Shown one piece after another: positions 1-64,000 of a stretch of DNA of 64,000 bases (position 1 is its first letter; each line of letters opens with the position of its first letter). This DNA comes from Thermococcus eurythermalis (GTDB taxonomy: Archaea > Methanobacteriota_B > Thermococci > Thermococcales > Thermococcaceae). The notes below the pieces were generated by a model. The model was given only the letters and a program-made list of their open reading frames with translations. It made no database searches and was not told where the DNA came from. The DNA lies in the NCBI RefSeq assembly GCF_000769655.1, contig NZ_CP008887.1, positions 744,001-808,000 on the forward strand. Reading direction: 5' to 3'. Both the position numbers and the translations under genes were made by a program.

Positions 1-91
1 TGCGAGTTTTGATGGGGCTTTCTAACTAAATAGTGAATTATCCTGAGTGAGAACTCCTTTAGAGGCTTTGTAAAGGGGTTTAACCTAAAAA

Positions 92-108
92 GACGCCCTT
101 CGGGCGTC
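92..108. terminator. Strong GC hairpin, possible terminator
   Basis: GACGCCC and GGGCGTC form a perfect 7-bp stem around a TTC loop. No T-tract follows and no gene end is visible upstream inside the window, so terminator is only one reading; it could also be a processing signal or a repeat. Confidence 0.3.
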
Positions 109-221
109 AATGGAGAGTAAACCCCCTTAATAAGCCCGGATTTTGTTCATTGTTCTCATTAAAAATAGGTTCTCAAAAGAAAGAAAACCAAACTTCCAAA
201 CACCACAATGCAAAGAGCTAC

Positions 222-264
222 GAACTTTTGGTGAAGCTTTTTCCAAAAGCTTCAGCGCTGGCGG
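222..264. repeat. Dispersed hairpin repeat, copy 1
   Basis: Contains a perfect 9-3-9 inverted repeat (GAAGCTTTT 233-241, AAAAGCTTC 245-253) followed by CAGCGCTGGCGG. The tail AAGCTTCAGCGC(C/T)GGC recurs at 50227 and the hairpin scheme at 483-506. The forward frame reads FGEAFSKSFSAGG, so the repeat can look coding. Function unknown; similar elements appear to be scattered in Thermococcus intergenic DNA, which is recollection rather than a search. Confidence 0.5.
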
Positions 265-475
265 AAAAGATGTGCCTTTCTGAAAATTGCCAGTTTTAGA
301 AGGGGATTTCTACTAGATTTGCTTCATCTGTGAGTGTTTCACTTGGAAAAGGCGCCTGAATGGCGCGTTTTTGAATTAAACCCCTTTCAATTGGCCATTT
401 AACGTCAAACCCGCTTTAGGCCACGGCCCCTTGAAAGGCATGTCCTCCTCACAACCCTTTAGGACAGTTGGAACC

Positions 476-510
476 CTTTGGTCAAGCTTTGCGCAAGCAA
501 AGCTTGCGGG
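476..510. repeat. Dispersed hairpin repeat, copy 2
   Basis: A perfect 10-bp inverted repeat (CAAGCTTTGC 483-492, GCAAAGCTTG 497-506) encloses a GCAA loop and directly precedes the TATA box of tRNA-Gln. The preceding CTTTGGT matches copy 1 (CTTTTGGT), and one frame reads FGQALRKQSLRG, resembling copy 1. Confidence 0.5.
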
Positions 511-518
511 GAGTAAAA

Positions 519-527
519 TTTATAAAT
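519..527 (+). promoter_or_regulatory. TATA box of tRNA-Gln
   Basis: TTTATAAAT lies about 31 nt upstream of the mature tRNA 5' end, the normal archaeal spacing for a short 5' leader. Confidence 0.75.
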
Positions 528-553
528 CCCCCATTGAACCTATCAACGGGCAC

Positions 554-629
554 AGCCCCGTGGTGTAGCGGCCAAGCATGCGGGACTCTGGATCCCGCGA
601 CCGGGGTTCGAATCCCCGCGGGGCTACCA
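554..629 (+). tRNA. tRNA-Gln (CTG)
   Basis: A full cloverleaf can be drawn. The acceptor stem pairs AGCCCCG with CGGGGCT, the anticodon loop is CTCTGGA (anticodon CTG, reading CAG), the T arm is CGGGG-TTCGAAT-CCCCG, the discriminator is A, and CCA is encoded. There is no intron. It stands alone behind its own TATA box. Confidence 0.95.
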
Positions 630-721
630 TCGTTCAAGGGCTCCAGAACCCCGAACCCCCTCTCTTAAACCCTTCTCGAACCTCATGTTATACATCAAGA
701 TGTACCTTTTCCCTTTGCGGT

Positions 722-860
722 TTATCCAATCCTAAGCCCGTTTTTGGCTATAATCTCTTTAATGCTTTCAGTAACCGGGTTACGTGTTCTTGTTTCGAGT
801 CTTCTCTGGATAATATCCAAATGAAGTTTTGGTCGAGTATCTGCCTCACCCGTTCCTCAC
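722..860 (-). pseudogene. Possible gene remnant, C-terminal piece
   Basis: On the minus strand about 45 codons read without a stop. They end ESIKEIIAKNGLRIG-stop and include LHLDIIQRRLETRTRNP. The composition (charged helix, then a terminal IIAKNGL) looks like a real protein tail rather than random DNA. The frame is closed upstream by TGA and no start or RBS is visible. I read it as a decayed gene fragment; the family is unrecognised. The rest of 630-1018 holds only the next gene's promoter. Confidence 0.35.
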
Positions 861-954
861 AGAGAAAAGAGCTGTTTGATGGTCGGCCGGGGAAATACGG
901 GCTTGTTATTCCTTTATTTTCCTTAAACTTCTATATTCGAACTTTTTAGGTAGG

Positions 955-962
955 TTTAAATA
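955..962 (+). promoter_or_regulatory. TATA box and leader hairpin of winged-helix operon
   Basis: TTTAAATA is followed at about the transcription start by a GGCTGG/CCAGCC hairpin (986-1004), and then a GGGAGG ribosome-binding site 7-9 nt before the ATG. Confidence 0.65.
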
Positions 963-1018
963 CTACCCCCCCGTATTTTTGTTGAGGCTGGCCTTACTCC
1001 AGCCGGGAGGTCCTAGTC

Positions 1019-1225
1019 ATGAGAGATAACTTCGAGAGTGAGATTGTCGACATGCTCCGCGAGGGGGAGCTGAGCGTTGCGTTCATTACCCGTTTCCTCA
1101 CGGAGCGGGGGTTCGACGTAACCAGGCAGAGGGTCGAGCGCACACTTAGGCGGCTGGTTGGGGAGGGAAAGGTGGAGTTCAGGGTCGGCAATAACGGAAG
1201 AAAGCAGTATCGGTTGGCACGGTGA
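1019..1225 (+). CDS. Small winged-helix DNA-binding protein
   Basis: A 68-residue protein, almost entirely one helix-turn-helix domain: helix 1 around residues 5-14, the turn and recognition helix in RGFDVTRQRVERTLRRL, and a C-terminal wing (VEFRVGNNGRKQYRLAR). The ATG follows a GGGAGG site. It sits just upstream of a second winged-helix gene and is probably co-transcribed with it. Likely a transcription regulator; its target is unknown, and the surface-filament operon 0.7 kb downstream is one candidate. No exact family name is recognised. Confidence 0.8.
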   Translation: MRDNFESEIVDMLREGELSVAFITRFLTERGFDVTRQRVERTLRRLVGEGKVEFRVGNNGRKQYRLAR

Positions 1226-1230
1226 TTGCC

Positions 1231-1662
1231 ATGGGAACTTCCTCGGTCATACTCGGAAACAGCAGGAGGATGCTCATGATAGAGTACCTCAAGAAGTCCG
1301 ATGGCCGGGCAGAGCTGAGGGAAATGGTGGAATACATCGCGGAGAACGAGGGGAACACCGACAGGAAGCACAGAAAGAGCGTGTACGTCAGCCTCGTTCA
1401 GACACATATCCCAAAACTTGAGCGTGAGGGCGTCATAACGTTCCGACACGGTGTCGTGACCCTTGTAAAGGTTCCTGACGACGTTACGGTCTATATGGAG
1501 ACGGTCAAAAAGAACGACATAAGCTGGAGCTCTTTTTACGTGGGGCTCTCGCTGATATTCCTCATACTTGCCGTTTCACTCAACGACCTTTATCTTGCCA
1601 TGGCCTCGCTGGTTTACGCTGGTGTTGGCGTTATCCACCACAGGAAAATGAAGCGCATTTAG
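1231..1662 (+). CDS. Winged-helix protein with two C-terminal membrane helices
   Basis: 143 residues. The first ~85 form a winged-helix domain of the archaeal DUF7344 type, starting NSRRMLMIEYL and containing IPKLEREGVITFRHG. Two hydrophobic helices follow (about 92-108 and 112-127), ending HHRKMKRI. I chose the ATG at 1231 because GGTGAT lies 4-9 nt upstream; a GTG nine bases earlier overlaps the preceding gene. A membrane-tethered DNA-binding protein is plausible. Its pairing with the preceding soluble winged-helix protein suggests a joint regulatory unit, by inference only. Confidence 0.75.
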   Translation: MGTSSVILGNSRRMLMIEYLKKSDGRAELREMVEYIAENEGNTDRKHRKSVYVSLVQTHIPKLEREGVITFRHGVVTLVKVPDDVTVYMETVKKNDISWSSFYVGLSLIFLILAVSLNDLYLAMASLVYAGVGVIHHRKMKRI

Positions 1663-1712
1663 GCCTTCTTTTCTTGGGTAACCTACCATTACCTGCAGTT
1701 AACCCGACATTT

Positions 1713-1720
1713 CATATATA
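1713..1720 (+). promoter_or_regulatory. TATA box of surface-protein operon
   Basis: CATATATA predicts transcription from about 1743-1746, leaving an unusually long leader of about 140 nt before the first ATG at 1884. Confidence 0.6.
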
Positions 1721-1744
1721 CCCCAACGGCTCAAGGGATTAGTG

Positions 1745-1883
1745 AGCAACCCGCAAGGGGTTGCAGAGGCACTGCGTTGAGTTCACCGTTGCAGTGGTTG
1801 TTGAGTGTCCGAGGTCAGGGATGAACCTTCACTCTCACCGCTGGCTTCTCTGCCACAGTGCCTCCAATTCGGAGGCGAAAAAA
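1745..1883 (+). promoter_or_regulatory. Structured 5' leader that sequesters the RBS
   Basis: Three hairpins can be drawn: GCAACCC/GGGTTGC (1746-1764), CACTGC/GCAGTG (1770-1796), and GCCTCC-AATTC-GGAGGC (1860-1876). The last buries the GGAGGC ribosome-binding site of the gene at 1884. Most genes here have leaders of 0-30 nt, so this is exceptional. It could be a translational switch or binding site for an RNA-binding protein. Confidence 0.5.
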
Positions 1884-2477
1884 ATGAGAAAGAATCTTGC
1901 CTTAGGAATTTTTGGCCTGTTGGTGGCCTTTGGTCTCGTGTTAGGGGCTGGAGCCAACTTCAGGGACTACAACGCTGACAGGAGTGTCCACTGGGACATC
2001 GTCAGCGATGATACTGAACTCATTGACCTGACGCCCATTCAGCCCTACGCGTACATAAACGATGGTGGCGTGCTGGTTGTTGACATAAGCCCGAACAACC
2101 CGAACTATCCAGGCTACGGCCAGGGCCTGAGCCCGAACTCGGAGTACAACTTCGACGAGGTCTTTGAGGTAAGCAATGACCTTTGGGAGGACAACATGAC
2201 CATCGTTGTCAGGATTACCAACGCCAACACCGCGATACAGTTCTACGGCGCGGACCACGACATTCACTATGTTGATAACGGACAGGTAGTCTACGCCAGC
2301 GATATGGCCAAGAACGACGTCTGCTTTGTCCTTGATCCTGGAGATGCCGTTAAGGTCGGTATGGACTTCACCGTTGGGAACTCACTCCCAGGAGACACCG
2401 AGAGCAGCAGCATACACATCCAGGCCTACAGGCTCGGAACCGAGCCGGCGGAACTAGTTGGCAAGTGCGGTCAGTGA
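1884..2477 (+). CDS. DUF1102 exported protein, TasA/camelysin-like, copy A
   Basis: 197 residues. A hydrophobic signal peptide (residues 2-24) ends AGA before a mature N-terminus NFRDYNADR. The body has the DUF1102 pattern: DDTELIDLTPIQPYA, then a beta-rich domain. The start at 1884 is set by GGAGGCG; the longer frame back to 1761 lacks a signal. The neighbour downstream is a paralog and the third gene is a SipW-type peptidase, the arrangement seen for TasA/CalY filament proteins in bacteria. I infer a surface fibre or S-layer-associated subunit. Function is not proven. Confidence 0.8.
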   Translation: MRKNLALGIFGLLVAFGLVLGAGANFRDYNADRSVHWDIVSDDTELIDLTPIQPYAYINDGGVLVVDISPNNPNYPGYGQGLSPNSEYNFDEVFEVSNDLWEDNMTIVVRITNANTAIQFYGADHDIHYVDNGQVVYASDMAKNDVCFVLDPGDAVKVGMDFTVGNSLPGDTESSSIHIQAYRLGTEPAELVGKCGQ

Positions 2478-2491
2478 AGGAGGCGTGAAAA

Positions 2492-3028
2492 ATGAACAAG
2501 CTATTTGGATTGGCTTTATTGATGGTTGGAATGCTCCTGGCTGTTGGAGCCGGAGCAAACTTCAGGTATTACTCTGCCGATAGGCAGACGAGCTTTGATG
2601 TTGTCACAGACGACAATGAGCTGATTGACCTTACTGCCCTCCAGCCCTACGTGACCTATGATGCCGGTAAGCTTTACGTCGACATCAGCCAGTACAACCC
2701 GAACCACCCAACTGGTGGGGGAACGGGTATGAGCCCGAACACCACCTATGTCTTCGAAGAGATGTTCCAGGTAAGCAACGAGCTCTGGGAGAACAACGAA
2801 ACCACCTATCCGATATGCGTCACCATAAAGACCGAGCACGATGATGTGATGATCTTCGCGGGCGACTACGACAGCCCGATAGCCGGACCCGCCAGCAACA
2901 TCCAGTTCACCGTCGAGCATGGGAACCCGATTCCGATTGGAATGATATTCGACAACACAAACTCAACAATTGGGCAGTACCAGTTCCAGATGAGCATTGA
3001 GGCAGTTGCCGGAGCTTGCAACCAGTGA
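2492..3028 (+). CDS. DUF1102 exported protein, TasA/camelysin-like, copy B
   Basis: 178 residues, a paralog of the preceding gene. It has a signal peptide (about 3-22) ending AGA and a mature start NFRYYSADR, followed by DDNELIDLTALQPY and SPNTTYVFEEMFQVSNELWENN. Only 14 nt separate it from copy A and it has its own GGAGGCGTGAAAA ribosome-binding site. Several N-x-S/T sites suit a glycosylated surface protein. A two-component fibre (major plus accessory subunit, as with TasA/TapA) is possible but inferred. Confidence 0.8.
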   Translation: MNKLFGLALLMVGMLLAVGAGANFRYYSADRQTSFDVVTDDNELIDLTALQPYVTYDAGKLYVDISQYNPNHPTGGGTGMSPNTTYVFEEMFQVSNELWENNETTYPICVTIKTEHDDVMIFAGDYDSPIAGPASNIQFTVEHGNPIPIGMIFDNTNSTIGQYQFQMSIEAVAGACNQ

Positions 3029-3074
3029 TTTCTTTTCGGGGGCCTTTGCCCCACCCCTTTGAGGGGGAGTTGTC

Positions 3075-4133
3075 ATGAAAAAAATACTAGAGTTAACCTT
3101 TGCTCTCACTGTAATTGTATTTCTCGTCGGCTCGTTAGCGGGCTTTTTCCTGGACAGGCCCGTGTTTCTGTCGTACGCTTACTCCGACAGCATGACGCCC
3201 ACGATCAACAGGGGCGACCTGTTCTTGATTAACCCCTTCGCGGGAAACTTTGACGTTGGTGATATCATAGTCTTCCATCGGCGCGACGGCTGGACTGTCC
3301 ACAGGGTCTTCGCGGTTACGGAGGAAGGCTTCATAACCAAGGGCGATAACAACGTCGCTACCGACCAGCAGGACGGCCTCTACCCGCCTGTAAACCGGTC
3401 TGACGTCGTCGGAAAGGTTGTCGTCCTCTTTGGCAGGCCTCTCGTCATTAGGGGGGGAGGGGACTTGATCCAGTCCTTGAGGGCGAGGCTGAGCAATGTC
3501 TACGCGGTGGCGGTTCTGCTAATCGTTGGGGCGTTCCTGACGTTTTCAGGGGGCTCTAAACGGAAAAAGAGGGTTAAGTATTACAGGGTGAGCGTCAAGA
3601 CCCTCTACGCCGTTGTGTCGGTCTTTATAATTGCGGGCTTCCTGTCTGTAACGGTGGCTTCATGGGGGACTCTGGCGTTTACGTACTCCTCAACGCTCGC
3701 AGGGGGGCAAAGGGAGGGCTGGTACCTGCCCGGCTCGACGTTTGAGAGGAACCTGAGCGTCGAGAACAAGGCCTTGTACCCGTTCTACTACTTCCTGAGT
3801 GGCGGAAGCGAGAGGGCCCAGATTCTGGGGCCGACGTTTTTCCGCATTGGGGGCGGTTCAAGCGTCGAAGTTCCAGTCCACGTCACCGTTCCGGAGGACA
3901 CGAGGATTTACCGCGAGGAGTTCCAGGTGAGGTCTTACCCTGCCGTGCTTCCCGCATCACTCGTGGCTTTCCTCTACTCATTCAGCCCTTATCTTCCGCT
4001 GGTCGCCTACGTCATTGTCCTCTCGGGGGCGCTCCTGGTATTTTACCGCCTTGCGGGGATTTCAGAGGGAGACGTCTTTAGAATAAGAAAACGGAGGGGA
4101 AGTATTCTCTCCAAGGTACTCGGAGATGGTTAG
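3075..4133 (+). CDS. SipW-type signal peptidase I with large C-terminal extension
   Basis: 352 residues. After an N-terminal anchor (about 5-25) comes the peptidase core: catalytic Ser39 in YSDSMTP, His76 in TVHRV (archaeal/ER-type Ser-His instead of Ser-Lys), and Asp91 in TKGDNN. Further membrane segments lie near 142-158, 178-200 and 300-326. Residues ~205-290 form an extracytoplasmic beta domain not found in minimal peptidases. Placement between DUF1102 genes and two more exported proteins points to a dedicated processing enzyme for this operon. It overlaps the next gene by 8 bp. Confidence 0.88.
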   Translation: MKKILELTFALTVIVFLVGSLAGFFLDRPVFLSYAYSDSMTPTINRGDLFLINPFAGNFDVGDIIVFHRRDGWTVHRVFAVTEEGFITKGDNNVATDQQDGLYPPVNRSDVVGKVVVLFGRPLVIRGGGDLIQSLRARLSNVYAVAVLLIVGAFLTFSGGSKRKKRVKYYRVSVKTLYAVVSVFIIAGFLSVTVASWGTLAFTYSSTLAGGQREGWYLPGSTFERNLSVENKALYPFYYFLSGGSERAQILGPTFFRIGGGSSVEVPVHVTVPEDTRIYREEFQVRSYPAVLPASLVAFLYSFSPYLPLVAYVIVLSGALLVFYRLAGISEGDVFRIRKRRGSILSKVLGDG

Positions 4134-5037
4134 CATGAGGAAATTTATGCTCCTTACGGCCTTCCTCCTCGGACTGGTTCTGATAGTGGGTTCGAGCGGG
4201 AATTTTCGGGCTTATACCGCTAAAAGAAATGCTGAGTTTGATATCGTAAGTGGGAACGACTCTTACATAGGCTGTCGCTGTTTGCAGTGGCCAATTTCCG
4301 TTAACGCGGGCTCCAGCGTGGAGTTTACTGCCCTAACAGTTGAAAACCGGATGGACAGGCCAATAACGTTCCACGTTGAGGGCGACTACTCGGCGCTTCC
4401 AGAGGGCATCAGCGGAAGCATTGACGGTTCCGTTTACACCCTTGAGCCTGGAGACTCGGCCCCCATCATGGGTACATTCTCCGCTGACGGTTACGTTGGA
4501 GACGGCGCCTACGAGGTGCCCCTCACGGTCTACGCGGACTGGGACGGGGGGAGTGCAAAGATTGAGACTTGCTCCATGAACGTAACGTCCATCGGGGGCC
4601 CCACGATAAAGAAAGAGCTCCTCTCTGGGAACACTGAAGTGCCCCTCTACACGTACCAGCAGTGGGTGTTCAGGATAACGGTCACGAACCATGGTGCCGC
4701 AAGAAACCTAACGATAAAGGACGTTGTAGGGGGAGAGTTTGAGATAGACTCAATATCCCCGAGCGCTGGAAATTACACGGTAAACCAGCACGGAGCTTCT
4801 ACCCACATTCTATGGGACGTTGAGCTGAGCGCCGGTGGGAGCGCTTACCTGAACGTGACGGTGCACACCAAGATTAACCCCGCGGGAAAACAGGAGTTCA
4901 CCTCGTGCGGAACCTACAGCCTGAACGATGGGGCTGAAATCCTCGGCTACGGCATCGTCAGCGACGGCATTCTCATTAGAGCGGTCTGGGGGGAAGACGA
5001 TGACTCAGACGAAAACTGTAGCTCAGGGGGTTGTTGA
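4126..5037 (+). CDS. Exported surface protein with mature NFR motif and beta-sandwich repeats
   Basis: 303 residues. The signal peptide (about 5-23) ends GSSG before NFRAYTAKR, matching the mature start (NFR-x-Y-x-A-x-R) of both DUF1102 proteins although the rest differs. Residues ~55-150 and ~165-270 look like Ig-like/DUF11-type beta domains (VTNHGAARNLTIKDV). The C-terminus is acidic and Cys-containing (EDDDSDENCSSGGC). It may be a cell-wall anchor, adaptor or minor subunit of the same fibre. No named family is certain. Confidence 0.75.
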   Translation: MVSMRKFMLLTAFLLGLVLIVGSSGNFRAYTAKRNAEFDIVSGNDSYIGCRCLQWPISVNAGSSVEFTALTVENRMDRPITFHVEGDYSALPEGISGSIDGSVYTLEPGDSAPIMGTFSADGYVGDGAYEVPLTVYADWDGGSAKIETCSMNVTSIGGPTIKKELLSGNTEVPLYTYQQWVFRITVTNHGAARNLTIKDVVGGEFEIDSISPSAGNYTVNQHGASTHILWDVELSAGGSAYLNVTVHTKINPAGKQEFTSCGTYSLNDGAEILGYGIVSDGILIRAVWGEDDDSDENCSSGGC

Positions 5038-5039
5038 TT

Positions 5040-6002
5040 ATGAAAAAATCCGATAAAAAGCGTGCAATCTTGGCTGGCCTCGCCCTTTCGGTTTCCCTTG
5101 CCGTAATCTTTGCCCTGTATTCGGGCGTTGCCTACTCCAGGGAGCCCGTAACGGTGGATGCGACCTACTCCGAGGCCTACCTGCAGGAAGGGCACTTCAC
5201 TGCTTACGGCCTGTTCTCCAACGAGACCATCTACAAGAACGGGACTTCCCTGGAGTACTACCCCTCCAAAATAACCGACGCGATAGTGGGAAGCTGCAAG
5301 TTTTCGTCGGACGGCGCCAGCGGGAGCTACGAGGCCACGCTCCACGTCAACTACTACGTAACCTCCGGCAAGAAGAAAGTCTACCTCGTTAACGACACAG
5401 AACTCCTCGCCAGGGACACCTTCACGGGGTCCTTTGAGGTTCCCGTTGAACTGAACTTCACTGAGATGGACTCGAGACTCAAGATGGTTCGGGAGGGAAC
5501 CGGCCTGTACCGCGCCGAGAGGGAGGTTTACGTCCTCGTGAAAGTCATGCCCTCCGGACAGGAGCCGTTCACCCAGGACATCAGGCTGAATCAGGACTCA
5601 TCGGGGATGCTGTACTTCAGCGGGGCTGACAAGGAGTATAAGAAGGTAGTGAGGAGCGTTGAGACTACAACCAACTCACTGTCTTTCCTCGGTGCTGACG
5701 TCGGCGTTTCAACTGCCAGAACTGTATTCCCTGCAGTGGCGCTCCTCTTCGCGATTCCTCCAGCAGGTTTCGTCTACGCCAAACGTGAGAAGAAGCCGAA
5801 GTCCAGGGAGCTTACCGCCCTGAAAAAGTATACCGTTGAGGGGACTCCCCCAGAAGGAAAGCGCGTTGAGCTGTCCTCACCTGCTGACCTTAAGAGGGTT
5901 TTCGAGCTGGTTGACAGGCCCGTGGTTCACTACCGTGACGGCGGTGCCGATGTCTACGCGATAGCGGACGGCGGAACCGTTTACGAGTACCGGGCGAATT
6001 AG
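5040..6002 (+). CDS. DUF5305-like membrane-anchored extracellular protein
   Basis: 320 residues: an N-terminal membrane helix (about 9-28), a long extracytoplasmic beta domain (30-220), a second helix near 228-248, then a basic cytoplasmic tail of about 70 residues ending YADGGTVYEYRA-like. The topology and the SYEATLHVNYYVTSGKKK region recall DUF5305, a family often seen beside archaeal signal peptidases. The ATG at 5040 follows GGGGGT. It is the last gene of the surface operon and may be an assembly or anchoring factor. Confidence 0.7.
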   Translation: MKKSDKKRAILAGLALSVSLAVIFALYSGVAYSREPVTVDATYSEAYLQEGHFTAYGLFSNETIYKNGTSLEYYPSKITDAIVGSCKFSSDGASGSYEATLHVNYYVTSGKKKVYLVNDTELLARDTFTGSFEVPVELNFTEMDSRLKMVREGTGLYRAEREVYVLVKVMPSGQEPFTQDIRLNQDSSGMLYFSGADKEYKKVVRSVETTTNSLSFLGADVGVSTARTVFPAVALLFAIPPAGFVYAKREKKPKSRELTALKKYTVEGTPPEGKRVELSSPADLKRVFELVDRPVVHYRDGGADVYAIADGGTVYEYRAN

Positions 6003-6017
6003 CCCGGACACCAACAA

Positions 6018-6026
6018 CTTTAAAAG
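6018..6026 (+). promoter_or_regulatory. TATA box of ppa
   Basis: CTTTAAAAG lies 53-61 nt upstream of the ppa ATG, giving a leader of about 25-30 nt that includes the GGTGGT ribosome-binding site. Confidence 0.65.
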
Positions 6027-6078
6027 CTTAAGCTAAAAGCCACCTTAGGAGTTCTAAAAGGGTTAGAGGTGGTTAGAG

Positions 6079-6615
6079 ATGAACCCGTTCCACGAGCTTG
6101 AGCCCGGACCGGAGGTTCCAGAGGTCGTTTACGCTCTCATAGAGATTCCGAAGGGAAGCAGGAACAAGTACGAGCTTGACAAGAAGACCGGCCTGCTTAA
6201 GCTTGACCGCGTCCTCTACAGCCCGTTCTTCTACCCGGTGGACTACGGAATAATCCCCCAGACCTGGTACGACGACGGCGACCCCTTCGACATCATGGTC
6301 ATCATGCGCGAGCCCGTTTACCCGCTCACCATCATCGAGGCCAGGCCGATAGGCATCATGAAGATGGAGGACTCCGGAGATAAGGACTGGAAGGTTCTCG
6401 CCGTTCCGGTCGAGGACCCGTACTTCAAGGACTGGAAGGACATCGACGACGTTCCCAAGGCCTTCCTCGACGAGATTGCCCACTTCTTCCAGCGCTACAA
6501 GGAGCTCCAGGGCAAGGTCACCAAGATTGAGGGCTGGGGCAACGCCGAGGAGGCCAAGAAGGAAATCCTCCGCGCCATCGAGCTCTACAAGGAGAAGTTC
6601 GGTAAGAAGGAGTGA
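6079..6615 (+). CDS. ppa: Inorganic pyrophosphatase
   Basis: 178 residues, the usual length for the soluble family I enzyme, which splits PPi to two phosphates and pulls biosynthetic reactions forward. The metal-binding signature is present: DGDPFDIMV around residues 65-73, with [11 protein letters not shown] near the N-terminus and [11 protein letters not shown] mid-protein. It has its own promoter, then overlaps or closely precedes the RNA polymerase subunit gene 32 nt downstream. Confidence 0.97.
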
Positions 6616-6647
6616 TTTTCCCTTCAATTCTTTTTGGAGGTCTGGCC

Positions 6648-7214
6648 ATGTACAAGCTTTTGACCGTTAAGGACGTTGTCAGAATCCCGCCCGTGATGTT
6701 CACGATGGACCCCAAGGAGGCCGCAAAGCTCGTCCTCAAGGAGACCTACGAGGGCATCTACGACAGGGACGAGGGAGTCGTCCTCGCCATCCTCGATGTC
6801 CACGAGGTCAGCCAGGGAGTCGTTGTGCCCGGCGACGGAGCCACCTACCACGAGGTCACCTTCGACGTCCTCGTCTGGAAGCCCGAGAACGGGGAGGTCG
6901 TTGAGGGAGAGGTCGTCGAGATGATGCCCTACGGTGCGTTCATAAGGATCGGCCCGATGGACGGCCTCGTCCACATAAGCCAGCTCATGGACGACTACGT
7001 CGTCTTCGACGAGAAGAACAGGCAGTTCATAGGCAAGGAAACCAACCGCGTCCTCAAGCTCGGCGACTACGTCAGGGCCAGGATAATCGGCATCAGCGTC
7101 AAGAGCAAGGTCATCAGGGAGAACAAGATCAACATGACGATGCGCCAGCCCGGCCTTGGAAAGTTTGAGTGGATTGAGCAGGAAAAGAAGAAGGCCCACG
7201 GGGAGGCTGAGTGA
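6648..7214 (+). CDS. rpoE: RNA polymerase subunit Rpo7 (RpoE')
   Basis: 188 residues. The N-terminal RNP-like domain (MYKLLTVKDVVRIPP) is followed by an S1/OB domain from about 80 (VVEGEVVEMMPYGAFIRIGPMDGLVHIS). It forms the polymerase stalk with Rpo4, binding exiting RNA. The start at 6648 is fixed by GGAGGT and by homology. It begins a translation/transcription operon (Spt4, dephospho-CoA kinase, eS24, eS31), the conserved archaeal arrangement. Confidence 0.96.
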   Translation: MYKLLTVKDVVRIPPVMFTMDPKEAAKLVLKETYEGIYDRDEGVVLAILDVHEVSQGVVVPGDGATYHEVTFDVLVWKPENGEVVEGEVVEMMPYGAFIRIGPMDGLVHISQLMDDYVVFDEKNRQFIGKETNRVLKLGDYVRARIIGISVKSKVIRENKINMTMRQPGLGKFEWIEQEKKKAHGEAE

Positions 7215-7216
7215 AG

Positions 7217-7420
7217 ATGGCCAAGGAGAGGGCCTGCAGGCACTGCCACTACATAACGACCGAGGACAGGTGCCCTGTCTGCGGTAGCAGGGACCTTAGC
7301 GACGAGTGGTTCGACCTCGTCATAATCCTCGACACCGAGAGCAGGATTGCAAAGAAGCTCCGCGAGAGCATACCCGAGGCGGCTAAAGTTCCGGGCAAAT
7401 ACGCCATAAGGGTCAGGTGA
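7217..7420 (+). CDS. spt4: Transcription elongation factor Spt4 (RpoE'')
   Basis: 67 residues. A four-cysteine zinc site (CRHCHYI at residues 7-13 and CPVCGSRD at 20-27) is followed by the Spt5-binding strand. It partners Spt5 as the processivity clamp of RNA polymerase. I start at the ATG 7217 (MAKERACRHC) by comparison with the family; an in-frame GTG lies six bases earlier. The helix near residues 41-55 is a few residues longer than I recall for the Pyrococcus protein. Confidence 0.95.
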   Translation: MAKERACRHCHYITTEDRCPVCGSRDLSDEWFDLVIILDTESRIAKKLRESIPEAAKVPGKYAIRVR

Positions 7421-7421
7421 G

Positions 7422-7949
7422 ATGCTGTTCCGCTTAACTGAGGAGCTCCGCCGGGAGCTCAAAAAACCGCTGGGTGAGCTCATAAGGGGCCCCATTCCGG
7501 AGCCCTACCTCCGTATTAAGGACGAGCTTAGGGGAAAGACCGTCATCACCGTTGGGGACGTCGTCACCGAGAACGTCGTCAAGCTCGGTATTTCCCCCTC
7601 TTTGGCCATCTACGACCTCAAGACCAAGAGGGCCGACTATTCTCCGGATATAAACCAAAAGGCCGTCTTCATGACTGTTACAAACCCTCCTGGGGCGATA
7701 ACGAAAGCTTTATTAGACACGATCAGAAAGGCCTTCGGCCTCGTTGAGAGGGGCAGGCCGGTTCACATACTCGTCAGCGGGGAAGAGGACTTGGGGGCAA
7801 TCCCAGCCGTGCTGTACGCCCCCTACGGGAGCCTAGTCCTCTACGGCCAGCCCGACGAGGGGGTAGTGCTTATAAAGGTAACCCCCGAATGCAAGCGCAG
7901 ATGTGCCCGCATCTTAGCCAATATGGAGGTGGTTCGTGATGGAGATTAA
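7422..7949 (+). CDS. GTP-dependent dephospho-CoA kinase (DUF359)
   Basis: 175 residues, matching the archaeal DUF359 family shown in T. kodakarensis to be the GTP-dependent dephospho-CoA kinase, the last step of coenzyme A synthesis. Family motifs include [14 protein letters not shown] (about 44-57), DLKTKR and [11 protein letters not shown]. It starts 1 nt after spt4 behind GGTGAG and overlaps the start of the eS24 gene by 11 nt, so its translation is coupled within a ribosomal/transcription operon. Confidence 0.92.
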
Positions 7950-8235
7950 GGTGACCGAGATAAGGGAGAACAAGCTCCTCGGAAGGAAGGAAATATACTT
8001 CGACATCATACACGAGGGCGAGCCTACCCCGAGCAGGGAAGCGGTGAAGGGTAAGCTCGTCGCCATGCTTGACCTCGACCCGAACACCACCGTGCTCCAG
8101 TACATCAGGAGCTACTTCGGAAGCAACATCTCCAAGGGCTACGCCAAGGCCTACGAGACCAGGGAGAGGATGCTCTACATCGAGCCCGAGTACATCCTCC
8201 TCCGCGACGGCCTCATCCAGAAGGAGGAAGAGTGA
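7939..8235 (+). CDS. rps24e: Ribosomal protein eS24
   Basis: 98 residues, the full length of archaeal S24e, a small-subunit protein. It starts [19 protein letters not shown] and contains [11 protein letters not shown] and [17 protein letters not shown] start at the ATG 7939 (GGAGGTGGT upstream) rather than the GTG one codon earlier. It is nested between the dephospho-CoA kinase gene and eS31. Confidence 0.96.
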
Positions 8236-8245
8236 GGTGGTGTAA

Positions 8246-8416
8246 ATGGCGAAGAAGAAAAAGACCAGCCAGAAGTGGAAGCTCTATGAGGTTAAGGACG
8301 GAAAGGTCATCAGGAAGAACAAGTTCTGCCCGCGCTGCGGCCCCGGCGTCTTCATGGCCGACCACGGCGACCGCTGGGCCTGCGGAAGGTGCGGCTACAC
8401 CGAGTGGAAGAAGTGA
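8246..8416 (+). CDS. rps27ae: Ribosomal protein eS31 (S27ae), zinc ribbon
   Basis: 56 residues. It has a lysine-rich N-terminus ([15 protein letters not shown]) and a C-terminal zinc ribbon ([20 protein letters not shown], then RCGYTEWKK). It is the archaeal form without the ubiquitin fusion, start ATG behind GAGGTGG. It ends the operon; a T-rich stretch after the stop (TTTCTTTTTCTCTTCC) may terminate transcription. Confidence 0.96.
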
Positions 8417-8485
8417 TTTCTTTTTCTCTTCCTTAATACCCGAACCTGAAGAAAGCTAAAAAAGAGTGAATTCTTTGGAAGTACC

Positions 8486-9076
8486 ATGCCGACATACTAC
8501 GGCCTCAAGATTAGGCTCCACCCCGACGTTTATGAGCCGGCAGAGGACACGTTCCTCCTCGCCGAGAACCTTGCCGTCAAAGAGGGAGACATAGCCCTCG
8601 ACGTTGGGGCTGGAACGGGCCTCATAGCGCTCCTGATGGCCAGAAAAGCCCGCTACGTGCTTGGGGTGGACATCAATCCCATAGCCGTCGAGCTGGCAAG
8701 GGAAAACGCGAGGATAAACAACATCAAAAACGTCGAGTTCCGCGTGAGCGACCTGTTTGAGAACGTTTCTGGAAAGTTCGACGTGATAACGTTCAACGCC
8801 CCCTACCTGCCCGGCGAGCCCGAGGAGCCGATAGACTTTGCCCTCGTTGGTGGAGAAAGGGGGAGAGAAGTCCTCGACAGGTTCATCCAGGAAGTTCCGC
8901 GGTACCTCAAGCCCCGCGGGACTGTTCAGATAGTCCAGAGCTCCATAACCGGGGTGGAGGAGACCCTCAGGAAGCTAAGGGAAGTCGGCCTGAAGGGAAA
9001 AGTAGTGGCTAAGGTTCACGTCTTTTTTGAGGATATAGTGCTAATAAACGCGGCTATGCGAGGCGGTGGCGCTTGA
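8486..9076 (+). CDS. HemK2/Mtq2-type class I methyltransferase
   Basis: 196 residues. It has the N-terminal YEPAEDTFLL motif typical of HemK2 enzymes, a SAM loop DVGAGTGLIAL (39-49), VDINPIAVELA, and the catalytic motif at residues 104-107, where the usual (N/D)PPY reads NAPY. Archaeal and eukaryotic members methylate the GGQ glutamine of release factor 1, an assignment known for the family and likely here. Its 3' end overlaps by 23 bp a small minus-strand gene. Confidence 0.88.
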   Translation: MPTYYGLKIRLHPDVYEPAEDTFLLAENLAVKEGDIALDVGAGTGLIALLMARKARYVLGVDINPIAVELARENARINNIKNVEFRVSDLFENVSGKFDVITFNAPYLPGEPEEPIDFALVGGERGREVLDRFIQEVPRYLKPRGTVQIVQSSITGVEETLRKLREVGLKGKVVAKVHVFFEDIVLINAAMRGGGA

Positions 9077-9191
9077 CCTCGTAGAGAAGCTTCACGCTCG
9101 GCTTCTCAGGGAACTCAACGTCTTCCTCGAAGAAGTTTATTTGAATTTCCCTTGCCTTAATCTCGGGGCGTGGTTTTACGTTTCCAAACAT
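9054..9191 (-). CDS. 45-residue conserved-looking small protein, leaderless
   Basis: It encodes 45 residues beginning MFGNVKPRPEIKAREIQ, with an acidic FFEEDVEFPEKPS centre and basic end YEVKRHRLA. There is no Shine-Dalgarno site, but a strong TATA box CTTTAAAAGC on the minus strand (9212-9221) is centred about 25 nt before the ATG, as expected for a leaderless mRNA. The codon pattern is gene-like and it overlaps the methyltransferase end. Function unknown. Confidence 0.62.
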   Translation of the reverse strand: MFGNVKPRPEIKAREIQINFFEEDVEFPEKPSVKLLYEVKRHRLA

Positions 9192-9211
9192 GGGTGTAGG
9201 GTCGAGGGGTT

Positions 9212-9221
9212 GCTTTTAAAG
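9212..9221 (-). promoter_or_regulatory. TATA box of leaderless small gene
   Basis: Read on the minus strand it is CTTTAAAAGC, preceded by an A-rich BRE-like CCGAAAA. The predicted start of RNA coincides with the ATG at 9191. The 9192-9352 interval otherwise holds only the taw1 promoter region (TTTTTAAGA near 9300 or AATATAAAG near 9313). Confidence 0.6.
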
Positions 9222-9352
9222 TTTTCGGAAATTGCCGAAGTACTTTTCGACAGAGGTATTTCGGCCCCGGCATGTCGTACACACACCTGACCAATCACCT
9301 TTTTAAGAGGCTAATATAAAGCCAGCCCAGAGAAGGGAATTAGGTGAGACTA

Positions 9353-10354
9353 ATGGCGATAGTTGTGAAGTCCGACCCGAACATGCCCGATGAAATCGCG
9401 CTCCTCTTTAGGAAACAGCACTACGAGCTCGTTGGCAGGCACAGCGGGGTTAAGCTCTGCCACTGGCTCAAGGAGAGCCTCACAAAGGGCAGGTTCTGCT
9501 ACAAGCAGAAGTTCTACGGCATAGCGAGTCACAGATGCCTCCAGATGACGCCGGTCCTTGCATGGTGTACGCATAACTGCATATTCTGCTGGCGTCCGAT
9601 GGAGGGCTTCCTCGGCACAGAATTGCCACAGCCATGGGACGACCCAGCATTCATCGTGGAAGAGAGCATAAAGGCCCAGAGAAAGCTCCTCGTCGGCTAC
9701 AAGGGCAACCCGAAGGTTCCGAAAGAGAAGTTCGAGGAGGCCTGGAACCCCAAGCATGCTGCAATAAGCCTCTCGGGCGAGCCGATGCTCTACCCCTACA
9801 TGGGCGACCTCGTCGAGGAGTTCCACAAGCGCGGGTTCACGACCTTCATCGTTACCAACGGAACAGTTCCGGAGAGACTTGAGGAGATGATAAAGGAGGA
9901 CAAGCTCCCGACCCAGCTCTACGTCTCGCTCACGGCCCCGGACATTGAGACCTACAACCGCGTCAACGTCCCGATGATTCCGGACGGCTGGGACAGGATT
10001 AAGGAGACGCTCAGGCTCATGCGCGACGCTCAGACGAGGACTGTGATAAGGCTCACCCTCGTCAAGGGCGAGAACATGCACAACCCGGAGGGCTACGCCG
10101 AGCTGATAAAGCTCGCGAACCCGATGTTCGTCGAGGCTAAAGCTTACATGTTCGTGGGTTTCTCACGCAACAGGCTCACGATAAACAACATGCCGCGCCA
10201 CGAGGAAATCAAGGCGTTTGCGGAGGAGCTGGTTAAGCATCTCCCTGGCTACCACATTGAAGACGAGTACGAGCCGAGCAGGGTCGTGCTGATAATGCGC
10301 GACGACGTCGACCCCAGCGGAAGGGGGCTGAATGGAAGGTTCATCGGGGACTGA
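9353..10354 (+). CDS. taw1: tRNA 4-demethylwyosine synthase Taw1 (TYW1)
   Basis: 333 residues, a radical SAM enzyme making the tricyclic wyosine base at position 37 of tRNA-Phe from N1-methylguanosine and pyruvate. The radical SAM cluster is Cys72-x3-Cys76-x2-Cys79 (CTHNCIFC). Cys36, Cys49 and Cys62 spaced by 13 fit the second [4Fe-4S] cluster of this family. The ATG at 9353 follows GGTGAG. A tRNA-Phe with GAA anticodon, its substrate, lies in this window at 50010. Confidence 0.95.
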   Translation: MAIVVKSDPNMPDEIALLFRKQHYELVGRHSGVKLCHWLKESLTKGRFCYKQKFYGIASHRCLQMTPVLAWCTHNCIFCWRPMEGFLGTELPQPWDDPAFIVEESIKAQRKLLVGYKGNPKVPKEKFEEAWNPKHAAISLSGEPMLYPYMGDLVEEFHKRGFTTFIVTNGTVPERLEEMIKEDKLPTQLYVSLTAPDIETYNRVNVPMIPDGWDRIKETLRLMRDAQTRTVIRLTLVKGENMHNPEGYAELIKLANPMFVEAKAYMFVGFSRNRLTINNMPRHEEIKAFAEELVKHLPGYHIEDEYEPSRVVLIMRDDVDPSGRGLNGRFIGD

Positions 10355-10430
10355 AATTTTCGCCGGTTTTCGTGTTTCGAGGAAAACTTTATTTATTCTC
10401 CTTCGTTTTTTAATTAAGGGGTGTTGGCAT

Positions 10431-12677
10431 ATGAGGAGAACGCTTGCCATAATTCTGCTCATGATGTTTTTAACGGTTCCGTACTCCACCGCGAGTAGCG
10501 TCCTTGAGGGTGCGTCCAAAGTGTTTGTGGGGGTTGACTCTTACGCTGACTCCGTCCCGCTGAAGGCTTACTCAATCCTCGCGCTTGGCTCTATGGTCGG
10601 AAAAGTCCAGAACGGGAGCTTGGTCATGGCTTCAATTAAGAACCTCACCGAGAGCCTTCTCGCCCTCCAGAACCCCGATGGTGGCTGGGGGCACGGTGCG
10701 AATCAAATCAGCACTCCCCACGATACTGCTCTTGTAATACTTGCACTCAACAGCTCTTTGACAGCTTCAAGGGCGTCGGGAATTGAAACCGGGGAAGACG
10801 CTGTTGTGGGGGCTCTTATTAGGGCCAGGGGCTACCTTCTGAGTTCGTTCTCTTCCCCCGGCTGGGGATACGCCGCCGGTTCGGCTCCAAGATTTTATCC
10901 GACTGCCCTGGCCCTGTGGGCACTCGGTACTCTCGGTTTTAACTACTCAAACAGCCTTACGATTAAAACGGCCGCTGATTTCATAGCGGAGGCCTCTTCA
11001 CTTCCTCCCGAATATCAGGCTCTCAGGCTCATTGCTTTCCACGCTATTGGTTATCCAAACGTTACTCCTTATCTCTCGGAGTGCCACCAGCTGCTCTCAA
11101 GCGGCAACCTCAACGAATACCAGAGGGCTATCCTCACCTACGCGGTCATGTTATACGAGCCCTTGGACTTCGAGGTCGGAAAGTCGCTCGCGATGCTTGA
11201 AGGCCTGGGTATGAGAAACGAGACCTACCTGCTCGCAAACAGGGCCATGCCATTCATGACGGAGAGCAACCTGATAGCGACCGCCTACGCGGTTATGGCG
11301 TTTTCCAGTGTCTCCGACGTTACTTCTGAAGGGCATCTAGTTAACCCCCGGGCGTTCCTCTACGATGAACTGATATCACGCCAGAACTCTAATGGGGGCT
11401 GGCCAATCTTCACGGACGGCCTCTCTTCGGCGAAGGCCACCTACTATGCCCTCCTCGGAATCCTGTCATATGAGAACCCCTCCGAAGATGCTGTGAGGAA
11501 GGCGCTCGCGTGGGCTGAAGGGCACCTTCCCTCTGCCATGGAGGAAGCGGAGCTGCGCGGCACAATAACCGAGGACTACTATTACACGGCCATGATACTC
11601 ACCGAGTTTGGAAACCTCTCCTCAGAGGATAGGGAGGAGCTGATAAACTTCACCCGCTCTCTGGAGTTTTCACCCGGTCTCTGGAGGGGTCTCTTTGCGA
11701 TTCCCCAGCCCTATGAAACTGCCCTTGGCCTGAACCTGCTCATCTCCCTCGGTTATAGCGGCGAGGATATCGAGCGCGGGGCAAAGTGGCTTCTCTCGGT
11801 GAGCAATGCCGGCTGGGGAGTCCGCCTCAACTATTTCCTGCCTGCAACTACCGGGAAGGATGTCCCGACCACCGTTGCCGTCCTTGAGGCGCTCTCAAAG
11901 GTCGTGCCCCCTGAGAAACTGGTCCCGCACGCTGAGTGGCTGATTGAGCAGAGACTCCCGAGCGGTGTCTGGGGGTACTTTGGAAGGAGCGTTAATATGT
12001 TAGGTGAGGTATCCTATGGGGTTCCCTCCGTGGAGTACACCATACGGGCCGCTGATGTCCTGAAGTCGCTGGGGTACGACTACTCCGAGGAAGTGCTCCA
12101 CTGGACCCTTGAGAACGCCCTCAACGCCAGCGTAAGCACCGCGGACATGGGCCTAGCCCTTCACTTCCTGAGCCGCTTCAACCTTATCCCACCAACCACC
12201 CTCCACGAGGTAATGACGGCCCTTGGAGAGGGACCTTGGTACGTCAACTACTGGGAAGGCTACGAGCCGGTTGCCAAGGAGATTGCTTCCTCCCTCTCTG
12301 AAGGGGTTGAGATTAAGCTCGTCGAGGGCAACATGACGCCCGGGGAAGGGAACCACATAATCGTTGCCCCGATCGGCCGCGTGGACGTTTCTCGCTACAA
12401 CTCCGTTGTCCATGTTGAGGCCAACGGAACGTCTGTGATTGTGGACGGCAGTGAGTACCCGCTCTCTACGAGCATCGTTATAGTGCCCGGAAGAACCCAC
12501 GACGGCTACGTGCTCATGATACTCGCCGGCGGGGATGCCGTTGGTGGTGTCCCCGTGCTCTTTACGAGCGGCATGTACCGCTACCTCCATGGAAACTACA
12601 TGGTTCTCACTGCTTCCGATTCAAACGGCGATGGTGAGATTGGGCCGGAGGAGATAACACTCTTGGCTGTGGGGTGA
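10431..12677 (+). CDS. Secreted alpha/alpha-toroid (prenyltransferase-repeat) protein
   Basis: 748 residues. A signal peptide (about 4-20) is followed by repeated Gly-Gly-Trp units such as NPDGGWGHG, SPGWGY, NSNGGWP, NAGWGV and SGVWGY, the signature of the terpene-cyclase/squalene-hopene alpha-alpha barrel fold. There is no catalytic DXDD evident by eye, so enzyme activity is doubtful. The extreme C-terminus SDSNGDGEIGPEEI is an EF-hand/dockerin-like calcium loop. The start at 10431 is set by GGGGTG; it is 6 nt from the CetZ gene, so probably co-expressed. Confidence 0.8.
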   Translation: MRRTLAIILLMMFLTVPYSTASSVLEGASKVFVGVDSYADSVPLKAYSILALGSMVGKVQNGSLVMASIKNLTESLLALQNPDGGWGHGANQISTPHDTALVILALNSSLTASRASGIETGEDAVVGALIRARGYLLSSFSSPGWGYAAGSAPRFYPTALALWALGTLGFNYSNSLTIKTAADFIAEASSLPPEYQALRLIAFHAIGYPNVTPYLSECHQLLSSGNLNEYQRAILTYAVMLYEPLDFEVGKSLAMLEGLGMRNETYLLANRAMPFMTESNLIATAYAVMAFSSVSDVTSEGHLVNPRAFLYDELISRQNSNGGWPIFTDGLSSAKATYYALLGILSYENPSEDAVRKALAWAEGHLPSAMEEAELRGTITEDYYYTAMILTEFGNLSSEDREELINFTRSLEFSPGLWRGLFAIPQPYETALGLNLLISLGYSGEDIERGAKWLLSVSNAGWGVRLNYFLPATTGKDVPTTVAVLEALSKVVPPEKLVPHAEWLIEQRLPSGVWGYFGRSVNMLGEVSYGVPSVEYTIRAADVLKSLGYDYSEEVLHWTLENALNASVSTADMGLALHFLSRFNLIPPTTLHEVMTALGEGPWYVNYWEGYEPVAKEIASSLSEGVEIKLVEGNMTPGEGNHIIVAPIGRVDVSRYNSVVHVEANGTSVIVDGSEYPLSTSIVIVPGRTHDGYVLMILAGGDAVGGVPVLFTSGMYRYLHGNYMVLTASDSNGDGEIGPEEITLLAVG

Positions 12678-12683
12678 AGGTCT

Positions 12684-13838
12684 TTGCGGGCCCTGATAAT
12701 AGGAATCGGCCAGTGCGGGACGAAGATAGCTGACCTGTTCGCTCTCGTTGACTTCGAGACACTGGCTGTGAACACCTCTCGCGGCGACCTGGAATATCTC
12801 AAGCACGTCCCACAGGACAGAAGACTCCTTATAGGAGAAAGCATCACGGGGGGCAAGGGCGTCAACGCCAACCCGCTCCTTGGCAGGGAAGCAATGAAGC
12901 GGGACCTGCCCATGGTGATGAAGAAGATAAACTCCATCGTAGGCTACGAGGACGTTGACATCTTCTTCCTCACCTTTGGCTTTGGCGGCGGAACCGGTGC
13001 TGGGGGAACTCCAGTCCTAGCGGAGGCGCTCAAGGAGGAGTACCCGGACTCGCTTGTGGTTGCAATCGGTGCGCTTCCGCTTAGAGAGGAAGGCATAAGG
13101 CCCACAATCAACGCGGCCATAACCATAGACAAGCTCTCCAAGATAGCGGACTCCATAATCGCCATAGACAACAACAAGCTGAAGGAGGGCAACGACGATA
13201 TAAGCAGGGCCTACGAGAGGATTAACTACACGATAGTCGAGAGGATAGCCTCGCTCCTCGCCCTCGTGGACGTCCCCGGTGAGCAGACGCTCGACGCGAG
13301 CGACCTCAAGTTCGTCCTCAAGGCCTTTGGAAGTTTTGCCACTGTTGGCTATGCGAAGGCCGAGGCGAGCAAGGTAAAGAGCCTGTCGAGGCTCATAATC
13401 AAGTCCTTCGAGAGCGAAGGATTATACCTTGACGCGAACATCGAGTCCGCCCTCTACGGCCTCGTTGCGGTTCACGGTCCGCCTGAGGTTCTTAAGGCAG
13501 GGGACATCTTTGAGGCCCTCGACTACCTCACGAACAAAATCAGGGGCAAGCAGATTTTCCGCGGCTTTTACCCAGACCCCCGCGAGAGGGAAGTTGAGGT
13601 TGTAACCCTCCTGAGCGGCATCTACGACAGCAAGAGCATCGAGGAGATAGTCAGGACTGCCAAGGAGTACGCAAAGTCGTTCATGCAGGCAAAGAAGGAG
13701 GCCGAGACTAAGAAGAGCGAGCTCCTCAGCGGTCTGCCCGACTTCGATGACCTTTATCCGGGAGGGGAGGTCTACGATGTATCCTCGCCCAGGCTGGAGG
13801 AGGTCGCGAAGAGGCTGAGGAGGGGAGCCCATGACTGA
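12684..13838 (+). CDS. CetZ-type tubulin/FtsZ-superfamily GTPase
   Basis: 384 residues with a TTG start behind GGTGAAGG. The tubulin signature GGGTGAG is at residues 101-107, preceded by IGIGQCGTKI (GTP-binding T1) and AVNTSRGDL; TIDKLSKIADSIIAIDNNKL follows. The features fit the CetZ branch, which governs cell shape in haloarchaea, rather than division FtsZ. The C-terminus (350-384) is a short charged tail. It overlaps the next gene by 8 bp and lies between a secreted toroid and the pilin-like operon. Confidence 0.88.
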   Translation: MRALIIGIGQCGTKIADLFALVDFETLAVNTSRGDLEYLKHVPQDRRLLIGESITGGKGVNANPLLGREAMKRDLPMVMKKINSIVGYEDVDIFFLTFGFGGGTGAGGTPVLAEALKEEYPDSLVVAIGALPLREEGIRPTINAAITIDKLSKIADSIIAIDNNKLKEGNDDISRAYERINYTIVERIASLLALVDVPGEQTLDASDLKFVLKAFGSFATVGYAKAEASKVKSLSRLIIKSFESEGLYLDANIESALYGLVAVHGPPEVLKAGDIFEALDYLTNKIRGKQIFRGFYPDPREREVEVVTLLSGIYDSKSIEEIVRTAKEYAKSFMQAKKEAETKKSELLSGLPDFDDLYPGGEVYDVSSPRLEEVAKRLRRGAHD

Positions 13839-14448
13839 CCCAGTGAAGGACTCGGTCGAGGCCGCCCTCGAACTCGACGAGAAGTCCGTTTATTCCCACA
13901 TCGCCCACGAGAGCGCCGAGGACATAGTCAGGATTATCTCGTCCCTTGATGCCGAGAGGGCAAAGCTCAAGGGGGAGGTCATCTACTACACCGACGACTG
14001 GGACGCCCTGATACGCGAGAGGATAGCGAAGGGAAAGAGGCACACCGCCTTCGACTTTTACAACCCCGCCCTGCTCGACATCTGGGAGGAGAAGGTAAAG
14101 CACGGGAAGAAGCTCCGGATGTTTGAGAGGGTGTCTTACGCGGTTCTTGGAGCGTTTGTTGCCTTGACGGGTATTGCCACCGTTATCACGGGCTCCCCGC
14201 TTATCCTGCTCGCAGTTTCTGCACTGCCCCTTGCCCTGGTTGTAAGGGACAGGGTAAGGGACTCACTTGACCTGATTTACTACGAGCTGACCCAGTTCTT
14301 CATAGACGAGCTCAGGGAGATTGTTTCAAAACACGGGCTCAACCCTGAGAGGTACAAGTTTAAGCTCTTCACCGGCGGCTACTTTGGAGTAAAGACCCGG
14401 AAAACACCCTCCGGCATATTTGCCGTCGTTGAAAACAAATCCGGGTAG
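13831..14448 (+). CDS. Membrane protein coupled to CetZ gene
   Basis: 205 residues. An acidic N-terminal half (MTDPVKDSVEAALELDEKSV, IARES-like helical region) is followed by two adjacent membrane helices (about 98-118 and 121-137) and a soluble C-terminus. It overlaps the CetZ gene by 8 bp, so the two are translated together; it could be a membrane partner of the tubulin-like filament. No family is recognised. Confidence 0.7.
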   Translation: MTDPVKDSVEAALELDEKSVYSHIAHESAEDIVRIISSLDAERAKLKGEVIYYTDDWDALIRERIAKGKRHTAFDFYNPALLDIWEEKVKHGKKLRMFERVSYAVLGAFVALTGIATVITGSPLILLAVSALPLALVVRDRVRDSLDLIYYELTQFFIDELREIVSKHGLNPERYKFKLFTGGYFGVKTRKTPSGIFAVVENKSG

Positions 14449-14454
14449 TAACAG

Positions 14455-14463
14455 TTAAATATA
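14455..14463 (+). promoter_or_regulatory. TATA box of pilin-like operon
   Basis: TTAAATATA predicts a start near 14484, leaving a short leader with GGTGGGAG before the ATG at 14496. It separates the pilin-like operon from the CetZ group. Confidence 0.65.
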
Positions 14464-14495
14464 GTTCCGTTATACCTGTTAGTAGGTGGGAGAGT

Positions 14496-15110
14496 ATGGG
14501 GCTAGTCCCTAGAAGGCGCGGTCAGATATCTCTTGAATTTATGCTGGTGTTTTCGATAATGCTGATAATGCTACTCTACTCCATAAAAAACGTCGGTTTT
14601 GATGAATCTTCACCTTCATCTGAGACCCTGGCCGTTCAAATTGCACTGGAGGAGAAGAGCGTTGCTAACGTGATAGCAGGGGCTGTGGACCAGGTTTATG
14701 CCCAGGGGCCTGGTTCGAAGGTAACAGTTTATGCGCATTTCAATCTGCTTCGCAATTCCAAGTATCTCAAAAAAGCGTTTGGCTTAACGTCTCCTCAAGT
14801 CCAGCTGATGTTCCTTGGAACTGAGGACTCCCTTTTCCCAGTCGAAGCCGAAAACTCTGTAATCGCGGTGGCAGTTGCTGAAAGTGGCTCTGATCCAGTT
14901 ATCTCGGGCTCTACCAGGACTGGGGTCTGGGTTCAGACGTACTTCCTTTATAACTCAACGTCCAAGCCCCGTTTCCTCGTTTCCTTAAGTCCTAACGACG
15001 TTCCCTCTATGATGAAAGTCGTTGTTGAGTGGAATCCTTCGGAGCCCGTCTCCATGGCATATGACCGTGCCTCCAGGACCCTCAAGATAAACATTAGGCC
15101 GGGTGGGTGA
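14496..15110 (+). CDS. Class III signal peptide (pilin-like) protein 1
   Basis: 204 residues. The short basic leader ending RRRG is followed by QISLEFMLVFSIMLIMLLY, the archaeal class III/type IV pilin-like motif (QxSxE then a hydrophobic helix) cleaved by a prepilin-type peptidase. The remaining ~170 residues form a beta-rich extracellular domain. First gene of a tight operon of six proteins with related N-termini. Confidence 0.82.
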   Translation: MGLVPRRRGQISLEFMLVFSIMLIMLLYSIKNVGFDESSPSSETLAVQIALEEKSVANVIAGAVDQVYAQGPGSKVTVYAHFNLLRNSKYLKKAFGLTSPQVQLMFLGTEDSLFPVEAENSVIAVAVAESGSDPVISGSTRTGVWVQTYFLYNSTSKPRFLVSLSPNDVPSMMKVVVEWNPSEPVSMAYDRASRTLKINIRPGG

Positions 15111-15111
15111 G

Positions 15112-15540
15112 ATGAGGGGTCAGATAAGCCTTGACTTGCTCTTTGCAGTAACGATAATCTCAATAACAATGCTCAGCGTAATGAACGTTGCCCTGAGTGA
15201 GAAGGCGGAAGCGGAGGTCGTTGGGGCTTCAACACAGCTTAAGGCCTTTGCCCTAGACCTGAGAGGAACCGTTGCGAGACTCTACGCGGCCCCAGGCATG
15301 ACCGTGATGAAGACTGCTCCATTGGAGCTCCAGCCTGGAGACTTGATCAACGTCACTTTAAAGTCGGATGGCCGTCTCATAGTGAAGGCCCACATAGATG
15401 GGAGAGACTATGTTGTGATTCAAGAGCTTCAGGTTTTCCCTGGCGTGGATAGTTCTGTTGTTCTGACACCTTCCCGCGAGGAGTTTAAAATAAAATCACG
15501 GAGGCTTCCAGATGGTGTCGAGGTCACGGTTACGGCATAA
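15112..15540 (+). CDS. Class III signal peptide (pilin-like) protein 2
   Basis: 142 residues. It starts MRGQISLDLLFAVTIISIT, so the predicted cleavage is after Gly3, with Asp in place of the usual Glu at the fifth position. The mature domain is small and beta-rich (SRRLPDGVEVTVTA end). The ATG at 15112 follows GGTGGGTGAG and sits directly after the stop of protein 1. A small subunit of this size may be the major pilin of the set. Confidence 0.78.
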   Translation: MRGQISLDLLFAVTIISITMLSVMNVALSEKAEAEVVGASTQLKAFALDLRGTVARLYAAPGMTVMKTAPLELQPGDLINVTLKSDGRLIVKAHIDGRDYVVIQELQVFPGVDSSVVLTPSREEFKIKSRRLPDGVEVTVTA

Positions 15541-15985
15541 GGGTCAGACCGCTGTGGAGTTGCTTTTCGTAGTTGCGATACTCATAACTGGGATAGTTTA
15601 CCTTGTCTCCTCCGCTGTTGATGTGAATAATGGAGTCTCCGTGGTGTACGCTTTTAGAACCGCTGGTTCGGACGTCTGTACGTACCTCAACACAGGTGTC
15701 GTCGTTAACGATTCGACCCACGCACCCCTTAACAATATCGTCGAGCTCTGGAACTACACTCCGGTCGAATGCAGGTTTGTTGACCTCACAGTGGTTCAGG
15801 TAAACGATACGCTCGACGTTTCGATGGTGTACTCGTATCCGGACTCCGCCACCAAGCCTGCCTTTATAGGCAACGTTACAGACTTTCTCAGACTTAAACT
15901 ATCCTCGGTTCCTGGCTTTAGGCTCGCGGGTAATAAGCTGTATTACGGCGAGATGGGAATTAACCTAACGGTGGTGGTGAGATGA
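15512..15985 (+). CDS. Class III signal peptide (pilin-like) protein 3
   Basis: 157 residues. A basic leader (VSRSRLRHKG) precedes QTAVELLFVVAILITGIVY, a type IV pilin-like processing site with the conserved Glu at +5. The mature part contains two cysteines that could form a disulfide (VCTYLN and ECRFVD). It overlaps the previous gene by 29 bp and the next by 4 bp, so translation is coupled. Confidence 0.78.
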   Translation: MVSRSRLRHKGQTAVELLFVVAILITGIVYLVSSAVDVNNGVSVVYAFRTAGSDVCTYLNTGVVVNDSTHAPLNNIVELWNYTPVECRFVDLTVVQVNDTLDVSMVYSYPDSATKPAFIGNVTDFLRLKLSSVPGFRLAGNKLYYGEMGINLTVVVR

Positions 15986-17718
15986 AGCGTGGTCAGCTCC
16001 TGAGCTTTGATGCCCTCCTCGCGGTCGTTATCATCATCTTCATGTTAGGTGCGGTTAGCGCTACCTCTGACAACCTAAAGTCCGGCCTTACGAGCCTCCT
16101 CGGCTGGTACGATAGAACCAGCATTCCAGATACCATGCTCGACGTGCTCCTTAAAAGTCCGGGAAGCCCACCGAACTGGAGCGAGGATTCCTCTTCACTT
16201 GTAGTCCCTGGCCTCAGGGCGTATTCTGACCAGTACGTGGATTACGACAAAGCTGTTGCATTCTTTAATCTCCTTGAGAACAACGATTCGAGATGGGGAC
16301 ATGCCCTTTCAAACCTCAGCCTGGGGCATCCGTTCCTTCTTGACTTTTACCTGGGTAAGTGGGCATTCAAGGCCAATTTCTCGTGGAACCCGAACGTGGG
16401 CGGGGGTGTTCCTCCGGGGTTCAACGTGTATAACGGGAGTTGCTCAATAACGGGAAGCGCTCAGCTTTCCTTCGATGACCCCACGATAATTCCCTGTTCC
16501 CCGCTCGACGTTAGGGGGTCCACGGATATCACAGCCTCCTCTCACCTCTGTATAGTTGGTCCGGTGGGCGTTGATACCAGGGGCTCCATCACAGTAGACG
16601 TCGGTCACTATCCTCCCTCTCAGGAGTACCCCTACCTGGCCATTGGTGGTGACTGGATAATACGAGGTGCCGGTACCGTTCACGTTGCTGGCAACGCCTA
16701 CGTCCTTGGAGCTCTGGTGGTCCTTGGAGGGGGTTCAAGGGATATTGACATAGCAAAGGACCTGATAATCTACGGTAACACGTCCAATCCCTATATGATT
16801 GACATAACCGGTGCATCGGTCAGCATAAATGTTGGTATCGCCGGGTCCAGTCCTGGAAACGTTTACGTCCGTGTTAACGGCATCTGGTACGCCTCCAACC
16901 AGACGGGGGTCTGGTACAGGAGGACCGGCAATGGATGGGAGAAAGTTCAGGGAACCCCCGCGGGAATAGTATATAATTCCAAAGTTCTTACGGTCAACGG
17001 CTATCCCCTGTCCCCCGATTGGAGGCCCCCTTCTCCCCCCGATTGTCTCAGCTACGGTCAGGGTCAGCCCCTAACAGTTTCTCACATCGAGGGCAACTAC
17101 ACCTACCCCCAACAGCTAAATGGAAGTCAGGTCTGGAACCGTGTTGCGTACCTCAACGGCTCTTTCCTCGTGAACCCGGCCGACATTTCTAGGGTGTTTG
17201 CCGCGATGAACGCCTCTGACTGGGTCTCGTACTCGGAGAGGAACACGGTGATGAGTCTCTTCAAGTACAACAGAACCATCTGGATTACCGGTAATTCCGA
17301 GGATATACTACTCGGGGGTGTCCTCAGGTATCCGATTCCCAGCTATGCCCTTCTGAGGTTCGTCATTCCCAACGAGACGGGTTACCTCCTCATGGTGATA
17401 GTTGATGGTGGAGACTTGAAGGCTCTGGGCGTCTGGAAAACCTCAAAAACCCCCACCGTGATGGGCCAAATGTGGAAGCTCGCCGGCGGTACCGTAACAA
17501 CGGTGGCAGCTTACAGGGGCTCCGGTGACTCCCTCACCATTCCCTGGGGTGACGTGTTCAGCGCCCCCACGGGTGCGGGTCGGCCCGTGCTCATGTACCT
17601 GTACTCAAATGCTTTCACACAGCCCGTTAAGATGGTTGATGAAGGTGACATAGGGGTTCTTCTTAGCCCGATGTACGAGCCCCTCCTTGTAAAACTGTGG
17701 GTGTGGGATGAGAGATGA
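15982..17718 (+). CDS. Pilin-like protein 4 with beta-helix domain
   Basis: 578 residues. The N-terminus MKRGQLLSFDALLAVVIII resembles a pilin leader in which Asp takes the place of Glu. Residues ~150-300 contain regularly spaced hydrophobic strands (DVRGSTDITASS, VDTRGSITVDV, VAGNAYVLGALVVLGGGS) that look like a right-handed beta-helix. The C-terminal ~200 residues are a separate domain. It starts in an ATGA overlap. Size suggests a pilus tip or adhesin subunit. Confidence 0.72.
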   Translation: MKRGQLLSFDALLAVVIIIFMLGAVSATSDNLKSGLTSLLGWYDRTSIPDTMLDVLLKSPGSPPNWSEDSSSLVVPGLRAYSDQYVDYDKAVAFFNLLENNDSRWGHALSNLSLGHPFLLDFYLGKWAFKANFSWNPNVGGGVPPGFNVYNGSCSITGSAQLSFDDPTIIPCSPLDVRGSTDITASSHLCIVGPVGVDTRGSITVDVGHYPPSQEYPYLAIGGDWIIRGAGTVHVAGNAYVLGALVVLGGGSRDIDIAKDLIIYGNTSNPYMIDITGASVSINVGIAGSSPGNVYVRVNGIWYASNQTGVWYRRTGNGWEKVQGTPAGIVYNSKVLTVNGYPLSPDWRPPSPPDCLSYGQGQPLTVSHIEGNYTYPQQLNGSQVWNRVAYLNGSFLVNPADISRVFAAMNASDWVSYSERNTVMSLFKYNRTIWITGNSEDILLGGVLRYPIPSYALLRFVIPNETGYLLMVIVDGGDLKALGVWKTSKTPTVMGQMWKLAGGTVTTVAAYRGSGDSLTIPWGDVFSAPTGAGRPVLMYLYSNAFTQPVKMVDEGDIGVLLSPMYEPLLVKLWVWDER

Positions 17719-19844
17719 GGCGGGGATTTGTGTTCACGCTTGATGCCGTGCTGGCACTCTTTCTTGTTCTGATAATGATAACGGCTATAACCACGGCCGA
17801 GAGTCAGGTTCAGTCGGTTTACAAAACCCAGATGAGGATGAGTGAGCTCGACAATGCGAACGCGATGCTAAAACTGCTTAGAACCGTTCCGCTGAGCCAG
17901 CTCGTTCCCGCAAGCGTGATAGATGACTGGGAGTCTGGTTCAGACCCTGTTTTGAACACGACCCTGGTTACCCCTGATATGAGCCCCCTCGAGATAGCCG
18001 CCACATACTGGGCCGTGAGCCCTATCTATCCCGGGCAGGACTACAAAAAGAAGGCCTCCATAATCCTCGGGTACATCCTAAACTCAACGCTTGGGGGCTA
18101 CAACTATGAGCTTCTCATAAACAACTGGACGAACGCCTTTATGAGCAGGGGCTCTTACAACTACTCCCTTGCAAGGGATGTTTCCGCGGCAACTCTCGTG
18201 CTTAGCGGTTACTCATACAACCAGACCCCCAGGGGATACGTTGCCAGGGCTTTCCTCAGCAAGCTGAAGGCCAAAGTTACTAGCTACGTTTACCAGGGCG
18301 ACTATGTAGCAACCCAGCACAGTGGAAAGTGGATTCGGATAACTTACATAATACCCACCAGCCAGTTTCCACTCGGCACGAAGATTCTCAATGTCACCTG
18401 GTACTTTGAGGCTGCTGTCGTCGATTCCAATTACTACGCCTATATCAACGGAAAATCTGTCAGTTGCTTCCCTCAAGGGAACATCATGACCTTTGAGGAA
18501 ATTACCGACGATGGGAGCGGAAACTGCAACTTGGTTGAGAACGTGCAGAAGAGCGTAAATGAGAGTACTGACACGAACTTTACCGTTGAGGTATATAACT
18601 GGGGTGGCGTATCTGGTGAGGATGGTGCCCAGCATATCATAATAACGTATGAGACGCCCCAAGCGTCCACCTTTAAGTATCCTCACTACTACCCATTTGC
18701 TGATGTTAGGGCAAATGACTCCATTCACATAGAGAAGTACGTTTTTGCCCCCGGTAACCTTACCGACCTGAGCATTAAGATAGCTGGTCAAAATATTAAA
18801 ACTGTAACAGCCGCGATTAGAATCTATGGGAGTGTATCGAGGAGCTTTTCCCTCACGAGGGTGGGTGAATACTTTGTTGCCACAAACACAACACTTGCGA
18901 ACATCATTCACGAAATGGGTTACAGCTACTCTGACCTGTCCGGAACGTATTTTACGATACTACTTGACGTTACCTGGGAGGGGAGTGGCGAGTTACACTT
19001 GGACGGAAAGAACTCATACGTTTATGCCGATTACATACCGTTTACTGCCATGAGCCTGTACTCTGTTGACGTTACAGAGGTCATACCTCCGTATTCCTAT
19101 TGGGGTGGTTCCGCCTTAGATTACTTCTATCACAATGCGGAATGGGTGTGGGATATACCGGAGTACGCGGTTCCTCTGTACGTTACATTTCAGCTTCCAT
19201 GGTACCATTCTTCTTTCAGAGAGTGCCTTCAGAAGGTTTCAGTCTTAATGAACTCATCAACGAACTCTTGGAGAACCCTTTACTATGCCCCGGATTATAA
19301 CCCCTTCGTAGACGCCTTTGCCAGATGGGGGTACACAAGGGTCACGAGGGACTATCAGAACAAAATCGTTAGGGATGCCCTTCATACTGGGCGGAACGCC
19401 TTCAGACTCAACTTTGGGCGCTGTTACTACGTTGCTCCGAAGTACACCTTGGCTTCCGTTGTCTATCTCCTCAACGCCTACGCCCCTTACGGCGACGTGA
19501 AGCCGTACCTTATGCAGGGGTACCCAAGTGTTAAGGCGTACAACCTGACCTACGTTTACAAGATTGGGGGACAACATCACACTGCTTCAATCGTCGTTGG
19601 AAGCCCGGATGCCGTAACATCCGGGGAGTACGTGAACATCACCGCCTGCCAGCTGGACCCAACCAAGTACGCGGTTGATGACGCAGTGCTCAGGCTTTTC
19701 AGGAACCTCGGGGGAGATGGCTGTACAAAGCCAGTCCTTGTGAACCTCGGGGACACGCTCATAGACTACGTTTCCCTGCCCGGCGTTCCGAGGTCCATAT
19801 CCCCGATAACCGTGACCCTTAGGATATGGAGGGTGGGAGGATGA
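17715..19844 (+). CDS. Pilin-like protein 5, large exported subunit
   Basis: 709 residues. It starts MRRGFVFTLDAVLALFLVL, again a short basic leader, Gly, and a hydrophobic helix with an acidic residue. The rest is extracellular, Tyr/Asn-rich and beta-rich with many N-x-S/T sites and a few cysteines (GGDGCTKPV near the end). The ATGA overlap on both sides places it in the same translation unit. No named domain is recognised. Confidence 0.7.
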   Translation: MRRGFVFTLDAVLALFLVLIMITAITTAESQVQSVYKTQMRMSELDNANAMLKLLRTVPLSQLVPASVIDDWESGSDPVLNTTLVTPDMSPLEIAATYWAVSPIYPGQDYKKKASIILGYILNSTLGGYNYELLINNWTNAFMSRGSYNYSLARDVSAATLVLSGYSYNQTPRGYVARAFLSKLKAKVTSYVYQGDYVATQHSGKWIRITYIIPTSQFPLGTKILNVTWYFEAAVVDSNYYAYINGKSVSCFPQGNIMTFEEITDDGSGNCNLVENVQKSVNESTDTNFTVEVYNWGGVSGEDGAQHIIITYETPQASTFKYPHYYPFADVRANDSIHIEKYVFAPGNLTDLSIKIAGQNIKTVTAAIRIYGSVSRSFSLTRVGEYFVATNTTLANIIHEMGYSYSDLSGTYFTILLDVTWEGSGELHLDGKNSYVYADYIPFTAMSLYSVDVTEVIPPYSYWGGSALDYFYHNAEWVWDIPEYAVPLYVTFQLPWYHSSFRECLQKVSVLMNSSTNSWRTLYYAPDYNPFVDAFARWGYTRVTRDYQNKIVRDALHTGRNAFRLNFGRCYYVAPKYTLASVVYLLNAYAPYGDVKPYLMQGYPSVKAYNLTYVYKIGGQHHTASIVVGSPDAVTSGEYVNITACQLDPTKYAVDDAVLRLFRNLGGDGCTKPVLVNLGDTLIDYVSLPGVPRSISPITVTLRIWRVGG

Positions 19845-22800
19845 AAAGGCGAGGTTTTATAATAAACTCAACGGCTCTCGTTCTGCTCATACCCCTACTC
19901 CTGTTACTCGCCACGTACAGCAACGTTACTTCTTACATCCTTCAGGCGCAGTCGCAGGCGATCCGTTTGAAAACGACCCAGGACGTTGTCTCATACCTCC
20001 AGCTCGACCTTCAGAACGTTATGAGGCTCTCCCTTCAGCGCGCGTTGGTTCTGGGTATTGCATACACAACGACCGTTGAACCCTTGGACGACGCCCAGCT
20101 TGCACTGGAAAACCTGGTTAAATACGGAAGTTACTCTCAGATAAGCTCTGCCGGCGCTGATTGGATTTCCAGGGAAAGGCAGTTCATGGGCAACGCAACC
20201 CTGCTCGAATGGCTGAACAACGTGAGGGACTACCTAGCGACCATGGGTTATAGGATGGTTACCCCACCTTCCGAGATAATTGACAACATTCATTTAACGA
20301 TAGCTCCGCTTGATTCGTTCCACATCGTTGCAAACGTCACGATTCCCCAGGTTGTCATAGAGGACACTTCCGGGAAGATAGTCTACAACTCGAGCATTCC
20401 CCCGAGGGGCTCTCTTTATGTTGTTGTCCCGATAACCGACCTTGAAGACCCATTGGTTGCGCACTTAACTAAAGGCAGAATGTCGAGGGTCGTCAAACCG
20501 TGTTCCTTCGCTTATCCCAACCTCACACCGCCATACTACCTCCTCACTGGCTACGGCAGTGACCCGAGTACGTATCCCCTCAAGTTTGCCGCCCCGTTTT
20601 CGCCGGTAATCTCCAGCGATAGGGTGTACTACGGCGACACCTATCCCGGGGAAGGAGCCCTTGCATACGTTCTAATGGACAAGCCGAGCACTGTCCCTGC
20701 AGTTCCCTACGTCTTTGAAACCTCCATAAACGGTTCCCTCGTTTCCCCGTCCTCAATTCTTGGAGATGGGGACATGGGAGTTCTGGTTTTCTCAGGAAGG
20801 GCAGATCAGAGTGTTAATTGGTGCGATGAAAACTTCAACAAACGCGTGGGGTTCCGGCTCTCGGGGATTGCCAACCGCAGCCTTGTCCTCCTTAAGTTCG
20901 ACCCCTCCTCCGTGCCGTTTTCGGAAATCTCTCACAGCGGGTCCCTTGCTGAGATGAGAATATACACCTCCACCTGTCAGCCCGCCAGTTACTGGATTGA
21001 AAAGTGGGACTCAAGCGAGGTCCTCATATGGCTCAACGTGACGGGGACTGATTACTATATTTACTACTCACCCGGTTCCCAGGTTCAGCCGAGCAGGGGC
21101 TACCTTTCGAATGTTGTCGGGGACAACTACTACACGAACGTTACCCTCAGCCCGGGCCAGCGCGTATTCTTGTTCAACACCACTGAGCCGGTCTTCGTGC
21201 GCTACCAAGTTAATGGGGATAAGAATTCGGACTTCAACGGAGGTATTGAGGTAACGACGCCCGTTGAAGGCCCTGCGAACGTTCTGCACGTCGCCTTGAA
21301 TTATCCCTTCGGTGTCGCTGACGTTCAGGTTCCAGTGTACCTAAACTCAACGTGGGCATCGCTCGTTCCCCATTCCGGTAATATGGCCCGGATTAGAGTC
21401 TACTCGGATTCTGATTTCACTACTGAAATCCCGTTCTGGATTGAATACTGGGACGATGGTGGTGCTATAATATGGGTCAGGACGGACTTGCCGGGTGATG
21501 TCTACATTAAGTTCGGCGACGAGCTCCCGCTAACCAGAGGAAACGGAGACGGAGTATTCGAGTTCTTCGACGACTTCAGCGGCGATTCGCTGGACACTTC
21601 AAAGTGGAACGTTAAGAACCCACGCGGAAGCTACTCCGTGAGTAATGGAATCTTGAGTCTAGAAGGAAACAACAAGGCAGGTAACCCTGACGTCTGGCTC
21701 TGGACGAAGAAGACGTTCCCGGCTAGCTACGTTGTTGGAATGAGAGTTTACATCAAAAACCAGCCCTTTTGGATGTGGTACATAGACTCAACTGGATGGG
21801 GCTGGATGGAGCATATCATTGGGAATTATGGACATCTTGGAGATTTTAATGTTAATACTGGGGATTTTGATGATGGACTAGCCGGTGGAGGTAGCTACAC
21901 AAAGAAAACCTGGAGTTACATGGAGATTGAAATCTACAATTATTATTACCTCGGTGACTATTATGCTAGCGTCATAACGTACCAGGATGTAACTCCTTTT
22001 GTCTGGAACTGGAGAAGTCAGAACGTGGTCAGTTACTACTATGGAGTTCTTAATGATATATATGCTAGCGACAACACAGCAATCGGCCTTGGCCAGTTCT
22101 ACAAAGGGCCCACTGAATACGATTTCATCTATGTCAGAAAGTATCTCGACCTCCGCTACATCTCTGAGGGCGTTGAGCGTCTCACCTCTGCCGTTCCGGT
22201 GTCGTTCCAGCTCGTTGACAACTGGACGACGGCGGGAAGACTCTTCATACTCAAGAACTGGAAGGACGTTCTTTCAAAGTATCAGACGGGAACATGGTCA
22301 GTGGACGCTCCAAACCGCTACGAAGTGGATATTTTGTCCTCGTCCACGCTGGTCTTTAACTTCACCCACGAGCCGGGTTCCGCTTTCTCTCAGAACTCGA
22401 ATGCAGACGTGGGCGTGGTGCCCGCCGGCAACCTGAGCGTGTACCTCGTGGTCAATAACAGCGACGATAACTCGGCCAACTTTGAGTGGGTCTTCTGGGG
22501 CCCGTATCCCTACCGGGTTCTCACCCCCCTGCTGAGCGCTCCCCAGCAGAGGCCCCCCTCCGGCAACTACGTAAGCGTCAAAGTCTTCGACATCCAGCCT
22601 TTCATAAGCTGTGTTGTCAACGCTCGTTACTTCGGCGTCGCGGGAGCACCCTCGTTCTTTGAGCGCCTTGAGGGGGGAAGCACGGCTCACAGGGCCCGTT
22701 ACCTTGCCCTCGCCCAGGCAATGCAGAAGGCAGTCTACGGACGCGTTAAATACCCCATAGGACTTGTTAGCTTTATCCTCCCAAGGAATCTGCCTGCGAA

Positions 22801-23029
22801 CCTCAACTTTTTAATCCGCAAACAACCGGCCGTTGACTATATATACCTAGACTACCTGAACTACGCCGGCGACGACCCAAACGCGATGCAGGTCCTCGGT
22901 ATCTCCGCCACGGGAGGAATAACATCAACTTCGGTCTTGGACCAGAATTTTTACTTAACCCCCTCAACCGCCAGCCTTATCTTTGGCCCATACACAAACG
23001 ACCTGCTCGTTCCAGTAGGTTCAGGGTGA
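19841..23029 (+). CDS. Pilin-like protein 6, giant DUF2341/LamG-like adhesin
   Basis: 1062 residues. After MKRRGFIINSTALVLLIPL, a leader-plus-helix like its neighbours, come a ~300-residue unique region, two DUF2341-like modules (first near WCDENFNKRVGFRLSG and LIWLNVTGTDYYIYY; second near 490-570), and a concanavalin/LamG-type domain opening FFDDFSGDSLDTSKWNV with carbohydrate-binding character. I start at the ATG 19841 in an ATGA overlap. It is a plausible tip adhesin for sugars or surfaces. Confidence 0.75.
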   Translation: MKRRGFIINSTALVLLIPLLLLLATYSNVTSYILQAQSQAIRLKTTQDVVSYLQLDLQNVMRLSLQRALVLGIAYTTTVEPLDDAQLALENLVKYGSYSQISSAGADWISRERQFMGNATLLEWLNNVRDYLATMGYRMVTPPSEIIDNIHLTIAPLDSFHIVANVTIPQVVIEDTSGKIVYNSSIPPRGSLYVVVPITDLEDPLVAHLTKGRMSRVVKPCSFAYPNLTPPYYLLTGYGSDPSTYPLKFAAPFSPVISSDRVYYGDTYPGEGALAYVLMDKPSTVPAVPYVFETSINGSLVSPSSILGDGDMGVLVFSGRADQSVNWCDENFNKRVGFRLSGIANRSLVLLKFDPSSVPFSEISHSGSLAEMRIYTSTCQPASYWIEKWDSSEVLIWLNVTGTDYYIYYSPGSQVQPSRGYLSNVVGDNYYTNVTLSPGQRVFLFNTTEPVFVRYQVNGDKNSDFNGGIEVTTPVEGPANVLHVALNYPFGVADVQVPVYLNSTWASLVPHSGNMARIRVYSDSDFTTEIPFWIEYWDDGGAIIWVRTDLPGDVYIKFGDELPLTRGNGDGVFEFFDDFSGDSLDTSKWNVKNPRGSYSVSNGILSLEGNNKAGNPDVWLWTKKTFPASYVVGMRVYIKNQPFWMWYIDSTGWGWMEHIIGNYGHLGDFNVNTGDFDDGLAGGGSYTKKTWSYMEIEIYNYYYLGDYYASVITYQDVTPFVWNWRSQNVVSYYYGVLNDIYASDNTAIGLGQFYKGPTEYDFIYVRKYLDLRYISEGVERLTSAVPVSFQLVDNWTTAGRLFILKNWKDVLSKYQTGTWSVDAPNRYEVDILSSSTLVFNFTHEPGSAFSQNSNADVGVVPAGNLSVYLVVNNSDDNSANFEWVFWGPYPYRVLTPLLSAPQQRPPSGNYVSVKVFDIQPFISCVVNARYFGVAGAPSFFERLEGGSTAHRARYLALAQAMQKAVYGRVKYPIGLVSFILPRNLPANLNFLIRKQPAVDYIYLDYLNYAGDDPNAMQVLGISATGGITSTSVLDQNFYLTPSTASLIFGPYTNDLLVPVGSG

Positions 23030-23035
23030 TGTGAA

Positions 23036-23779
23036 ATGAGCTTCGATGAGTTCCTTTACTCAATAGGTGAAAGTGTAGAGCGCATCGTCTCTGCCGTCAG
23101 GTCTTTTATTTTCCCGGAGCCTTCAGAGAACCCGCCGAGCTTTGGCTTTACTGGTCGGTTTGTCAAGTCCAATGTCACTCTACACGAACTTTTCAGCCTC
23201 CACCTCCAGCTGTGCTTTCTGCTGTATCTCTTTCTCAACTTTGCCCTGGTCTTTTTGACTAGAAATCCCCTGTGGCTCATTGTGGTTGCGGCTCCCTACT
23301 TTCTTTACCTGCGCTACCTCCTTCGCCGTTATGGGGACTTTCTCCTGGACAAGAAGCCATATCAGGTCTTCTACGCGGTGCTTTCTGCGCTTTCCTTCCT
23401 TGCGTTTTTTGGGTACTCTCTCGTCAGGCTTTACGCGGGGGGTATCGTCTACGTCTACCTTTACATACTCTCTGTGGCGGCTCTTGTCTTAATCTTCCGC
23501 TGGTACTTCAAGAGAACCTTCGGCAGGGACTACACCTACGGCGTCGTCGAGGAAGTTAAGAATGATGTTATCAAAGTCTTTGTCCACGACGACATAGCTG
23601 CAAACGTCAAGCCTGGGCGCTACTGGCTCCCCGCGGTTCCGGACGCTGAGCCCGGAAGGGTCGTTAAAGTCCTCGTGGAAGACCGAACCTTCCGCAGTGC
23701 AAGGCCGGTGCGGATAATCGAGGTCTATCTCCCTCAGTCCTCCCAGAGCTCCACCGAGCCGAAGAACGCCACCGAGTGA
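23036..23779 (+). CDS. Polytopic membrane protein, DUF2101-like
   Basis: 247 residues. The soluble N-terminus (MSFDEFLYSIGESVERIVSA) precedes four membrane helices (about 58-76, 80-93, 109-127, 133-152) and a cytoplasmic C-terminal domain with a small beta-barrel flavour (YGVVEEVKNDVIKVFVHDD). I believe this is the Thermococcales DUF2101 family. It lies 6 nt after the giant adhesin, so it may serve as membrane platform or export partner; this is inference. It overlaps the next gene convergently by 46 bp. Confidence 0.7.
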   Translation: MSFDEFLYSIGESVERIVSAVRSFIFPEPSENPPSFGFTGRFVKSNVTLHELFSLHLQLCFLLYLFLNFALVFLTRNPLWLIVVAAPYFLYLRYLLRRYGDFLLDKKPYQVFYAVLSALSFLAFFGYSLVRLYAGGIVYVYLYILSVAALVLIFRWYFKRTFGRDYTYGVVEEVKNDVIKVFVHDDIAANVKPGRYWLPAVPDAEPGRVVKVLVEDRTFRSARPVRIIEVYLPQSSQSSTEPKNATE

Positions 23780-24009
23780 AGGACGAGCAGGTAGATTGAG
23801 TGGTGGGGCTCTATCAGGTTGGTCTTTGCGAATCCGAACCCTTTCTTTTCTATGATTAAGGGCTCGACCCGGGGATTGTCTGGTTCCAGAGTTGCCGACG
23901 TTTTCGTGACTGTTAATGTGTATCCCAGTCCGTTGGATATCCTCTCAAGGAAGCCGCTGAACTGCTCCCACATCCTTACATCGGTTTTATAGTAGATGGT
24001 GTGCCCCAA
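23734..24009 (-). CDS. Small hypothetical protein, TTG start
   Basis: 91 residues beginning MGHTIYYKTDVRMWEQF, with KTSATLEPDNPRVEPLIIEKK in the middle. I place the start at a TTG (24009) because GGTGAT lies just before it and the TATA box CTTTTTAAAG (minus, 24039-24048) predicts transcription from about 24018; the longer frame to 24063 would begin upstream of the RNA. It overlaps the previous gene convergently. Function unknown. Confidence 0.65.
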   Translation of the reverse strand: MGHTIYYKTDVRMWEQFSGFLERISNGLGYTLTVTKTSATLEPDNPRVEPLIIEKKGFGFAKTNLIEPHHSIYLLVLHSVAFFGSVELWED

Positions 24010-24088
24010 AGTATCACCATAAAAAGTAACGCTGGAAACTTTAAAAAGTTTTTCGATGTGCAATGCTCTATCGTAATGGCCCCATTAG

Positions 24089-24098
24089 CTTTTTAAAG
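24089..24098 (+). promoter_or_regulatory. TATA box of snatA/marC gene
   Basis: CTTTTTAAAG is centred 34 nt before the ATG at 24128. A second copy of the same 10-mer, on the other strand at 24039-24048, drives the divergent small gene. Confidence 0.65.
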
Positions 24099-24127
24099 AC
24101 AAGCTATCGTCCCCGGTTGGTGGTGTC

Positions 24128-24778
24128 ATGGGGGATATCGTTGCCGTTCTCAAGTATCTTATAATACTGTACGGCGGTCTGTTCGCGATAACGAACCCTA
24201 TTGGAGCCGTGCCAGTGTTTCTCGGCATTACCCACGACCTCAGCGTACGCGAGAGGAGAGAGATAGCCACAAAAACCGCCATAACAGTTATTGTGACCCT
24301 GGTGGTTTTTGCCCTCATAGGCCAGTGGATTTTCCGGTTCTTCGGTTCGAGCGTTGATGCCTTCGCCATAGCAGGGGGAATCCTGCTCTTCAGAATGGCA
24401 ATGGATATGCTATCGGGCAAGCTATCCTCGGTTAAGATAAGCACCGAGGAGACCGAGGAGTTTGACGAGGAAGTCGTTACACTTGAGGAGGTCGCGATAA
24501 TTCCCCTTGCAATCCCTCTAATCTCGGGCCCGGGTGCGATAACGACGGTGATGCTTTACATGGCGAAGGCAGGCGGCGTCATGGAAAGGGCCGTTGTCCT
24601 GTTGGGTATAATCCTGATCGGCATTACAGTATGGCTCGTCCTCTGCTCCGCCAACGTGATAAAGGCGCGCCTCGGCAGGGTGGGCATAAAGGTAATGACG
24701 AGGATGATGGGTCTGATACTGACCTCCATGGCCGTCCAGATGATTATAAACGGCATTAAGGGGGCTTTTGGCCTTTGA
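24128..24778 (+). CDS. snatA: MarC/SnatA family neutral amino-acid transporter
   Basis: 216 residues, six membrane helices, with the family's paired NPIGAVPVF (about 20-28) and PLAIPLISGPGAI (about 126-138) re-entrant motifs. The Thermococcus sp. KS-1 member was shown to move small neutral amino acids with Na+ or H+. The loop between helices 3 and 4 is acidic (STEETEEFDEEVV). Monocistronic behind its own TATA box. Confidence 0.92.
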   Translation: MGDIVAVLKYLIILYGGLFAITNPIGAVPVFLGITHDLSVRERREIATKTAITVIVTLVVFALIGQWIFRFFGSSVDAFAIAGGILLFRMAMDMLSGKLSSVKISTEETEEFDEEVVTLEEVAIIPLAIPLISGPGAITTVMLYMAKAGGVMERAVVLLGIILIGITVWLVLCSANVIKARLGRVGIKVMTRMMGLILTSMAVQMIINGIKGAFGL

Positions 24779-24827
24779 TTTCCAAAACCCTTAAATCTTT
24801 TCTGTTGAACTATGTCCGGTGTCGAAA

Positions 24828-25109
24828 ATGCGCGGAGACCTGATACGTGTTCTGAGCTCTGTTGAGGAGAAGGCAAACGAGCTGAGGCTTGACGGGTACG
24901 AGCCCGACGTTGTGCTCGTTGGGAAAAAGGCCTACGAGTTCATAAGAGAACAGGTGAACGAGGAGTTCGGTGGTGGGGAGGAAGTCCTTGAGCTTTCCGG
25001 GCTGAAGGTTCGGGTTCTTGAGGAGCTCGAAGGGGACGCCGTTGTTATAGACAGCAAAGCTCTTGGACTCGGCCTCGGCGGGGCGAAGCGCTTCAAGGTC
25101 GTCCTATAA
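24828..25109 (+). CDS. DUF1884 family protein (PF0899-like)
   Basis: 93 residues. MRGDLIRVLSSVEEKANELR and the end VVIDSKALGLGLGGAKRFKVV match the Thermococcales DUF1884 family, whose P. furiosus member PF0899 has a solved structure but no assigned function. I start at the ATG 24828 (GGTG upstream) rather than the GTG three codons earlier. Its end overlaps the CitG-family gene by 17 bp, tail to tail. Confidence 0.85.
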   Translation: MRGDLIRVLSSVEEKANELRLDGYEPDVVLVGKKAYEFIREQVNEEFGGGEEVLELSGLKVRVLEELEGDAVVIDSKALGLGLGGAKRFKVVL

Positions 25110-26010
25110 CCCTTCCGTCTCTCAGTTCTATCCTCAGTCCCCTCAGGACGAGCAGGCTGAGCGAGACCGCCATGATGTCGGCCAGGCTTCCGGGGTTCCT
25201 CAGGTCGCCCTTCTCCCGCATAAATTCATCGAACTCCTCCAGGCTCAGCTCTCCGTCGAGGACTTTCCTCGCGTTTTCCTGGACAAGCTTTGCCTCCTCT
25301 ACGCCCGCTTTTCTTACGATGAGCGTGTCGAGGTTGTTTGCGAGCATCTCAACGAAAGCCCTTATGACGGCGTCTTCCAGGGGGAGCTCCCCTATCAGCT
25401 CATAGAGCCTGCCGAAGGTCGAGTAGCTCAGCTCGTATTCGTTGAGCCACTCGCAGAATATCATCTCCCTCTCACAGCTCATCTCGGCGAGCCTCGCCAG
25501 GTTTATCCCGTCCTGGAAAAGCTCCCTGAAGGAGTCGTCGGAATAGACGTCGTACTTGACGCCGCTCGGAATTCCCTTGGGGTTGGCAATCCTTATCGCC
25601 CTGTAGAACTCCATCGTGTCCCTGACGGTTGACTCCTCTATCAAGAGCCTCGCCTTTTTCCTAGCGTCGAGCATGTTTTTCCCAATGGCCATTCCCATGA
25701 TGAGCGGAATTGAGAGTGCGATAATGCCGAAGTTGGGGTTGGCGTCCTGGGCCTCGCGCGAGGCTTTGACAGCCCGTTTTATAAGCTCCCCAAGCCCTGC
25801 CTCACGGGGCTCAAGTATGCCCTTTCTCAGGAGTTCCGCGGTCTTCACAGCCTCGTAATAGACCCCCGTGACGGCGGTCTCGGCGAAGAGGAAGTGGTAA
25901 AAGGTCAAATCCTCGAAGTCCCTGAAGCGGCTTACGTTGCCGGGCTTTGGTATGGCCGCCTCAAGGAGGGGGCCGAGGGTGAAGGCCCTGACGATTTTCC
26001 ACCGCTCCAT
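25093..26010 (-). CDS. CitG-family triphosphoribosyl-dephospho-CoA synthase-like protein
   Basis: 305 residues. Family motifs are EAAIPKPGNVSR (about 17-28), NPNFGIIALSIPL (about 95-107) and NPGSLADIMA near the C-terminus. Bacterial CitG makes the prosthetic group precursor of citrate lyase; no citrate lyase genes are visible, and archaeal homologs are of unknown role, possibly nucleotide or cofactor transfer using dephospho-CoA or ATP. GGTGGTGTGA precedes the ATG. Confidence 0.88.
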   Translation of the reverse strand: MERWKIVRAFTLGPLLEAAIPKPGNVSRFRDFEDLTFYHFLFAETAVTGVYYEAVKTAELLRKGILEPREAGLGELIKRAVKASREAQDANPNFGIIALSIPLIMGMAIGKNMLDARKKARLLIEESTVRDTMEFYRAIRIANPKGIPSGVKYDVYSDDSFRELFQDGINLARLAEMSCEREMIFCEWLNEYELSYSTFGRLYELIGELPLEDAVIRAFVEMLANNLDTLIVRKAGVEEAKLVQENARKVLDGELSLEEFDEFMREKGDLRNPGSLADIMAVSLSLLVLRGLRIELRDGRVIGRP

Positions 26011-26238
26011 TCACACCACCAGGTACAGGAGCAGGTAGATGAGGTAGAGGGCCAGCACGACTTTTCTGGCGGTTTTCTTCGTCAGCGTGTAGAGTCCGAG
26101 GGCCATCAGCGTAACGCCCCAGAAGGCGTCCTTTATCGCCCCCGCGTAGGGCTGGAGCCAGGCTATGGGCTCTGGGTTGAACTGCTTCAGCAGGAGAAGG
26201 AGCCCGAGGAAAACGAAGATTAGCCCAAGCGTCCTCAC
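26011..26238 (-). CDS. Small three-helix membrane protein
   Basis: 75 residues, nearly all membrane: helices near 5-18, 36-50 and 55-72. I start at a GTG (26238) just after the stop of the PspC gene, with GGTGATTGAA as ribosome-binding site; the same site and GTG start appear at the PfpI gene. It is the middle member of a membrane-protein operon. Function unknown. Confidence 0.75.
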   Translation of the reverse strand: MRTLGLIFVFLGLLLLLKQFNPEPIAWLQPYAGAIKDAFWGVTLMALGLYTLTKKTARKVVLALYLIYLLLYLVV

Positions 26239-26239
26239 T

Positions 26240-26668
26240 TCAATCACCCTCCGCGAGCAGTATTATGCCTATGATGAGGAGCACAACGGCGAGAAGCGTT
26301 GTTCCCCCTATGGGGCCAACTATTATGGGGAACAGGGGCTTTGCCACGAGGGCCGCGCCGAGCACTATAAGTATTATCGCGAGGGTCTTGGTGTCTCCGT
26401 TCGAAATTATCTCGTTGGCCCGCTTTTCGGTTTCCTCCGCCAGCTCGCTGAGCCTCTCTTCGAGAGGAGTCCCCTCGCACTCTTCTTCCGGCATTATGAT
26501 GGCGAGCAGGAAGTAGAGCAGTGTCATGGCGACGGGGTTGAACACCAGCAGGACGGCGAATATGACCCTGAGCAGCGTTGGGTCTACGTCGAGGTACTCC
26601 GCTATGCCTCCTATAACCCCAAGAAAGACCCTGTTCCGACGGGATCTCACAAGTCTTTTTTCCCTCAT
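26240..26668 (-). CDS. PspC-domain envelope-stress protein
   Basis: 142 residues. The PspC core reads RRNRVFLGVIGGIAEYLDVDP (about residues 9-29) followed by a helix pair with LLYFLLAIIMPEE. A charged helix (65-90) and two more membrane segments follow (about 96-112, 118-138). Bacterial PspC senses membrane damage; here it precedes a beta-solenoid exported protein, as in LiaF/PspC-type clusters. I start at the ATG 26668 rather than 15 codons upstream. Confidence 0.85.
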   Translation of the reverse strand: MREKRLVRSRRNRVFLGVIGGIAEYLDVDPTLLRVIFAVLLVFNPVAMTLLYFLLAIIMPEEECEGTPLEERLSELAEETEKRANEIISNGDTKTLAIILIVLGAALVAKPLFPIIVGPIGGTTLLAVVLLIIGIILLAEGD

Positions 26669-26702
26669 TTTTCTTTCCCAAAAAATAGGGGGGTGTGAGG
26701 GC

Positions 26703-27446
26703 TTAAAAGTCATTCCCTACTACAATGTCACCGATTATGTCGTTCACTCTGATTAGGACGGTGCCTTTGTCGCCTCTGGCCCTGTTGGTCACGTCCCCAA
26801 TGATGTCCCCGTCCTCGACTGCGATGACCGCCTCAAACCCCGTGGGGACCGTTATGGTGATATCTCCAATCACGTCGTTTATGGTCGTCCTCTTCGCGAC
26901 CCTGAGGGAGATGTCACCCACGACGTCGGAGATGCGGTAGCCGTTCCATGAAGTCCCTGCGACGTTTCCGACGATGTCCGTGAGCTCGACACTGCCGGCT
27001 TCAGCGGCCACCCTGACTTCTCCAACGACATCATAGACGTCAATGCCCAGCAGCCCCTCCGGGACTTCCACTATAACGGTGCCGTTCGTGTAGTCGGAGC
27101 ACAGGTTTTTGGTAGATGTCCCTATAATGTTGGATACCGTTCTGTGAGGGCAGTAAACGGTGAGGACTCCCTTTTCGACCGTGAAGTTCAGCGGGAGGTT
27201 GCTTTTGAGAACAATCTTGGAGGTGTTGGCTGAAACGATGACTACCTCTCCGACCACTTCCTTAACGGTTAGTGCAGAGGCGTTGAACTCGCCGACTTCC
27301 ACAACCGCCCCCGCAACCTTTTTTGTAGTCACCCAGCCTACGTGGACGTCCCCTTTGAGGGCCAAGGCTGTGAGCGTTGCTCCAAGGAGAAATGCCGTAA
27401 TCACCACACCCAGAGCTACCCCAACGAGGCCTCCCCTTAGCTTCAT
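26703..27446 (-). CDS. Exported beta-solenoid (DUF4097-like) protein with VVGDI repeats
   Basis: 247 residues. An N-terminal signal/anchor helix (about 5-28) precedes a body of short strands with a recurring D-(V/I)-(V/I)-G-(D/E)-(I/V) unit: KEVVGEV, DVVGEV, DIVGNV, DVVGDI, DVIGDI, DIIGDV, DIIGDIV. This is the adhesin-like DUF4097/LiaF beta-solenoid pattern. One Cys pair (VYCPH, NLCSD) could form a disulfide. The ATG at 27446 follows AGGTGTTGTGC. It begins the PspC group. Confidence 0.78.
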   Translation of the reverse strand: MKLRGGLVGVALGVVITAFLLGATLTALALKGDVHVGWVTTKKVAGAVVEVGEFNASALTVKEVVGEVVIVSANTSKIVLKSNLPLNFTVEKGVLTVYCPHRTVSNIIGTSTKNLCSDYTNGTVIVEVPEGLLGIDVYDVVGEVRVAAEAGSVELTDIVGNVAGTSWNGYRISDVVGDISLRVAKRTTINDVIGDITITVPTGFEAVIAVEDGDIIGDVTNRARGDKGTVLIRVNDIIGDIVVGNDF

Positions 27447-27569
27447 GCACAACACCTGTGAAACGGTCTTCACTTTTCCGTATAAAGTTTACGCTTGGCG
27501 AGGGTTGCACTTTTCAACGAAGACAAAAGTTCCACACTTCAGAGCAAAAGTCATAAAGAAAAGCCTGGG

Positions 27570-28070
27570 TCAGCGGAGGAGCTTGACGAACTCCCTCATC
27601 CAGGCGTAGAGGTCGCCGGGGTGCCTTGAGCTTACCCAGTTGCCGTCAACGACGACGGGCTCGTCCACCCACTCGACACCGGCGTTCCTCATGTCGTCCC
27701 GTATCCCCGCGTAGCTCGTTCCCCTTCTGCCTTTAAGGACGCCGGCTGAGATGAGTATCTGGGGCCCGTGGCAGATGGTGGCGACGGGTTTTCCGTCCTC
27801 GAACATCTTTTTGGCTATTGAGACTGCTTTCTCGTTTAGTCTCACGCGCTCTGGGGCCCTCCCGCCCGGTAGAACAAGGGCGTCGAATTCATCGGGGTCA
27901 ACCTCGTCGAAGCTCAGCTGAACCTCGACGGTGTAGCCGTGCTTTCCTGTAATCTTCCCGCGCTCAAAGCTTGCTATGTACACCTCGTGGCCCTCTTCTT
28001 TTATCCTGTGAAGCGGGTAAATCAGCTCAACGTCCTCAAACTCGTTGGCACTGAGAAACAGAACCTTCAC
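27570..28070 (-). CDS. pfpI: PfpI/DJ-1 family protein (deglycase/protease)
   Basis: 166 residues, the same length as I recall for the well-studied P. horikoshii enzyme. The catalytic elbow ATICHGPQ places Cys100 and His101, with Glu12 from EFEDVE; LVLPGGRAPERVRL is the other signature. It forms hexamers and acts as protein/nucleotide deglycase and reported intracellular protease. I choose a GTG start at 28070 with GGGGGTGATTGAA upstream, not the frame three codons longer. Confidence 0.93.
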   Translation of the reverse strand: MKVLFLSANEFEDVELIYPLHRIKEEGHEVYIASFERGKITGKHGYTVEVQLSFDEVDPDEFDALVLPGGRAPERVRLNEKAVSIAKKMFEDGKPVATICHGPQILISAGVLKGRRGTSYAGIRDDMRNAGVEWVDEPVVVDGNWVSSRHPGDLYAWMREFVKLLR

Positions 28071-28140
28071 TTCAATCACCCCCTAACGTTCGGAGAGAAA
28101 TAGAAACAGGTGCTTAATAACACTTTCTGGACAAAAATGG

Positions 28141-28596
28141 TTAAAGTGGAAGCTCTGTGGTCTCCTTGTGGGCCTTGAGGACGACCATAGTGTGCGTTGA
28201 GTCCACGCCCTCTATCTCCCCAATTCTGTCCAGGAACTCGTTGAGCTCCTCACTGCTCTTCGTCCTGATTTTGACGAGCATGTCGTAGTCTCCCGTTGTC
28301 TCGTAAACCTCGCATATCTGAGGGTACTTTTTGAGCTCATCGGCAACGTGGCTGTACATTCCGGCCTTCGCCTTTATCAGAATGAAGGCAAGGATTTTGA
28401 AGCTCAGGGCCTCTGGATCGAGAATGACGGTGAACTTCTTTATTATTCCCCTGTCTTTTAACTTCTTTATGCGCTCGTAGATGGTTGATTCGGCGAGCCC
28501 AACCTCCTTAGAAATCTCACGGAGGGGCGTTCTGCTGTTCTTCTGGAGTATCATGAGAATTTTCCTGTCGACTTCATCAAGGCCGCTCCTCGTCAT
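28141..28596 (-). CDS. Lrp/AsnC-family regulator, FL11-like
   Basis: 151 residues: an N-terminal HTH (LREISKEVGLAESTIYERIKK, about 25-45) and a C-terminal RAM effector domain with TGDYDMLVKIR and the end HKETTELPL. This closely resembles P. horikoshii FL11 (PH1519), a feast/famine regulator responding to lysine and binding TGAAA-W3-TTTCA. The start at 28596 is set by GGTGGTGAAA. Palindromes at 28613 and 28639 lie over its own promoter, suggesting autoregulation, and a perfect consensus lies before pdhA. Confidence 0.88.
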   Translation of the reverse strand: MTRSGLDEVDRKILMILQKNSRTPLREISKEVGLAESTIYERIKKLKDRGIIKKFTVILDPEALSFKILAFILIKAKAGMYSHVADELKKYPQICEVYETTGDYDMLVKIRTKSSEELNEFLDRIGEIEGVDSTHTMVVLKAHKETTELPL

Positions 28597-28612
28597 TTTC
28601 ACCACCATCACG

Positions 28613-28622
28613 GAAAATTTTC
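28613..28622. promoter_or_regulatory. GAAAATTTTC palindrome, likely Lrp operator
   Basis: A perfect 10-bp palindrome, CGGAAAATTTTCG in context (10 of 13 positions fit TGAAA-W3-TTTCA), lies between the minus-strand TATA box and the FL11-like start codon at 28596. It is well placed for autorepression. Confidence 0.5.
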
Positions 28623-28638
28623 GGAAATATTTATAAAT

Positions 28639-28655
28639 TTGCCGATTCTCGGCAA
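28639..28655. promoter_or_regulatory. 17-bp palindrome between divergent promoters
   Basis: TTGCCGA-TTC-TCGGCAA is a perfect 7-3-7 inverted repeat. It abuts the TATA box of the FL11-like gene on one side (28631-28638, its BRE) and lies just upstream of the BRE/TATA (TTTATAAA, 28663-28670) of the TGS GTPase on the other, so one bound protein could affect both. Confidence 0.6.
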
Positions 28656-28710
28656 CCATATGTTTATAAAATGCCGTCAGTCTTTTAACTTTGGCAGGGG
28701 GTGAGCAGGA

Positions 28711-29877
28711 ATGCCAACGAACGTGACAGCGGAATACCTGGCCGCGGAAGAGGAGTACAGGAACGCCAAGACTATTCCGGAGAAGATTCGCGCCCTTGAG
28801 AAAATGTATGCAACCGTCCCAAAGCACAAGGGGACGGAGAAGCTTCGCCTTCAGATAAAGAGAAAGCTGGCCGAGCTGAGAAAAGAGCTTGAGAAGCAGA
28901 GGCAGGTTCGCAAGGGCGGCGGCGGGCCGTCAATAGCGGTGAGGAAGGAAGGTGCCGCCCAGATAGTCTTAGCTGGTCTTCCAAACGTCGGTAAGAGCTC
29001 CCTGCTGAAGGCCCTCACCAACGTTGATGCCGAGGTCGCGGACTACGCTTTCACTACTGTTAAGCCAATCCCCGGAATGATGCACCACAAGGACGTCCAG
29101 ATACAACTAGTTGAGGTTCCGGGCCTCGTTGAGGGTGCCGCCCTCGGAAAGGGCATGGGGCCCCAGCTCCTCAGCGTCATCAGGAACGCCGACGCGATAG
29201 CTATAGTCGTTGACCTGTCCAAAGACCCTATTAAACAGATGGAAATCCTTCTCCGGGAGTTCGAGAGGGCAGGAATAAAGGTCAACAAGAAGAAGCCTAA
29301 GGTTGAAATAAAGAGGACGGCCATGGGTGGAATCGTCATCAACGGCCAGGAGAACATCAAGGGTGACATCCAGGAAGTCATGAAGATGCTCAGGGAGGAG
29401 AGGATACACTCCGCTGAAATCACCGTTAAGGAGCCCGTGACGCTTGAGGAGTTCTCTGATGCGATTGATGAGAGCCTCGTGTGGAGGAGGGCGATAATCA
29501 TAGCCAACAAGGGCGACGCCCCAGGTAGCAAGGAGAACTACGAGCGCTTAGTGAAAGCCTACGGAGACCGCTTCAAAATCGTCCCAATATCTGCAAAGAA
29601 GGGCATAAACCTTGAGGAACTCAAGGACGAGCTCTACGATTTGGCCGGAATCATCCGCGTCTTTACCAAGAGCCCGGGCGAGGAGCCTGCCTATCCGCCG
29701 GTGGCGCTCAAGAGGGGCTCGACCGTTATGGACTTAGCCGAGAGGATTCACAAGGACTTCGCCAAGAACTTCCGCTACGCCCGCGTCTGGGGCAAGAGCG
29801 TTAAGTTCCCGGGCCAGAGGGTCGGAGCAGACCACGTGCTCGAAGATGGGGACATAGTGGAAATCCACGCCCGCTAA
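28711..29877 (+). CDS. TGS-domain OBG/DRG-family GTPase
   Basis: 388 residues. A helical N-terminus (1-70) is followed by a GTPase with G1 GLPNVGKSS (89-97), DYAFTTVKPIPG switch and VEVPGLVEGAA, and a C-terminal TGS domain (about 315-388). This is the archaeal DRG-type translation-associated GTPase, which in eukaryotes binds ribosomes with a DFRP partner. Single gene, own promoter, GGGGGTGAG ribosome-binding site. It meets the next gene tail to tail with 4 bp overlap. Confidence 0.93.
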   Translation: MPTNVTAEYLAAEEEYRNAKTIPEKIRALEKMYATVPKHKGTEKLRLQIKRKLAELRKELEKQRQVRKGGGGPSIAVRKEGAAQIVLAGLPNVGKSSLLKALTNVDAEVADYAFTTVKPIPGMMHHKDVQIQLVEVPGLVEGAALGKGMGPQLLSVIRNADAIAIVVDLSKDPIKQMEILLREFERAGIKVNKKKPKVEIKRTAMGGIVINGQENIKGDIQEVMKMLREERIHSAEITVKEPVTLEEFSDAIDESLVWRRAIIIANKGDAPGSKENYERLVKAYGDRFKIVPISAKKGINLEELKDELYDLAGIIRVFTKSPGEEPAYPPVALKRGSTVMDLAERIHKDFAKNFRYARVWGKSVKFPGQRVGADHVLEDGDIVEIHAR

Positions 29878-30356
29878 CGGCAGAGTGGCCCCTTGCAGGT
29901 TCGCTTCCCTTTTCCTGCTAGGACGTCGAGGCTGTACTCACTTCCGTCGAGGCTGTCGAGAATTATCTTAGTCCCATCTCTCTCAAAAATCCAGAAGACC
30001 TTGTAGGCGAGCTCGTCCCGGACGACTTCAATCCTCGGGAGCCACCACGAAATCACGCGCGAGTTTCCCCAGGTTATGGCGCTCTCAAAGGCCTTCATTC
30101 TGGCTTCCTCGTCGTCAACGAGGGGTTCCATCACGTTCTTTTCATCGACTTCCCACTTCTGGAGTTCAATGAAGCCCTCTCCCCGCTCTGCTCCGAGGCG
30201 GTATAGGTCAACGTAGGCGAAGTAATCAAAAACCCTGTCGCTCATTCCGAGCCTTCTGTAGTAAAGCCTGAGGTGGTATACCCTGTAGGGATACAAAACG
30301 AAGTTTGATTCCGTCTCGGGGCGGAATATGGGTTTCATGACTTTTACGGTCTTCAT
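29874..30356 (-). CDS. Hypothetical protein with C-terminal Cys pair
   Basis: 160 residues, soluble, rich in aromatic and charged residues (VLYPYRVYHLRLYYRR; FDYFAYVDLYRLGAERGEG), ending RTCKGPLCR, a possible metal or disulfide pair. The ATG at 30356 follows GGTGTTGTGT, almost the same leader as the gene at 27446. No family is recognised; it appears to be a stand-alone gene. Confidence 0.72.
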   Translation of the reverse strand: MKTVKVMKPIFRPETESNFVLYPYRVYHLRLYYRRLGMSDRVFDYFAYVDLYRLGAERGEGFIELQKWEVDEKNVMEPLVDDEEARMKAFESAITWGNSRVISWWLPRIEVVRDELAYKVFWIFERDGTKIILDSLDGSEYSLDVLAGKGKRTCKGPLCR

Positions 30357-30437
30357 ACACAACACCGCACCAGTATTGTGCTAACTCGGCATTTTGGGCT
30401 CTTCACAAAACATCAACTCATAGTTTCTAACGATAGG

Positions 30438-30483
30438 TTTATAACTTTTTGGCAACAATATACAACGCTGGTCATTAGCCAGC
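30438..30483 (+). promoter_or_regulatory. Promoter of symporter operon with palindrome at start site
   Basis: TATA box TTTATAAC (30438-30445) predicts transcription at about 30468, exactly where the palindrome GCTGG-TCATTAG-CCAGC (30467-30483) begins. A repressor bound there, or an RNA hairpin at the extreme 5' end, would both be effective controls. Confidence 0.5.
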
Positions 30484-30506
30484 ATATGTATTCAGGGGGG
30501 TCCAAT

Positions 30507-30686
30507 ATGGGACTAAGTGCCGGTGGATGGGCATTGCTAGTGGTTCCGACCCTTTTGGGAATAGCAACGATGTTCCTCTACGGTTTCTGGGACAAAATAA
30601 CAGGGAAGGAGTACTACGTGGACGAAGAGATTCTTGCCTACGACGAAGACCTCGTTGAAGAACTTAAGAAGGAGGGTAAGGCATGA
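30507..30686 (+). CDS. Small subunit of sodium/solute symporter
   Basis: 59 residues: one membrane helix (about 8-28, WALLVVPTLLGIATMFLYG) and an acidic cytoplasmic tail (EYYVDEEILAYDEDLVEEL). The ATG follows GGGGGG. The stop overlaps the start of the large symporter gene (ATGA), the typical layout of two-part SSS transporters, where a one- or two-helix subunit accompanies the carrier. Role inferred from context. Confidence 0.78.
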   Translation: MGLSAGGWALLVVPTLLGIATMFLYGFWDKITGKEYYVDEEILAYDEDLVEELKKEGKA

Positions 30687-32302
30687 ACAGCGGTATCCTC
30701 TTTGGTTTTCTGGTCTACCTGGCTCTGCTCGCTTATATCGGTTGGTGGGCCAACCGTTACACCAAAACAGAAGACCAGTATTTCGTCGGTGGGAGAAAAG
30801 TCCATGTTCTGGCTGCAACCCTCTCCGACAAGGCCAGCGACTTCTCGGGCTGGCTGATGCTTGGCTACCCTGGAAGCGCCTTCAAGGCAGGCCTCGGTGC
30901 CTTCTGGGCAGGTATCGGATGCCTTTTTGGCACCCTTGCGGACTACGTCCTCATAGGGCCCAGGCTGAGAATCTACGCCGGTAAGTTCAGGGCAATAACG
31001 GTTCCAGACTACCTGGAAGCCAGGCTGAAAGACAACACCAAGCTGATCAGGCTTCTAAGCGCACTGATAATCATAATCTTCATGACCGCATACGTTGCCG
31101 CGCAGTTTACTGCCGGCGGAAAGACCTTTGCGGAGGGCTTCGGAATCAGCGACAACACTGGAATCATCATCACGGTGATAATCCTCACCGCCTACGTTAT
31201 AACCGGTGGCTTCTTCGCGGTGGTCTGGACGGACGTAGTCCAGGCAATGTTCATGCTCCTGACTCTGATAATTGTCCCCTTCCTGGCGCTCTCCAAGATA
31301 GGAGGTTTCGACAAGGCGACCGCGCTAATAGCCCAGGCCGATCCGGCAAAGCTCGACCCGTTTGGAGGGGCCACCGGCTGGGCGGCGATAATCTTTGCAA
31401 TCGGCTATGCGTCCTGGATAGTTGGCTACCTCGGCCAGCCCCACATAGTCACGCGCTACATGAGCGTTGAAGACCCGAGGAAGCTCAGAAGGCCGGGTAT
31501 CTTCATTAGTGGAACCTGGACCATAATTGTCCTCTGGGGAGCTTTCTTCGCCGGGTTCCTCGGCTTCGCGATGTACCAGGCGGGCATGCTTAACGTCAGC
31601 GACCCGGAGAAGGTAATCCCTGCTATGGCCGTTGAGCTGATGCCCAGCTGGCTGGCCGGCTTCGTCATAGCGGGAATCATATCGGCCGTCATGAGCACTG
31701 CTGATTCCCAGTTGCTCGTGGCATCTTCTGCCATAGCAAGGGACTTCTACCACAAGGTCCTCGGCAAGGAGGTCGGCAAGAAACAGATGGTTAACATCTC
31801 CAGGCTTGTCGTCGCCGGCGTCGCCATCGTTGGCCTCTGGTTCGCGCTGACCGGGCCTAAGGTTATCTACCAGATGGTCGCTACCGCGTGGGGTGGCCTT
31901 GCCGTCGGCTTTGGCCCGATACTCACACTGAGCCTGTGGTGGAAGCGCGTCACCAAGGAGGGCGGAATAGTCGGCATGGCCTACGGCCTCATCAGCGAGG
32001 TCATCTTTGAGGCGAAGATTTACGGATGGGCCTTCAACCCCGATGCCCCCGGAATCTTCGGCACGATAGGCTCATGGTTCAACGGTGTCCCGGTGTTCTT
32101 CATCAACTTCTTCATAACGCTCTTCATTATCATAGTCGTCAGCCTCATTACCAAGCCCCCAGAAGACGTCGTTAAGCTCCACGAGGAGCTCTTCAGGAAG
32201 GTTCCCATAGAGGGAACCAACAAGAAGAGCATCACCGAAACCAGGGCCAAGAGCCAGGTTGAAAACGTAGCCGAGTTCGTCCTGGCAAAGGGTATGGTTT
32301 GA
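30683..32302 (+). CDS. SSS-family sodium/proline-type symporter
   Basis: 539 residues, about 13 membrane helices. Family motifs include DKASDFSGWLMLGYPG near residues 48-63, TVPDYLEAR and VMSTADSQLLVASS (about 336-349), close to PutP. Position directly upstream of a PDH1-type proline dehydrogenase pair supports L-proline (or a related imino acid) as substrate. The tail (490-539) is soluble. Substrate is inferred, not shown. Confidence 0.88.
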   Translation: MNSGILFGFLVYLALLAYIGWWANRYTKTEDQYFVGGRKVHVLAATLSDKASDFSGWLMLGYPGSAFKAGLGAFWAGIGCLFGTLADYVLIGPRLRIYAGKFRAITVPDYLEARLKDNTKLIRLLSALIIIIFMTAYVAAQFTAGGKTFAEGFGISDNTGIIITVIILTAYVITGGFFAVVWTDVVQAMFMLLTLIIVPFLALSKIGGFDKATALIAQADPAKLDPFGGATGWAAIIFAIGYASWIVGYLGQPHIVTRYMSVEDPRKLRRPGIFISGTWTIIVLWGAFFAGFLGFAMYQAGMLNVSDPEKVIPAMAVELMPSWLAGFVIAGIISAVMSTADSQLLVASSAIARDFYHKVLGKEVGKKQMVNISRLVVAGVAIVGLWFALTGPKVIYQMVATAWGGLAVGFGPILTLSLWWKRVTKEGGIVGMAYGLISEVIFEAKIYGWAFNPDAPGIFGTIGSWFNGVPVFFINFFITLFIIIVVSLITKPPEDVVKLHEELFRKVPIEGTNKKSITETRAKSQVENVAEFVLAKGMV

Positions 32303-32372
32303 TTCTACGTTTTTCCTTATTCCCTCTTCTGGGGCAGTGTGGCCTGGGTTCATCTCAGTGTTAAACCAAACC

Positions 32373-32389
32373 AATGGTTCTAAACCATT
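32373..32389. promoter_or_regulatory. 17-bp palindrome upstream of PDH1 operon
   Basis: AATGGTT-CTA-AACCATT is a perfect 7-3-7 inverted repeat ending about 17 nt before the TATA box TTTATAAA (32406-32413). The position suits an activator site, for example for an Lrp-family or proline-responsive regulator. Confidence 0.55.
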
Positions 32390-32463
32390 TTTGGGCAACC
32401 TAACGTTTATAAACATTGATGCATAATTTCGAACGCTGACCTAAAATTCTTCGAGGTGGGAGC

Positions 32464-33942
32464 ATGAGACCGCTCGACCTGACGGAAAAGGACCCTTCTA
32501 AGAAGGTTACAATCTACCTGGACGGAAAACCGTACGAGGCCTACGAGGGGGAAAAGTTCCCCGTCGCAATGCTCGCAAACGGCGTTTACTGGCTCACGAC
32601 GAGCAGTGAAGGGAGGCACAGGGGTGCGTTCACATTTGGGCCCGTCCCGGTCACTGTTAACGGCGTAAAGAACATCAATGGAAGGAAGCTCAAGGTAACG
32701 GACGGAATGAGGATAGAGAGGCAGACCTACACCGATTTCCAGGAGCAGGTTGAAATAGATGAAGGAAAGCCCGTCCTCCAGTACGTCGTTGATGTCGCAG
32801 TTATCGGCGCCGGCCCCGCCGGTTTGGGCGTCATCAAGGAAATCGGCGGCAGGCTTACCACGGCACTGATCGAGGAAAAGGGCTGGCTCGGCGGTGACCT
32901 GAAGCTCAAGGGCGTCAAGCAGGAGGGCTTTGGCGACCCGAAAGAGGCCCTGGAGGAGCTTACTGAGCTCCCGGAGAACACCCGTGTTTTCCTTGGAACG
33001 GCCGCACTCGGCGTTTTTGATAAGGGCGAATACTTCCTCGTCCCTGCAGTTAGGGACGACCAGCTCATCGAGATAATGGCCAAGCGCGTCGTTCTGGCAA
33101 CTGGAGCCGTTGACTCGATAATGCTCTTCGAGAACAACGACTACCCCGGCGTCTTCAGGAGAGCAGATGCCCTTGAGGTCATCAACGTCTGGGGAGTCGC
33201 CCCCGGGAAAAAGGTCGCCGTCGTCGGCGCGTTTCCGGAGGAGATAACGGCCGAGCTCGACCGATGGGGAATCGAGTACGTTGTGGTGCCGAACCCCAAG
33301 CGCGTGGAAGGAGACGACAGGGTGGAGCGCCTCATCGACTGGAACGGCAACAGCTACGAAGTAGATGCGGTTATAATGGCCGATGGAAGGATTCCGGACA
33401 TCAACCCCGTGACCCAGGCCGGCGGGAAGCTGAGGTTCAAGCGCGGCTACTACATGCCGGTTCTCAACTCCCAGCACAGGATACGCGATGGAATATACGT
33501 CGCCGGAAGCGCCGTTTCAATAAAGCCCCACTACGCCAACTACCTCGAAGGAAGGCTCGTTGGGGCGTATCTCCTCCAGGAGTTCGGCTTTGAGGCGGAG
33601 CCGTGCGTCTACGAGGAGAAGCTGAAGGAATACGAGCCGATTGCAAGGCCCCTTCCGCGCCTTCCGCTCGATGAGCTGAGCGGAGAGGACGTGCAGATAT
33701 GCGGCTGTGGGGTCACGCTGAAGAAGGTTGACGACGTCGTGAAGAGCGGCATAACCGACCTCCAGATAATCAAAAGGCTGACCCATCTCGCCATGGGCTT
33801 CTGCCAAGGAAGGTACTGCCTCTTCAACGGCGCTCTTCTAACTTCACAGAGGAGCGGGACGCCAATGGACAGGCTCGACATTCCCGTTGCGAGGCCGCCG
33901 ATTAAGAACGTGAAGATGAAGGTTGTCGCAGGGAGGGATTGA
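32464..33942 (+). CDS. Proline dehydrogenase PDH1-type alpha subunit
   Basis: 492 residues. The N-terminal ~100 residues look like the Fer2_4 fold of PDH alpha subunits but carry no cysteines (AFTFGPVPVTVNG), so no [2Fe-2S] there. A FAD/NAD-type Rossmann fold follows (VAVIGAGPAGLG), then a BFD-like [2Fe-2S] domain with Cys413, Cys415, Cys447 and Cys452. This matches the alpha subunit of the alpha4-beta4 dye-linked L-proline dehydrogenase of P. horikoshii, which holds ATP. GAGGTGGG precedes the ATG. Confidence 0.85.
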   Translation: MRPLDLTEKDPSKKVTIYLDGKPYEAYEGEKFPVAMLANGVYWLTTSSEGRHRGAFTFGPVPVTVNGVKNINGRKLKVTDGMRIERQTYTDFQEQVEIDEGKPVLQYVVDVAVIGAGPAGLGVIKEIGGRLTTALIEEKGWLGGDLKLKGVKQEGFGDPKEALEELTELPENTRVFLGTAALGVFDKGEYFLVPAVRDDQLIEIMAKRVVLATGAVDSIMLFENNDYPGVFRRADALEVINVWGVAPGKKVAVVGAFPEEITAELDRWGIEYVVVPNPKRVEGDDRVERLIDWNGNSYEVDAVIMADGRIPDINPVTQAGGKLRFKRGYYMPVLNSQHRIRDGIYVAGSAVSIKPHYANYLEGRLVGAYLLQEFGFEAEPCVYEEKLKEYEPIARPLPRLPLDELSGEDVQICGCGVTLKKVDDVVKSGITDLQIIKRLTHLAMGFCQGRYCLFNGALLTSQRSGTPMDRLDIPVARPPIKNVKMKVVAGRD

Positions 33943-33944
33943 AG

Positions 33945-35105
33945 ATGCCGACGAGGGAGCTTCCGGAAAAGAGCGAAATAACTATCATCGGTGGGGGAAT
34001 CGTTGGGGTCACGATAGCACACGAGCTCGCCAAGCGCGGTGAGGAAGTCACTGTCATAGAGAAGCGCTTCATCGGTTCAGGTTCTACCTTCCGCTGTGGG
34101 ACGGGCATAAGGCAGCAGTTCAACGACGAGGCGAACGTCCAGGTCATGAAGCGCTCGGTTGAGCTGTGGAAGCGCTATAGTGAAGAGTACGGCTTCCCCT
34201 TCGAGCAGACGGGCTACCTCTTCCTGCTCTACGACGACGAAGAGGTGGAGACCTTCAAGCGCAACATCGCAATACAGAACAGGTTCGGCGTCCCCACGAG
34301 GCTCATAACGCCAGAGGAGGCCAAGGAGATAGTTCCCCTCCTGGACATAAGCGAGGTTATCGCCGCTTCCTGGAACCCGACCGACGGAAAGGCCGACCCG
34401 TTCCACTCGACGACCAAGTTCGCCCTCCACGCCGAGGAGTTCGGGGCGAGGCTGGTGGAGTACACTGAGGTCAAAGACTTCATAATCAAGAACGGCGAGA
34501 TTAAGGGCCTGAAAACCACCAGGGGCACGATCAAAACCGGCATCGTCATCAACGCCACCAACGCCTGGGCCAAGCTCATCAACGCCATGGCGGGAATAGG
34601 CGTGAAGATTCCGATAGAGCCCTACAAGCACCAGGCGGTCATAACCCAGCCCATAAAGAAGGGCTCCATAAAGCCGATGGTCATCTCCTTCAAGTACGGT
34701 CACGCTTACTTAACTCAGACGGCCCACGGCGGTGTCGTCGGCGGTGTCGGTTACGAGCTCGGCCCGACCTACGACCTGAACCCCACCTACGAGTTTCTGC
34801 GCGAGGTGAGCTACTACTTCACCAAGATAATCCCCGCCCTGAGGGAGCTCCTCATACTTAGAACCTGGGCGGGATACTACGCCAAGACCCCTGACAGCAA
34901 CCCTGCCATCGGAAAAATCGAGGAGCTGAGCGACTACTACATTGCTGCCGGCTTCAGTGGACACGGCTTCATGATGGCACCCGCTGTTGCGGAGATGGTC
35001 GCAGACATCATCACGAAGGGCAAGACCGACCTGCCCGTCGAGTGGTACGACCCTTACCGCTTCGAGCGCGGGGAGCTGCGCGGACAGGCCCTCCAGATGG
35101 GCTGA
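33945..35105 (+). CDS. Proline dehydrogenase PDH1-type beta subunit
   Basis: 386 residues, a D-amino-acid-oxidase-fold flavoprotein: FAD loop TIIGGGIVGVTIAHELA (about 13-29), EKRFIGSGSTFRCGTGIRQQ, and a C-terminal [20 protein letters not shown]-binding segment. It is the catalytic, FAD-bearing subunit that oxidises L-proline to pyrroline-5-carboxylate. The ATG 33945 follows GGGAGGGA, 2 nt after the alpha gene. About half identical by eye with PdhB at 42281. Confidence 0.87.
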   Translation: MPTRELPEKSEITIIGGGIVGVTIAHELAKRGEEVTVIEKRFIGSGSTFRCGTGIRQQFNDEANVQVMKRSVELWKRYSEEYGFPFEQTGYLFLLYDDEEVETFKRNIAIQNRFGVPTRLITPEEAKEIVPLLDISEVIAASWNPTDGKADPFHSTTKFALHAEEFGARLVEYTEVKDFIIKNGEIKGLKTTRGTIKTGIVINATNAWAKLINAMAGIGVKIPIEPYKHQAVITQPIKKGSIKPMVISFKYGHAYLTQTAHGGVVGGVGYELGPTYDLNPTYEFLREVSYYFTKIIPALRELLILRTWAGYYAKTPDSNPAIGKIEELSDYYIAAGFSGHGFMMAPAVAEMVADIITKGKTDLPVEWYDPYRFERGELRGQALQMG

Positions 35106-35145
35106 CGCCATGCTCTAAACTTTTTCTTACCATTTCGACGGAAAT

Positions 35146-35153
35146 TTTATAAA
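35146..35153 (+). promoter_or_regulatory. TATA box of leaderless MFS gene
   Basis: TTTATAAA is centred 26 nt before the ATG at 35176, and no ribosome-binding site lies in between, so the mRNA should start at or next to the ATG. Confidence 0.6.
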
Positions 35154-35175
35154 TCTCCCACCTCTTCTCCCTGAG

Positions 35176-36414
35176 ATGAGCAGGCGAGAGCTGGTTGTTA
35201 CCCAGGGAAAGCGTGAAAAGACCCTTAAACTCAAAAAGCTCCGGGTTAAACGGAAGAATATTGTCGTTCTAGCGGTAGCTATGTTCCTCGCCAACATGTC
35301 ATTCGGAATGGCCTTCCCTTACCTTGGCGTCTACATGCGCCTTCTTGGTGCGAGCATGTTCATGGTGGGCCTTCTGAGCGTTGCTTTCAACCTGACATCT
35401 ACGGTCTTTCAGTACCCCTTCGGCTGGCTCTCCGATTCTACAGGTGACAGGAAGAGCTTCATAGCCTTTGGCCTGGCCTCGACGGGCCTCTTTTACACGG
35501 CCATGGCCTTCGTTGGCTCCGCGACCGGCGTCCTAATCCTCAGGACGCTCCAGGGGACGTTTGGGTCAGCGATGACGCCGGCCCACTCGGCCCTCATCTC
35601 GGAGCTCTCGACGAGGGCAGGCTCGATATTTGGCCTCTTCAACTCCATCGAGAACGCCGGCTACATGGTTGGTAACTTCCTCGGCTCGGCGATAGTGGAA
35701 TACGCCGGCATCAGGAAACTCTTCATAATCTCGGGCGTCATACTGTTCGTTTCGGCCGGGATAGTGCTCATGATCCGCGAGCGCCCGGCCGGCAGGCGCT
35801 CCCTCCTCGGAATGATCCTAGTCCAGGAGGGCAGGGAGAGCTGGAGGGCGACCGTCAAGGGTTCTGCCTTCAGGAAGCTCATGCGCGGGCACCTGGGGCC
35901 CTTCTACGTGACGGTGTTCCTCGTGATGGTGGCGAGCGGGCAGTTCTACAGCGTCTCCTCGGTCTACTTCGAGGAGGTCTTCGGCGGGTGGAGCGTGGGT
36001 GTGATTTTCGGTATCGAGAGCCTCGCCGCCGCCCTTACCGGCTACTTCCTTGGAAAGCTTATAGACCGGCACGGGGCCAAGAGGTTCTACCTCATTGCCA
36101 TAGCCGGCTACGGCCTGGCGTTCCTGCTCTACGCGCTCGTTAGAAACGTCTGGCTCGTGTTCGGAGTGGCTTTTCTCTCCGGCGTCAAGTGGATACTCAC
36201 CATAAACTCAACGTCCACATACGTCGCCCAGAACGTCAAGGTCAGCGAGAGGGCCCAGGGAATGGGCCTCCTCAACGCTATGATGAGCCTTGGCTGGGTG
36301 GTTGGGCCGCTCCTTGGAGGCTACCTCTCGGGAATAAGCTTCACGCTGAACTTCCTCAGCACGCTGATACCTCTGGGGTTGGCCTTCGTCCTGGCGCTTA
36401 GACTGCCGGGGTGA
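35176..36414 (+). CDS. Major facilitator superfamily transporter
   Basis: 412 residues with 12 predicted membrane helices after a basic N-terminal tail (residues 1-28). The MFS loop motif appears as [12 protein letters not shown] (about 83-94) and again as [12 protein letters not shown] in the second half. Substrate unknown; the family includes drug and sugar exporters. Tail-to-tail overlap of 17 bp with kptA. Confidence 0.88.
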
Positions 36415-36937
36415 TGCACTCTGGAGGAACTCTCTCAACTATCCTCACGTTCTTTCCAGCCTTGTAGATTTTCAGTCCCTTCTTCCTCAGGCAGTCTGCG
36501 TCAATAATCAGGAGCACAACGTCCCGCCCGTGCCGTCTGCCGGTCTCTATAGCCTCGCTCCTGCTCGTGCTCAGGTGGACGAACTGCCTCCTCATCGGCT
36601 TCAACCCCTCGTGCATGATGCTCTCAAGATTTCTCCTTGGCGTGCCGTGGTAAAGAACCCTCGACTCCCTGTCCGCCTCGTGGTTCAATGAGACCGGAAA
36701 GCTGTGGCCGTAGCGGGCGCGGATTTTGTCGCCTCTAATCTCGTAGCGACCCTTTGTGTCCCGGGCAACTATCTCACGCACGAATTTCTCTGTAACGTCT
36801 GGATAAACCGTCTGAAGGGCCTTTACGAGTTCATCGAGCGGGACAAAGCCCTCAGCGTCCGGTTTAAGCCCGAACTCCTCTGGAGAATGGCGGAGTATGT
36901 AGGCCATGAGCTTGCTGACCTTTGTCCTCGACGGCAT
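36398..36937 (-). CDS. kptA: RNA 2'-phosphotransferase KptA/Tpt1
   Basis: 179 residues, full length. [19 protein letters not shown] opens the N-terminal winged-helix lobe; the C-terminal lobe has the NAD-binding core with [12 protein letters not shown] and [19 protein letters not shown]. It removes a 2'-phosphate from RNA by ADP-ribosylation; in archaea the physiological role is unsettled. A TATA-like TTTTTATC about 24 nt before the ATG and absence of an RBS suggest a leaderless mRNA. Confidence 0.94.
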
Positions 36938-36967
36938 GTAGAAAAGTGGAAAGGGGAGATAAAAACC

Positions 36968-38713
36968 TCACGGCAGCTCAATGAGTGCCCATACAGGCCT
37001 GTGGTCGGACACCTCAACGTCGCAGAGGCAGCCGTAGTCTTTGACCTCCGCTGGCCAGTCTTTCTTGAGCAGGATGTAATCGATGTTCTCCCTGTCCACT
37101 ACATCACCGCGCTTCCAGAGGAAGGTATAAGGCGGTCTCTCTGAGAATGCGTCCCTGTACTCGCGGGTGAGTATTTTTATGGCCTCCTCGTCGGGCTCTG
37201 CGTTGGTGTCGCCGGCGATGATGTGTGCTACCGGCGGTTCCCTGGCGAACTTCAGGAGCTCCTCCGCCTGCATGGCCCTCTCTTCCTCGCTGAGCCCCAT
37301 GTGGACGTTGATGACCGTCAGACCGAGCTCTTCAATCGTCACCTTCTGGGCCGGCCTCGCCTGGCCGACGCTCTTAAGGTTCAGCTCCCCCTCGGTCTTC
37401 ATGTGCCAGTGGGAGAAGACCGCCACACCGTAAGTGCCTTCAACTGTCGGCTTGTACTCGTAGGCGTAGCCTAGGTATGCTGAGACAAAGAGCGGGACGT
37501 CCTGGTAGCCGTTGCCTATCATTCCCCCCACAACTTCCTGCCCCGCCCAGATGTCCGGCTTCTGCTCCCTCAGGAGGTTCACAAGCTCATAGCCGTTGAA
37601 AGCCCCGTCGTAGGGCCCGAAGCCCTGGTGGACGTTGTACGTCCAGATTACGACTTCCTTCTTGGCCTCGGCGTAGCTCGGTCCTGGGTGGAAGAGCGCC
37701 AGAACTATGAGCGAAGCGACTGCAAGGCCGCCGAGCGTGCCCGCTGTCTCCCTCGTGGTTGGAAGGCTCACCTCGCTGTGCTTTCTATATGTAGAAAGCG
37801 CGTAGACGAGAGACGCGGCAAAAATCAGGGCCTCAAGCCTGTCCTCCATGAAGGGCAGGCCGATGTCCCTGCCGACGTATGTACCCAGTGCGAGGGTCGA
37901 GACGATGAACAGGTAAACCGCCCCAATGACCCCCCATTTGCTGCCCTTAGCACTCTCAAGAAGGGCGATAGCCGATGCCAGGGCAAGGGGGAGGCCCACC
38001 AGCGAGAGTGGCTTCAGGAAGAGCGTGGCAGAGCCGAGGACGAGCAGTGCCGTTGCAACGCCCTGCCTCTTGGAGAGGTAGGGACCCAGCAGCAGCGCGA
38101 GGGCTATCACGAAGGAGAAGCCCACGAACGTTGGGAGGTAATAGACTTTGATTCCGGAGTAGCGGAGCACAGCGTTTGGGTATATCAGGCCAAGCTCAAG
38201 GAGCGCCGCGAAGGTATAGAGTTCGAATCCTGGCTTCTTAAGCGTCCCTGGCTCTTTTGAGAGGGTATACGCACCCAGGAGCATGAAAACAGCGAGTATA
38301 ATCCTTGTATGGGGGGTGTCGGCGGGTTCTGCCCCAACGGCCAGCACGCGGAGGCCGAGGTCGGCCACGAGGCCCATGGCCAGGTATTTCACTTCAATCT
38401 CCTTCACGAGGGTCAGAGCAACAGGGAGTGCAAACGCCGCGAGGAGGTGGGTGTATTCCGTCGCGTCGGTGGCGAGGAGCGCGAGGGCATACGCCGCGAT
38501 TATGGCCGCTCCCGATTTTCTGCTCAGCCTCCCCACAACCAGTGCGGCGATTATGAACAGCGCCACTCCGAGTGCGGAGGGGAATTTCATGCCGTAAAAG
38601 AACGTCTTCTCGAGGCTGGAGTAGGCGCCGGCAACGAACACCCTGAGGGATGAGGCCAGCAGTACCCCTGTTCCAATACCCAGCAGGATTTTACCCTTAA
38701 CCTCTACGTTCAT
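36968..38713 (-). CDS. Membrane protein with C-terminal endonuclease/exonuclease/phosphatase domain
   Basis: 581 residues. The first ~350 carry 10-12 membrane helices; the last ~230 form an EEP (DNase I-like) domain with WTYNVHQGFG, WAGQEVVGG, INVHMGLS, AGDTNAEPDE and a final SDHRPVWA. That arrangement is like the eukaryotic PGAP2-interacting protein/CWH43 C-terminal half, which acts on lipid anchors. Here a lipid phosphodiesterase or nuclease at the outer face is possible. The ATG 38713 follows GGTGGTTGCC. Confidence 0.8.
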   Translation of the reverse strand: MNVEVKGKILLGIGTGVLLASSLRVFVAGAYSSLEKTFFYGMKFPSALGVALFIIAALVVGRLSRKSGAAIIAAYALALLATDATEYTHLLAAFALPVALTLVKEIEVKYLAMGLVADLGLRVLAVGAEPADTPHTRIILAVFMLLGAYTLSKEPGTLKKPGFELYTFAALLELGLIYPNAVLRYSGIKVYYLPTFVGFSFVIALALLLGPYLSKRQGVATALLVLGSATLFLKPLSLVGLPLALASAIALLESAKGSKWGVIGAVYLFIVSTLALGTYVGRDIGLPFMEDRLEALIFAASLVYALSTYRKHSEVSLPTTRETAGTLGGLAVASLIVLALFHPGPSYAEAKKEVVIWTYNVHQGFGPYDGAFNGYELVNLLREQKPDIWAGQEVVGGMIGNGYQDVPLFVSAYLGYAYEYKPTVEGTYGVAVFSHWHMKTEGELNLKSVGQARPAQKVTIEELGLTVINVHMGLSEEERAMQAEELLKFAREPPVAHIIAGDTNAEPDEEAIKILTREYRDAFSERPPYTFLWKRGDVVDRENIDYILLKKDWPAEVKDYGCLCDVEVSDHRPVWALIELP

Positions 38714-38809
38714 GGCAACCACCTAAAGCCAAAATTGTCAAAAACGGCACTTAAACTTTGTTGGGCCTGATGATAGAAATGTAAGAATTTGAAAATATGC
38801 GGGAAGTCC

Positions 38810-39565
38810 TCAGACTTCGTTTGTCTTAATCTCCTGTATCTCTGTCCTCTCGGTGCCTGTGATAATGGTGGTAATTTCCACTCCTCCCTGCTCGGAGACC
38901 GTTGTGAGGGTGTATCTGAATACAACCTCGACCGGGAACCCGCCCCTGAACCTCAGAACGGCGGTTCCTTTTATTGTGGCATTGCCGTCCCTACCTGCTT
39001 CCGGCATCTCCGATAATGCCAGGGTGTTCGTCAGGTTGTAATAGAACTCCTGCGTGCCGTTTATGAAGTCAGTTTTGATGGGTTCGAGCTCAACGAGGGC
39101 TCTTTTCACGATGCTGACCGGGTTTATGGACTCAAAAAGACCTTCAATGACCTCAGGGTCGGTCAGGTTTTCCTTTCTGCCCATTGCTTCGATGTAGGCG
39201 CTCTCGTTGGTTACGACAATCCTTGATTTGAGCGTTGACGGGCCCATAGCGGCCGTTGAGTTTACCTCTGCCCTCCTGTTTGTGATATCAACGTAGCCCA
39301 CCTTTACGTTCTTTATGCTCACCGTCTGGTTTGCTTCCCCTATTATGGTCGTTGCGATGCCTGTCGTTTCGGTCCGGAATCTGACGAACGTTATCGTTTC
39401 GAGGTTCTGGAGGAGCTCCTCTTTGCTGTAGTTCCTCAGCTCTTTCAGTGGCATGAGCGTGGTGGTCGCGGTCTTGGAATTGTTCGTCGCTGTGTCGCTT
39501 TCCCCTGAGATGCACCCTGAGGCTAGAACCACTATTAGGAGGAGAACGACGAGGTGACGTTTCAT
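38810..39565 (-). CDS. Exported lipoprotein
   Basis: 251 residues. A lipobox-like LASGC (cleavage before Cys18) follows a hydrophobic signal, then a Ser/Thr/Asn linker and a beta-rich domain similar in feel to LolA/LppX-type lipid-handling proteins (TAAMGPSTLKSRIVV). Many N-x-S/T sites. GGTGATTGA precedes the ATG. Ligand unknown. Confidence 0.75.
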   Translation of the reverse strand: MKRHLVVLLLIVVLASGCISGESDTATNNSKTATTTLMPLKELRNYSKEELLQNLETITFVRFRTETTGIATTIIGEANQTVSIKNVKVGYVDITNRRAEVNSTAAMGPSTLKSRIVVTNESAYIEAMGRKENLTDPEVIEGLFESINPVSIVKRALVELEPIKTDFINGTQEFYYNLTNTLALSEMPEAGRDGNATIKGTAVLRFRGGFPVEVVFRYTLTTVSEQGGVEITTIITGTERTEIQEIKTNEV

Positions 39566-39621
39566 TCAATCACCCGGTCAAGTTGAAAATGCAGACTTTA
39601 AAAAAGTTGTTGAGAAGAGGC

Positions 39622-40941
39622 TCATCTGAACCTTCTGAGGGCCATCTCGGCGGCCACGCTTATCGGGTCTATCGTCGGGCTCACAGGCGGAGCGTAGGCG
39701 GTCTCAAGGTAGACGACGTCCTCAACGGTAGCTCCTTTCTGGGCGAGCGCCGACAGCGTCATTATCCTGCCCCAGACGCGTTCTCCACCGACTATCTGGG
39801 CACCGATGAGCCTCCTGTCGGACTTCCTGAAGATGACCTTGACTGTTATCGGCTTTCCGCCGGGGTAGTACTCCGGCTTGGTGGAGCCTTTGAACTTGCC
39901 GACCGCAACATCGATTCCCTCTTTCTTTGCCCTCTCCTCTGTTATGCCGAACGTGCCTATCTCAAGGCCGAACAGCTCGGTTATGGCGGTGTTGAAGACG
40001 GGCCTGAAGGAGACGTCCTTTCCGGCTATATGTTCGGCAGCAACCTTCGCCATTCTTACCGCCGTCGTTCCGAGCTGACTGAGCGTCCTCTCGCCGGTCA
40101 CCGCGTCAATCACCTCCGCACAGTCGCCTATCGCGTATATGTCCGGGTCGCTCGTCTGCAGGTGCTCGTTCACCACTATGCCGCGGTTAACTTCGAGGCC
40201 AGCTTCCCTGGCGAGGTCAACGTTCGCCCTCACGCCCGTCGCGACAAGTACAAGGTCGGCCTCAACCTCTTCGTCGCCTATCCTAACTGCCTCAACGGGA
40301 CTGCCGAGTATCTCGCTAACTCCAACGCCGAAGCGGAAGGAGACGCCGTGCTTCTCCATCTCCTCCTGGACGAGCTTGGCGGTGTCCCTGTCGAGCATCG
40401 TCGGCATGAGTCTGTCCATGAGTTCAACGACAAGGACTTCCATGCCGAGTTTGGCAAAGGCCTCGGCTCCCTCAAGGCCTATAAGCCCGGCACCTATAAC
40501 GACGGCCTTCTTCGGCTTCCTCTCGGCTATGTAGGCCTTAATCCTCCTCACGTCGTCGAGGCTCTTGAGGGTGAAGACGCCCTCGTTCTCAACACCCTTT
40601 ATCGGCGGAATGAAGGCCTTTGAGCCGACGGCAAGGACGAGCTTGTCGTAGGGGACTTCGCCCTTGTCGGTGACCACGACCTTCCTCTCGCGGTCTATGG
40701 CTTTAGCTTCGGTGTTGAGCATGAGGTTGATTTTCTGCCTCTCGTAGAACTCGTTCGGGAAGACGATAACATCTTCGGGCTTCTCGATCGTGCCGCTGAT
40801 GACGTGCGGCAGGGCGCAGGGTGAGTACTGCATGGTCGGCTCTTTTCCAATGACAGTTATCTCGGCCTTCCTGTCGAGCTTGCGCATGAACAGCGCGAAG
40901 TTGCTTCCGGCTGTGCCAGAACCGACGACCACGATTTTCAT
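39622..40941 (-). CDS. NAD(P)H oxidase/CoA-disulfide reductase family flavoprotein
   Basis: 439 residues. The FAD loop is VVVGSGTAGSNFA (4-16), the redox-active Cys42 sits in YSPCALPH, the NAD loop is VVIGAGLIGLEGAEAFAKLG, and a dimerisation domain follows. A single active Cys is the mark of the Nox/CoA-disulfide reductase group rather than glutathione-type reductases; in Thermococcales relatives reduce oxygen, CoA disulfides or sulfur. I start at the ATG 40941 behind GGTGGTGCTC. Confidence 0.88.
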   Translation of the reverse strand: MKIVVVGSGTAGSNFALFMRKLDRKAEITVIGKEPTMQYSPCALPHVISGTIEKPEDVIVFPNEFYERQKINLMLNTEAKAIDRERKVVVTDKGEVPYDKLVLAVGSKAFIPPIKGVENEGVFTLKSLDDVRRIKAYIAERKPKKAVVIGAGLIGLEGAEAFAKLGMEVLVVELMDRLMPTMLDRDTAKLVQEEMEKHGVSFRFGVGVSEILGSPVEAVRIGDEEVEADLVLVATGVRANVDLAREAGLEVNRGIVVNEHLQTSDPDIYAIGDCAEVIDAVTGERTLSQLGTTAVRMAKVAAEHIAGKDVSFRPVFNTAITELFGLEIGTFGITEERAKKEGIDVAVGKFKGSTKPEYYPGGKPITVKVIFRKSDRRLIGAQIVGGERVWGRIMTLSALAQKGATVEDVVYLETAYAPPVSPTIDPISVAAEMALRRFR

Positions 40942-40997
40942 GAGCACCACCGGAGGGAGAAAGGCGCGGAGGTATAAAAAGTTGGCTTTTGGTTAGT

Positions 40998-41264
40998 TCA
41001 ACGATAGGCCCTTTCGCGGGGTTCAACCTTCAGGATAACAACGGTGTTCTCGTCCCAGCGGATCGTATAAAGAACCCTGTAATTGCCAAGTCTAACTCGG
41101 TAAGCCCTCTCAGAACCACGCATCTTTTTGACGTCAAAACTTTCCACTGGAACTGGATTGATTTTCAGGGTCTCAACGAGCTCGGCAAAACGCTTTATAT
41201 GAGCTGGAGGGAGACTTCTTATCCCTTTCTCGGCTCTCTTGCCGATGATGACCTTGAAGCTCAT
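40998..41264 (-). CDS. relE: RelE-family toxin
   Basis: 88 residues, MSFKVIIGKRAEKGIRSLP at the start and RGSERAYRVRLGNYRVLYTI, the ParE/RelE core, in the middle. Archaeal RelE cuts mRNA at the ribosome A site. Arg residues in RVRLGNYR and the final EPRERAYR are expected to be functional. The start is the ATG in an ATGA overlap with the antitoxin gene. Confidence 0.9.
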   Translation of the reverse strand: MSFKVIIGKRAEKGIRSLPPAHIKRFAELVETLKINPVPVESFDVKKMRGSERAYRVRLGNYRVLYTIRWDENTVVILKVEPRERAYR

Positions 41265-41470
41265 AGTCCAAGCTCCCTCTTCAGCTCTTCCCACTCCTTC
41301 CCGCTCTCAAGGGCCTCCCTTTCGAGGGCTTCTATTTCCTCGGGGCTTTCACCTTCTTCCTCCTCAACGAGCCTCGCCTTGAGCATCAGGAGGGCCTTTT
41401 CCATCTCGTCCAGTCTTTTCCTCATCTCGCGAATATCGTAGAGGAGAACGTTTATCGGGTCGGCTTCCAT
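41261..41470 (-). CDS. relB: RelB-like antitoxin
   Basis: 69 residues, two long charged helices (REMRKRLDEMEKALLMLKARL; EEIEALEREALESGKEWEEL), similar in size and character to the archaeal RelB that wraps RelE. No DNA-binding domain is evident, so autoregulation may be limited. The ATG at 41470 follows GGCGGTGAG. It is translated just ahead of, and coupled to, relE. Confidence 0.85.
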   Translation of the reverse strand: MEADPINVLLYDIREMRKRLDEMEKALLMLKARLVEEEEGESPEEIEALEREALESGKEWEELKRELGL

Positions 41471-41516
41471 GTTCTCACCGCCTTTGGATAGGCAGGAGAA
41501 TATAAAAGGGTTAAGC

Positions 41517-43439
<1,923 letters not shown>

Positions 43440-43447
<8 letters not shown>

Positions 43448-43709
43448 CGTCACCACCCACTATGACCTCTACGCGGACGGGCCTGGTCGGAACCCTCGCC
43501 TTCGGGAGCGGTATCTCCTCTGGCCTCTTCCCGGTCTTTCTGGCTAGTATGCCGAGGACTATTGGAATGCACGTCCTCCCCTGACAGGGCCCCATGCCTA
43601 TGCGAGTTAGACGCTTTATCTCCTCGATGTCCGTGACGCCTGAATCAATGAGTCTCTCTACATCTTCAACGGTGACGTCGTTACAGCGGCAGACGATTTT
43701 CTTCCCCAT
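43440..43709 (-). CDS. pdhX: PdhX, BFD-like [2Fe-2S] subunit
   Basis: 89 residues. Cys7, Cys9, Cys42 and Cys47 (VCRCN and GPCQGRTC) form a bacterioferritin-associated-ferredoxin-type [2Fe-2S] site. In the PDH1-type alpha subunit at 32464 the same domain is fused to the C-terminus. I take the ATG 43709 (GGGGTGA upstream); an in-frame GTG lies three codons earlier. Confidence 0.88.
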
Positions 43710-43710
43710 A

Positions 43711-44220
43711 TCACTCACCCCTCTCGACCTTCACAGCCCTTACCTCCCAGGCGAGCTCGATGGGCACTTCTACCGTGATAATCGGCGTGTCGCCCTTGGT
43801 TTTCTCCCTGGGGACTACCGTGATGACTTTGCCCCTCCCAACAGGCTCTCCGACGCGGTTGAGGAGAACAACCTCTTCGCCTCTCTCTGGAACGGGGAGA
43901 AGTTCGTGGGGCATCGTTATTCTCGCCTTGTCGCCGACGTAGTGCACCATGAAGAAGGCCAGGCCAGGGCATATCTGGACGCAGAGGGAGCAGCCAATGC
44001 ACTTCTCGTAGTCAACCATCGGCAGGTCGTTGGGTGTCGGCATGCTTATGGCGCCGGTGGGGCATATCTCCCTGCACGGGGCGCAGGGTATCTCCTGCGG
44101 GCACTCGGGGACGGCGACGGGCTTCACCCTCAGCCTCTCCTCGCTCGGTTTCGGGATTATCTTGAAGAGCTCCTCCGGCGTTATGTAGCCGTTTCTGAGG
44201 TAGGCAGGGATTTCACTCAT
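43711..44220 (-). CDS. pdhF: PdhF, ferredoxin-like subunit with two [4Fe-4S] clusters
   Basis: 169 residues. Cluster 1 ligands are Cys40, Cys46, Cys49 and Cys53 (unusual CPQEIPCAPCREIC spacing); cluster 2 is CIGCSLCVQIC (Cys74, 77, 80, 84). The C-terminal ~75 residues are a beta domain without cysteines. It passes electrons from the flavin subunits. ATGA overlap with pdhA. Confidence 0.88.
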   Translation of the reverse strand: MSEIPAYLRNGYITPEELFKIIPKPSEERLRVKPVAVPECPQEIPCAPCREICPTGAISMPTPNDLPMVDYEKCIGCSLCVQICPGLAFFMVHYVGDKARITMPHELLPVPERGEEVVLLNRVGEPVGRGKVITVVPREKTKGDTPIITVEVPIELAWEVRAVKVERGE

Positions 44221-45653
44221 TCTCTCACCACCAACGCCTTCTTTATGCCCTCAAGCACGTGCCTGCCAAACGGCCCGGAGCGGAACTCCTCAAGGTCGCG
44301 CTGGGCCTTCTCCATCTCCTTGAGCCAGCTCTCGTCCGCTATGCCGAGCCTGAGGGCGGCGGCTATGCCCGCTATCTTCCCTTCGAGCATGGCGGTTGTG
44401 GCTTCCTCTATCCCAGCAGAGTCGCCGGCAACGAATATTCCCCTCACAGTGGTCTCCATCCACTCGTCGCGAACGGCTACATGGCCTCCGAGCTCGCGGA
44501 CGAACTTTATCTGACAGCCGGCCTGGTGGAGTAGCTCGATGCTCGGCCTCAAGCCTACGGCGAGGGCTATGACGTCAACATCGAAGACTTTCTCGGTTCC
44601 GGGTATCGGCCTCCAGTTCTCGTCCAGCCTGGCAACGACAGCCCTCTCAACCTTCTCCTTCCCCTCGGCGCGCAGGATGGTGTGCCTCGTTAGTATCGGA
44701 ATGCCTAAGCGCCTGACCTTGGCGGCGTGGACGAAGTAGCCCCCAATCTTGGGCATGGCCTCCACTATTGCCTTGACCTCAACGCCGGCCTGGAGGAGCT
44801 GGTAGGCGAGGATAAGCCCAACGTTTCCGGCTCCGACTATGAGAACCCTGTCGCCAGGCTTGACCCCGTAGGTGTTCATGAGGGTCTGAATCGCTCCCGC
44901 GCCGTAGATTCCAGGCAGGTCGTTGTTCTCGAAGGGTATCATCTTCTCCATGGCACCGGTGGCAACTATGACTGCCCTTCCGCGGAACTCAATCAGCTCG
45001 CGGTTGTCCCTGACGGCAAGGACGAGCTTCTCGTCACCCTCCTGGAAGATGCCGACGGCGGAAGTTTTGAGGAATACCTCGATGTTTTCCCTCTTTCTGG
45101 CCTCGTTCTCAAGGATTTTCGCTATCTCTACGCCCCTGACCCCCGCAAACTGCTCGCGTTTGCCGAAGAACTTGTGCGTCTGCTTGACGAGCTGGCCGCC
45201 GAGCATGTGGTTCTCGTCGAGGAGAACGACCTTTGCCCCTGCGTCTGCCGCGTGGATGGCCGCCATCAAGCCAGCCGGGCCACCGCCGATTACCACGATG
45301 TCACCCTTTACTACCTTTGCATCCTTGAACTCCGGCGGTTTTGCGTCCCTGGGCAGTTTGGCCTTCCCGTGCTGGGGCTCTATGGCCATGCCGTCTTCCA
45401 CGAGGGTTATGCAGGAGCGGACGTTTGGGATTCCGTTGACGACCATGAGGCAGGAGGAACACTTGCCTATTGCACAGAAGAGTCCTCTCGGGCGCTTTTC
45501 GTTGGGGGAGTAGTTGAGAACCCGAATCCCCGCGGCATGTAGGGCCGTTGCAATTGTTTCTCCCTCGTACGCCTTGATTGGCTGGCCTTTGAAGTAGATT
45601 GTGACTTCCCTGCCACGTTCAAACCTGAGAACAGGATGTTCATTAAGGCGCAT
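44217..45653 (-). CDS. pdhA: PDH2-type proline dehydrogenase alpha subunit PdhA
   Basis: 478 residues. The N-terminal domain keeps the [2Fe-2S] cysteines Cys60, Cys65, Cys68 and Cys81 (FCAIGKCSSC), unlike the paralog at 32464. An NAD(P)H-type two-dinucleotide fold follows (VVIGGGPAGLMAAIHAA; VLIVGAGNVGLILAYQL). It likely gives the complex NADH dehydrogenase activity, as reported for the alpha-beta-gamma-delta enzyme. GGTGAC precedes the ATG; a perfect FL11-consensus site overlies the promoter. Confidence 0.88.
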   Translation of the reverse strand: MRLNEHPVLRFERGREVTIYFKGQPIKAYEGETIATALHAAGIRVLNYSPNEKRPRGLFCAIGKCSSCLMVVNGIPNVRSCITLVEDGMAIEPQHGKAKLPRDAKPPEFKDAKVVKGDIVVIGGGPAGLMAAIHAADAGAKVVLLDENHMLGGQLVKQTHKFFGKREQFAGVRGVEIAKILENEARKRENIEVFLKTSAVGIFQEGDEKLVLAVRDNRELIEFRGRAVIVATGAMEKMIPFENNDLPGIYGAGAIQTLMNTYGVKPGDRVLIVGAGNVGLILAYQLLQAGVEVKAIVEAMPKIGGYFVHAAKVRRLGIPILTRHTILRAEGKEKVERAVVARLDENWRPIPGTEKVFDVDVIALAVGLRPSIELLHQAGCQIKFVRELGGHVAVRDEWMETTVRGIFVAGDSAGIEEATTAMLEGKIAGIAAALRLGIADESWLKEMEKAQRDLEEFRSGPFGRHVLEGIKKALVVRE

Positions 45654-45690
45654 TAAACGTCACCTATGAATGAATGCTCTGCTTTGTTTA

Positions 45691-45703
45691 TGAAAATTTT
45701 TCA
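45691..45703. promoter_or_regulatory. Perfect FL11-consensus site at the pdhAFXB promoter
   Basis: TGAAAATTTTTCA matches TGAAA-W3-TTTCA exactly. It overlaps the TATA-like TTCATAAAC of the minus-strand promoter, 38-50 nt upstream of the pdhA ATG, where binding would block transcription. Confidence 0.6.
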
Positions 45704-45744
45704 ATCCGAAGGTTCTCCACCTTTGGTTTTCTTGCCTACCAAAG

Positions 45745-45753
45745 CTTTATATA
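45745..45753 (+). promoter_or_regulatory. TATA box of SRP RNA
   Basis: CTTTATATA is centred about 27 nt before the predicted RNA 5' end near 45776. Confidence 0.7.
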
Positions 45754-45775
45754 TCGGGCCGTGGATAAGGTAGCT

Positions 45776-46093
45776 GGCGGCGGGCTAGGCCGGGGGGTTC
45801 GGCGTCCCCTGTAACCGGAAACCGCCGATATGCCGGGGCCGAAGCCCGGGGGGCGGTTCCCAAAACCGCGCCCCGAAGCCGGGGTATAACGATGAGCCCT
45901 CGTCCCGGGGGGCCGGCGGTGGGCGAGGTCCGGCTGGAGGGCCGGGCTAACGCCCTTTGCCCGCCGAACCCCGCCAGGCCCGGAAGGGAGCAGCGGTAGG
46001 CGGGACGTCCGGCGCTCCCGGGGTAGCGGGGGTGAGGGAGCCCCGGTGGAGGGGCGCGGCGGAGGGTTCCCACCCCCGGGCGCGCCCGCCGCC
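45776..46093 (+). ncRNA. Signal recognition particle 7S RNA
   Basis: A 318-nt GC-rich RNA. The 5' GGCGGCGGGC pairs with 3' GCCCGCCGCC (46084-46093), closing the long archaeal helix 5. The SRP54-binding domain IV is recognised by GGAAGGGAGCAG (45982-45993) in its hairpin. It guides secretory and membrane proteins to SecY; its partner Sec61-beta is at 58003. Ends are uncertain by a few bases. Confidence 0.95.
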
Positions 46094-46138
46094 ACTAAAC
46101 TTTTGAACGGTTCTATGTAAATCTTAACGGTGGTTCCT

Positions 46139-47137
46139 ATGCACCCTAAGGTAGGTTCCCTTCTCTCGAAGTTCCCAAGGGTTGAGCTTGTAAGGTGGGA
46201 GACGCCGATTCAGTACCTCCCGCGCGTCAGCAGGAAGCTCGGCGTCGATGTCTACGTCAAGCGTGACGATTTGACCGGCTTTGGAATCGGCGGAAACAAG
46301 GTGAGAAAGCTTGAGTTTTTGCTGGGCGATGCCGTGGCCAAAGGGTGCGACACGGTCATAACCACCGGCGCCGTTCACTCAAACCATGCCTTCGTCACGG
46401 CCCTCGCCGCGAAAAGCCTCGGTCTTGACGCTGTCCTCGTCCTCTATGGAAAGGAGCAGCTTAAAGGCAACTACCTCCTCGACAAGCTTATGGGGATAGA
46501 GACGAGGGTCTACGACGTTGAGAGGACAAGCGAACTCTGGCCGATAGCTCAGAAGGTTGCAGAAGAATTGAGGAATGCGGGTAAGAAGCCGTATCTGATT
46601 CCTGCTGGAGGTGCTTCCCCAGTGGGAACGCTCGGCTACGTAAGGGCCGCCGGCGAAATATACTCTCAGATTAGACAGCTTGGCGTCGAGTTTGACTCCG
46701 TTGTTGACGCCGTTGGGAGCGGCGGGACGCTGGCAGGTCTGCTCCTCGGTTCAACGATAATTGACGCTCCGTGGCAGGTCGTCGGTATAGACGTCGGGGG
46801 CTTCGTCGAGGGGCTTAACGAGCGGGTGAAGAACCTCGCGCTTGAGGCGGCTGAGCTTATGGGCCTCAGCGTTGATGTCCCCGAGCCAAAAATCTACGAC
46901 TACGGCTTCGGCGCCTACGGAAAGATAGTGAGGGAAGTCGCGGAGCTCATAAGGTTCGTCGGAACGAGCGAGGGAATAATCCTCGACCCCGTCTACACGG
47001 GAAAGGCCTTCTACGGCCTCATGGAGCTGGCTGAGAAGGGCGAGCTCGGCGAAAGCGTGCTCTTCATACACACCGGAGGCTTTCCGGGGGTCTTCCACTA
47101 CGGCGAGGAGATGCTTGAAACTATCAAAAAGCCTTAA
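46139..47137 (+). CDS. D-cysteine desulfhydrase/ACC deaminase family PLP enzyme
   Basis: 332 residues of the fold-type II PLP family. Lys54 in GIGGNKVRKLEF is the PLP lysine, with TTGAVHSNHAF after it and the phosphate loop GSGGTLAGLLLG. Thermococcales members were annotated as ACC deaminase but some prove to be D-cysteine desulfhydrase or amino-acid deaminases; specificity cannot be read from sequence. GGTGGTTCCT precedes the ATG. Confidence 0.88.
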   Translation: MHPKVGSLLSKFPRVELVRWETPIQYLPRVSRKLGVDVYVKRDDLTGFGIGGNKVRKLEFLLGDAVAKGCDTVITTGAVHSNHAFVTALAAKSLGLDAVLVLYGKEQLKGNYLLDKLMGIETRVYDVERTSELWPIAQKVAEELRNAGKKPYLIPAGGASPVGTLGYVRAAGEIYSQIRQLGVEFDSVVDAVGSGGTLAGLLLGSTIIDAPWQVVGIDVGGFVEGLNERVKNLALEAAELMGLSVDVPEPKIYDYGFGAYGKIVREVAELIRFVGTSEGIILDPVYTGKAFYGLMELAEKGELGESVLFIHTGGFPGVFHYGEEMLETIKKP

Positions 47138-47171
47138 ATTCCCTTTCACTTTTTGCCTTTGAGGTGTCAAG

Positions 47172-48785
<1,614 letters not shown>

Positions 48786-48786
<1 letters not shown>

Positions 48787-49505
48787 TGAAGCGCGCCGTA
48801 GTTTTGTTCTCCGGCGGGCTCGACAGCACGGCCTGCCTATACTGGGCGAAGAAGAACTACGACGAGGTCATAATGCTCACCGCTAACTACGGGAGCAACG
48901 AAGAGAAGGTTATGAACAGGGTCGCGGAGTTCTTCTCGAAGGAGCTGAACGTCCCGCTTAAGATTGTGAGGCTGGACTTCCTTGAGGAGTTCTCGAAGCT
49001 GAGGGGGACTACCCTCGTTGGCGGGGAGACCCCGAGGGTGAGCGCCGAGGAGCTTGAGGACGAGAACGTTGCCCAGGAAACCGCAAAGAGCGTGTGGGTT
49101 CCAGCAAGGAACCTCGTTCTCATAAGCGTTGCCGCCTCGCTCCTCGACGCCCTCGGTGGTGGAGACATAGTGGTGGGCTTTAACGCAGAGGAAGGGGCCA
49201 CCTTCCCTGACAACACCCCCGAGTTCGTTGAAAAAATGAACGAGGCCCTGAAATACGGGACTATGGCCGAGGTCAGAGTGGTCGCTCCCCTGATAGGCCT
49301 CGACAAGAGAGGCATTGCGAGGCTCCTGAAGGAGCTGGGCGCAAAGTACGAGTACTCGAACTCCTGCTACATGCCAAAGGGCTTCACCGAGGACGGTAAA
49401 CCTATACACTGCGGCGAGTGCGAGAGCTGCCTCAGGAGGCACCGCGGTCTGGTTGAAGCAATTGGGGAAGACAAAACGGTTTACGCGGTTGAGCCGAAGA
49501 TTTGA
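48786..49505 (+). CDS. queC: 7-cyano-7-deazaguanine (preQ0) synthase QueC
   Basis: 239 residues. The PP-loop SGGLDST (9-15) activates the carboxylate, and [11 protein letters not shown] with an upstream Cys (SNSCYMP) binds zinc near the C-terminus. PreQ0 is the precursor inserted into archaeal tRNA as archaeosine. Starts on the last base of the toxin stop codon. Confidence 0.94.
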
Positions 49506-49569
49506 ACAGCATTTGTTCTTTCCAAACGTTTTTAATCGGATGTAAGATATATTCTTAGGAGGTGAAAAA

Positions 49570-49791
49570 ATGAACATTGTGAAGGCACGGGCCATTCTCT
49601 CGACGGTTCTGCTTGTGGTGTTCATTGGCGTTCTGTTCGTTACGGTGGGAGTGTTATACACAACCAAGACCGGCCATCCATTCCTTGGCATGGATAAGAA
49701 TCAGCTCTTTAACATCAGAAACGTCTTAGGGCCGCTGATGAACGCGCTGATAATAGTCCACCTCGGGCTGAACTGGGGCATGTATAAATAA
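49570..49791 (+). CDS. Small two-helix membrane protein
   Basis: 73 residues: helix 1 at about 8-30, helix 2 at about 50-66, with NIRNVLGPLMNALIIVHLGLNW recalling DUF4405-type cytochrome-like membrane proteins (single His in the second helix). It has its own TATA box (GTTTTTAATC, 49528-49537) and a strong AGGAGGTG site. Function unknown. Confidence 0.72.
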   Translation: MNIVKARAILSTVLLVVFIGVLFVTVGVLYTTKTGHPFLGMDKNQLFNIRNVLGPLMNALIIVHLGLNWGMYK

Positions 49792-49811
49792 TGAGTTGAA
49801 AGTTCTTTTCA

Positions 49812-49910
49812 GAAAGTAAGGCCTGAAACTGAATCTCCCAACGGGAGGTAGCGTCGTCTTTCCACCGCCCGGAGAGGATAGGGCAGTTTGCCTAGTTGGG
49901 CCAGAAGATA
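49812..49910 (+). ncRNA. Candidate structured small RNA
   Basis: TATAAATA (49783-49790) overlaps the end of the preceding gene and predicts a start near 49812. The RNA folds into a closed unit: AGGC..AAACTG (49819-49831) pairs with CAGTTT-GCCT (49884-49893), enclosing CTCCC-AAC-GGGAG (49835-49847) and CTTTCC/GGAGAG (49858-49876). No open frame fits. It is not a recognised C/D or H/ACA RNA. The rest of 49792-50009 holds the tRNA promoter. Confidence 0.35.
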
Positions 49911-49973
49911 GGGCTAATTTATGTTTTGGACTGTCAGTGAGGTTGTTGTGGTTCCGGCCCCACCACCGCAAGA

Positions 49974-49981
49974 TTTATAAA
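49974..49981 (+). promoter_or_regulatory. TATA box of tRNA-Phe/tRNA-Gly
   Basis: TTTATAAA lies about 32 nt upstream of tRNA-Phe; the two tRNAs, 10 nt apart, are probably one transcript. Confidence 0.7.
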
Positions 49982-50009
49982 TCTCCCCCTTCCCCTTATC
50001 ATTGGGCGT

Positions 50010-50086
50010 GGGGCGGTAGCTCAGCCTGGGAGAGCGCCGGACTGAAGATCCGGGTGTCGGGGGTTCAAATCCCCCTCGCCCCACCA
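50010..50086 (+). tRNA. tRNA-Phe (GAA)
   Basis: Acceptor GGGGCGG pairs with TCGCCCC, anticodon loop CTGAAGA gives GAA, T arm GGGGG-TTCAAAT-CCCCC, discriminator A, CCA encoded. G37 next to the anticodon is the substrate of the wyosine pathway (taw1 in this window). No intron. Confidence 0.96.
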
Positions 50087-50096
50087 CTTCTCGCAT

Positions 50097-50174
50097 GCGG
50101 TGGTAGTCTAGCCTGGTCCAGGACACCGGCCTTCCAAGCCGGTGACCCGGGTTCAAATCCCGGCCACCGCACCA
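50097..50174 (+). tRNA. tRNA-Gly (TCC)
   Basis: Acceptor GCGGTGG/CCACCGC, anticodon loop CTTCCAA gives TCC, CCA encoded. Its T-arm region shares a 24-base identity with that of tRNA-Asp (50452), which is on the opposite strand. Confidence 0.96.
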
Positions 50175-50221
50175 GAAATTTTCTCCATTCCCTAAAGACT
50201 TTAAAGAGGAGTCTCGTTGAA

Positions 50222-50265
50222 TTTTCACAAAGCTTCAGCGCCGGCATGTGGAGCGGGCTTCTGAT
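50222..50265. repeat. Dispersed repeat, degenerate copy 3
   Basis: AAGCTTCAGCGCCGGC matches copy 1 at 248-263 except one base, but the left half of the hairpin is missing. One frame reads FSQSFSAG, like copy 1. It lies between tRNA-Gly and a gene remnant. Confidence 0.4.
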
Positions 50266-50276
50266 GATTACCTAGT

Positions 50277-50451
50277 TCAGAAGAGCCTACTGAGAAGCTC
50301 GTAATCATTCCAAATTCTGTAGGCTCTCTTGATTGTGTCTTGTTTTTTAAGAAGTTCGGCTAAAACTGATGATTTGTTTAGATGCTTAATTAGAAGCAAT
50401 GAGTACGTCAAAAAAGCACTTCTGGTGCAATGCTTATGTCAGAAAGTGTTT
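50277..50451 (-). pseudogene. Gene remnant abutting the 3' end of tRNA-Asp
   Basis: On the minus strand a frame reads LTYSLLLIKHLNKSSVLAEL, then LLKKQDTIKRAYRIWNDYEL and LSRLF-stop. It is convincingly protein-like and more AT-rich than its surroundings. It starts without an initiation codon right after the tRNA-Asp CCA; a frameshifted segment (LSDISIAPE) precedes it. This is where tRNA-targeting integrative elements leave gene fragments. Family unrecognised. Nothing else is seen in 50175-50451. Confidence 0.5.
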
Positions 50452-50529
50452 TGGCGCCCGGGCCGGGATTTGAACCCGGGTCACGGGAGTGACAGTCCCG
50501 TATGATGGGCCGGGCTACACCACCCGGGC
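50452..50529 (-). tRNA. tRNA-Asp (GTC)
   Basis: Acceptor GCCCGGG/CCCGGGC, anticodon loop CTGTCAC gives GTC, discriminator G, CCA encoded. It follows the 5S rRNA on the same strand with about 10 nt between, so they are processed from one precursor, as in other Thermococcales. Confidence 0.96.
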
Positions 50530-50539
50530 GCGTGATAGT

Positions 50540-50661
50540 GGCCGGCGGCGTTCCCGGTTTCCCGCCCCCTCTCGGAGGGCAGTACACCCGGGAACGCTGG
50601 CGGGCTTAACTTCCGGGGTCGAAACGAGACCGGGTGTAACCCCGCCGCTATGGCCGCCGTG
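50540..50661 (-). rRNA. 5S ribosomal RNA
   Basis: About 122 nt. On the minus strand it begins CACGGCGGCCATAGCGGCGG, contains CCGGAAGTTAAGCCCGCC (loop B/helix III region) and ends GCCGCCGGCCAC, which pairs with the 5' end. It is unlinked to 16S/23S in this window and is followed by tRNA-Asp. Ends uncertain by 1-3 nt. Confidence 0.93.
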
Positions 50662-50685
50662 CCGATTCATACCTGTCGTGATGGG

Positions 50686-50693
50686 TTTATAAA
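50686..50693 (-). promoter_or_regulatory. TATA box of 5S rRNA-tRNA-Asp
   Basis: TTTATAAA, centred about 28 nt upstream of the 5S 5' end. The divergent scpB promoter (CTTTAATAA, 50710-50718) lies directly beyond. Confidence 0.7.
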
Positions 50694-50751
50694 TTTTGCG
50701 GTCGAGAAGCTTTAATAAGCCCGCATGCCTTAACGTCTCCAGGTGTGGACT

Positions 50752-51360
50752 ATGGGACTGCTGGAAGACAAGGCCCTCGTTGAAGCCGCTCTGTTTGTTT
50801 CAGGGAGACCTCTCAGTGTCAGGGAGCTCTCAAAGGCCCTTGGGATAAAATCCCTAGATTACCTTGAGAAGCTCATTGAACTCATAGCGGCCGAGTACGC
50901 CGAGAGGAAGAGCGCAATAGAGGTCGTGAAGGTTCTTGGGGACAAGTACGTCATGCAGGTGAAGCAGGAGTACAGCCAGAGGGTAATCCACCTCATGCCG
51001 AGGCCCGACCTGAGGACGGGAGAGCTGAAGACCCTCGCCCTAATAGCATATCTCCAGCCCATAGAGCAGAGCAAGATCATAAAGCTTCGCGGGAGCCAGG
51101 CCTACGAGCACATCAGGAAGCTCACCGAGATGGGCCTGATATACGCTGAGCCCTACGAGAGAACAAAGCTCCTTGGAACCACCCAGAAGTTCGCCGAGCT
51201 GTACGGATTCCCTGATAACGACCCCGCTATAATCAAGGAGGCCTTTAAGAAGGTCGTCCACGCCGAATACAGCGACCTTATAGCCAAGCTTGAGGGCGGT
51301 TCTGGTGATAATTCCGAGGAATCAAACGGGGAAAGCTCTGAAACTGGTAAGACTTCTTGA
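50752..51360 (+). CDS. scpB: ScpB chromosome-segregation protein
   Basis: 202 residues: two winged-helix domains, the first LVEAALFVSGRPLSVRELSKALG, the second with LKTLALIAYLQPIEQSKI. It partners ScpA and SMC in chromosome condensation. The last ~25 residues are a Ser/Glu/Gly-rich tail. ATG 50752 follows AGGTG; an in-frame GTG lies three codons earlier. Confidence 0.92.
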   Translation: MGLLEDKALVEAALFVSGRPLSVRELSKALGIKSLDYLEKLIELIAAEYAERKSAIEVVKVLGDKYVMQVKQEYSQRVIHLMPRPDLRTGELKTLALIAYLQPIEQSKIIKLRGSQAYEHIRKLTEMGLIYAEPYERTKLLGTTQKFAELYGFPDNDPAIIKEAFKKVVHAEYSDLIAKLEGGSGDNSEESNGESSETGKTS

Positions 51361-51435
51361 GCTCCTAGTTATCCTTTTTCTCCAATAACGCAGAAATGAA
51401 GCCATTTCTTGGCCAAAGAAGTTAGGAGGAAAAAG

Positions 51436-51443
51436 TTTAAATA
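51436..51443 (+). promoter_or_regulatory. TATA box of RPA operon
   Basis: TTTAAATA, about 41 nt before the rpa41 ATG, with GGTGAG as ribosome-binding site. Confidence 0.65.
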
Positions 51444-51476
51444 CTCCGCTTATCAATTACCATTAAGGTGAGTGCT

Positions 51477-52547
51477 ATGGTAGGCCTTACAAAGGAGCAG
51501 ATAGTTAATCGAATAATCCGGCATAGGGGCCTTTCAAAAGATGAAATTGAGGGGAGGATTGCCGAGCTGGCAATGACTCACGGTATTTCCGAGCACGCTG
51601 CAGCCGTCATGCTGGCCGAAGAACTCGGCGTCAAGCTCGATGAGGGGGAGGAGCTCCTCCACATTGCTGACCTGGTTCCGGGGATGAGCAACGTCAACAT
51701 CGTCGCGAGGGTTCTGAGGAAGTTCCCGCCGAGGGAGTACCAGAAGAGGGACGGCACGACCGGAAAAGTCGCGAACATCATAATCTACGACTCCACCGGC
51801 CAGGCAAGGCTCGTCCTCTGGGATAACTTCGTCAACAGGTACTACGACGAGCTCAGTCCGGGCGACGTTATCAAGGTCATTGACCCTCTCGTCAAGGAAG
51901 GAATGAGGGGGATTGAGCTACACGCCAACTTCAGGACGAGGATTATCAAAGACCCCGACGACCCGCGCGTCAGCGAGATACCCCCGCTCGAAGAGGTCAG
52001 AACCTACAGCTACAGGAGAATGAAGATTAAGGACCTCGAAGGAAACGAGCGCTTCGTGGAGCTCAGGGGGACCATCTCCAAGCTTTACAGGGTGATAACC
52101 TACGACTCCTGCCCGGAGTGCAGGAGGAAGGTGGACTACGACCCGGCGAGCAACGAGTGGATATGCCCCGAGCACGGTTCCGTCAAGCCCCTCAAGATGG
52201 TCGTTCTCGACTTCGGACTGGACGATTCAACCGGCTACATCCGCGTTACACTCTTCGGAGACGACGCCAGCGAACTGCTCGGCGAGAGCCCGGAGGGGAT
52301 AGATGAGAAGCTCAGGAAGCTCATCGAGGAAGGCCTGACCATGAGGGAGGCAGGCAGGAAGCTCGCGGAGGAAGTCTACTACCCGCTCCTCGGCAGGGAG
52401 ATAATCGTCAGGGGCAGTGTTACCGAAGACAAGTTCCTCGGAACCCTGCTGAAGGCCAGAACCTGGGAAGAAATCAACGAGAGGCGTGAAATTGAGCTTG
52501 TGAGAAGGGAGCTTAGGGAAGTTTTGAAGGCCTTCGGTGGTGAGTGA
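51477..52547 (+). CDS. rpa41: Replication protein A subunit RPA41
   Basis: 356 residues. An N-terminal helical region (1-60) precedes an OB fold (about 65-170, VARVLRKFPPREYQKRDG), and a second OB-like half interrupted by a zinc finger (CPECRRK with CPEH, near residues 210-230). It is the large subunit of the single-strand-DNA-binding complex characterised in P. furiosus (RPA41-14-32). Start at the ATG 51477. Confidence 0.94.
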   Translation: MVGLTKEQIVNRIIRHRGLSKDEIEGRIAELAMTHGISEHAAAVMLAEELGVKLDEGEELLHIADLVPGMSNVNIVARVLRKFPPREYQKRDGTTGKVANIIIYDSTGQARLVLWDNFVNRYYDELSPGDVIKVIDPLVKEGMRGIELHANFRTRIIKDPDDPRVSEIPPLEEVRTYSYRRMKIKDLEGNERFVELRGTISKLYRVITYDSCPECRRKVDYDPASNEWICPEHGSVKPLKMVVLDFGLDDSTGYIRVTLFGDDASELLGESPEGIDEKLRKLIEEGLTMREAGRKLAEEVYYPLLGREIIVRGSVTEDKFLGTLLKARTWEEINERREIELVRRELREVLKAFGGE

Positions 52548-52548
52548 A

Positions 52549-52926
52549 ATGGAGGAGGTAAAGTTCAGGCGTAGAAAGCCCGCTGTCGAGAGGAAGATTG
52601 CCGAAATAAGGGAAGATGACACCCGCGTCTCCATTATCGGCAAGGCTTTCAAGGTCGACAAGCTCGACTACACCTTCTGGCTCGACGACGGTACTGGAGT
52701 CATACTCGTTGAGAGCGAGGAGAACGTCCTGCCCGAAAACGGCCAGATAGTTAGGGTCATCGGCAGGGTCATACGGAGCGATGAAGATGTTCACATTTTT
52801 GGCGAAGTGATACAGGACTTCAGCAACGCCGACCTGGAGGCTCTTGAAGAGATAAGGGAGCTCGAAAGGAAAGTCCTGCCGAAGATTGAAAACGTCATTG
52901 ACTTCTTTGGGGGTGAGGAGCTATGA
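52549..52926 (+). CDS. rpa14: Replication protein A subunit RPA14
   Basis: 125 residues, a single OB fold (VSIIGKAFKVDKLDYTFWLD, GRVIRSDEDVHIFGEVIQD) and a C-terminal helix that joins the trimer core. One base after rpa41; GGTGGTGA precedes the ATG. It overlaps rpa32 by 4 bp. Confidence 0.92.
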   Translation: MEEVKFRRRKPAVERKIAEIREDDTRVSIIGKAFKVDKLDYTFWLDDGTGVILVESEENVLPENGQIVRVIGRVIRSDEDVHIFGEVIQDFSNADLEALEEIRELERKVLPKIENVIDFFGGEEL

Positions 52927-53729
52927 AGAAGCGCCTCCCAGCGAGCAGGGTTTACATCAAGGACATCCTTGACGGCTACTACGTGCGGAGCGAGGGCGAC
53001 TTTGAGCCCAACTACCTCATAACAAGGGACGCGAGGAAGGTCTACCGCGTAAAGGTCGTCGCCACCGTAGTCAGGGAGCCCGTGATAAGCGACGACGAGA
53101 CCTACGGCAAGTTCCAGATTGACGATGGGACTGGGACAATATGGGTTCTCGGATTCAGAGATGACACGCGCTTCATAAGGCTGGTCAAGAAGGGAGACCT
53201 CGTCCAGATAATCGGAAAAGTCGCCGAGTGGCGCGACGACAAGCAGATACTCGTCGAGGGAGTTGCGAAGGTAAGCCCGAACTTCTGGATACTCCACCGC
53301 TTTGAGACCCTCAAAGAGAAGGTCGAGCACGCCGAGAAGGCGAGAATGGCCTTTGATATCTACGACAGGTACGGTGTGACCGCCAAGGCAAAGGTCATAG
53401 CCAAGAACAAGGGCATTGATGAGGAGCTTCTTCAGACGATAGACGAACTTTATGCTATGATGCTCGAACAGAGGGCCCTTGAGGAGGAGCTGATAGAGGA
53501 GGAAGTAACCGAAGAGACCGAGGAGACACCTGTTAACCCTGAACTTGAGAAGGCCAAGGAGGCCATCATGAACCTCCTCCGGGAGAAGGGCAAGGCACTG
53601 TCCCACAAGTTTATCGTGAAGAAGCTGTCCAAGGAGTTTGACGAGGAAATAATAGAAGAGGCCATCAGCCAGCTCCTCGCCGACGGCGAAATCTACGAGC
53701 CGGAGATAGGCTTCTACGAGCCCCTCTGA
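52923..53729 (+). CDS. rpa32: Replication protein A subunit RPA32
   Basis: 268 residues: an OB fold (about 35-130, KFQIDDGTGTIWVLGFRDD), an acidic linker (EELIEEEVTEETEET), and a C-terminal winged helix (about 205-268) that in relatives recruits repair and replication partners. ATGA overlap with rpa14. T-rich DNA after the stop probably ends the operon. Confidence 0.93.
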   Translation: MKKRLPASRVYIKDILDGYYVRSEGDFEPNYLITRDARKVYRVKVVATVVREPVISDDETYGKFQIDDGTGTIWVLGFRDDTRFIRLVKKGDLVQIIGKVAEWRDDKQILVEGVAKVSPNFWILHRFETLKEKVEHAEKARMAFDIYDRYGVTAKAKVIAKNKGIDEELLQTIDELYAMMLEQRALEEELIEEEVTEETEETPVNPELEKAKEAIMNLLREKGKALSHKFIVKKLSKEFDEEIIEEAISQLLADGEIYEPEIGFYEPL

Positions 53730-53773
53730 GCTCTTTTCTTCTCTCTTCTATTGCCCAAAATAGTAGAAGGTAT

Positions 53774-54154
53774 TCAGTACTGCTCGCGCATCGTCCTGAT
53801 TACTGGATCGTGTATCAGCGTAGATGTTATGCTGTCCACCATGCGGAAGAACTCCTCTTTTCCTTCCTCAAGGCCAAGGCTCTCAATCCGAACCAGCTCG
53901 CAGTCCTTTCCGAGTATCCACCTGCCAAGGAGGATTTTTTCCCTGCCCCCTCTCTGGAGGTCGAGCCTTATGAGGCCGTAGGGTATGTCAGCCGTCCACC
54001 AGTTGGCCTTGAAGGTCACCCTCCAGCCTGCCGCCTCAACGACCTTGGCGAGCTTTTCTAGAGTCTTCGTGGGGCCGTGGGGAGTCTTGAACGTGAGTAC
54101 GGTCCATAGCTCTTCGTTTTCCAGCTCTCTAACTATCTCGTCTCCAAACTCCAT
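53774..54154 (-). CDS. Hypothetical protein next to DGGGP synthase
   Basis: 126 residues, soluble alpha/beta (KTPHGPTKTLEKLAKVVEAA; FKANWWTADIPYGLIRLDLQ). The ATG 54154 has GGTGAT four bases upstream, which is the end of the preceding gene, so translation is coupled. No family is recognised; a link with lipid synthesis rests only on position. Confidence 0.7.
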   Translation of the reverse strand: MEFGDEIVRELENEELWTVLTFKTPHGPTKTLEKLAKVVEAAGWRVTFKANWWTADIPYGLIRLDLQRGGREKILLGRWILGKDCELVRIESLGLEEGKEEFFRMVDSITSTLIHDPVIRTMREQY

Positions 54155-54159
54155 ATCCA

Positions 54160-54993
54160 TCACCTCACGAGTGAAGCTATCATGAACGCCACGACGGCGA
54201 GGAATATGCTTATTTTAAGTAACTTCTGCGAGAGATGGGCGGCCTCCCTGTCCTGCGAGCGCAGGATGAGGTAGGCCGAATAGAGGATTAATGCATCTAC
54301 GGGCACCATCGCAATGTAGCTTACACCTACCCCTGCTTTGACGGGAAGGAACGACGCAATGACCGTGAGGAACGCGAAGAGCGCTCCTATGTAGGCCGAC
54401 TTTTTCTTCCCTATCACTATCGGGAGGGTCTTTGCCCCCTTTGCGAGGTCTCCTTCAACGTCCTCTATATCCTTTATGACCTCCCTGGCGACGTTCACGA
54501 GGAACGCACAGAGGGCCAGGTGGCCCGCGAGACCTATCTTCCCTACCGCTATGGCGCCATAGAGCGGCGTTGCGGCCGTCAATCCGGCGACGACAACGTT
54601 GCCTACAAAGGGCAGAGGCTTGAGCTTCCAGGCGTAGAGGAACATCATGAGGTACGCCACTGCCGCGAATATGAGGGCGTAGATGCTTATGAGAGAGGCA
54701 AAGGCCAGGCCCAACGCAAACAGCACCATCGAGTACCAGAATGCTGCCCTCCTGCTCATCGCGCCCCTGGGCAGGGGCCTGTCCGGGCGGTTTATTCTGT
54801 CTATCTCGTAGTCGAAGTAGTCGTTTATCGTGTTGCCCGCCGCACACCCCAGCGTGACCACCAGGAAGACCAGCAGGGCCTTTGTGGGGTCTGGAAAGTG
54901 GCCCGCCGCCACTATTGCTCCGAGGAGGCCCACTACCCCCGCCAAGATGCAGTTGTGGGGTCTGGTTATTTCTACGAGGGCCTTTGCCTCCAA
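54160..54993 (-). CDS. Digeranylgeranylglyceryl phosphate synthase (UbiA family)
   Basis: 277 residues, 8-9 membrane helices. The two prenyl-diphosphate motifs are NTINDYFDYEIDRINRPDRP and DIEDVEGDLAKGAKT. It attaches the second geranylgeranyl chain in archaeal ether lipid synthesis. I choose a TTG start at 54993 (LEAKALVEITRPHNC) with GGTGGT upstream, because the TATA box TTTTAAATG (minus, 55022-55030) makes the frame's earlier codons lie at or before the RNA start. Confidence 0.92.
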   Translation of the reverse strand: MEAKALVEITRPHNCILAGVVGLLGAIVAAGHFPDPTKALLVFLVVTLGCAAGNTINDYFDYEIDRINRPDRPLPRGAMSRRAAFWYSMVLFALGLAFASLISIYALIFAAVAYLMMFLYAWKLKPLPFVGNVVVAGLTAATPLYGAIAVGKIGLAGHLALCAFLVNVAREVIKDIEDVEGDLAKGAKTLPIVIGKKKSAYIGALFAFLTVIASFLPVKAGVGVSYIAMVPVDALILYSAYLILRSQDREAAHLSQKLLKISIFLAVVAFMIASLVR

Positions 54994-55040
54994 GTTACCA
55001 CCGTCCAACTATTATGGTTAGCATTTAAAACCTTGTAGGT

Positions 55041-56102
55041 TCAGAGTTCGTCTCTCCTCAGGAAGGCCAGCTCCTCACCCGTCTCCAGGACTCTCATTCT
55101 GCCGAAGCGGATTTCCCTTACCTCGCTGAGGGCTTCTTCGCTGAGCGGGGTCAGCAGCTGGAGGGTCCCGTTGCTGAAGTTCACCCATTTGAGTATTCCA
55201 AGGCCAAGGCAGAGGCCGTCTCCGTCTATGAGGCCGACGAGCAGGTTGCTCAACTTTTCGAAGTCAACGGCGTGAATCGAGCGGTAGCCCCTCTGGAAGT
55301 TCTCCTCGTCCGCCTTCACCACCGTGTAGTGTCCGTCCCTCTCCCAGCCCGCCAGGACAAGCCACCTGAGGGCCCTTGAGAGGAGCGTTTTCTCGCTCTC
55401 TTCCAGTGGGCGGCCGTTAAAGAGTGAAGTCCCTGTTACGGCAACGTCTGAGAGGCTGAACTCGACAAGCCTGGAGCCGGAAAAGTACGCCTTCCACTTC
55501 TCGAAGCGTATCTCCCGCCTTTCGTCCCTTTCGACCTTCCGTGCGTTTTCGCTGACTCCAAGCCTGACGATTTCCCCGTAGGGAGAAAGCGCACGGGCCA
55601 AAGGCTCAAGCTCTCCCTCCTTCTGAAGGATTACGATTATGTCTGGCCTTATGAGCTCTGCCTTGAGGCGCTTCATCTCAAAGCCTGCCCCCGTCACGAA
55701 GCCGGTCGTGTCCACGATGACAACGTCTGCGCTCCTTTCTGCGATGTCCGTGAGCCTCTTTACTCCAACCGCCATCTCGCCTATGAACTGGGCCGGTGAG
55801 ACCGTGCCTATGAAGTAGTGAGCCACCCCTTCCAGCTCTGAAGTCGTCAGGAACGGCTCCTCTGGAAACGCGAGGCTTACCGTGGCTGGTGGCAGGATTC
55901 CCTTCTGGCCCACGTCCGAGTCCACTATGGCAACGCTCTTTCCAAGCCCGATGAGCTCGTTGGCCAGGAACGTCACCAGTGTGCTCTTTCCGGTGTCCGG
56001 GCTGCCTATGGCCATGATTTTAACCGTGTCGCGTGATGACAGCTCTGCCAGGAGTTCTAACCTGTCGGGTGGGACATCGCGGGTGTACTTGGCCTTGTTC
56101 AT
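55041..56102 (-). CDS. Clp1/Grc3-type polynucleotide 5'-hydroxyl kinase
   Basis: 353 residues. P-loop GSPDTGKST (33-41), VDSDVGQKGILPPATVSL, VIVDTTGFV, and a C-terminal beta domain. The P. horikoshii homolog phosphorylates 5'-OH ends of RNA and DNA. No RBS precedes the ATG, while GTTTTTTAAC (minus, 56124-56133) is centred 26 nt upstream, so the mRNA is probably leaderless. Confidence 0.9.
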   Translation of the reverse strand: MNKAKYTRDVPPDRLELLAELSSRDTVKIMAIGSPDTGKSTLVTFLANELIGLGKSVAIVDSDVGQKGILPPATVSLAFPEEPFLTTSELEGVAHYFIGTVSPAQFIGEMAVGVKRLTDIAERSADVVIVDTTGFVTGAGFEMKRLKAELIRPDIIVILQKEGELEPLARALSPYGEIVRLGVSENARKVERDERREIRFEKWKAYFSGSRLVEFSLSDVAVTGTSLFNGRPLEESEKTLLSRALRWLVLAGWERDGHYTVVKADEENFQRGYRSIHAVDFEKLSNLLVGLIDGDGLCLGLGILKWVNFSNGTLQLLTPLSEEALSEVREIRFGRMRVLETGEELAFLRRDEL

Positions 56103-56160
56103 GGTCTATGATTTTCGGGGGCAGTTAAAAAACCTTAGGTCTGAAACGCTTAGAAAAACT

Positions 56161-56167
56161 TATAAAT
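56161..56167 (+). promoter_or_regulatory. TATA box of HTH/Lrp-hybrid gene
   Basis: TATAAAT implies a ~60-nt leader. The leader contains TTTCCAGTGC (near 56174) and a loose inverted match GCACTTGAATTGGAAA, a possible binding site for the gene's own product. Confidence 0.4.
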
Positions 56168-56249
56168 CCTCCTGTTTCCAGTGCAAAAGCGAAAAATTTG
56201 ATTTGACGTTTATCGCACTTGAATTGGAAAAATTGCAAGGTGGTGGAAA

Positions 56250-56714
56250 ATGAGTGAAAAAAACGCCCTGACCTCACGACAACTCAAGCTCCTCAAGAAG
56301 CTCTATGAAGACGGGAGGAGGATTGAGGTTCACACAGTCGAGAAGACCCAGGACGAGCTTGCCAATGAACTTGGAATAACTAGGCAGGCCCTCAGCAACC
56401 ACCTCAAGGTTCTCAAGGAGCTTGGGTACATAAGGACTGGCAGGGGCTTCATTGACCTCACAGACAAGGCCCTTGAACTGCTAGGCGAGAAGAAGGGGGA
56501 CGTCTTCGTCTTCGTGAAGATAGAGCCCACAAAGAGGAGGCAGGTCTACAACGCAATAAGGAAGCTCAAAATAAAGAAAATCTACCGCGTCACCGGTGAC
56601 GTGGACTTAATCATAGAGGCAGACAAGACGAGGCTCGACGAGATTCTTGAGGAGATAGCCTCCCTCGACGGCGTCAAGGAGACCAACACCCACCTCGTCC
56701 TTGAGACCCTATGA
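56250..56714 (+). CDS. HTH regulator with Lrp-type effector domain
   Basis: 154 residues. The winged helix (ELANELGITRQALSNHLKVLK, about 37-57) is more like ArsR/Crp than AsnC, but residues ~80-154 form a RAM domain (VFVKIEPTKRRQVYNAIRKL, TGDVDLIIEADK, TNTHLVLETL). Such chimeras are common archaeal transcription factors; the effector is unknown. GGTGG precedes the ATG. Tail-to-tail overlap of 6 bp with engB. Confidence 0.82.
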   Translation: MSEKNALTSRQLKLLKKLYEDGRRIEVHTVEKTQDELANELGITRQALSNHLKVLKELGYIRTGRGFIDLTDKALELLGEKKGDVFVFVKIEPTKRRQVYNAIRKLKIKKIYRVTGDVDLIIEADKTRLDEILEEIASLDGVKETNTHLVLETL

Positions 56715-57263
56715 CTTCGACCTCATTTTCTTTTCCATGAGTTTTTTGAGCTCCTCAAGGTTCTTGCCGAACTTCGCCGAGATTGGAACGAAGGTCTCTG
56801 GAATCTCCGAGTAGGGCACCCCAAACTTTTCGGCGAGGAAGTGTATAGTCCTCTCGACGTTCCTGACCTTGTCAATCTTGTTGACCGCAACCACCGTCGG
56901 TATCTCAAGCTCCCTCAGGAACTGGTAGAACTCCACGTCTATCGGAATCTCACCACGCTTCTCCCAGCGCTCTATTATCTCAGGGGAGGCTTTTCCGTCG
57001 ACGACGAGGACTGCGAGCTCTATCTTGCCCGCGTTGTCCTCGATGAAGTGGACTATCTCGTCCTTTATTCGCTCCTGGACGTGCTCTGGAAGCCCGCTCA
57101 TGAACCCGAATCCCGGGAGGTCTACGACTTTTTTTCCCCTCCACTCGATTTCAACGGGCTTCCTCGTCACGCCGGGCCTCTTTCCCCGCTTTACCTTCTT
57201 TCCAGTTAGCTTGAAGATGAGGGTGCTCTTACCAACGTTGGATCGCCCGGCAAATATTATCAT
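56709..57263 (-). CDS. engB: EngB/YihA-type ribosome-assembly GTPase
   Basis: 184 residues. G1 is GRSNVGKST (6-14), G3 DLPGFGFM, G4 NKIDKV. It acts in large-subunit assembly in bacteria. I start at MIIFAGRSNVGKS (57263, GGTGGG upstream) because the TATA box CTTTTAAAAG (57294-57303) puts the RNA start downstream of the earlier in-frame ATG at 57287. Confidence 0.9.
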   Translation of the reverse strand: MIIFAGRSNVGKSTLIFKLTGKKVKRGKRPGVTRKPVEIEWRGKKVVDLPGFGFMSGLPEHVQERIKDEIVHFIEDNAGKIELAVLVVDGKASPEIIERWEKRGEIPIDVEFYQFLRELEIPTVVAVNKIDKVRNVERTIHFLAEKFGVPYSEIPETFVPISAKFGKNLEELKKLMEKKMRSKS

Positions 57264-57355
57264 CTTTCCCACCGGGCTGAAGTTCATTCGGGGCTTTTAA
57301 AAGGTTTGGCGGAAAGGTTAAGTATAGTTAGAGACAAACCTCTGCGGTGGTAGGC

Positions 57356-58006
57356 ATGCCTGAGGATGCACGGGCTAACCAACTTGTAAACAAGTTCGTC
57401 ATTTCCCTTACCGAGGGCAAGATACTTGGTTACGTCACCGACATAAACGTTGAGGTTGAGGGTGACCAGTTCTACTTCATCCTAAAGATGAAGGAAATCG
57501 AGAACCTCGGAAAAGGCCAGAGCATATTCACCAGCGAGAAAAAGCTCAAGATATCTCCCGACGACATAGTTAACGTCGGGCCAGACGTCATAATCCTCGG
57601 CGACGGCAAGGTACCCCCGCTCAGGGAGATTGAGAGGCTCCACCAGATAGCCGAGGAGTACAACAACCTCATGAGCGAGCTTGAGGCCAGAGAAAAACTC
57701 ATCGAACAGCTCAAGGAGGAGAATTACCACCTTAAGCGGGAGCTTGAGGAGCTCCAGCGTGAGCTCAGGAAGTTCCAGATTATGAAGGACGACTTTGACC
57801 ACCTCAAAGAACAGCTTGTGAGACAGGAGGGGCAGCTTGAGATGGCCAAGGAGTACATAAGGCTCCTTGAGGGACTCAGGGGAGACATTGACAAGATTAA
57901 GAGCGACGTTGAATCGCTGATCCAGAGGCAGCTTGAAGAGGTCGTTAGAGGGATAATAGACGAGGAGCTAAACGCAAGGGGATTGAAGAAAACGAGCTTC
58001 ATTTAA
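57356..58006 (+). CDS. PRC-barrel protein with long coiled coil (CdvA-like layout)
   Basis: 216 residues. Residues ~10-85 follow the PRC-barrel pattern (GKILGYVTDINVEVEG ... ISPDDIVNVGPDVIILG). Residues ~100-190 are a continuous heptad-rich coiled coil (REIERLHQIAEEYNNLMSEL; LEELQRELRKFQIMKDDFDH). This domain order is that of crenarchaeal CdvA. It has its own promoter (GGTTAAGTATAG, 57316) and GGTGGT site, and overlaps Sec61-beta tail to tail by 4 bp. Function unknown. Confidence 0.75.
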   Translation: MPEDARANQLVNKFVISLTEGKILGYVTDINVEVEGDQFYFILKMKEIENLGKGQSIFTSEKKLKISPDDIVNVGPDVIILGDGKVPPLREIERLHQIAEEYNNLMSELEAREKLIEQLKEENYHLKRELEELQRELRKFQIMKDDFDHLKEQLVRQEGQLEMAKEYIRLLEGLRGDIDKIKSDVESLIQRQLEEVVRGIIDEELNARGLKKTSFI

Positions 58007-58173
58007 CCAAAGATGCTCGAACCGAAGGCGTGTAGCAGGATCTCCACCGCAACCAGTATGAGAGTCATTGCTATGACGCCCTTCGGGCTCACCTTTACTG
58101 CCCTCGTGTCCTCGTCGAAGAACCTCATGAGTCCTGCCCCGGTTGGGGGTAGTGTCGTCTTTTCCTTTGCCAT
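58003..58173 (-). CDS. secG: Sec61-beta, preprotein translocase subunit
   Basis: 56 residues: MAKEKTTLPPTGAGLMRFFD then SPKGVIAMTLILVAVEILLH, a single C-terminal membrane helix, the classic archaeal Sec61-beta. GGTGATAGT precedes the ATG. It stabilises the SecYE channel that receives SRP-delivered chains. Confidence 0.94.
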   Translation of the reverse strand: MAKEKTTLPPTGAGLMRFFDEDTRAVKVSPKGVIAMTLILVAVEILLHAFGSSIFG

Positions 58174-58232
58174 ACTATCACCTGCCTTGAGTTTTCCCCA
58201 TGATATTTAAGCTTCACGGTGTTCACGGTAAG

Positions 58233-58242
58233 GTTTTTAAAC
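58233..58242 (+). promoter_or_regulatory. TATA box of rps6e
   Basis: GTTTTTAAAC predicts a start near 58263 and a leader of about 50 nt before the eS6 ATG. Confidence 0.6.
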
Positions 58243-58311
58243 GCTCCGTTCAAGACCGCTCGGGAAAGGGCTCTGCCCAATGAATCCCGCTGATGAATGG
58301 AGGTGGGAGGA

Positions 58312-58692
58312 ATGGCCACTTTCAAGCTCGTTATATCGAACCCCAAGACCGGTATCGCGAAGCAGGTTGAGATAAGCGGTGGCGAGGCAGAAATACTCGT
58401 TGGAAAGCGCATTGGAGACGAGGTCTCGGCTAAGGAGCTTGGTCTCAACCTCAGGGAGATATTCGGCGACGAGAGCATTCCCGAGGATGCCAAGCTCAGG
58501 ATAACCGGTGGAACCGACAAGGACGGCTTCCCCATGAGGCCGGACGTCCACGGCCCGAGGAGGGTCAAGATACTCCTCTCCAAGGGGCCAGGTTTCAGGC
58601 CCAGGGAGAAGGGTGAGAGGAGAAAGAAGACCGTCCACGGCAACACCATAAGCCCGAACATCGTCCAGGTCAACCTGAAGATAGTTCTCTGA
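58312..58692 (+). CDS. rps6e: Ribosomal protein eS6
   Basis: 126 residues. [20 protein letters not shown] opens the protein; [20 protein letters not shown] and [16 protein letters not shown] are family hallmarks. Archaeal S6e lacks the eukaryotic phosphorylated tail. The ATG 58312 follows GGAGGTGGGAGG. It is usually next to the aIF2-gamma gene, as here. Confidence 0.96.
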
Positions 58693-58768
58693 GCCCCTTT
58701 GATTTTCTCTTCTCTTTGCGGTAACCTTAATAAACGTCTTCGTTTTCTAAGCTTAGGGGTGAGAGAAG

Positions 58769-60001
58769 ATGGCAAAGAAGAAGGAGTTTAGACAGGCTGA
58801 GATTAACATAGGTATGGTGGGTCACGTTGACCACGGTAAGACGACGCTCACAAGGGCCCTCACAGGAATCTGGACCGACACTCACAGTGAGGAGCTCAGG
58901 AGGGGTATTACAATAAAGATAGGCTTCGCCGACGCGGAGATAAGGAAGTGCCCGAAGTGCGGCAAGTATTCAACTTCTCCGATATGTCCCTACTGTGGCG
59001 CTGAGACCGAGTTTGAGAGGCGTGTCTCCTTCATAGACGCCCCCGGCCACGAGGCGCTGATGACCACCATGCTCGCCGGTGCCTCCCTTATGGACGGTGC
59101 CGTCCTCGTCGTCGCCGCCAACGAGGGTGTGATGCCCCAGACCAGGGAGCACCTCATGGCCCTCCAGATAGTCGGCAACAGGAACATCGTCATAGCCCTC
59201 AACAAGATCGAGCTCGTTGACAGGGAGACCGTCCTCAAGCGCTACGAGGAGATAAAGGAGTTCGTGAAGGGAACCGTTGCCGAGAACGCTCCGATAATCC
59301 CGATTTCAGCTCTCCACGGTGCGAACGTTGACGTCCTCCTCGCGGCGATAGAGAAGTTCATACCGACGCCTGAGCGCGACCCGAACAAGCCGCCCAAGAT
59401 GCTCGTCCTGAGGAGCTTCGACGTGAACAAACCGGGTACTCCACCGGAAAAGCTCATCGGCGGTGTTATTGGAGGCTCTATAGTCCAGGGCAAGCTCAAA
59501 GTTGGCGACGAGATAGAGATAAGGCCCGGCGTTCCCTACGAGGAGCACGGCAGGATAAAGTACGAGCCGATAACCACCGAGATAGTCTCCCTCCAGGCCG
59601 GCGGACGCTTTGTTGAAGAGGCTTACCCTGGTGGACTCGTTGGTGTTGGGACAAAGCTCGACCCGTACCTCACCAAGGGCGACCTCATGGCCGGAAACGT
59701 CGTAGGAAAGCCCGGCCAGCTCCCGCCGGTATGGGACGAGCTCAGGCTTGAAGTCCACCTGCTTGAGCGCGTCGTTGGAACCGAGGAAGAGCTCAAGGTC
59801 GAGCCTATCAAGAGGAGAGAGGTGCTCCTCCTCAACGTCGGAACCGCCAGGACGATGGGTCTAGTCACTGGCCTCGGCAAGGACGAGGTCGAGCTTAAGC
59901 TCCAGATTCCGGTCTGTGCCGAGGTCGGCGATAGAGTCGCCATTAGCAGGCAGGTCGGGAGCAGGTGGCGCCTCATCGGATACGGCTTCATTAAGGAGTG
60001 A
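58769..60001 (+). CDS. eif2g: Translation initiation factor aIF2 subunit gamma
   Basis: 410 residues, full length. G1 GHVDHGKTT (18-26), G3 DAPGH, G4 NKIE, and a zinc knuckle Cys61-x2-Cys64 ... Cys73-x2-Cys76 special to this factor. It carries initiator Met-tRNA to the small subunit. TATA box CTTAATAAA (58736-58744) and GGGGTGAGAG site. Followed closely by a PIN protein, a known archaeal pairing. Confidence 0.97.
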
Positions 60002-60031
60002 CCCCTCTTCTTTTCCTTTCCGGTGGTCGGC

Positions 60032-60445
60032 ATGAAAAAGAGGGAGTGGCTTGTTGTCCCGGACACTAACTTCCTCCTCATCCCCGGCCAGTTTGGGGTC
60101 GACATAGTTTCCGAGCTCAACAGAATCCTCGACGTGAAGTTTAAAATCGTCGTCCCAAACGTGGTTCTCGAAGAGCTCGACGTCATCGAGAAAAAGACGC
60201 GAGGAAAGGATTTGCTCGCGGTCAGGATGGCGAAGAAATTAGTGGAGAGGTTTGAGAAGGTTGAAATTGGAAAGTTCGGCGAGAGGCCGATAGACGACCA
60301 GATTTACGACTTCGCGGTCAAAAACGAGCGCGTTATTGTCTGCACCAACGACAAGGGGCTGAAGAAGCGCCTCCGCGAGAAGGGCATCCCCGTCGTCTAC
60401 CTCCGCTCGAAGAAGATACTTGAGCTTGAAGGAATGCTGGAGTAG
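60032..60445 (+). CDS. PIN-domain protein, FCF1/UTP24-like
   Basis: 137 residues. VVPDTNFLL (Asp11), EELDVIEKKTRG, and VCTNDKGLKKRLREKGIPVV give the acidic PIN site. The relation is to ribosome-biogenesis nucleases (FCF1/UTP24, rRNA processing) rather than VapC toxins: no antitoxin is present and it follows aIF2-gamma. ATG 60032 follows GGTGGT. Confidence 0.88.
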   Translation: MKKREWLVVPDTNFLLIPGQFGVDIVSELNRILDVKFKIVVPNVVLEELDVIEKKTRGKDLLAVRMAKKLVERFEKVEIGKFGERPIDDQIYDFAVKNERVIVCTNDKGLKKRLREKGIPVVYLRSKKILELEGMLE

Positions 60446-60478
60446 TTAGGGCTTTTATCGGCTCAATGTTGCGGTGCT

Positions 60479-60661
60479 TTATCTCGAGCATTGTTCATTT
60501 AGTTTCAACTCCTCCGCAACTTTAAGGTAAAGCTCTATAGTCTTTTTAATGTTCCTTAGAACTTCTTTTTTAGCCCCCTGACTCACGCATCCCGGCAGGT
60601 TGGGACGTAGGCAATATAACTGCTCCCCGGCTGGTTCAAAGATAACCCAAAATTTCACCAT
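60479..60661 (-). CDS. Orphan HicB-like (UPF0150) protein
   Basis: 60 residues: MVKFWVIFEPAGEQLYCLRP and NLPGCVSQGAKKEVLRNIKKTIELYL, the HicB partial-RNase-H fold. HicB normally neutralises the HicA toxin, but no HicA is visible beside it, so it is a solitary member. Its promoter TTTATAG (minus, about 60686) marks the edge of the AT-rich block. Confidence 0.82.
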   Translation of the reverse strand: MVKFWVIFEPAGEQLYCLRPNLPGCVSQGAKKEVLRNIKKTIELYLKVAEELKLNEQCSR

Positions 60662-60768
60662 TGTCCCCCAATACTCAACTTGTGGGCTATAAATTTAAGC
60701 CGATTCCATAGTTGTGCATAAACTATAATCCCTGTCCAAGGTAACCATCGGATCTTAATTATAAATTT

Positions 60769-60815
60769 AAACTTATTGTTGGAAACTTATTGTTTAAAAA
60801 AAGCTTAAATTATAA
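60769..60815 (+). promoter_or_regulatory. RiPP-locus promoter with tandem direct repeats
   Basis: Two perfect copies of AAACTTATTGTT (60769-60780, 60783-60794) with a 14-bp period lie just upstream of the TATA region CTTAAATTATAA (60804-60815). The RNA should start near 60832-60840, followed by GGAGGG and the precursor ATG. Direct repeats at this position suit a regulator. The rest of 60662-60859 is AT-rich and gene-free. Confidence 0.5.
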
Positions 60816-60859
60816 TCAAATTCAAAGCACTGATGGAAAAATCTATAGGAGGGAGCACC

Positions 60860-60958
60860 ATGGAATATCTACCACCTGTAGGGGGAGATATTGGGGTTCC
60901 AGCAGATACGTTTGTTGGAGTTAATGATGTGTTTGGAGTTAACTATGGGCTATATTAA
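60860..60958 (+). CDS. Putative RiPP precursor peptide (short frame)
   Basis: 32 residues, MEYLPPVGGDIGVPADTF then VGVNDVFGVNYGLY-stop, behind a strong GGAGGG site 6 nt from the ATG. It is Gly/Val-rich, acidic, and has no cysteine. It precedes a radical SAM gene, a PqqD-like gene and an ABC transporter, the normal position of a modified-peptide precursor. The frame continues one base off for 43 more codons, so the full peptide may be about 75 residues. Not a member of any precursor family I know. Confidence 0.6.
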   Translation: MEYLPPVGGDIGVPADTFVGVNDVFGVNYGLY

Positions 60959-61086
60959 ATGCCGTTGGATACGCGTATGCTGCGGTAGTCTGGGTAGCGG
61001 TGGGCGCTATATTAGTGGCCGTTGAGGTAGTTAAGGAAATCTTTGAGCTTTATGACCCCAGAAAGCTCGGTGTGAAGGAGGTTTAA
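60943..61086 (+). pseudogene. Out-of-frame continuation of precursor, membrane-helix peptide
   Basis: A frame one base off (-1) from the precursor reads LNAVGYAYAAVVWVAVGAIL, then VAVEVVKEIFELYDPRKLGV-KEV-stop. It has no ATG/RBS of its own; the only in-frame start is a GTG at 61000. A single-base indel, or ribosomal slippage at 60950-60958, would join the two into one peptide with an amphipathic/hydrophobic helix typical of bacteriocin-like cores. Alternatively it is a separate small immunity peptide. Confidence 0.45.
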
Positions 61087-61091
61087 AACCT

Positions 61092-62249
61092 ATGGAAACA
61101 TTACCCTACCTTAATGATCTTTACGTGGCCAGTGATGGATTACTTCAGATATTTCTAAAAAATTTAAAAGAGCCTCTTAGGACTGCTCAACTTCCAGGTT
61201 TCCTTGAAAAATGGGACAAGTATGTAAAAGCGAGAAGAGCACTTAAATCTTGGCTTGATGGGATAAAAGGTCCCGTATTCGCTGCAATCGACCTAACATA
61301 CAAGTGTAATCTTAAATGTCCATACTGCTATGTAGCTGCTCCGTTGAGAAAATCTGCTCCAGAACTGCCAACTGAAATTGTCCTGAGAGCGATTGATGAA
61401 CTTGCAAAATTGGAAACTCTCGGGATATGTTTGTGCGGTGGGGAACCTGTCTTACACAGAGAATTCTTTAGAATCATAGAATATGCAAATGATGCAGGTA
61501 TTCCAGTTAATTTTGTGACTAATGGTACCTTAATCACTGAAGAATTTGCTAAAAAGCTCTCTGAGTTAAATATTGGAAGTGTGCAGGTTTCGTTGGATGG
61601 ATCAAAACCGGAAATCATGGACAGACTAAGGGGAAATGGAATATTTCACAGAGCAGTTGATTCAATAAAAAGACTCATAGACTATGGGATAAATACATCT
61701 GTTGCATTTTGTGCAACTCGTATTAACATCCAAGACTTTCCCAATGTAGTTGAGTTGGCATCAAAATTGGGAGTGTTTGAAGTTAGATCTATGTACTTTG
61801 TTCCTGAGACTGAGGCACATATCAAACTAGCTCCTTCAGAAAGCCAATACAAAGAGTTATTGCAGTGGATCTACGATAACAGAGAGGACTTCACAATAAA
61901 AGTTGACTTCGGTGACCCAACAGAGCATATAATCCTTGGGCCATATATTAATTCTGTCGTCATAACAATAAGTGCTGAAGGATACATTCTCCCTACCCCC
62001 TACCTGAACTTTGCATATGGGCATGTAACTGATGGGATTGAAGCTCTCTGGCCCGAACTTAGGGAGGCTTGGAAACAGAATCCAGTCCTATTAACAGTAT
62101 CCTCATATTTAAAGACGGAGAAAGACTTTGTGAAATTAAATAACGTTGGATTGACTCGAAAAAATGGGAGGGGGTATATAGATTTGAGTAGAATTTCCAC
62201 AGATCAACAGTTAGAGCTTTCTAGAAAAATAAGGAGCGTGTTAATATGA
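61092..62249 (+). CDS. Radical SAM peptide-modifying enzyme, Cys-less SPASM-like tail
   Basis: 385 residues. Cys72-x3-Cys76-x2-Cys79 (CNLKCPYC) binds the SAM cluster; GGEP is at 116-119 and VTNGTLI at 142-148. The C-terminal EGYILPTPYLNFAYGHVTDG (296-315) has the SPASM/twitch sequence pattern, but the expected cysteines are replaced, so auxiliary clusters are probably absent. Residues 1-60 form a helical N-terminal extension. GGAGG lies 11 nt upstream. It is expected to modify the upstream peptide; the reaction is unknown. Confidence 0.85.
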   Translation: METLPYLNDLYVASDGLLQIFLKNLKEPLRTAQLPGFLEKWDKYVKARRALKSWLDGIKGPVFAAIDLTYKCNLKCPYCYVAAPLRKSAPELPTEIVLRAIDELAKLETLGICLCGGEPVLHREFFRIIEYANDAGIPVNFVTNGTLITEEFAKKLSELNIGSVQVSLDGSKPEIMDRLRGNGIFHRAVDSIKRLIDYGINTSVAFCATRINIQDFPNVVELASKLGVFEVRSMYFVPETEAHIKLAPSESQYKELLQWIYDNREDFTIKVDFGDPTEHIILGPYINSVVITISAEGYILPTPYLNFAYGHVTDGIEALWPELREAWKQNPVLLTVSSYLKTEKDFVKLNNVGLTRKNGRGYIDLSRISTDQQLELSRKIRSVLI

Positions 62250-62665
62250 AAGAGGAAGAGATCTATGTGGATCCACAAATTGTGAAAAATATAGCAGAGA
62301 CGCTAAAAAACATCCAAAAAATGAAAGTAAAACAAGACAAAAGAGTAAAATGGAGAAGAGAAAATGACGGACGGATTATAACATTCAATCCAATTACTGG
62401 GAAAATATGTGTAATGAATCCAACTCTCGCCGAAATATACGTTATGACCAAAAATCCCAAGGGGTGTACCTTCGAGACTTTAATAAGGGCCCTCAAGCAG
62501 AGATTCCCCACTATCGATGAAAAACAGCTGAGGAGTGATACCCTAAGGGCAGTGACATGGCTTTTCATAAATGGATTTGTTTACCTTGAAGATACCAGCA
62601 AGAAGATACATATAGTGGATGTTATTATGGAGGTCTCCAATCAGAAGAGGGGGCTGCGCCAATGA
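62246..62665 (+). CDS. PqqD-like RiPP recognition element protein
   Basis: 139 residues. Residues ~35-125 follow the PqqD/RRE pattern: KRVKWRRENDGRIITFNP, then NPTLAEIYVMTKNPKGCTFE, then LRAVTWLFINGFVYLED. Such winged-helix-like domains bind leader peptides and present them to the radical SAM enzyme. A long basic N-terminal helix (1-35) is added. ATGA overlap with the radical SAM gene argues for stoichiometric expression. Confidence 0.8.
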   Translation: MKEEEIYVDPQIVKNIAETLKNIQKMKVKQDKRVKWRRENDGRIITFNPITGKICVMNPTLAEIYVMTKNPKGCTFETLIRALKQRFPTIDEKQLRSDTLRAVTWLFINGFVYLEDTSKKIHIVDVIMEVSNQKRGLRQ

Positions 62666-63144
62666 AGGCTTCAAGACTCGTGACGATGATAGTTCTAGGT
62701 ACCTGTCTTTTCTTCATTGTAGGAATTCTCATAATTTTGAATGGGGGCCTTTCGGCTTTGGATCTTCCGCTTTTTGTAGCGTTAATAGTACTGGTGCTTT
62801 GGATGTTAAAAGTTGTTGTTTCGTGTCCCCTATCTGTTAATGTCTTAGACGAGCATAATATTGTAATTAAGACCTTGCTCGGAAACAAGAAGGTAAGGGC
62901 CTCTAAAATGGACGTTGTCGATGTAAATGCATTCCTCATCGAAAGGACATACGGAGTTGGTATAGACACTAAGGACATCAAAGTTGGAACCTTCAGGACA
63001 GTAAGGGGAGATAACGTCTGGGCATGTTGTGTTGGTACAAAGGGGGTGCTTATTGAAACAAACAACGGCAAAAAGATACTGGTGGGGCTTGATGAGGTGA
63101 GAGGTACAATAAGCCTTCGGGGGCATGTGTATGACAAAGGTTAA
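62662..63144 (+). CDS. Two-helix membrane protein with PH-like domain
   Basis: 160 residues: membrane helices at about 8-27 and 34-51, then a beta domain (IVIKTLLGNKKVRASKMDVV; GVLIETNNGKKILVGLDEVR) resembling bacterial PH domains. ATGA overlap with the PqqD-like gene and a 14-20 bp overlap with the permease gene. Candidates: immunity protein, or accessory factor of the exporter. Confidence 0.72.
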   Translation: MKASRLVTMIVLGTCLFFIVGILIILNGGLSALDLPLFVALIVLVLWMLKVVVSCPLSVNVLDEHNIVIKTLLGNKKVRASKMDVVDVNAFLIERTYGVGIDTKDIKVGTFRTVRGDNVWACCVGTKGVLIETNNGKKILVGLDEVRGTISLRGHVYDKG

Positions 63145-63937
63145 AACAGTAATATCAAAAGAGTTCTGGACATATTTTGGAAGCAGAGAGACCCTTTACT
63201 CTATTATTCTTCCCGCGGTTTCAATGGTATTTGTGCTGAGCTTTGTAATTGTTACTAGATCACAGTATATCACGCCTCAATCAAGGGCCCTTGCATACAA
63301 ACAGATAACTTCCAATCCCCAGCTGTTTGGAATAACAGAAAGCCTGCTTCAAGTTCTGGGGGACGACGCTATAACAATTGCCACCCTCATAGTCCAGATA
63401 CCAATGGTTATCCAGATATTTTCGTTTATTTCGACATATAACGCTATAGTGGCATCCTTTGCTTTCGAAAGGATAAATAAGACAATGGAAGTACTTTTCG
63501 CTTCTCCCTTAAGTGAGAGTGAGATAATCCTAGGAAAGATCATCGCAAGTATCATTGCTGGAACCCTCACAATGCTATCAGGGATTTTAATTAATGTTGC
63601 CGCAATCCAGTATGTTTTCATACAACATGTGGGAAGGTTATGGACGCCTACACTGGGCTATATGTTTTTGACGGTCGCTATGTCAATATCAATGCTTCTT
63701 TTTGCTATACCTATTGGCCTCACCCTTAGTGTGAGGGCTAAAAACGCAACTCAGATTAAGCTGGGGGGATTAGTCGGTATTATGCCATTATTGCTCTTTT
63801 TATTGGCAAGTAAGGTTCCACCGCAGACGTTTTTTTCCATTGTGCAGATAATTGGGCTAACCAGCCTGGTAGTTTCAATAATCCTGGTGTGCTTGTCTAG
63901 AAGGCTCATAAATCGCTTTTCATTCATAATAAACTAA
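63131..63937 (+). CDS. ABC-2 type transporter permease
   Basis: 268 residues with six membrane helices (near 20-40, 85-105, 130-152, 165-190, 197-217, 225-250) and the ABC-2 loop EVLFASPLSESEIILGKIIAS. I favour the ATG 63131 (GGGGG 8 nt upstream); an ATG two codons earlier is possible. It should export the modified peptide or confer self-protection with the ATPase that follows. Confidence 0.85.
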   Translation: MTKVKTVISKEFWTYFGSRETLYSIILPAVSMVFVLSFVIVTRSQYITPQSRALAYKQITSNPQLFGITESLLQVLGDDAITIATLIVQIPMVIQIFSFISTYNAIVASFAFERINKTMEVLFASPLSESEIILGKIIASIIAGTLTMLSGILINVAAIQYVFIQHVGRLWTPTLGYMFLTVAMSISMLLFAIPIGLTLSVRAKNATQIKLGGLVGIMPLLLFLLASKVPPQTFFSIVQIIGLTSLVVSIILVCLSRRLINRFSFIIN

Positions 63938-63948
63938 AGGTGGTTCCT

Positions 63949-64000
63949 ATGCTCGAAGTTGAAAATATCTCTGCAGGCTATGGGAAGGAGAATGTAATAA
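63949..64000 (+). CDS. ABC transporter ATPase, N-terminal fragment
   Basis: Only 17 codons lie in the window: MLEVENISAGYGKENVI, the first strand of an ABC ATPase before the Walker A motif. GGTGGTTCCT precedes the ATG, 11 nt after the permease gene. The gene continues past the right edge. Confidence 0.85.
   Translation, partial: MLEVENISAGYGKENVI

Follow-up and report, generated by a model that had tools for sequence, protein, structure and literature searches.

A mobile radical SAM peptide cassette of Thermococcus eurythermalis as a candidate archaeocin system

Overview

The right-hand end of the window, by which is meant the whole 64,000-nucleotide stretch of Thermococcus eurythermalis DNA that was analysed, is best explained as a RiPP cassette that has spread horizontally and serves to make an archaeocin, hydrophobic and active on membranes. 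We regard this reading as probable; the peptide would probably be modified in a redox-neutral reaction, for instance epimerisation, and both this chemistry and the activity of the product are predictions. The assignment to RiPPs follows from the presence of an encoded precursor, with a conserved leader and a variable core, beside the enzyme, this precursor being frameshifted in the window itself.

The cassette

Besides the precursor, the block carries genes for a radical SAM enzyme, for a PqqD-like protein that is a stand-alone RRE, for a membrane protein of PH-like type and for an ABC-2 permease with its ATPase (Table 1). As had been predicted, the open reading frames are co-directional and share the four bases ATGA at 62246-62249 and again at 62662-62665, to which is added a longer overlap at 63125-63144; the radical SAM and ABC-2 permease domains had also been recognised correctly, as had the start of an ABC ATPase, whose gene is completed outside the window (about 300 aa in L002, running to L002:8852, equivalent to window position 64851). 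Apart from the precursor, the operon is intact in the T. eurythermalis genome. It contains no protease, no dedicated regulator and no receptor gene, and membership of the lasso peptides was rejected as the operons inspected have no ORFs for their Asn-synthetase-like cyclase or B2 protease.

Table 1 Features of the cassette, in window positions
Feature	Position	Strand	Remarks
Left end of block	60446..60769	.	directly after PIN-domain gene stop; contains HicB-like ORF and A+T-rich promoter region
Precursor, 5' part	60860..60958	+	in frame; leader MEYLPPVGGDIG then VPADTFVGVNDVFGVNYG; 32 aa, TAA after frameshift
Precursor, 3' part	60949..61086	+	-1 frame; AILNAVGYAYAAVVWVAVGAILVAVEVVKEIFELYDPRKLGVKEV, hydrophobic core and tail
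Radical SAM peptide maturase	61092..62249	+	385 aa; Pfam radical SAM domain, E 3.9e-27
Stand-alone RiPP recognition element (PqqD-like)	62246..62665	+	139 aa; structure model and homologue L045
PH-like membrane protein	62662..63144	+	N-terminal segments hydrophobic; candidate for a role in immunity or as an accessory
ABC-2 type permease	63125..63937	+	270 aa; Pfam ABC-2 membrane families over cut-off
ABC transporter ATPase, start only	63949..64000	+	complete in L002

The precursor peptide

The short peptide frame noted in the original prediction is present, with its strong ribosome-binding site (GGAGGG, immediately 5' of the ATG at 60860), but it does not stand as a complete peptide: its 32 aa are the truncated N-terminal part of a precursor of 75 aa, the core of which carries on in the -1 frame. 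The 87-aa precursor of G093 aligns with frame 0 as far as Gly30 and beyond it with the -1 frame, over 60949-61086. Within a 15-codon block of the shifted frame 10 codons differ silently and one changes the residue, and for this reason the -1 frame core is, on codon comparison, under selection at the level of the protein. The gene thus reads as split by a one-base frameshift, or by a base misread in sequencing, and, except in the case that the base was lost through an error in sequencing, the T. eurythermalis copy probably fails to yield a normal product.

In every intact Thermococcales operon one or two short precursors lie upstream, usually two and of two kinds, with a leader of the form M-[SE]-Y-[VLI]-P-P-x-G followed by a Val/Ala/Ile/Trp-rich core. 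The leader is conserved and the core strongly divergent, retaining a Trp or Tyr among the Val and Ala residues; the precursor alignment reveals no invariant cross-link motif in the core, and spliceotide membership was rejected as the YG of the X-Y-G motif is not conserved across precursors. No Thermococcales precursor examined contains Cys, and for these the earlier exclusion of sactipeptide thioether chemistry was right. A YxxP-type leader with a Val/Ala-rich core occurs at 15 of 20 member loci (counted by hand), whereas the same search found it at 0 of 67 radical SAM loci used as controls, and hence the occurrence of precursors at member loci is not chance. Archaeal and most bacterial relatives have [YW]xxP leaders, with FxxP in L047. 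YxxP is the binding motif of lasso RREs (PMC13381572, PMC12710340), although the leaders of Thermococcales carry Gly at the sixth position (YxPPxG), where the canonical YxxPx[LVI] has a hydrophobic residue. Homology of the precursor to SdpC was rejected, as an SdpC HMM gave insignificant similarity to two precursors (E 0.033 and 0.56).

The radical SAM maturase

The enzyme belongs to the radical SAM superfamily by its CX3CX2C motif (C72, C76 and C79) and TIM-barrel-type fold, and it has two further motifs, CxCGGE (C113 and C115) and DPxxH (D275-H279). Its tail is SPASM-like without the cluster cysteines, and in a nine-row alignment the only invariant cysteines are those of the radical SAM cluster together with C113/C115. 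Across the family C113 is found in 17 of 17 members and C115 in 15 of 17, whereas the pair occurs together in none of 201 control proteins; towards the C-terminus members have 0-3 unconserved cysteines, and 179 of the 201 controls have at least 7. Generic radical SAM matches (E about 1e-56 to 1e-62) in the class of G115, which lie mainly in the N-terminal part, were left out of the membership.

The solved folds nearest to the maturase model are the peptide maturases SkfB (the top match), SuiB and PqqE, with the epimerase EpeE a distant match at rank 48. All NCBIfam matches score well short of the cut-off, the best being that to the mycofactocin radical SAM model (128.5 against 265 bits), and neither mycofactocin nor PQQ is matched at equivalog level (96.4 against 381 bits for the latter); on these scores, assignment to a radical SAM family concerned with cofactors, tRNA or heme was rejected. 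By sequence, the enzyme belongs instead to a distinct subfamily common to other archaea and Bacillota. In the tree the archaeal enzymes fall into one supported group and the bacterial enzymes into another (98/96 and 99/99), because of which recent transfer from Bacillota was rejected and any recent transfer seems to have been within the archaea.

The original reading of the region as a RiPP locus is supported by two of these results, namely that a short peptide, conserved, lies upstream at every intact homologous locus, and that the enzyme falls near peptide maturases and away from tRNA and cofactor families. The frameshift, the usual pair of precursors and the loss of auxiliary-cluster cysteines from the enzyme go beyond it.

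Recognition element, PH-like protein and transporter

The PqqD-like and PH-like labels of the original prediction were not borne out by Pfam on the window's own proteins, neither of which matches a family, but they hold through homologues and modelling. L045, a homologue of the RRE protein, is over the Pfam PqqD cut-off, and the AF2 model of the protein itself (pLDDT 86.2) has the RRE topology of three strands followed by three helices, its best PDB match being the TbiB1-leader complex (5v1v; TM 0.80 by target, at a modest E of 2.6e-3). The modelled resemblance to this lasso RRE is fitting for a YxxP-type leader. L034, a homologue of the PH-like protein, lies just under the bPH_5 cut-off (20.9 against 22.5 bits), and in L216, a cluster of Bacillota, the precursor has a bPH_5 membrane protein as its neighbour. 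The ABC-2 permease is kept in all intact operons, being intact by tblastn in G077 and G080.

Boundaries and mobility

The cassette forms a 40%-GC block from 60446 to about 64850, its right part lying beyond the window end; the A+T richness claimed for it is confirmed by a G+C of 0.395-0.414 at 61-64 kb, where almost the whole of the remaining window has about 0.50-0.60. The match to relatives ends at the stop codon of the PIN-domain gene and picks up again near L002:8871-8896. At the left end lie a 60-aa HicB-like ORF (60479-60661, minus strand; a weak Pfam match of E 0.047, under cut-off) and, near 60760 in the A+T-rich promoter region, a TATA-like TTATAAATTTAAA. In other Thermococcus genomes the genes flanking the block are neighbours of each other, and the location of the cluster differs between genomes. 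These empty sites and varied locations, together with the G+C content, support the earlier suggestion that the cassette was horizontally gained, and is movable. Carriage by viruses or plasmids was rejected, as no relative of the cluster occurs among the viral contigs searched and the plasmid search returned generic radical SAM matches only.

Proposed function and alternatives

What does the cassette make, and by what chemistry? In the proposed mechanism the stand-alone RRE would bind the YxxP-type leader, a step that is very likely, and present the precursor to the radical SAM enzyme, whose action on the peptide is held with the same high confidence and which would edit the core without Cys chemistry or auxiliary Fe-S clusters. 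The most likely chemistry would be of a redox-neutral H-atom type, for example L-to-D epimerisation, in which a conserved cysteine next to the SAM-binding GGE loop, Cys113 or else Cys115, would be the putative H donor; the choice of epimerisation over other chemistry is tentative and falls a little short of probable. Together with the PH-like membrane protein, the ABC transporter (permease and ATPase) would serve in product export or self-protection, and a transporter role in export or immunity is likely. The product would probably be a hydrophobic archaeocin that inserts into membranes, similar in style to SDP or the epipeptides, a membrane toxin being somewhat favoured. Counted against this scheme are the broken precursor in the very genome examined and the imperfect conservation of C115. 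A broader proposal, which is speculative and rather doubtful, is of a RiPP class spanning archaea and Bacillota, in which CxCGGE/DPxxH maturases that have lost their SPASM clusters act with YxxP leaders to place D-residues along Val/Ala/Trp cores, giving gramicidin-like or SDP-like membrane-active peptides as a natural antimicrobial system of hyperthermophilic archaea.

The same cassette could instead house an enzyme that forms C-C or C-O cross-links, or makes some other oxidative change, at the core Trp/Tyr, following the logic of streptide, triceptide or SkfB. The closest solved folds and the retained aromatic residue fit this; it is nevertheless unlikely, given that the family lacks the cysteines for the auxiliary clusters with which C-C cyclases and thioether maturases reportedly cannot dispense (PMC8326336), and given the absence of an invariant cross-link motif. 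A peptide-derived redox cofactor or small-molecule pathway, like those of PQQ or mycofactocin, would account for the PqqD-type partner and for mycofactocin giving the best NCBIfam score, but this score is far below the equivalog cut-off and the strongly divergent cores, two kinds to a locus, the ABC transporter and the patchy, decaying distribution make it highly improbable. That the product is a secreted signal and not a toxin would agree with the want of an obvious lytic module, yet it is improbable when the operon has no regulator or receptor gene, related clusters carry SdpI-type immunity families and the core composition fits membrane insertion.

A separate question is whether the precursor gene is functional as it stands, either with the 32-aa peptide as the real product, or through a programmed -1 shift, or through a sequencing error having removed a base. 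The intact remainder of the operon is what would be expected of a working system, and an error at the short G run at 60947-60949 would leave the gene whole. A programmed shift was rejected, however, as no classical slippery heptamer was seen at the site by inspection and the homologous precursors all read through in a single frame; the latter, like the coding selection in the shifted frame, also speaks against a 32-aa product, and a functional gene is overall possible but doubtful.

Comparison with known systems

The epipeptide operon of Bacillus subtilis (yydFGHIJ/epeXEPAB), the product of which depolarises membranes (PMC7026026), shares thioether-free precursor modification, a radical SAM maturase and an ABC permease and ATPase with the archaeal cassette. 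It differs in the second [4Fe-4S] cluster of EpeE (YydG) and in the membrane protease partner, neither of which is found here, whereas the Thermococcus cluster adds a stand-alone RRE; there is no membership at the level of sequence. The SKF and subtilosin sactipeptide operons (SkfB, AlbA) likewise combine a radical SAM maturase with ABC transporter genes, but their thioethers need core Cys, and sactipeptide membership was rejected as the core offers no donor Cys and the SPASM domain no auxiliary-cluster Cys. Proteusin epimerases of the PoyD and OspD type have a single radical SAM cluster, a critical extra Cys and hydrophobic Val/Ile-containing cores (PMC8326336), to which C113, in all members, corresponds as putative H donor; their RRE is C-terminal in the same chain and their leaders are of other types, unlike the separate RRE gene and YxxP leader here. 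The lasso RRE B1 (TbiB1) and LPP RRE (LppB) systems pair a discrete RRE with a [YW]xxP leader motif (PMC13381572), but here there is no cyclase or leader peptidase and the chemistry is different.

The SDP (SdpC/SdpI) cannibalism system offers the logic of a hydrophobic membrane-active peptide, and SdpI-family proteins lie in two related clusters, L215 (archaeal) and L219 (bacterial); to our knowledge, however, SdpC is matured without any radical SAM enzyme.

Significance and distribution

Few archaeal peptide antibiotics are known, and no description of a radical SAM RiPP in Thermococcales was found in the literature searched, which covered the field in part. The cluster offers testable partners in the form of a defined leader motif, a stand-alone RRE and a maturase, probably heat-stable, that has a single Fe-S cluster and a Cys as candidate H donor. 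As the precursors of the bacterial sister clade share the design, a bacterial host could be used to work out the chemistry.

About 9 of 94 Thermococcaceae genomes carry a homologous operon, in a patchy, decaying and mobile distribution that is, by analogy, like that of bacteriocins. The full co-linear gene set is present in G093, G055, G077, G080, G067 and L043. The last of these is a 4.4-kb contig binned as Thermotogota that stands beside G067 in the tree, and it may be mis-binned.

The precursor and its frameshift

The open reading frames, overlaps, ribosome-binding site and A+T-rich block of the original prediction are all present as described in the window sequence, and in the genome sequence, where the window spans 744001-808000 of contig C1, the ABC ATPase is completed beyond the window's edge. 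The short peptide frame is also there, but it is only the start of a longer precursor. In G093 (G numbers denote genomes, G000 being the window's own, and L numbers loci or contigs of relatives), whose radical SAM maturase is 64% identical to that of the window, the homologue is an unbroken 87-aa peptide, MSYVPPVGGDVG...AILNLVGYAYAAVVWAAAAW...VKEIFDSYDIRK..., which the window matches in frame 0 to codon 30 and thereafter in the -1 frame. Of the codons compared within the AILN...VVW block of the shifted frame, 4 are identical, 10 differ synonymously and 1 changes the amino acid, a synonymous excess that points to coding sequence under selection in that frame. The comparison thus indicates that the window's precursor is frameshifted. 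Either the loss of one base or an error in sequencing would account for this, and the intactness of the other five operon genes favours a recent change or such an error.

Features of the window and of related loci
Feature	Sequence	Position	Strand	Remark
PIN-domain gene	window	60023-60445
HicB-like ORF	window	60479-60661	minus	60 aa
Precursor, frame 0	window	60860-60958		32 aa, MEYLPPVGGDIGVPADTFVGVNDVFGVNYGLY
Precursor, -1 frame	window	60949-61086
ABC ATPase, end	genome	equal to window 64851
Type A peptide				leader Y[IL]PP[VI]GEDLGH, then SVVVEVGGPG and MPVLFV[IV]IWSLPLKDKTSGGE
Divergent ABC-2 permease + ATPase	L033	3980-5777	reverse complement	not present in window
Divergent ABC-2 permease	L037	5007-5828	reverse complement	not present in window
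Different radical SAM protein with neighbours	L039 (G016)	9399-13075	reverse complement

Homologous operons

The family is present in 9 of 94 Thermococcaceae genomes, the window's included. Operons are intact in G093, G055, G077, G080 and G067, decayed in G020 (frameshifts in the radical SAM and ATPase genes) and G016, and interrupted by a contig end in G081. Upstream short peptides, predicted to recur in other Thermococcales, do so: every operon with an intact 5' end carries one or two precursors. One is of type B, the kind seen in the window and G093, and just before it a type A peptide lies in G093, G055, G077 and G080; the second precursor in L043 and G067 is of a different sort. In the alignment, leaders are more conserved than cores. 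The divergent permease units upstream of the precursors in L033 and L037 are a possible extra immunity or export unit. Beside the decayed copy in L039, a membrane protein and an ABC ATPase accompany a different radical SAM protein of 550 aa; the three may belong to a second peptide cluster, unrelated to the first.

In the maturase tree the eight archaeal and the nine bacterial rows fall into separate, well-supported groups, and the window's maturase groups with that of G093 (support 93/89); from this topology the family is judged to be common to both domains, with the Thermococcales copies of archaeal stock. The Bacillota loci L048, L216, L217, L218 and L093 add a second radical SAM protein and a larger protein containing a PqqD-like portion; in some of them an additional small protein is encoded next to the Val/Ala-rich precursor. 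The first radical SAM enzyme of the bacterial relatives, tested in L046, L047, L048 and L219, reached no NCBIfam equivalog cut-off.

Predicted leader recognition

The structure model of the PqqD-like protein has the form of an RRE, and its best solved match is TbiB1 bound to a lasso leader. Lasso-type RREs bind [YW]xxPx[LVIFA] (PMC13381572), a motif matched in full in the Bathyarchaeota locus L045 (WITPVL) and in G163 (YVTPTL). Thermococcales leaders read YxPPxG, and those of the Bacillota relatives YEKPVV, YESPTI, YVTPSI, YVKPTV and FQAPQI. A leader-motif peptide with a Val/Ala-rich core was counted by hand at 15 of 20 member loci (17 automatic matches, less membrane-protein fragments in the window and L221) as against 0 of 67 control loci, all control sets being looser radical SAM matches from the same searches and not a random sample. 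A wider control scan (89 loci, both strands) gave 8 dissimilar chance matches in 1.75 million strand-bases.

Maturase motifs and proposed chemistry

Besides the cluster cysteines C72/C76/C79, the only invariant cysteines in a nine-row family alignment are C113 and C115, in the motif CxCGGE, and the DPxxH motif keeps its D, P and H in every row. Across the wider member set C113 occurs in 17/17 and C115 in 15/17, the pair being found in 0/201 control radical SAM proteins. Members have 0-3 C-terminal cysteines, as against at least seven in 179/201 controls. The AF2 model (pLDDT 87) has SkfB, SuiB and PqqE as its nearest structures, a proximity which, with the missing cysteines, indicates a relative of peptide maturases with a SPASM region no longer carrying its clusters. 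C-C cyclases and thioether maturases reportedly cannot do without auxiliary clusters, whereas in proteusin epimerases one cluster and a critical cysteine suffice (PMC8326336). The window's family resembles the latter, with auxiliary clusters absent and a conserved extra cysteine, and from this precedent we infer that a redox-neutral reaction such as epimerisation would be the most economical reading.

Putative function

The precursor cores look like membrane-inserting segments. SdpI-family proteins occur in archaeal and bacterial sister clusters (L215, E 4.8e-13; L219, E 1.1e-15), others of which encode a DUF1648 protein (L220) or a bPH_5 membrane protein (L216), neighbours whose annotation would fit immunity to a membrane-active peptide. 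The operon's ABC pair is likened to YydIJ, postulated to export or protect (PMC7026026), and by this analogy may export the product or protect the cell. The family's scattered occurrence and its decayed copies are consistent with a bacteriocin-like trait.

Insertion site

In many Thermococcus genomes an HD-domain gene lies closely 3' of the PIN-domain gene without an insert; in G000 the 4.4-kb block sits exactly between the two, and G020, G032 and G018 hold other, unrelated inserts of ~2-4 kb there. The PIN/HD intergenic site is a variable-insertion site. Family operons of other genomes are located elsewhere, not adjoining the pair. The PIN/HD inserts of three near relatives (L167, L168, L169) encode hypothetical proteins, partly secreted or membrane, in keeping with a variable-insertion hotspot. 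Towards the left end of the window's block, the HicB-like ORF, with no HicA partner seen, is possibly the remnant of an older toxin-antitoxin insert. The second contig of G000 (C2, L166; 3629 bases) is a small plasmid, 87% of which aligns at 81% identity with the Thermococcus nautili plasmid NC_009658.
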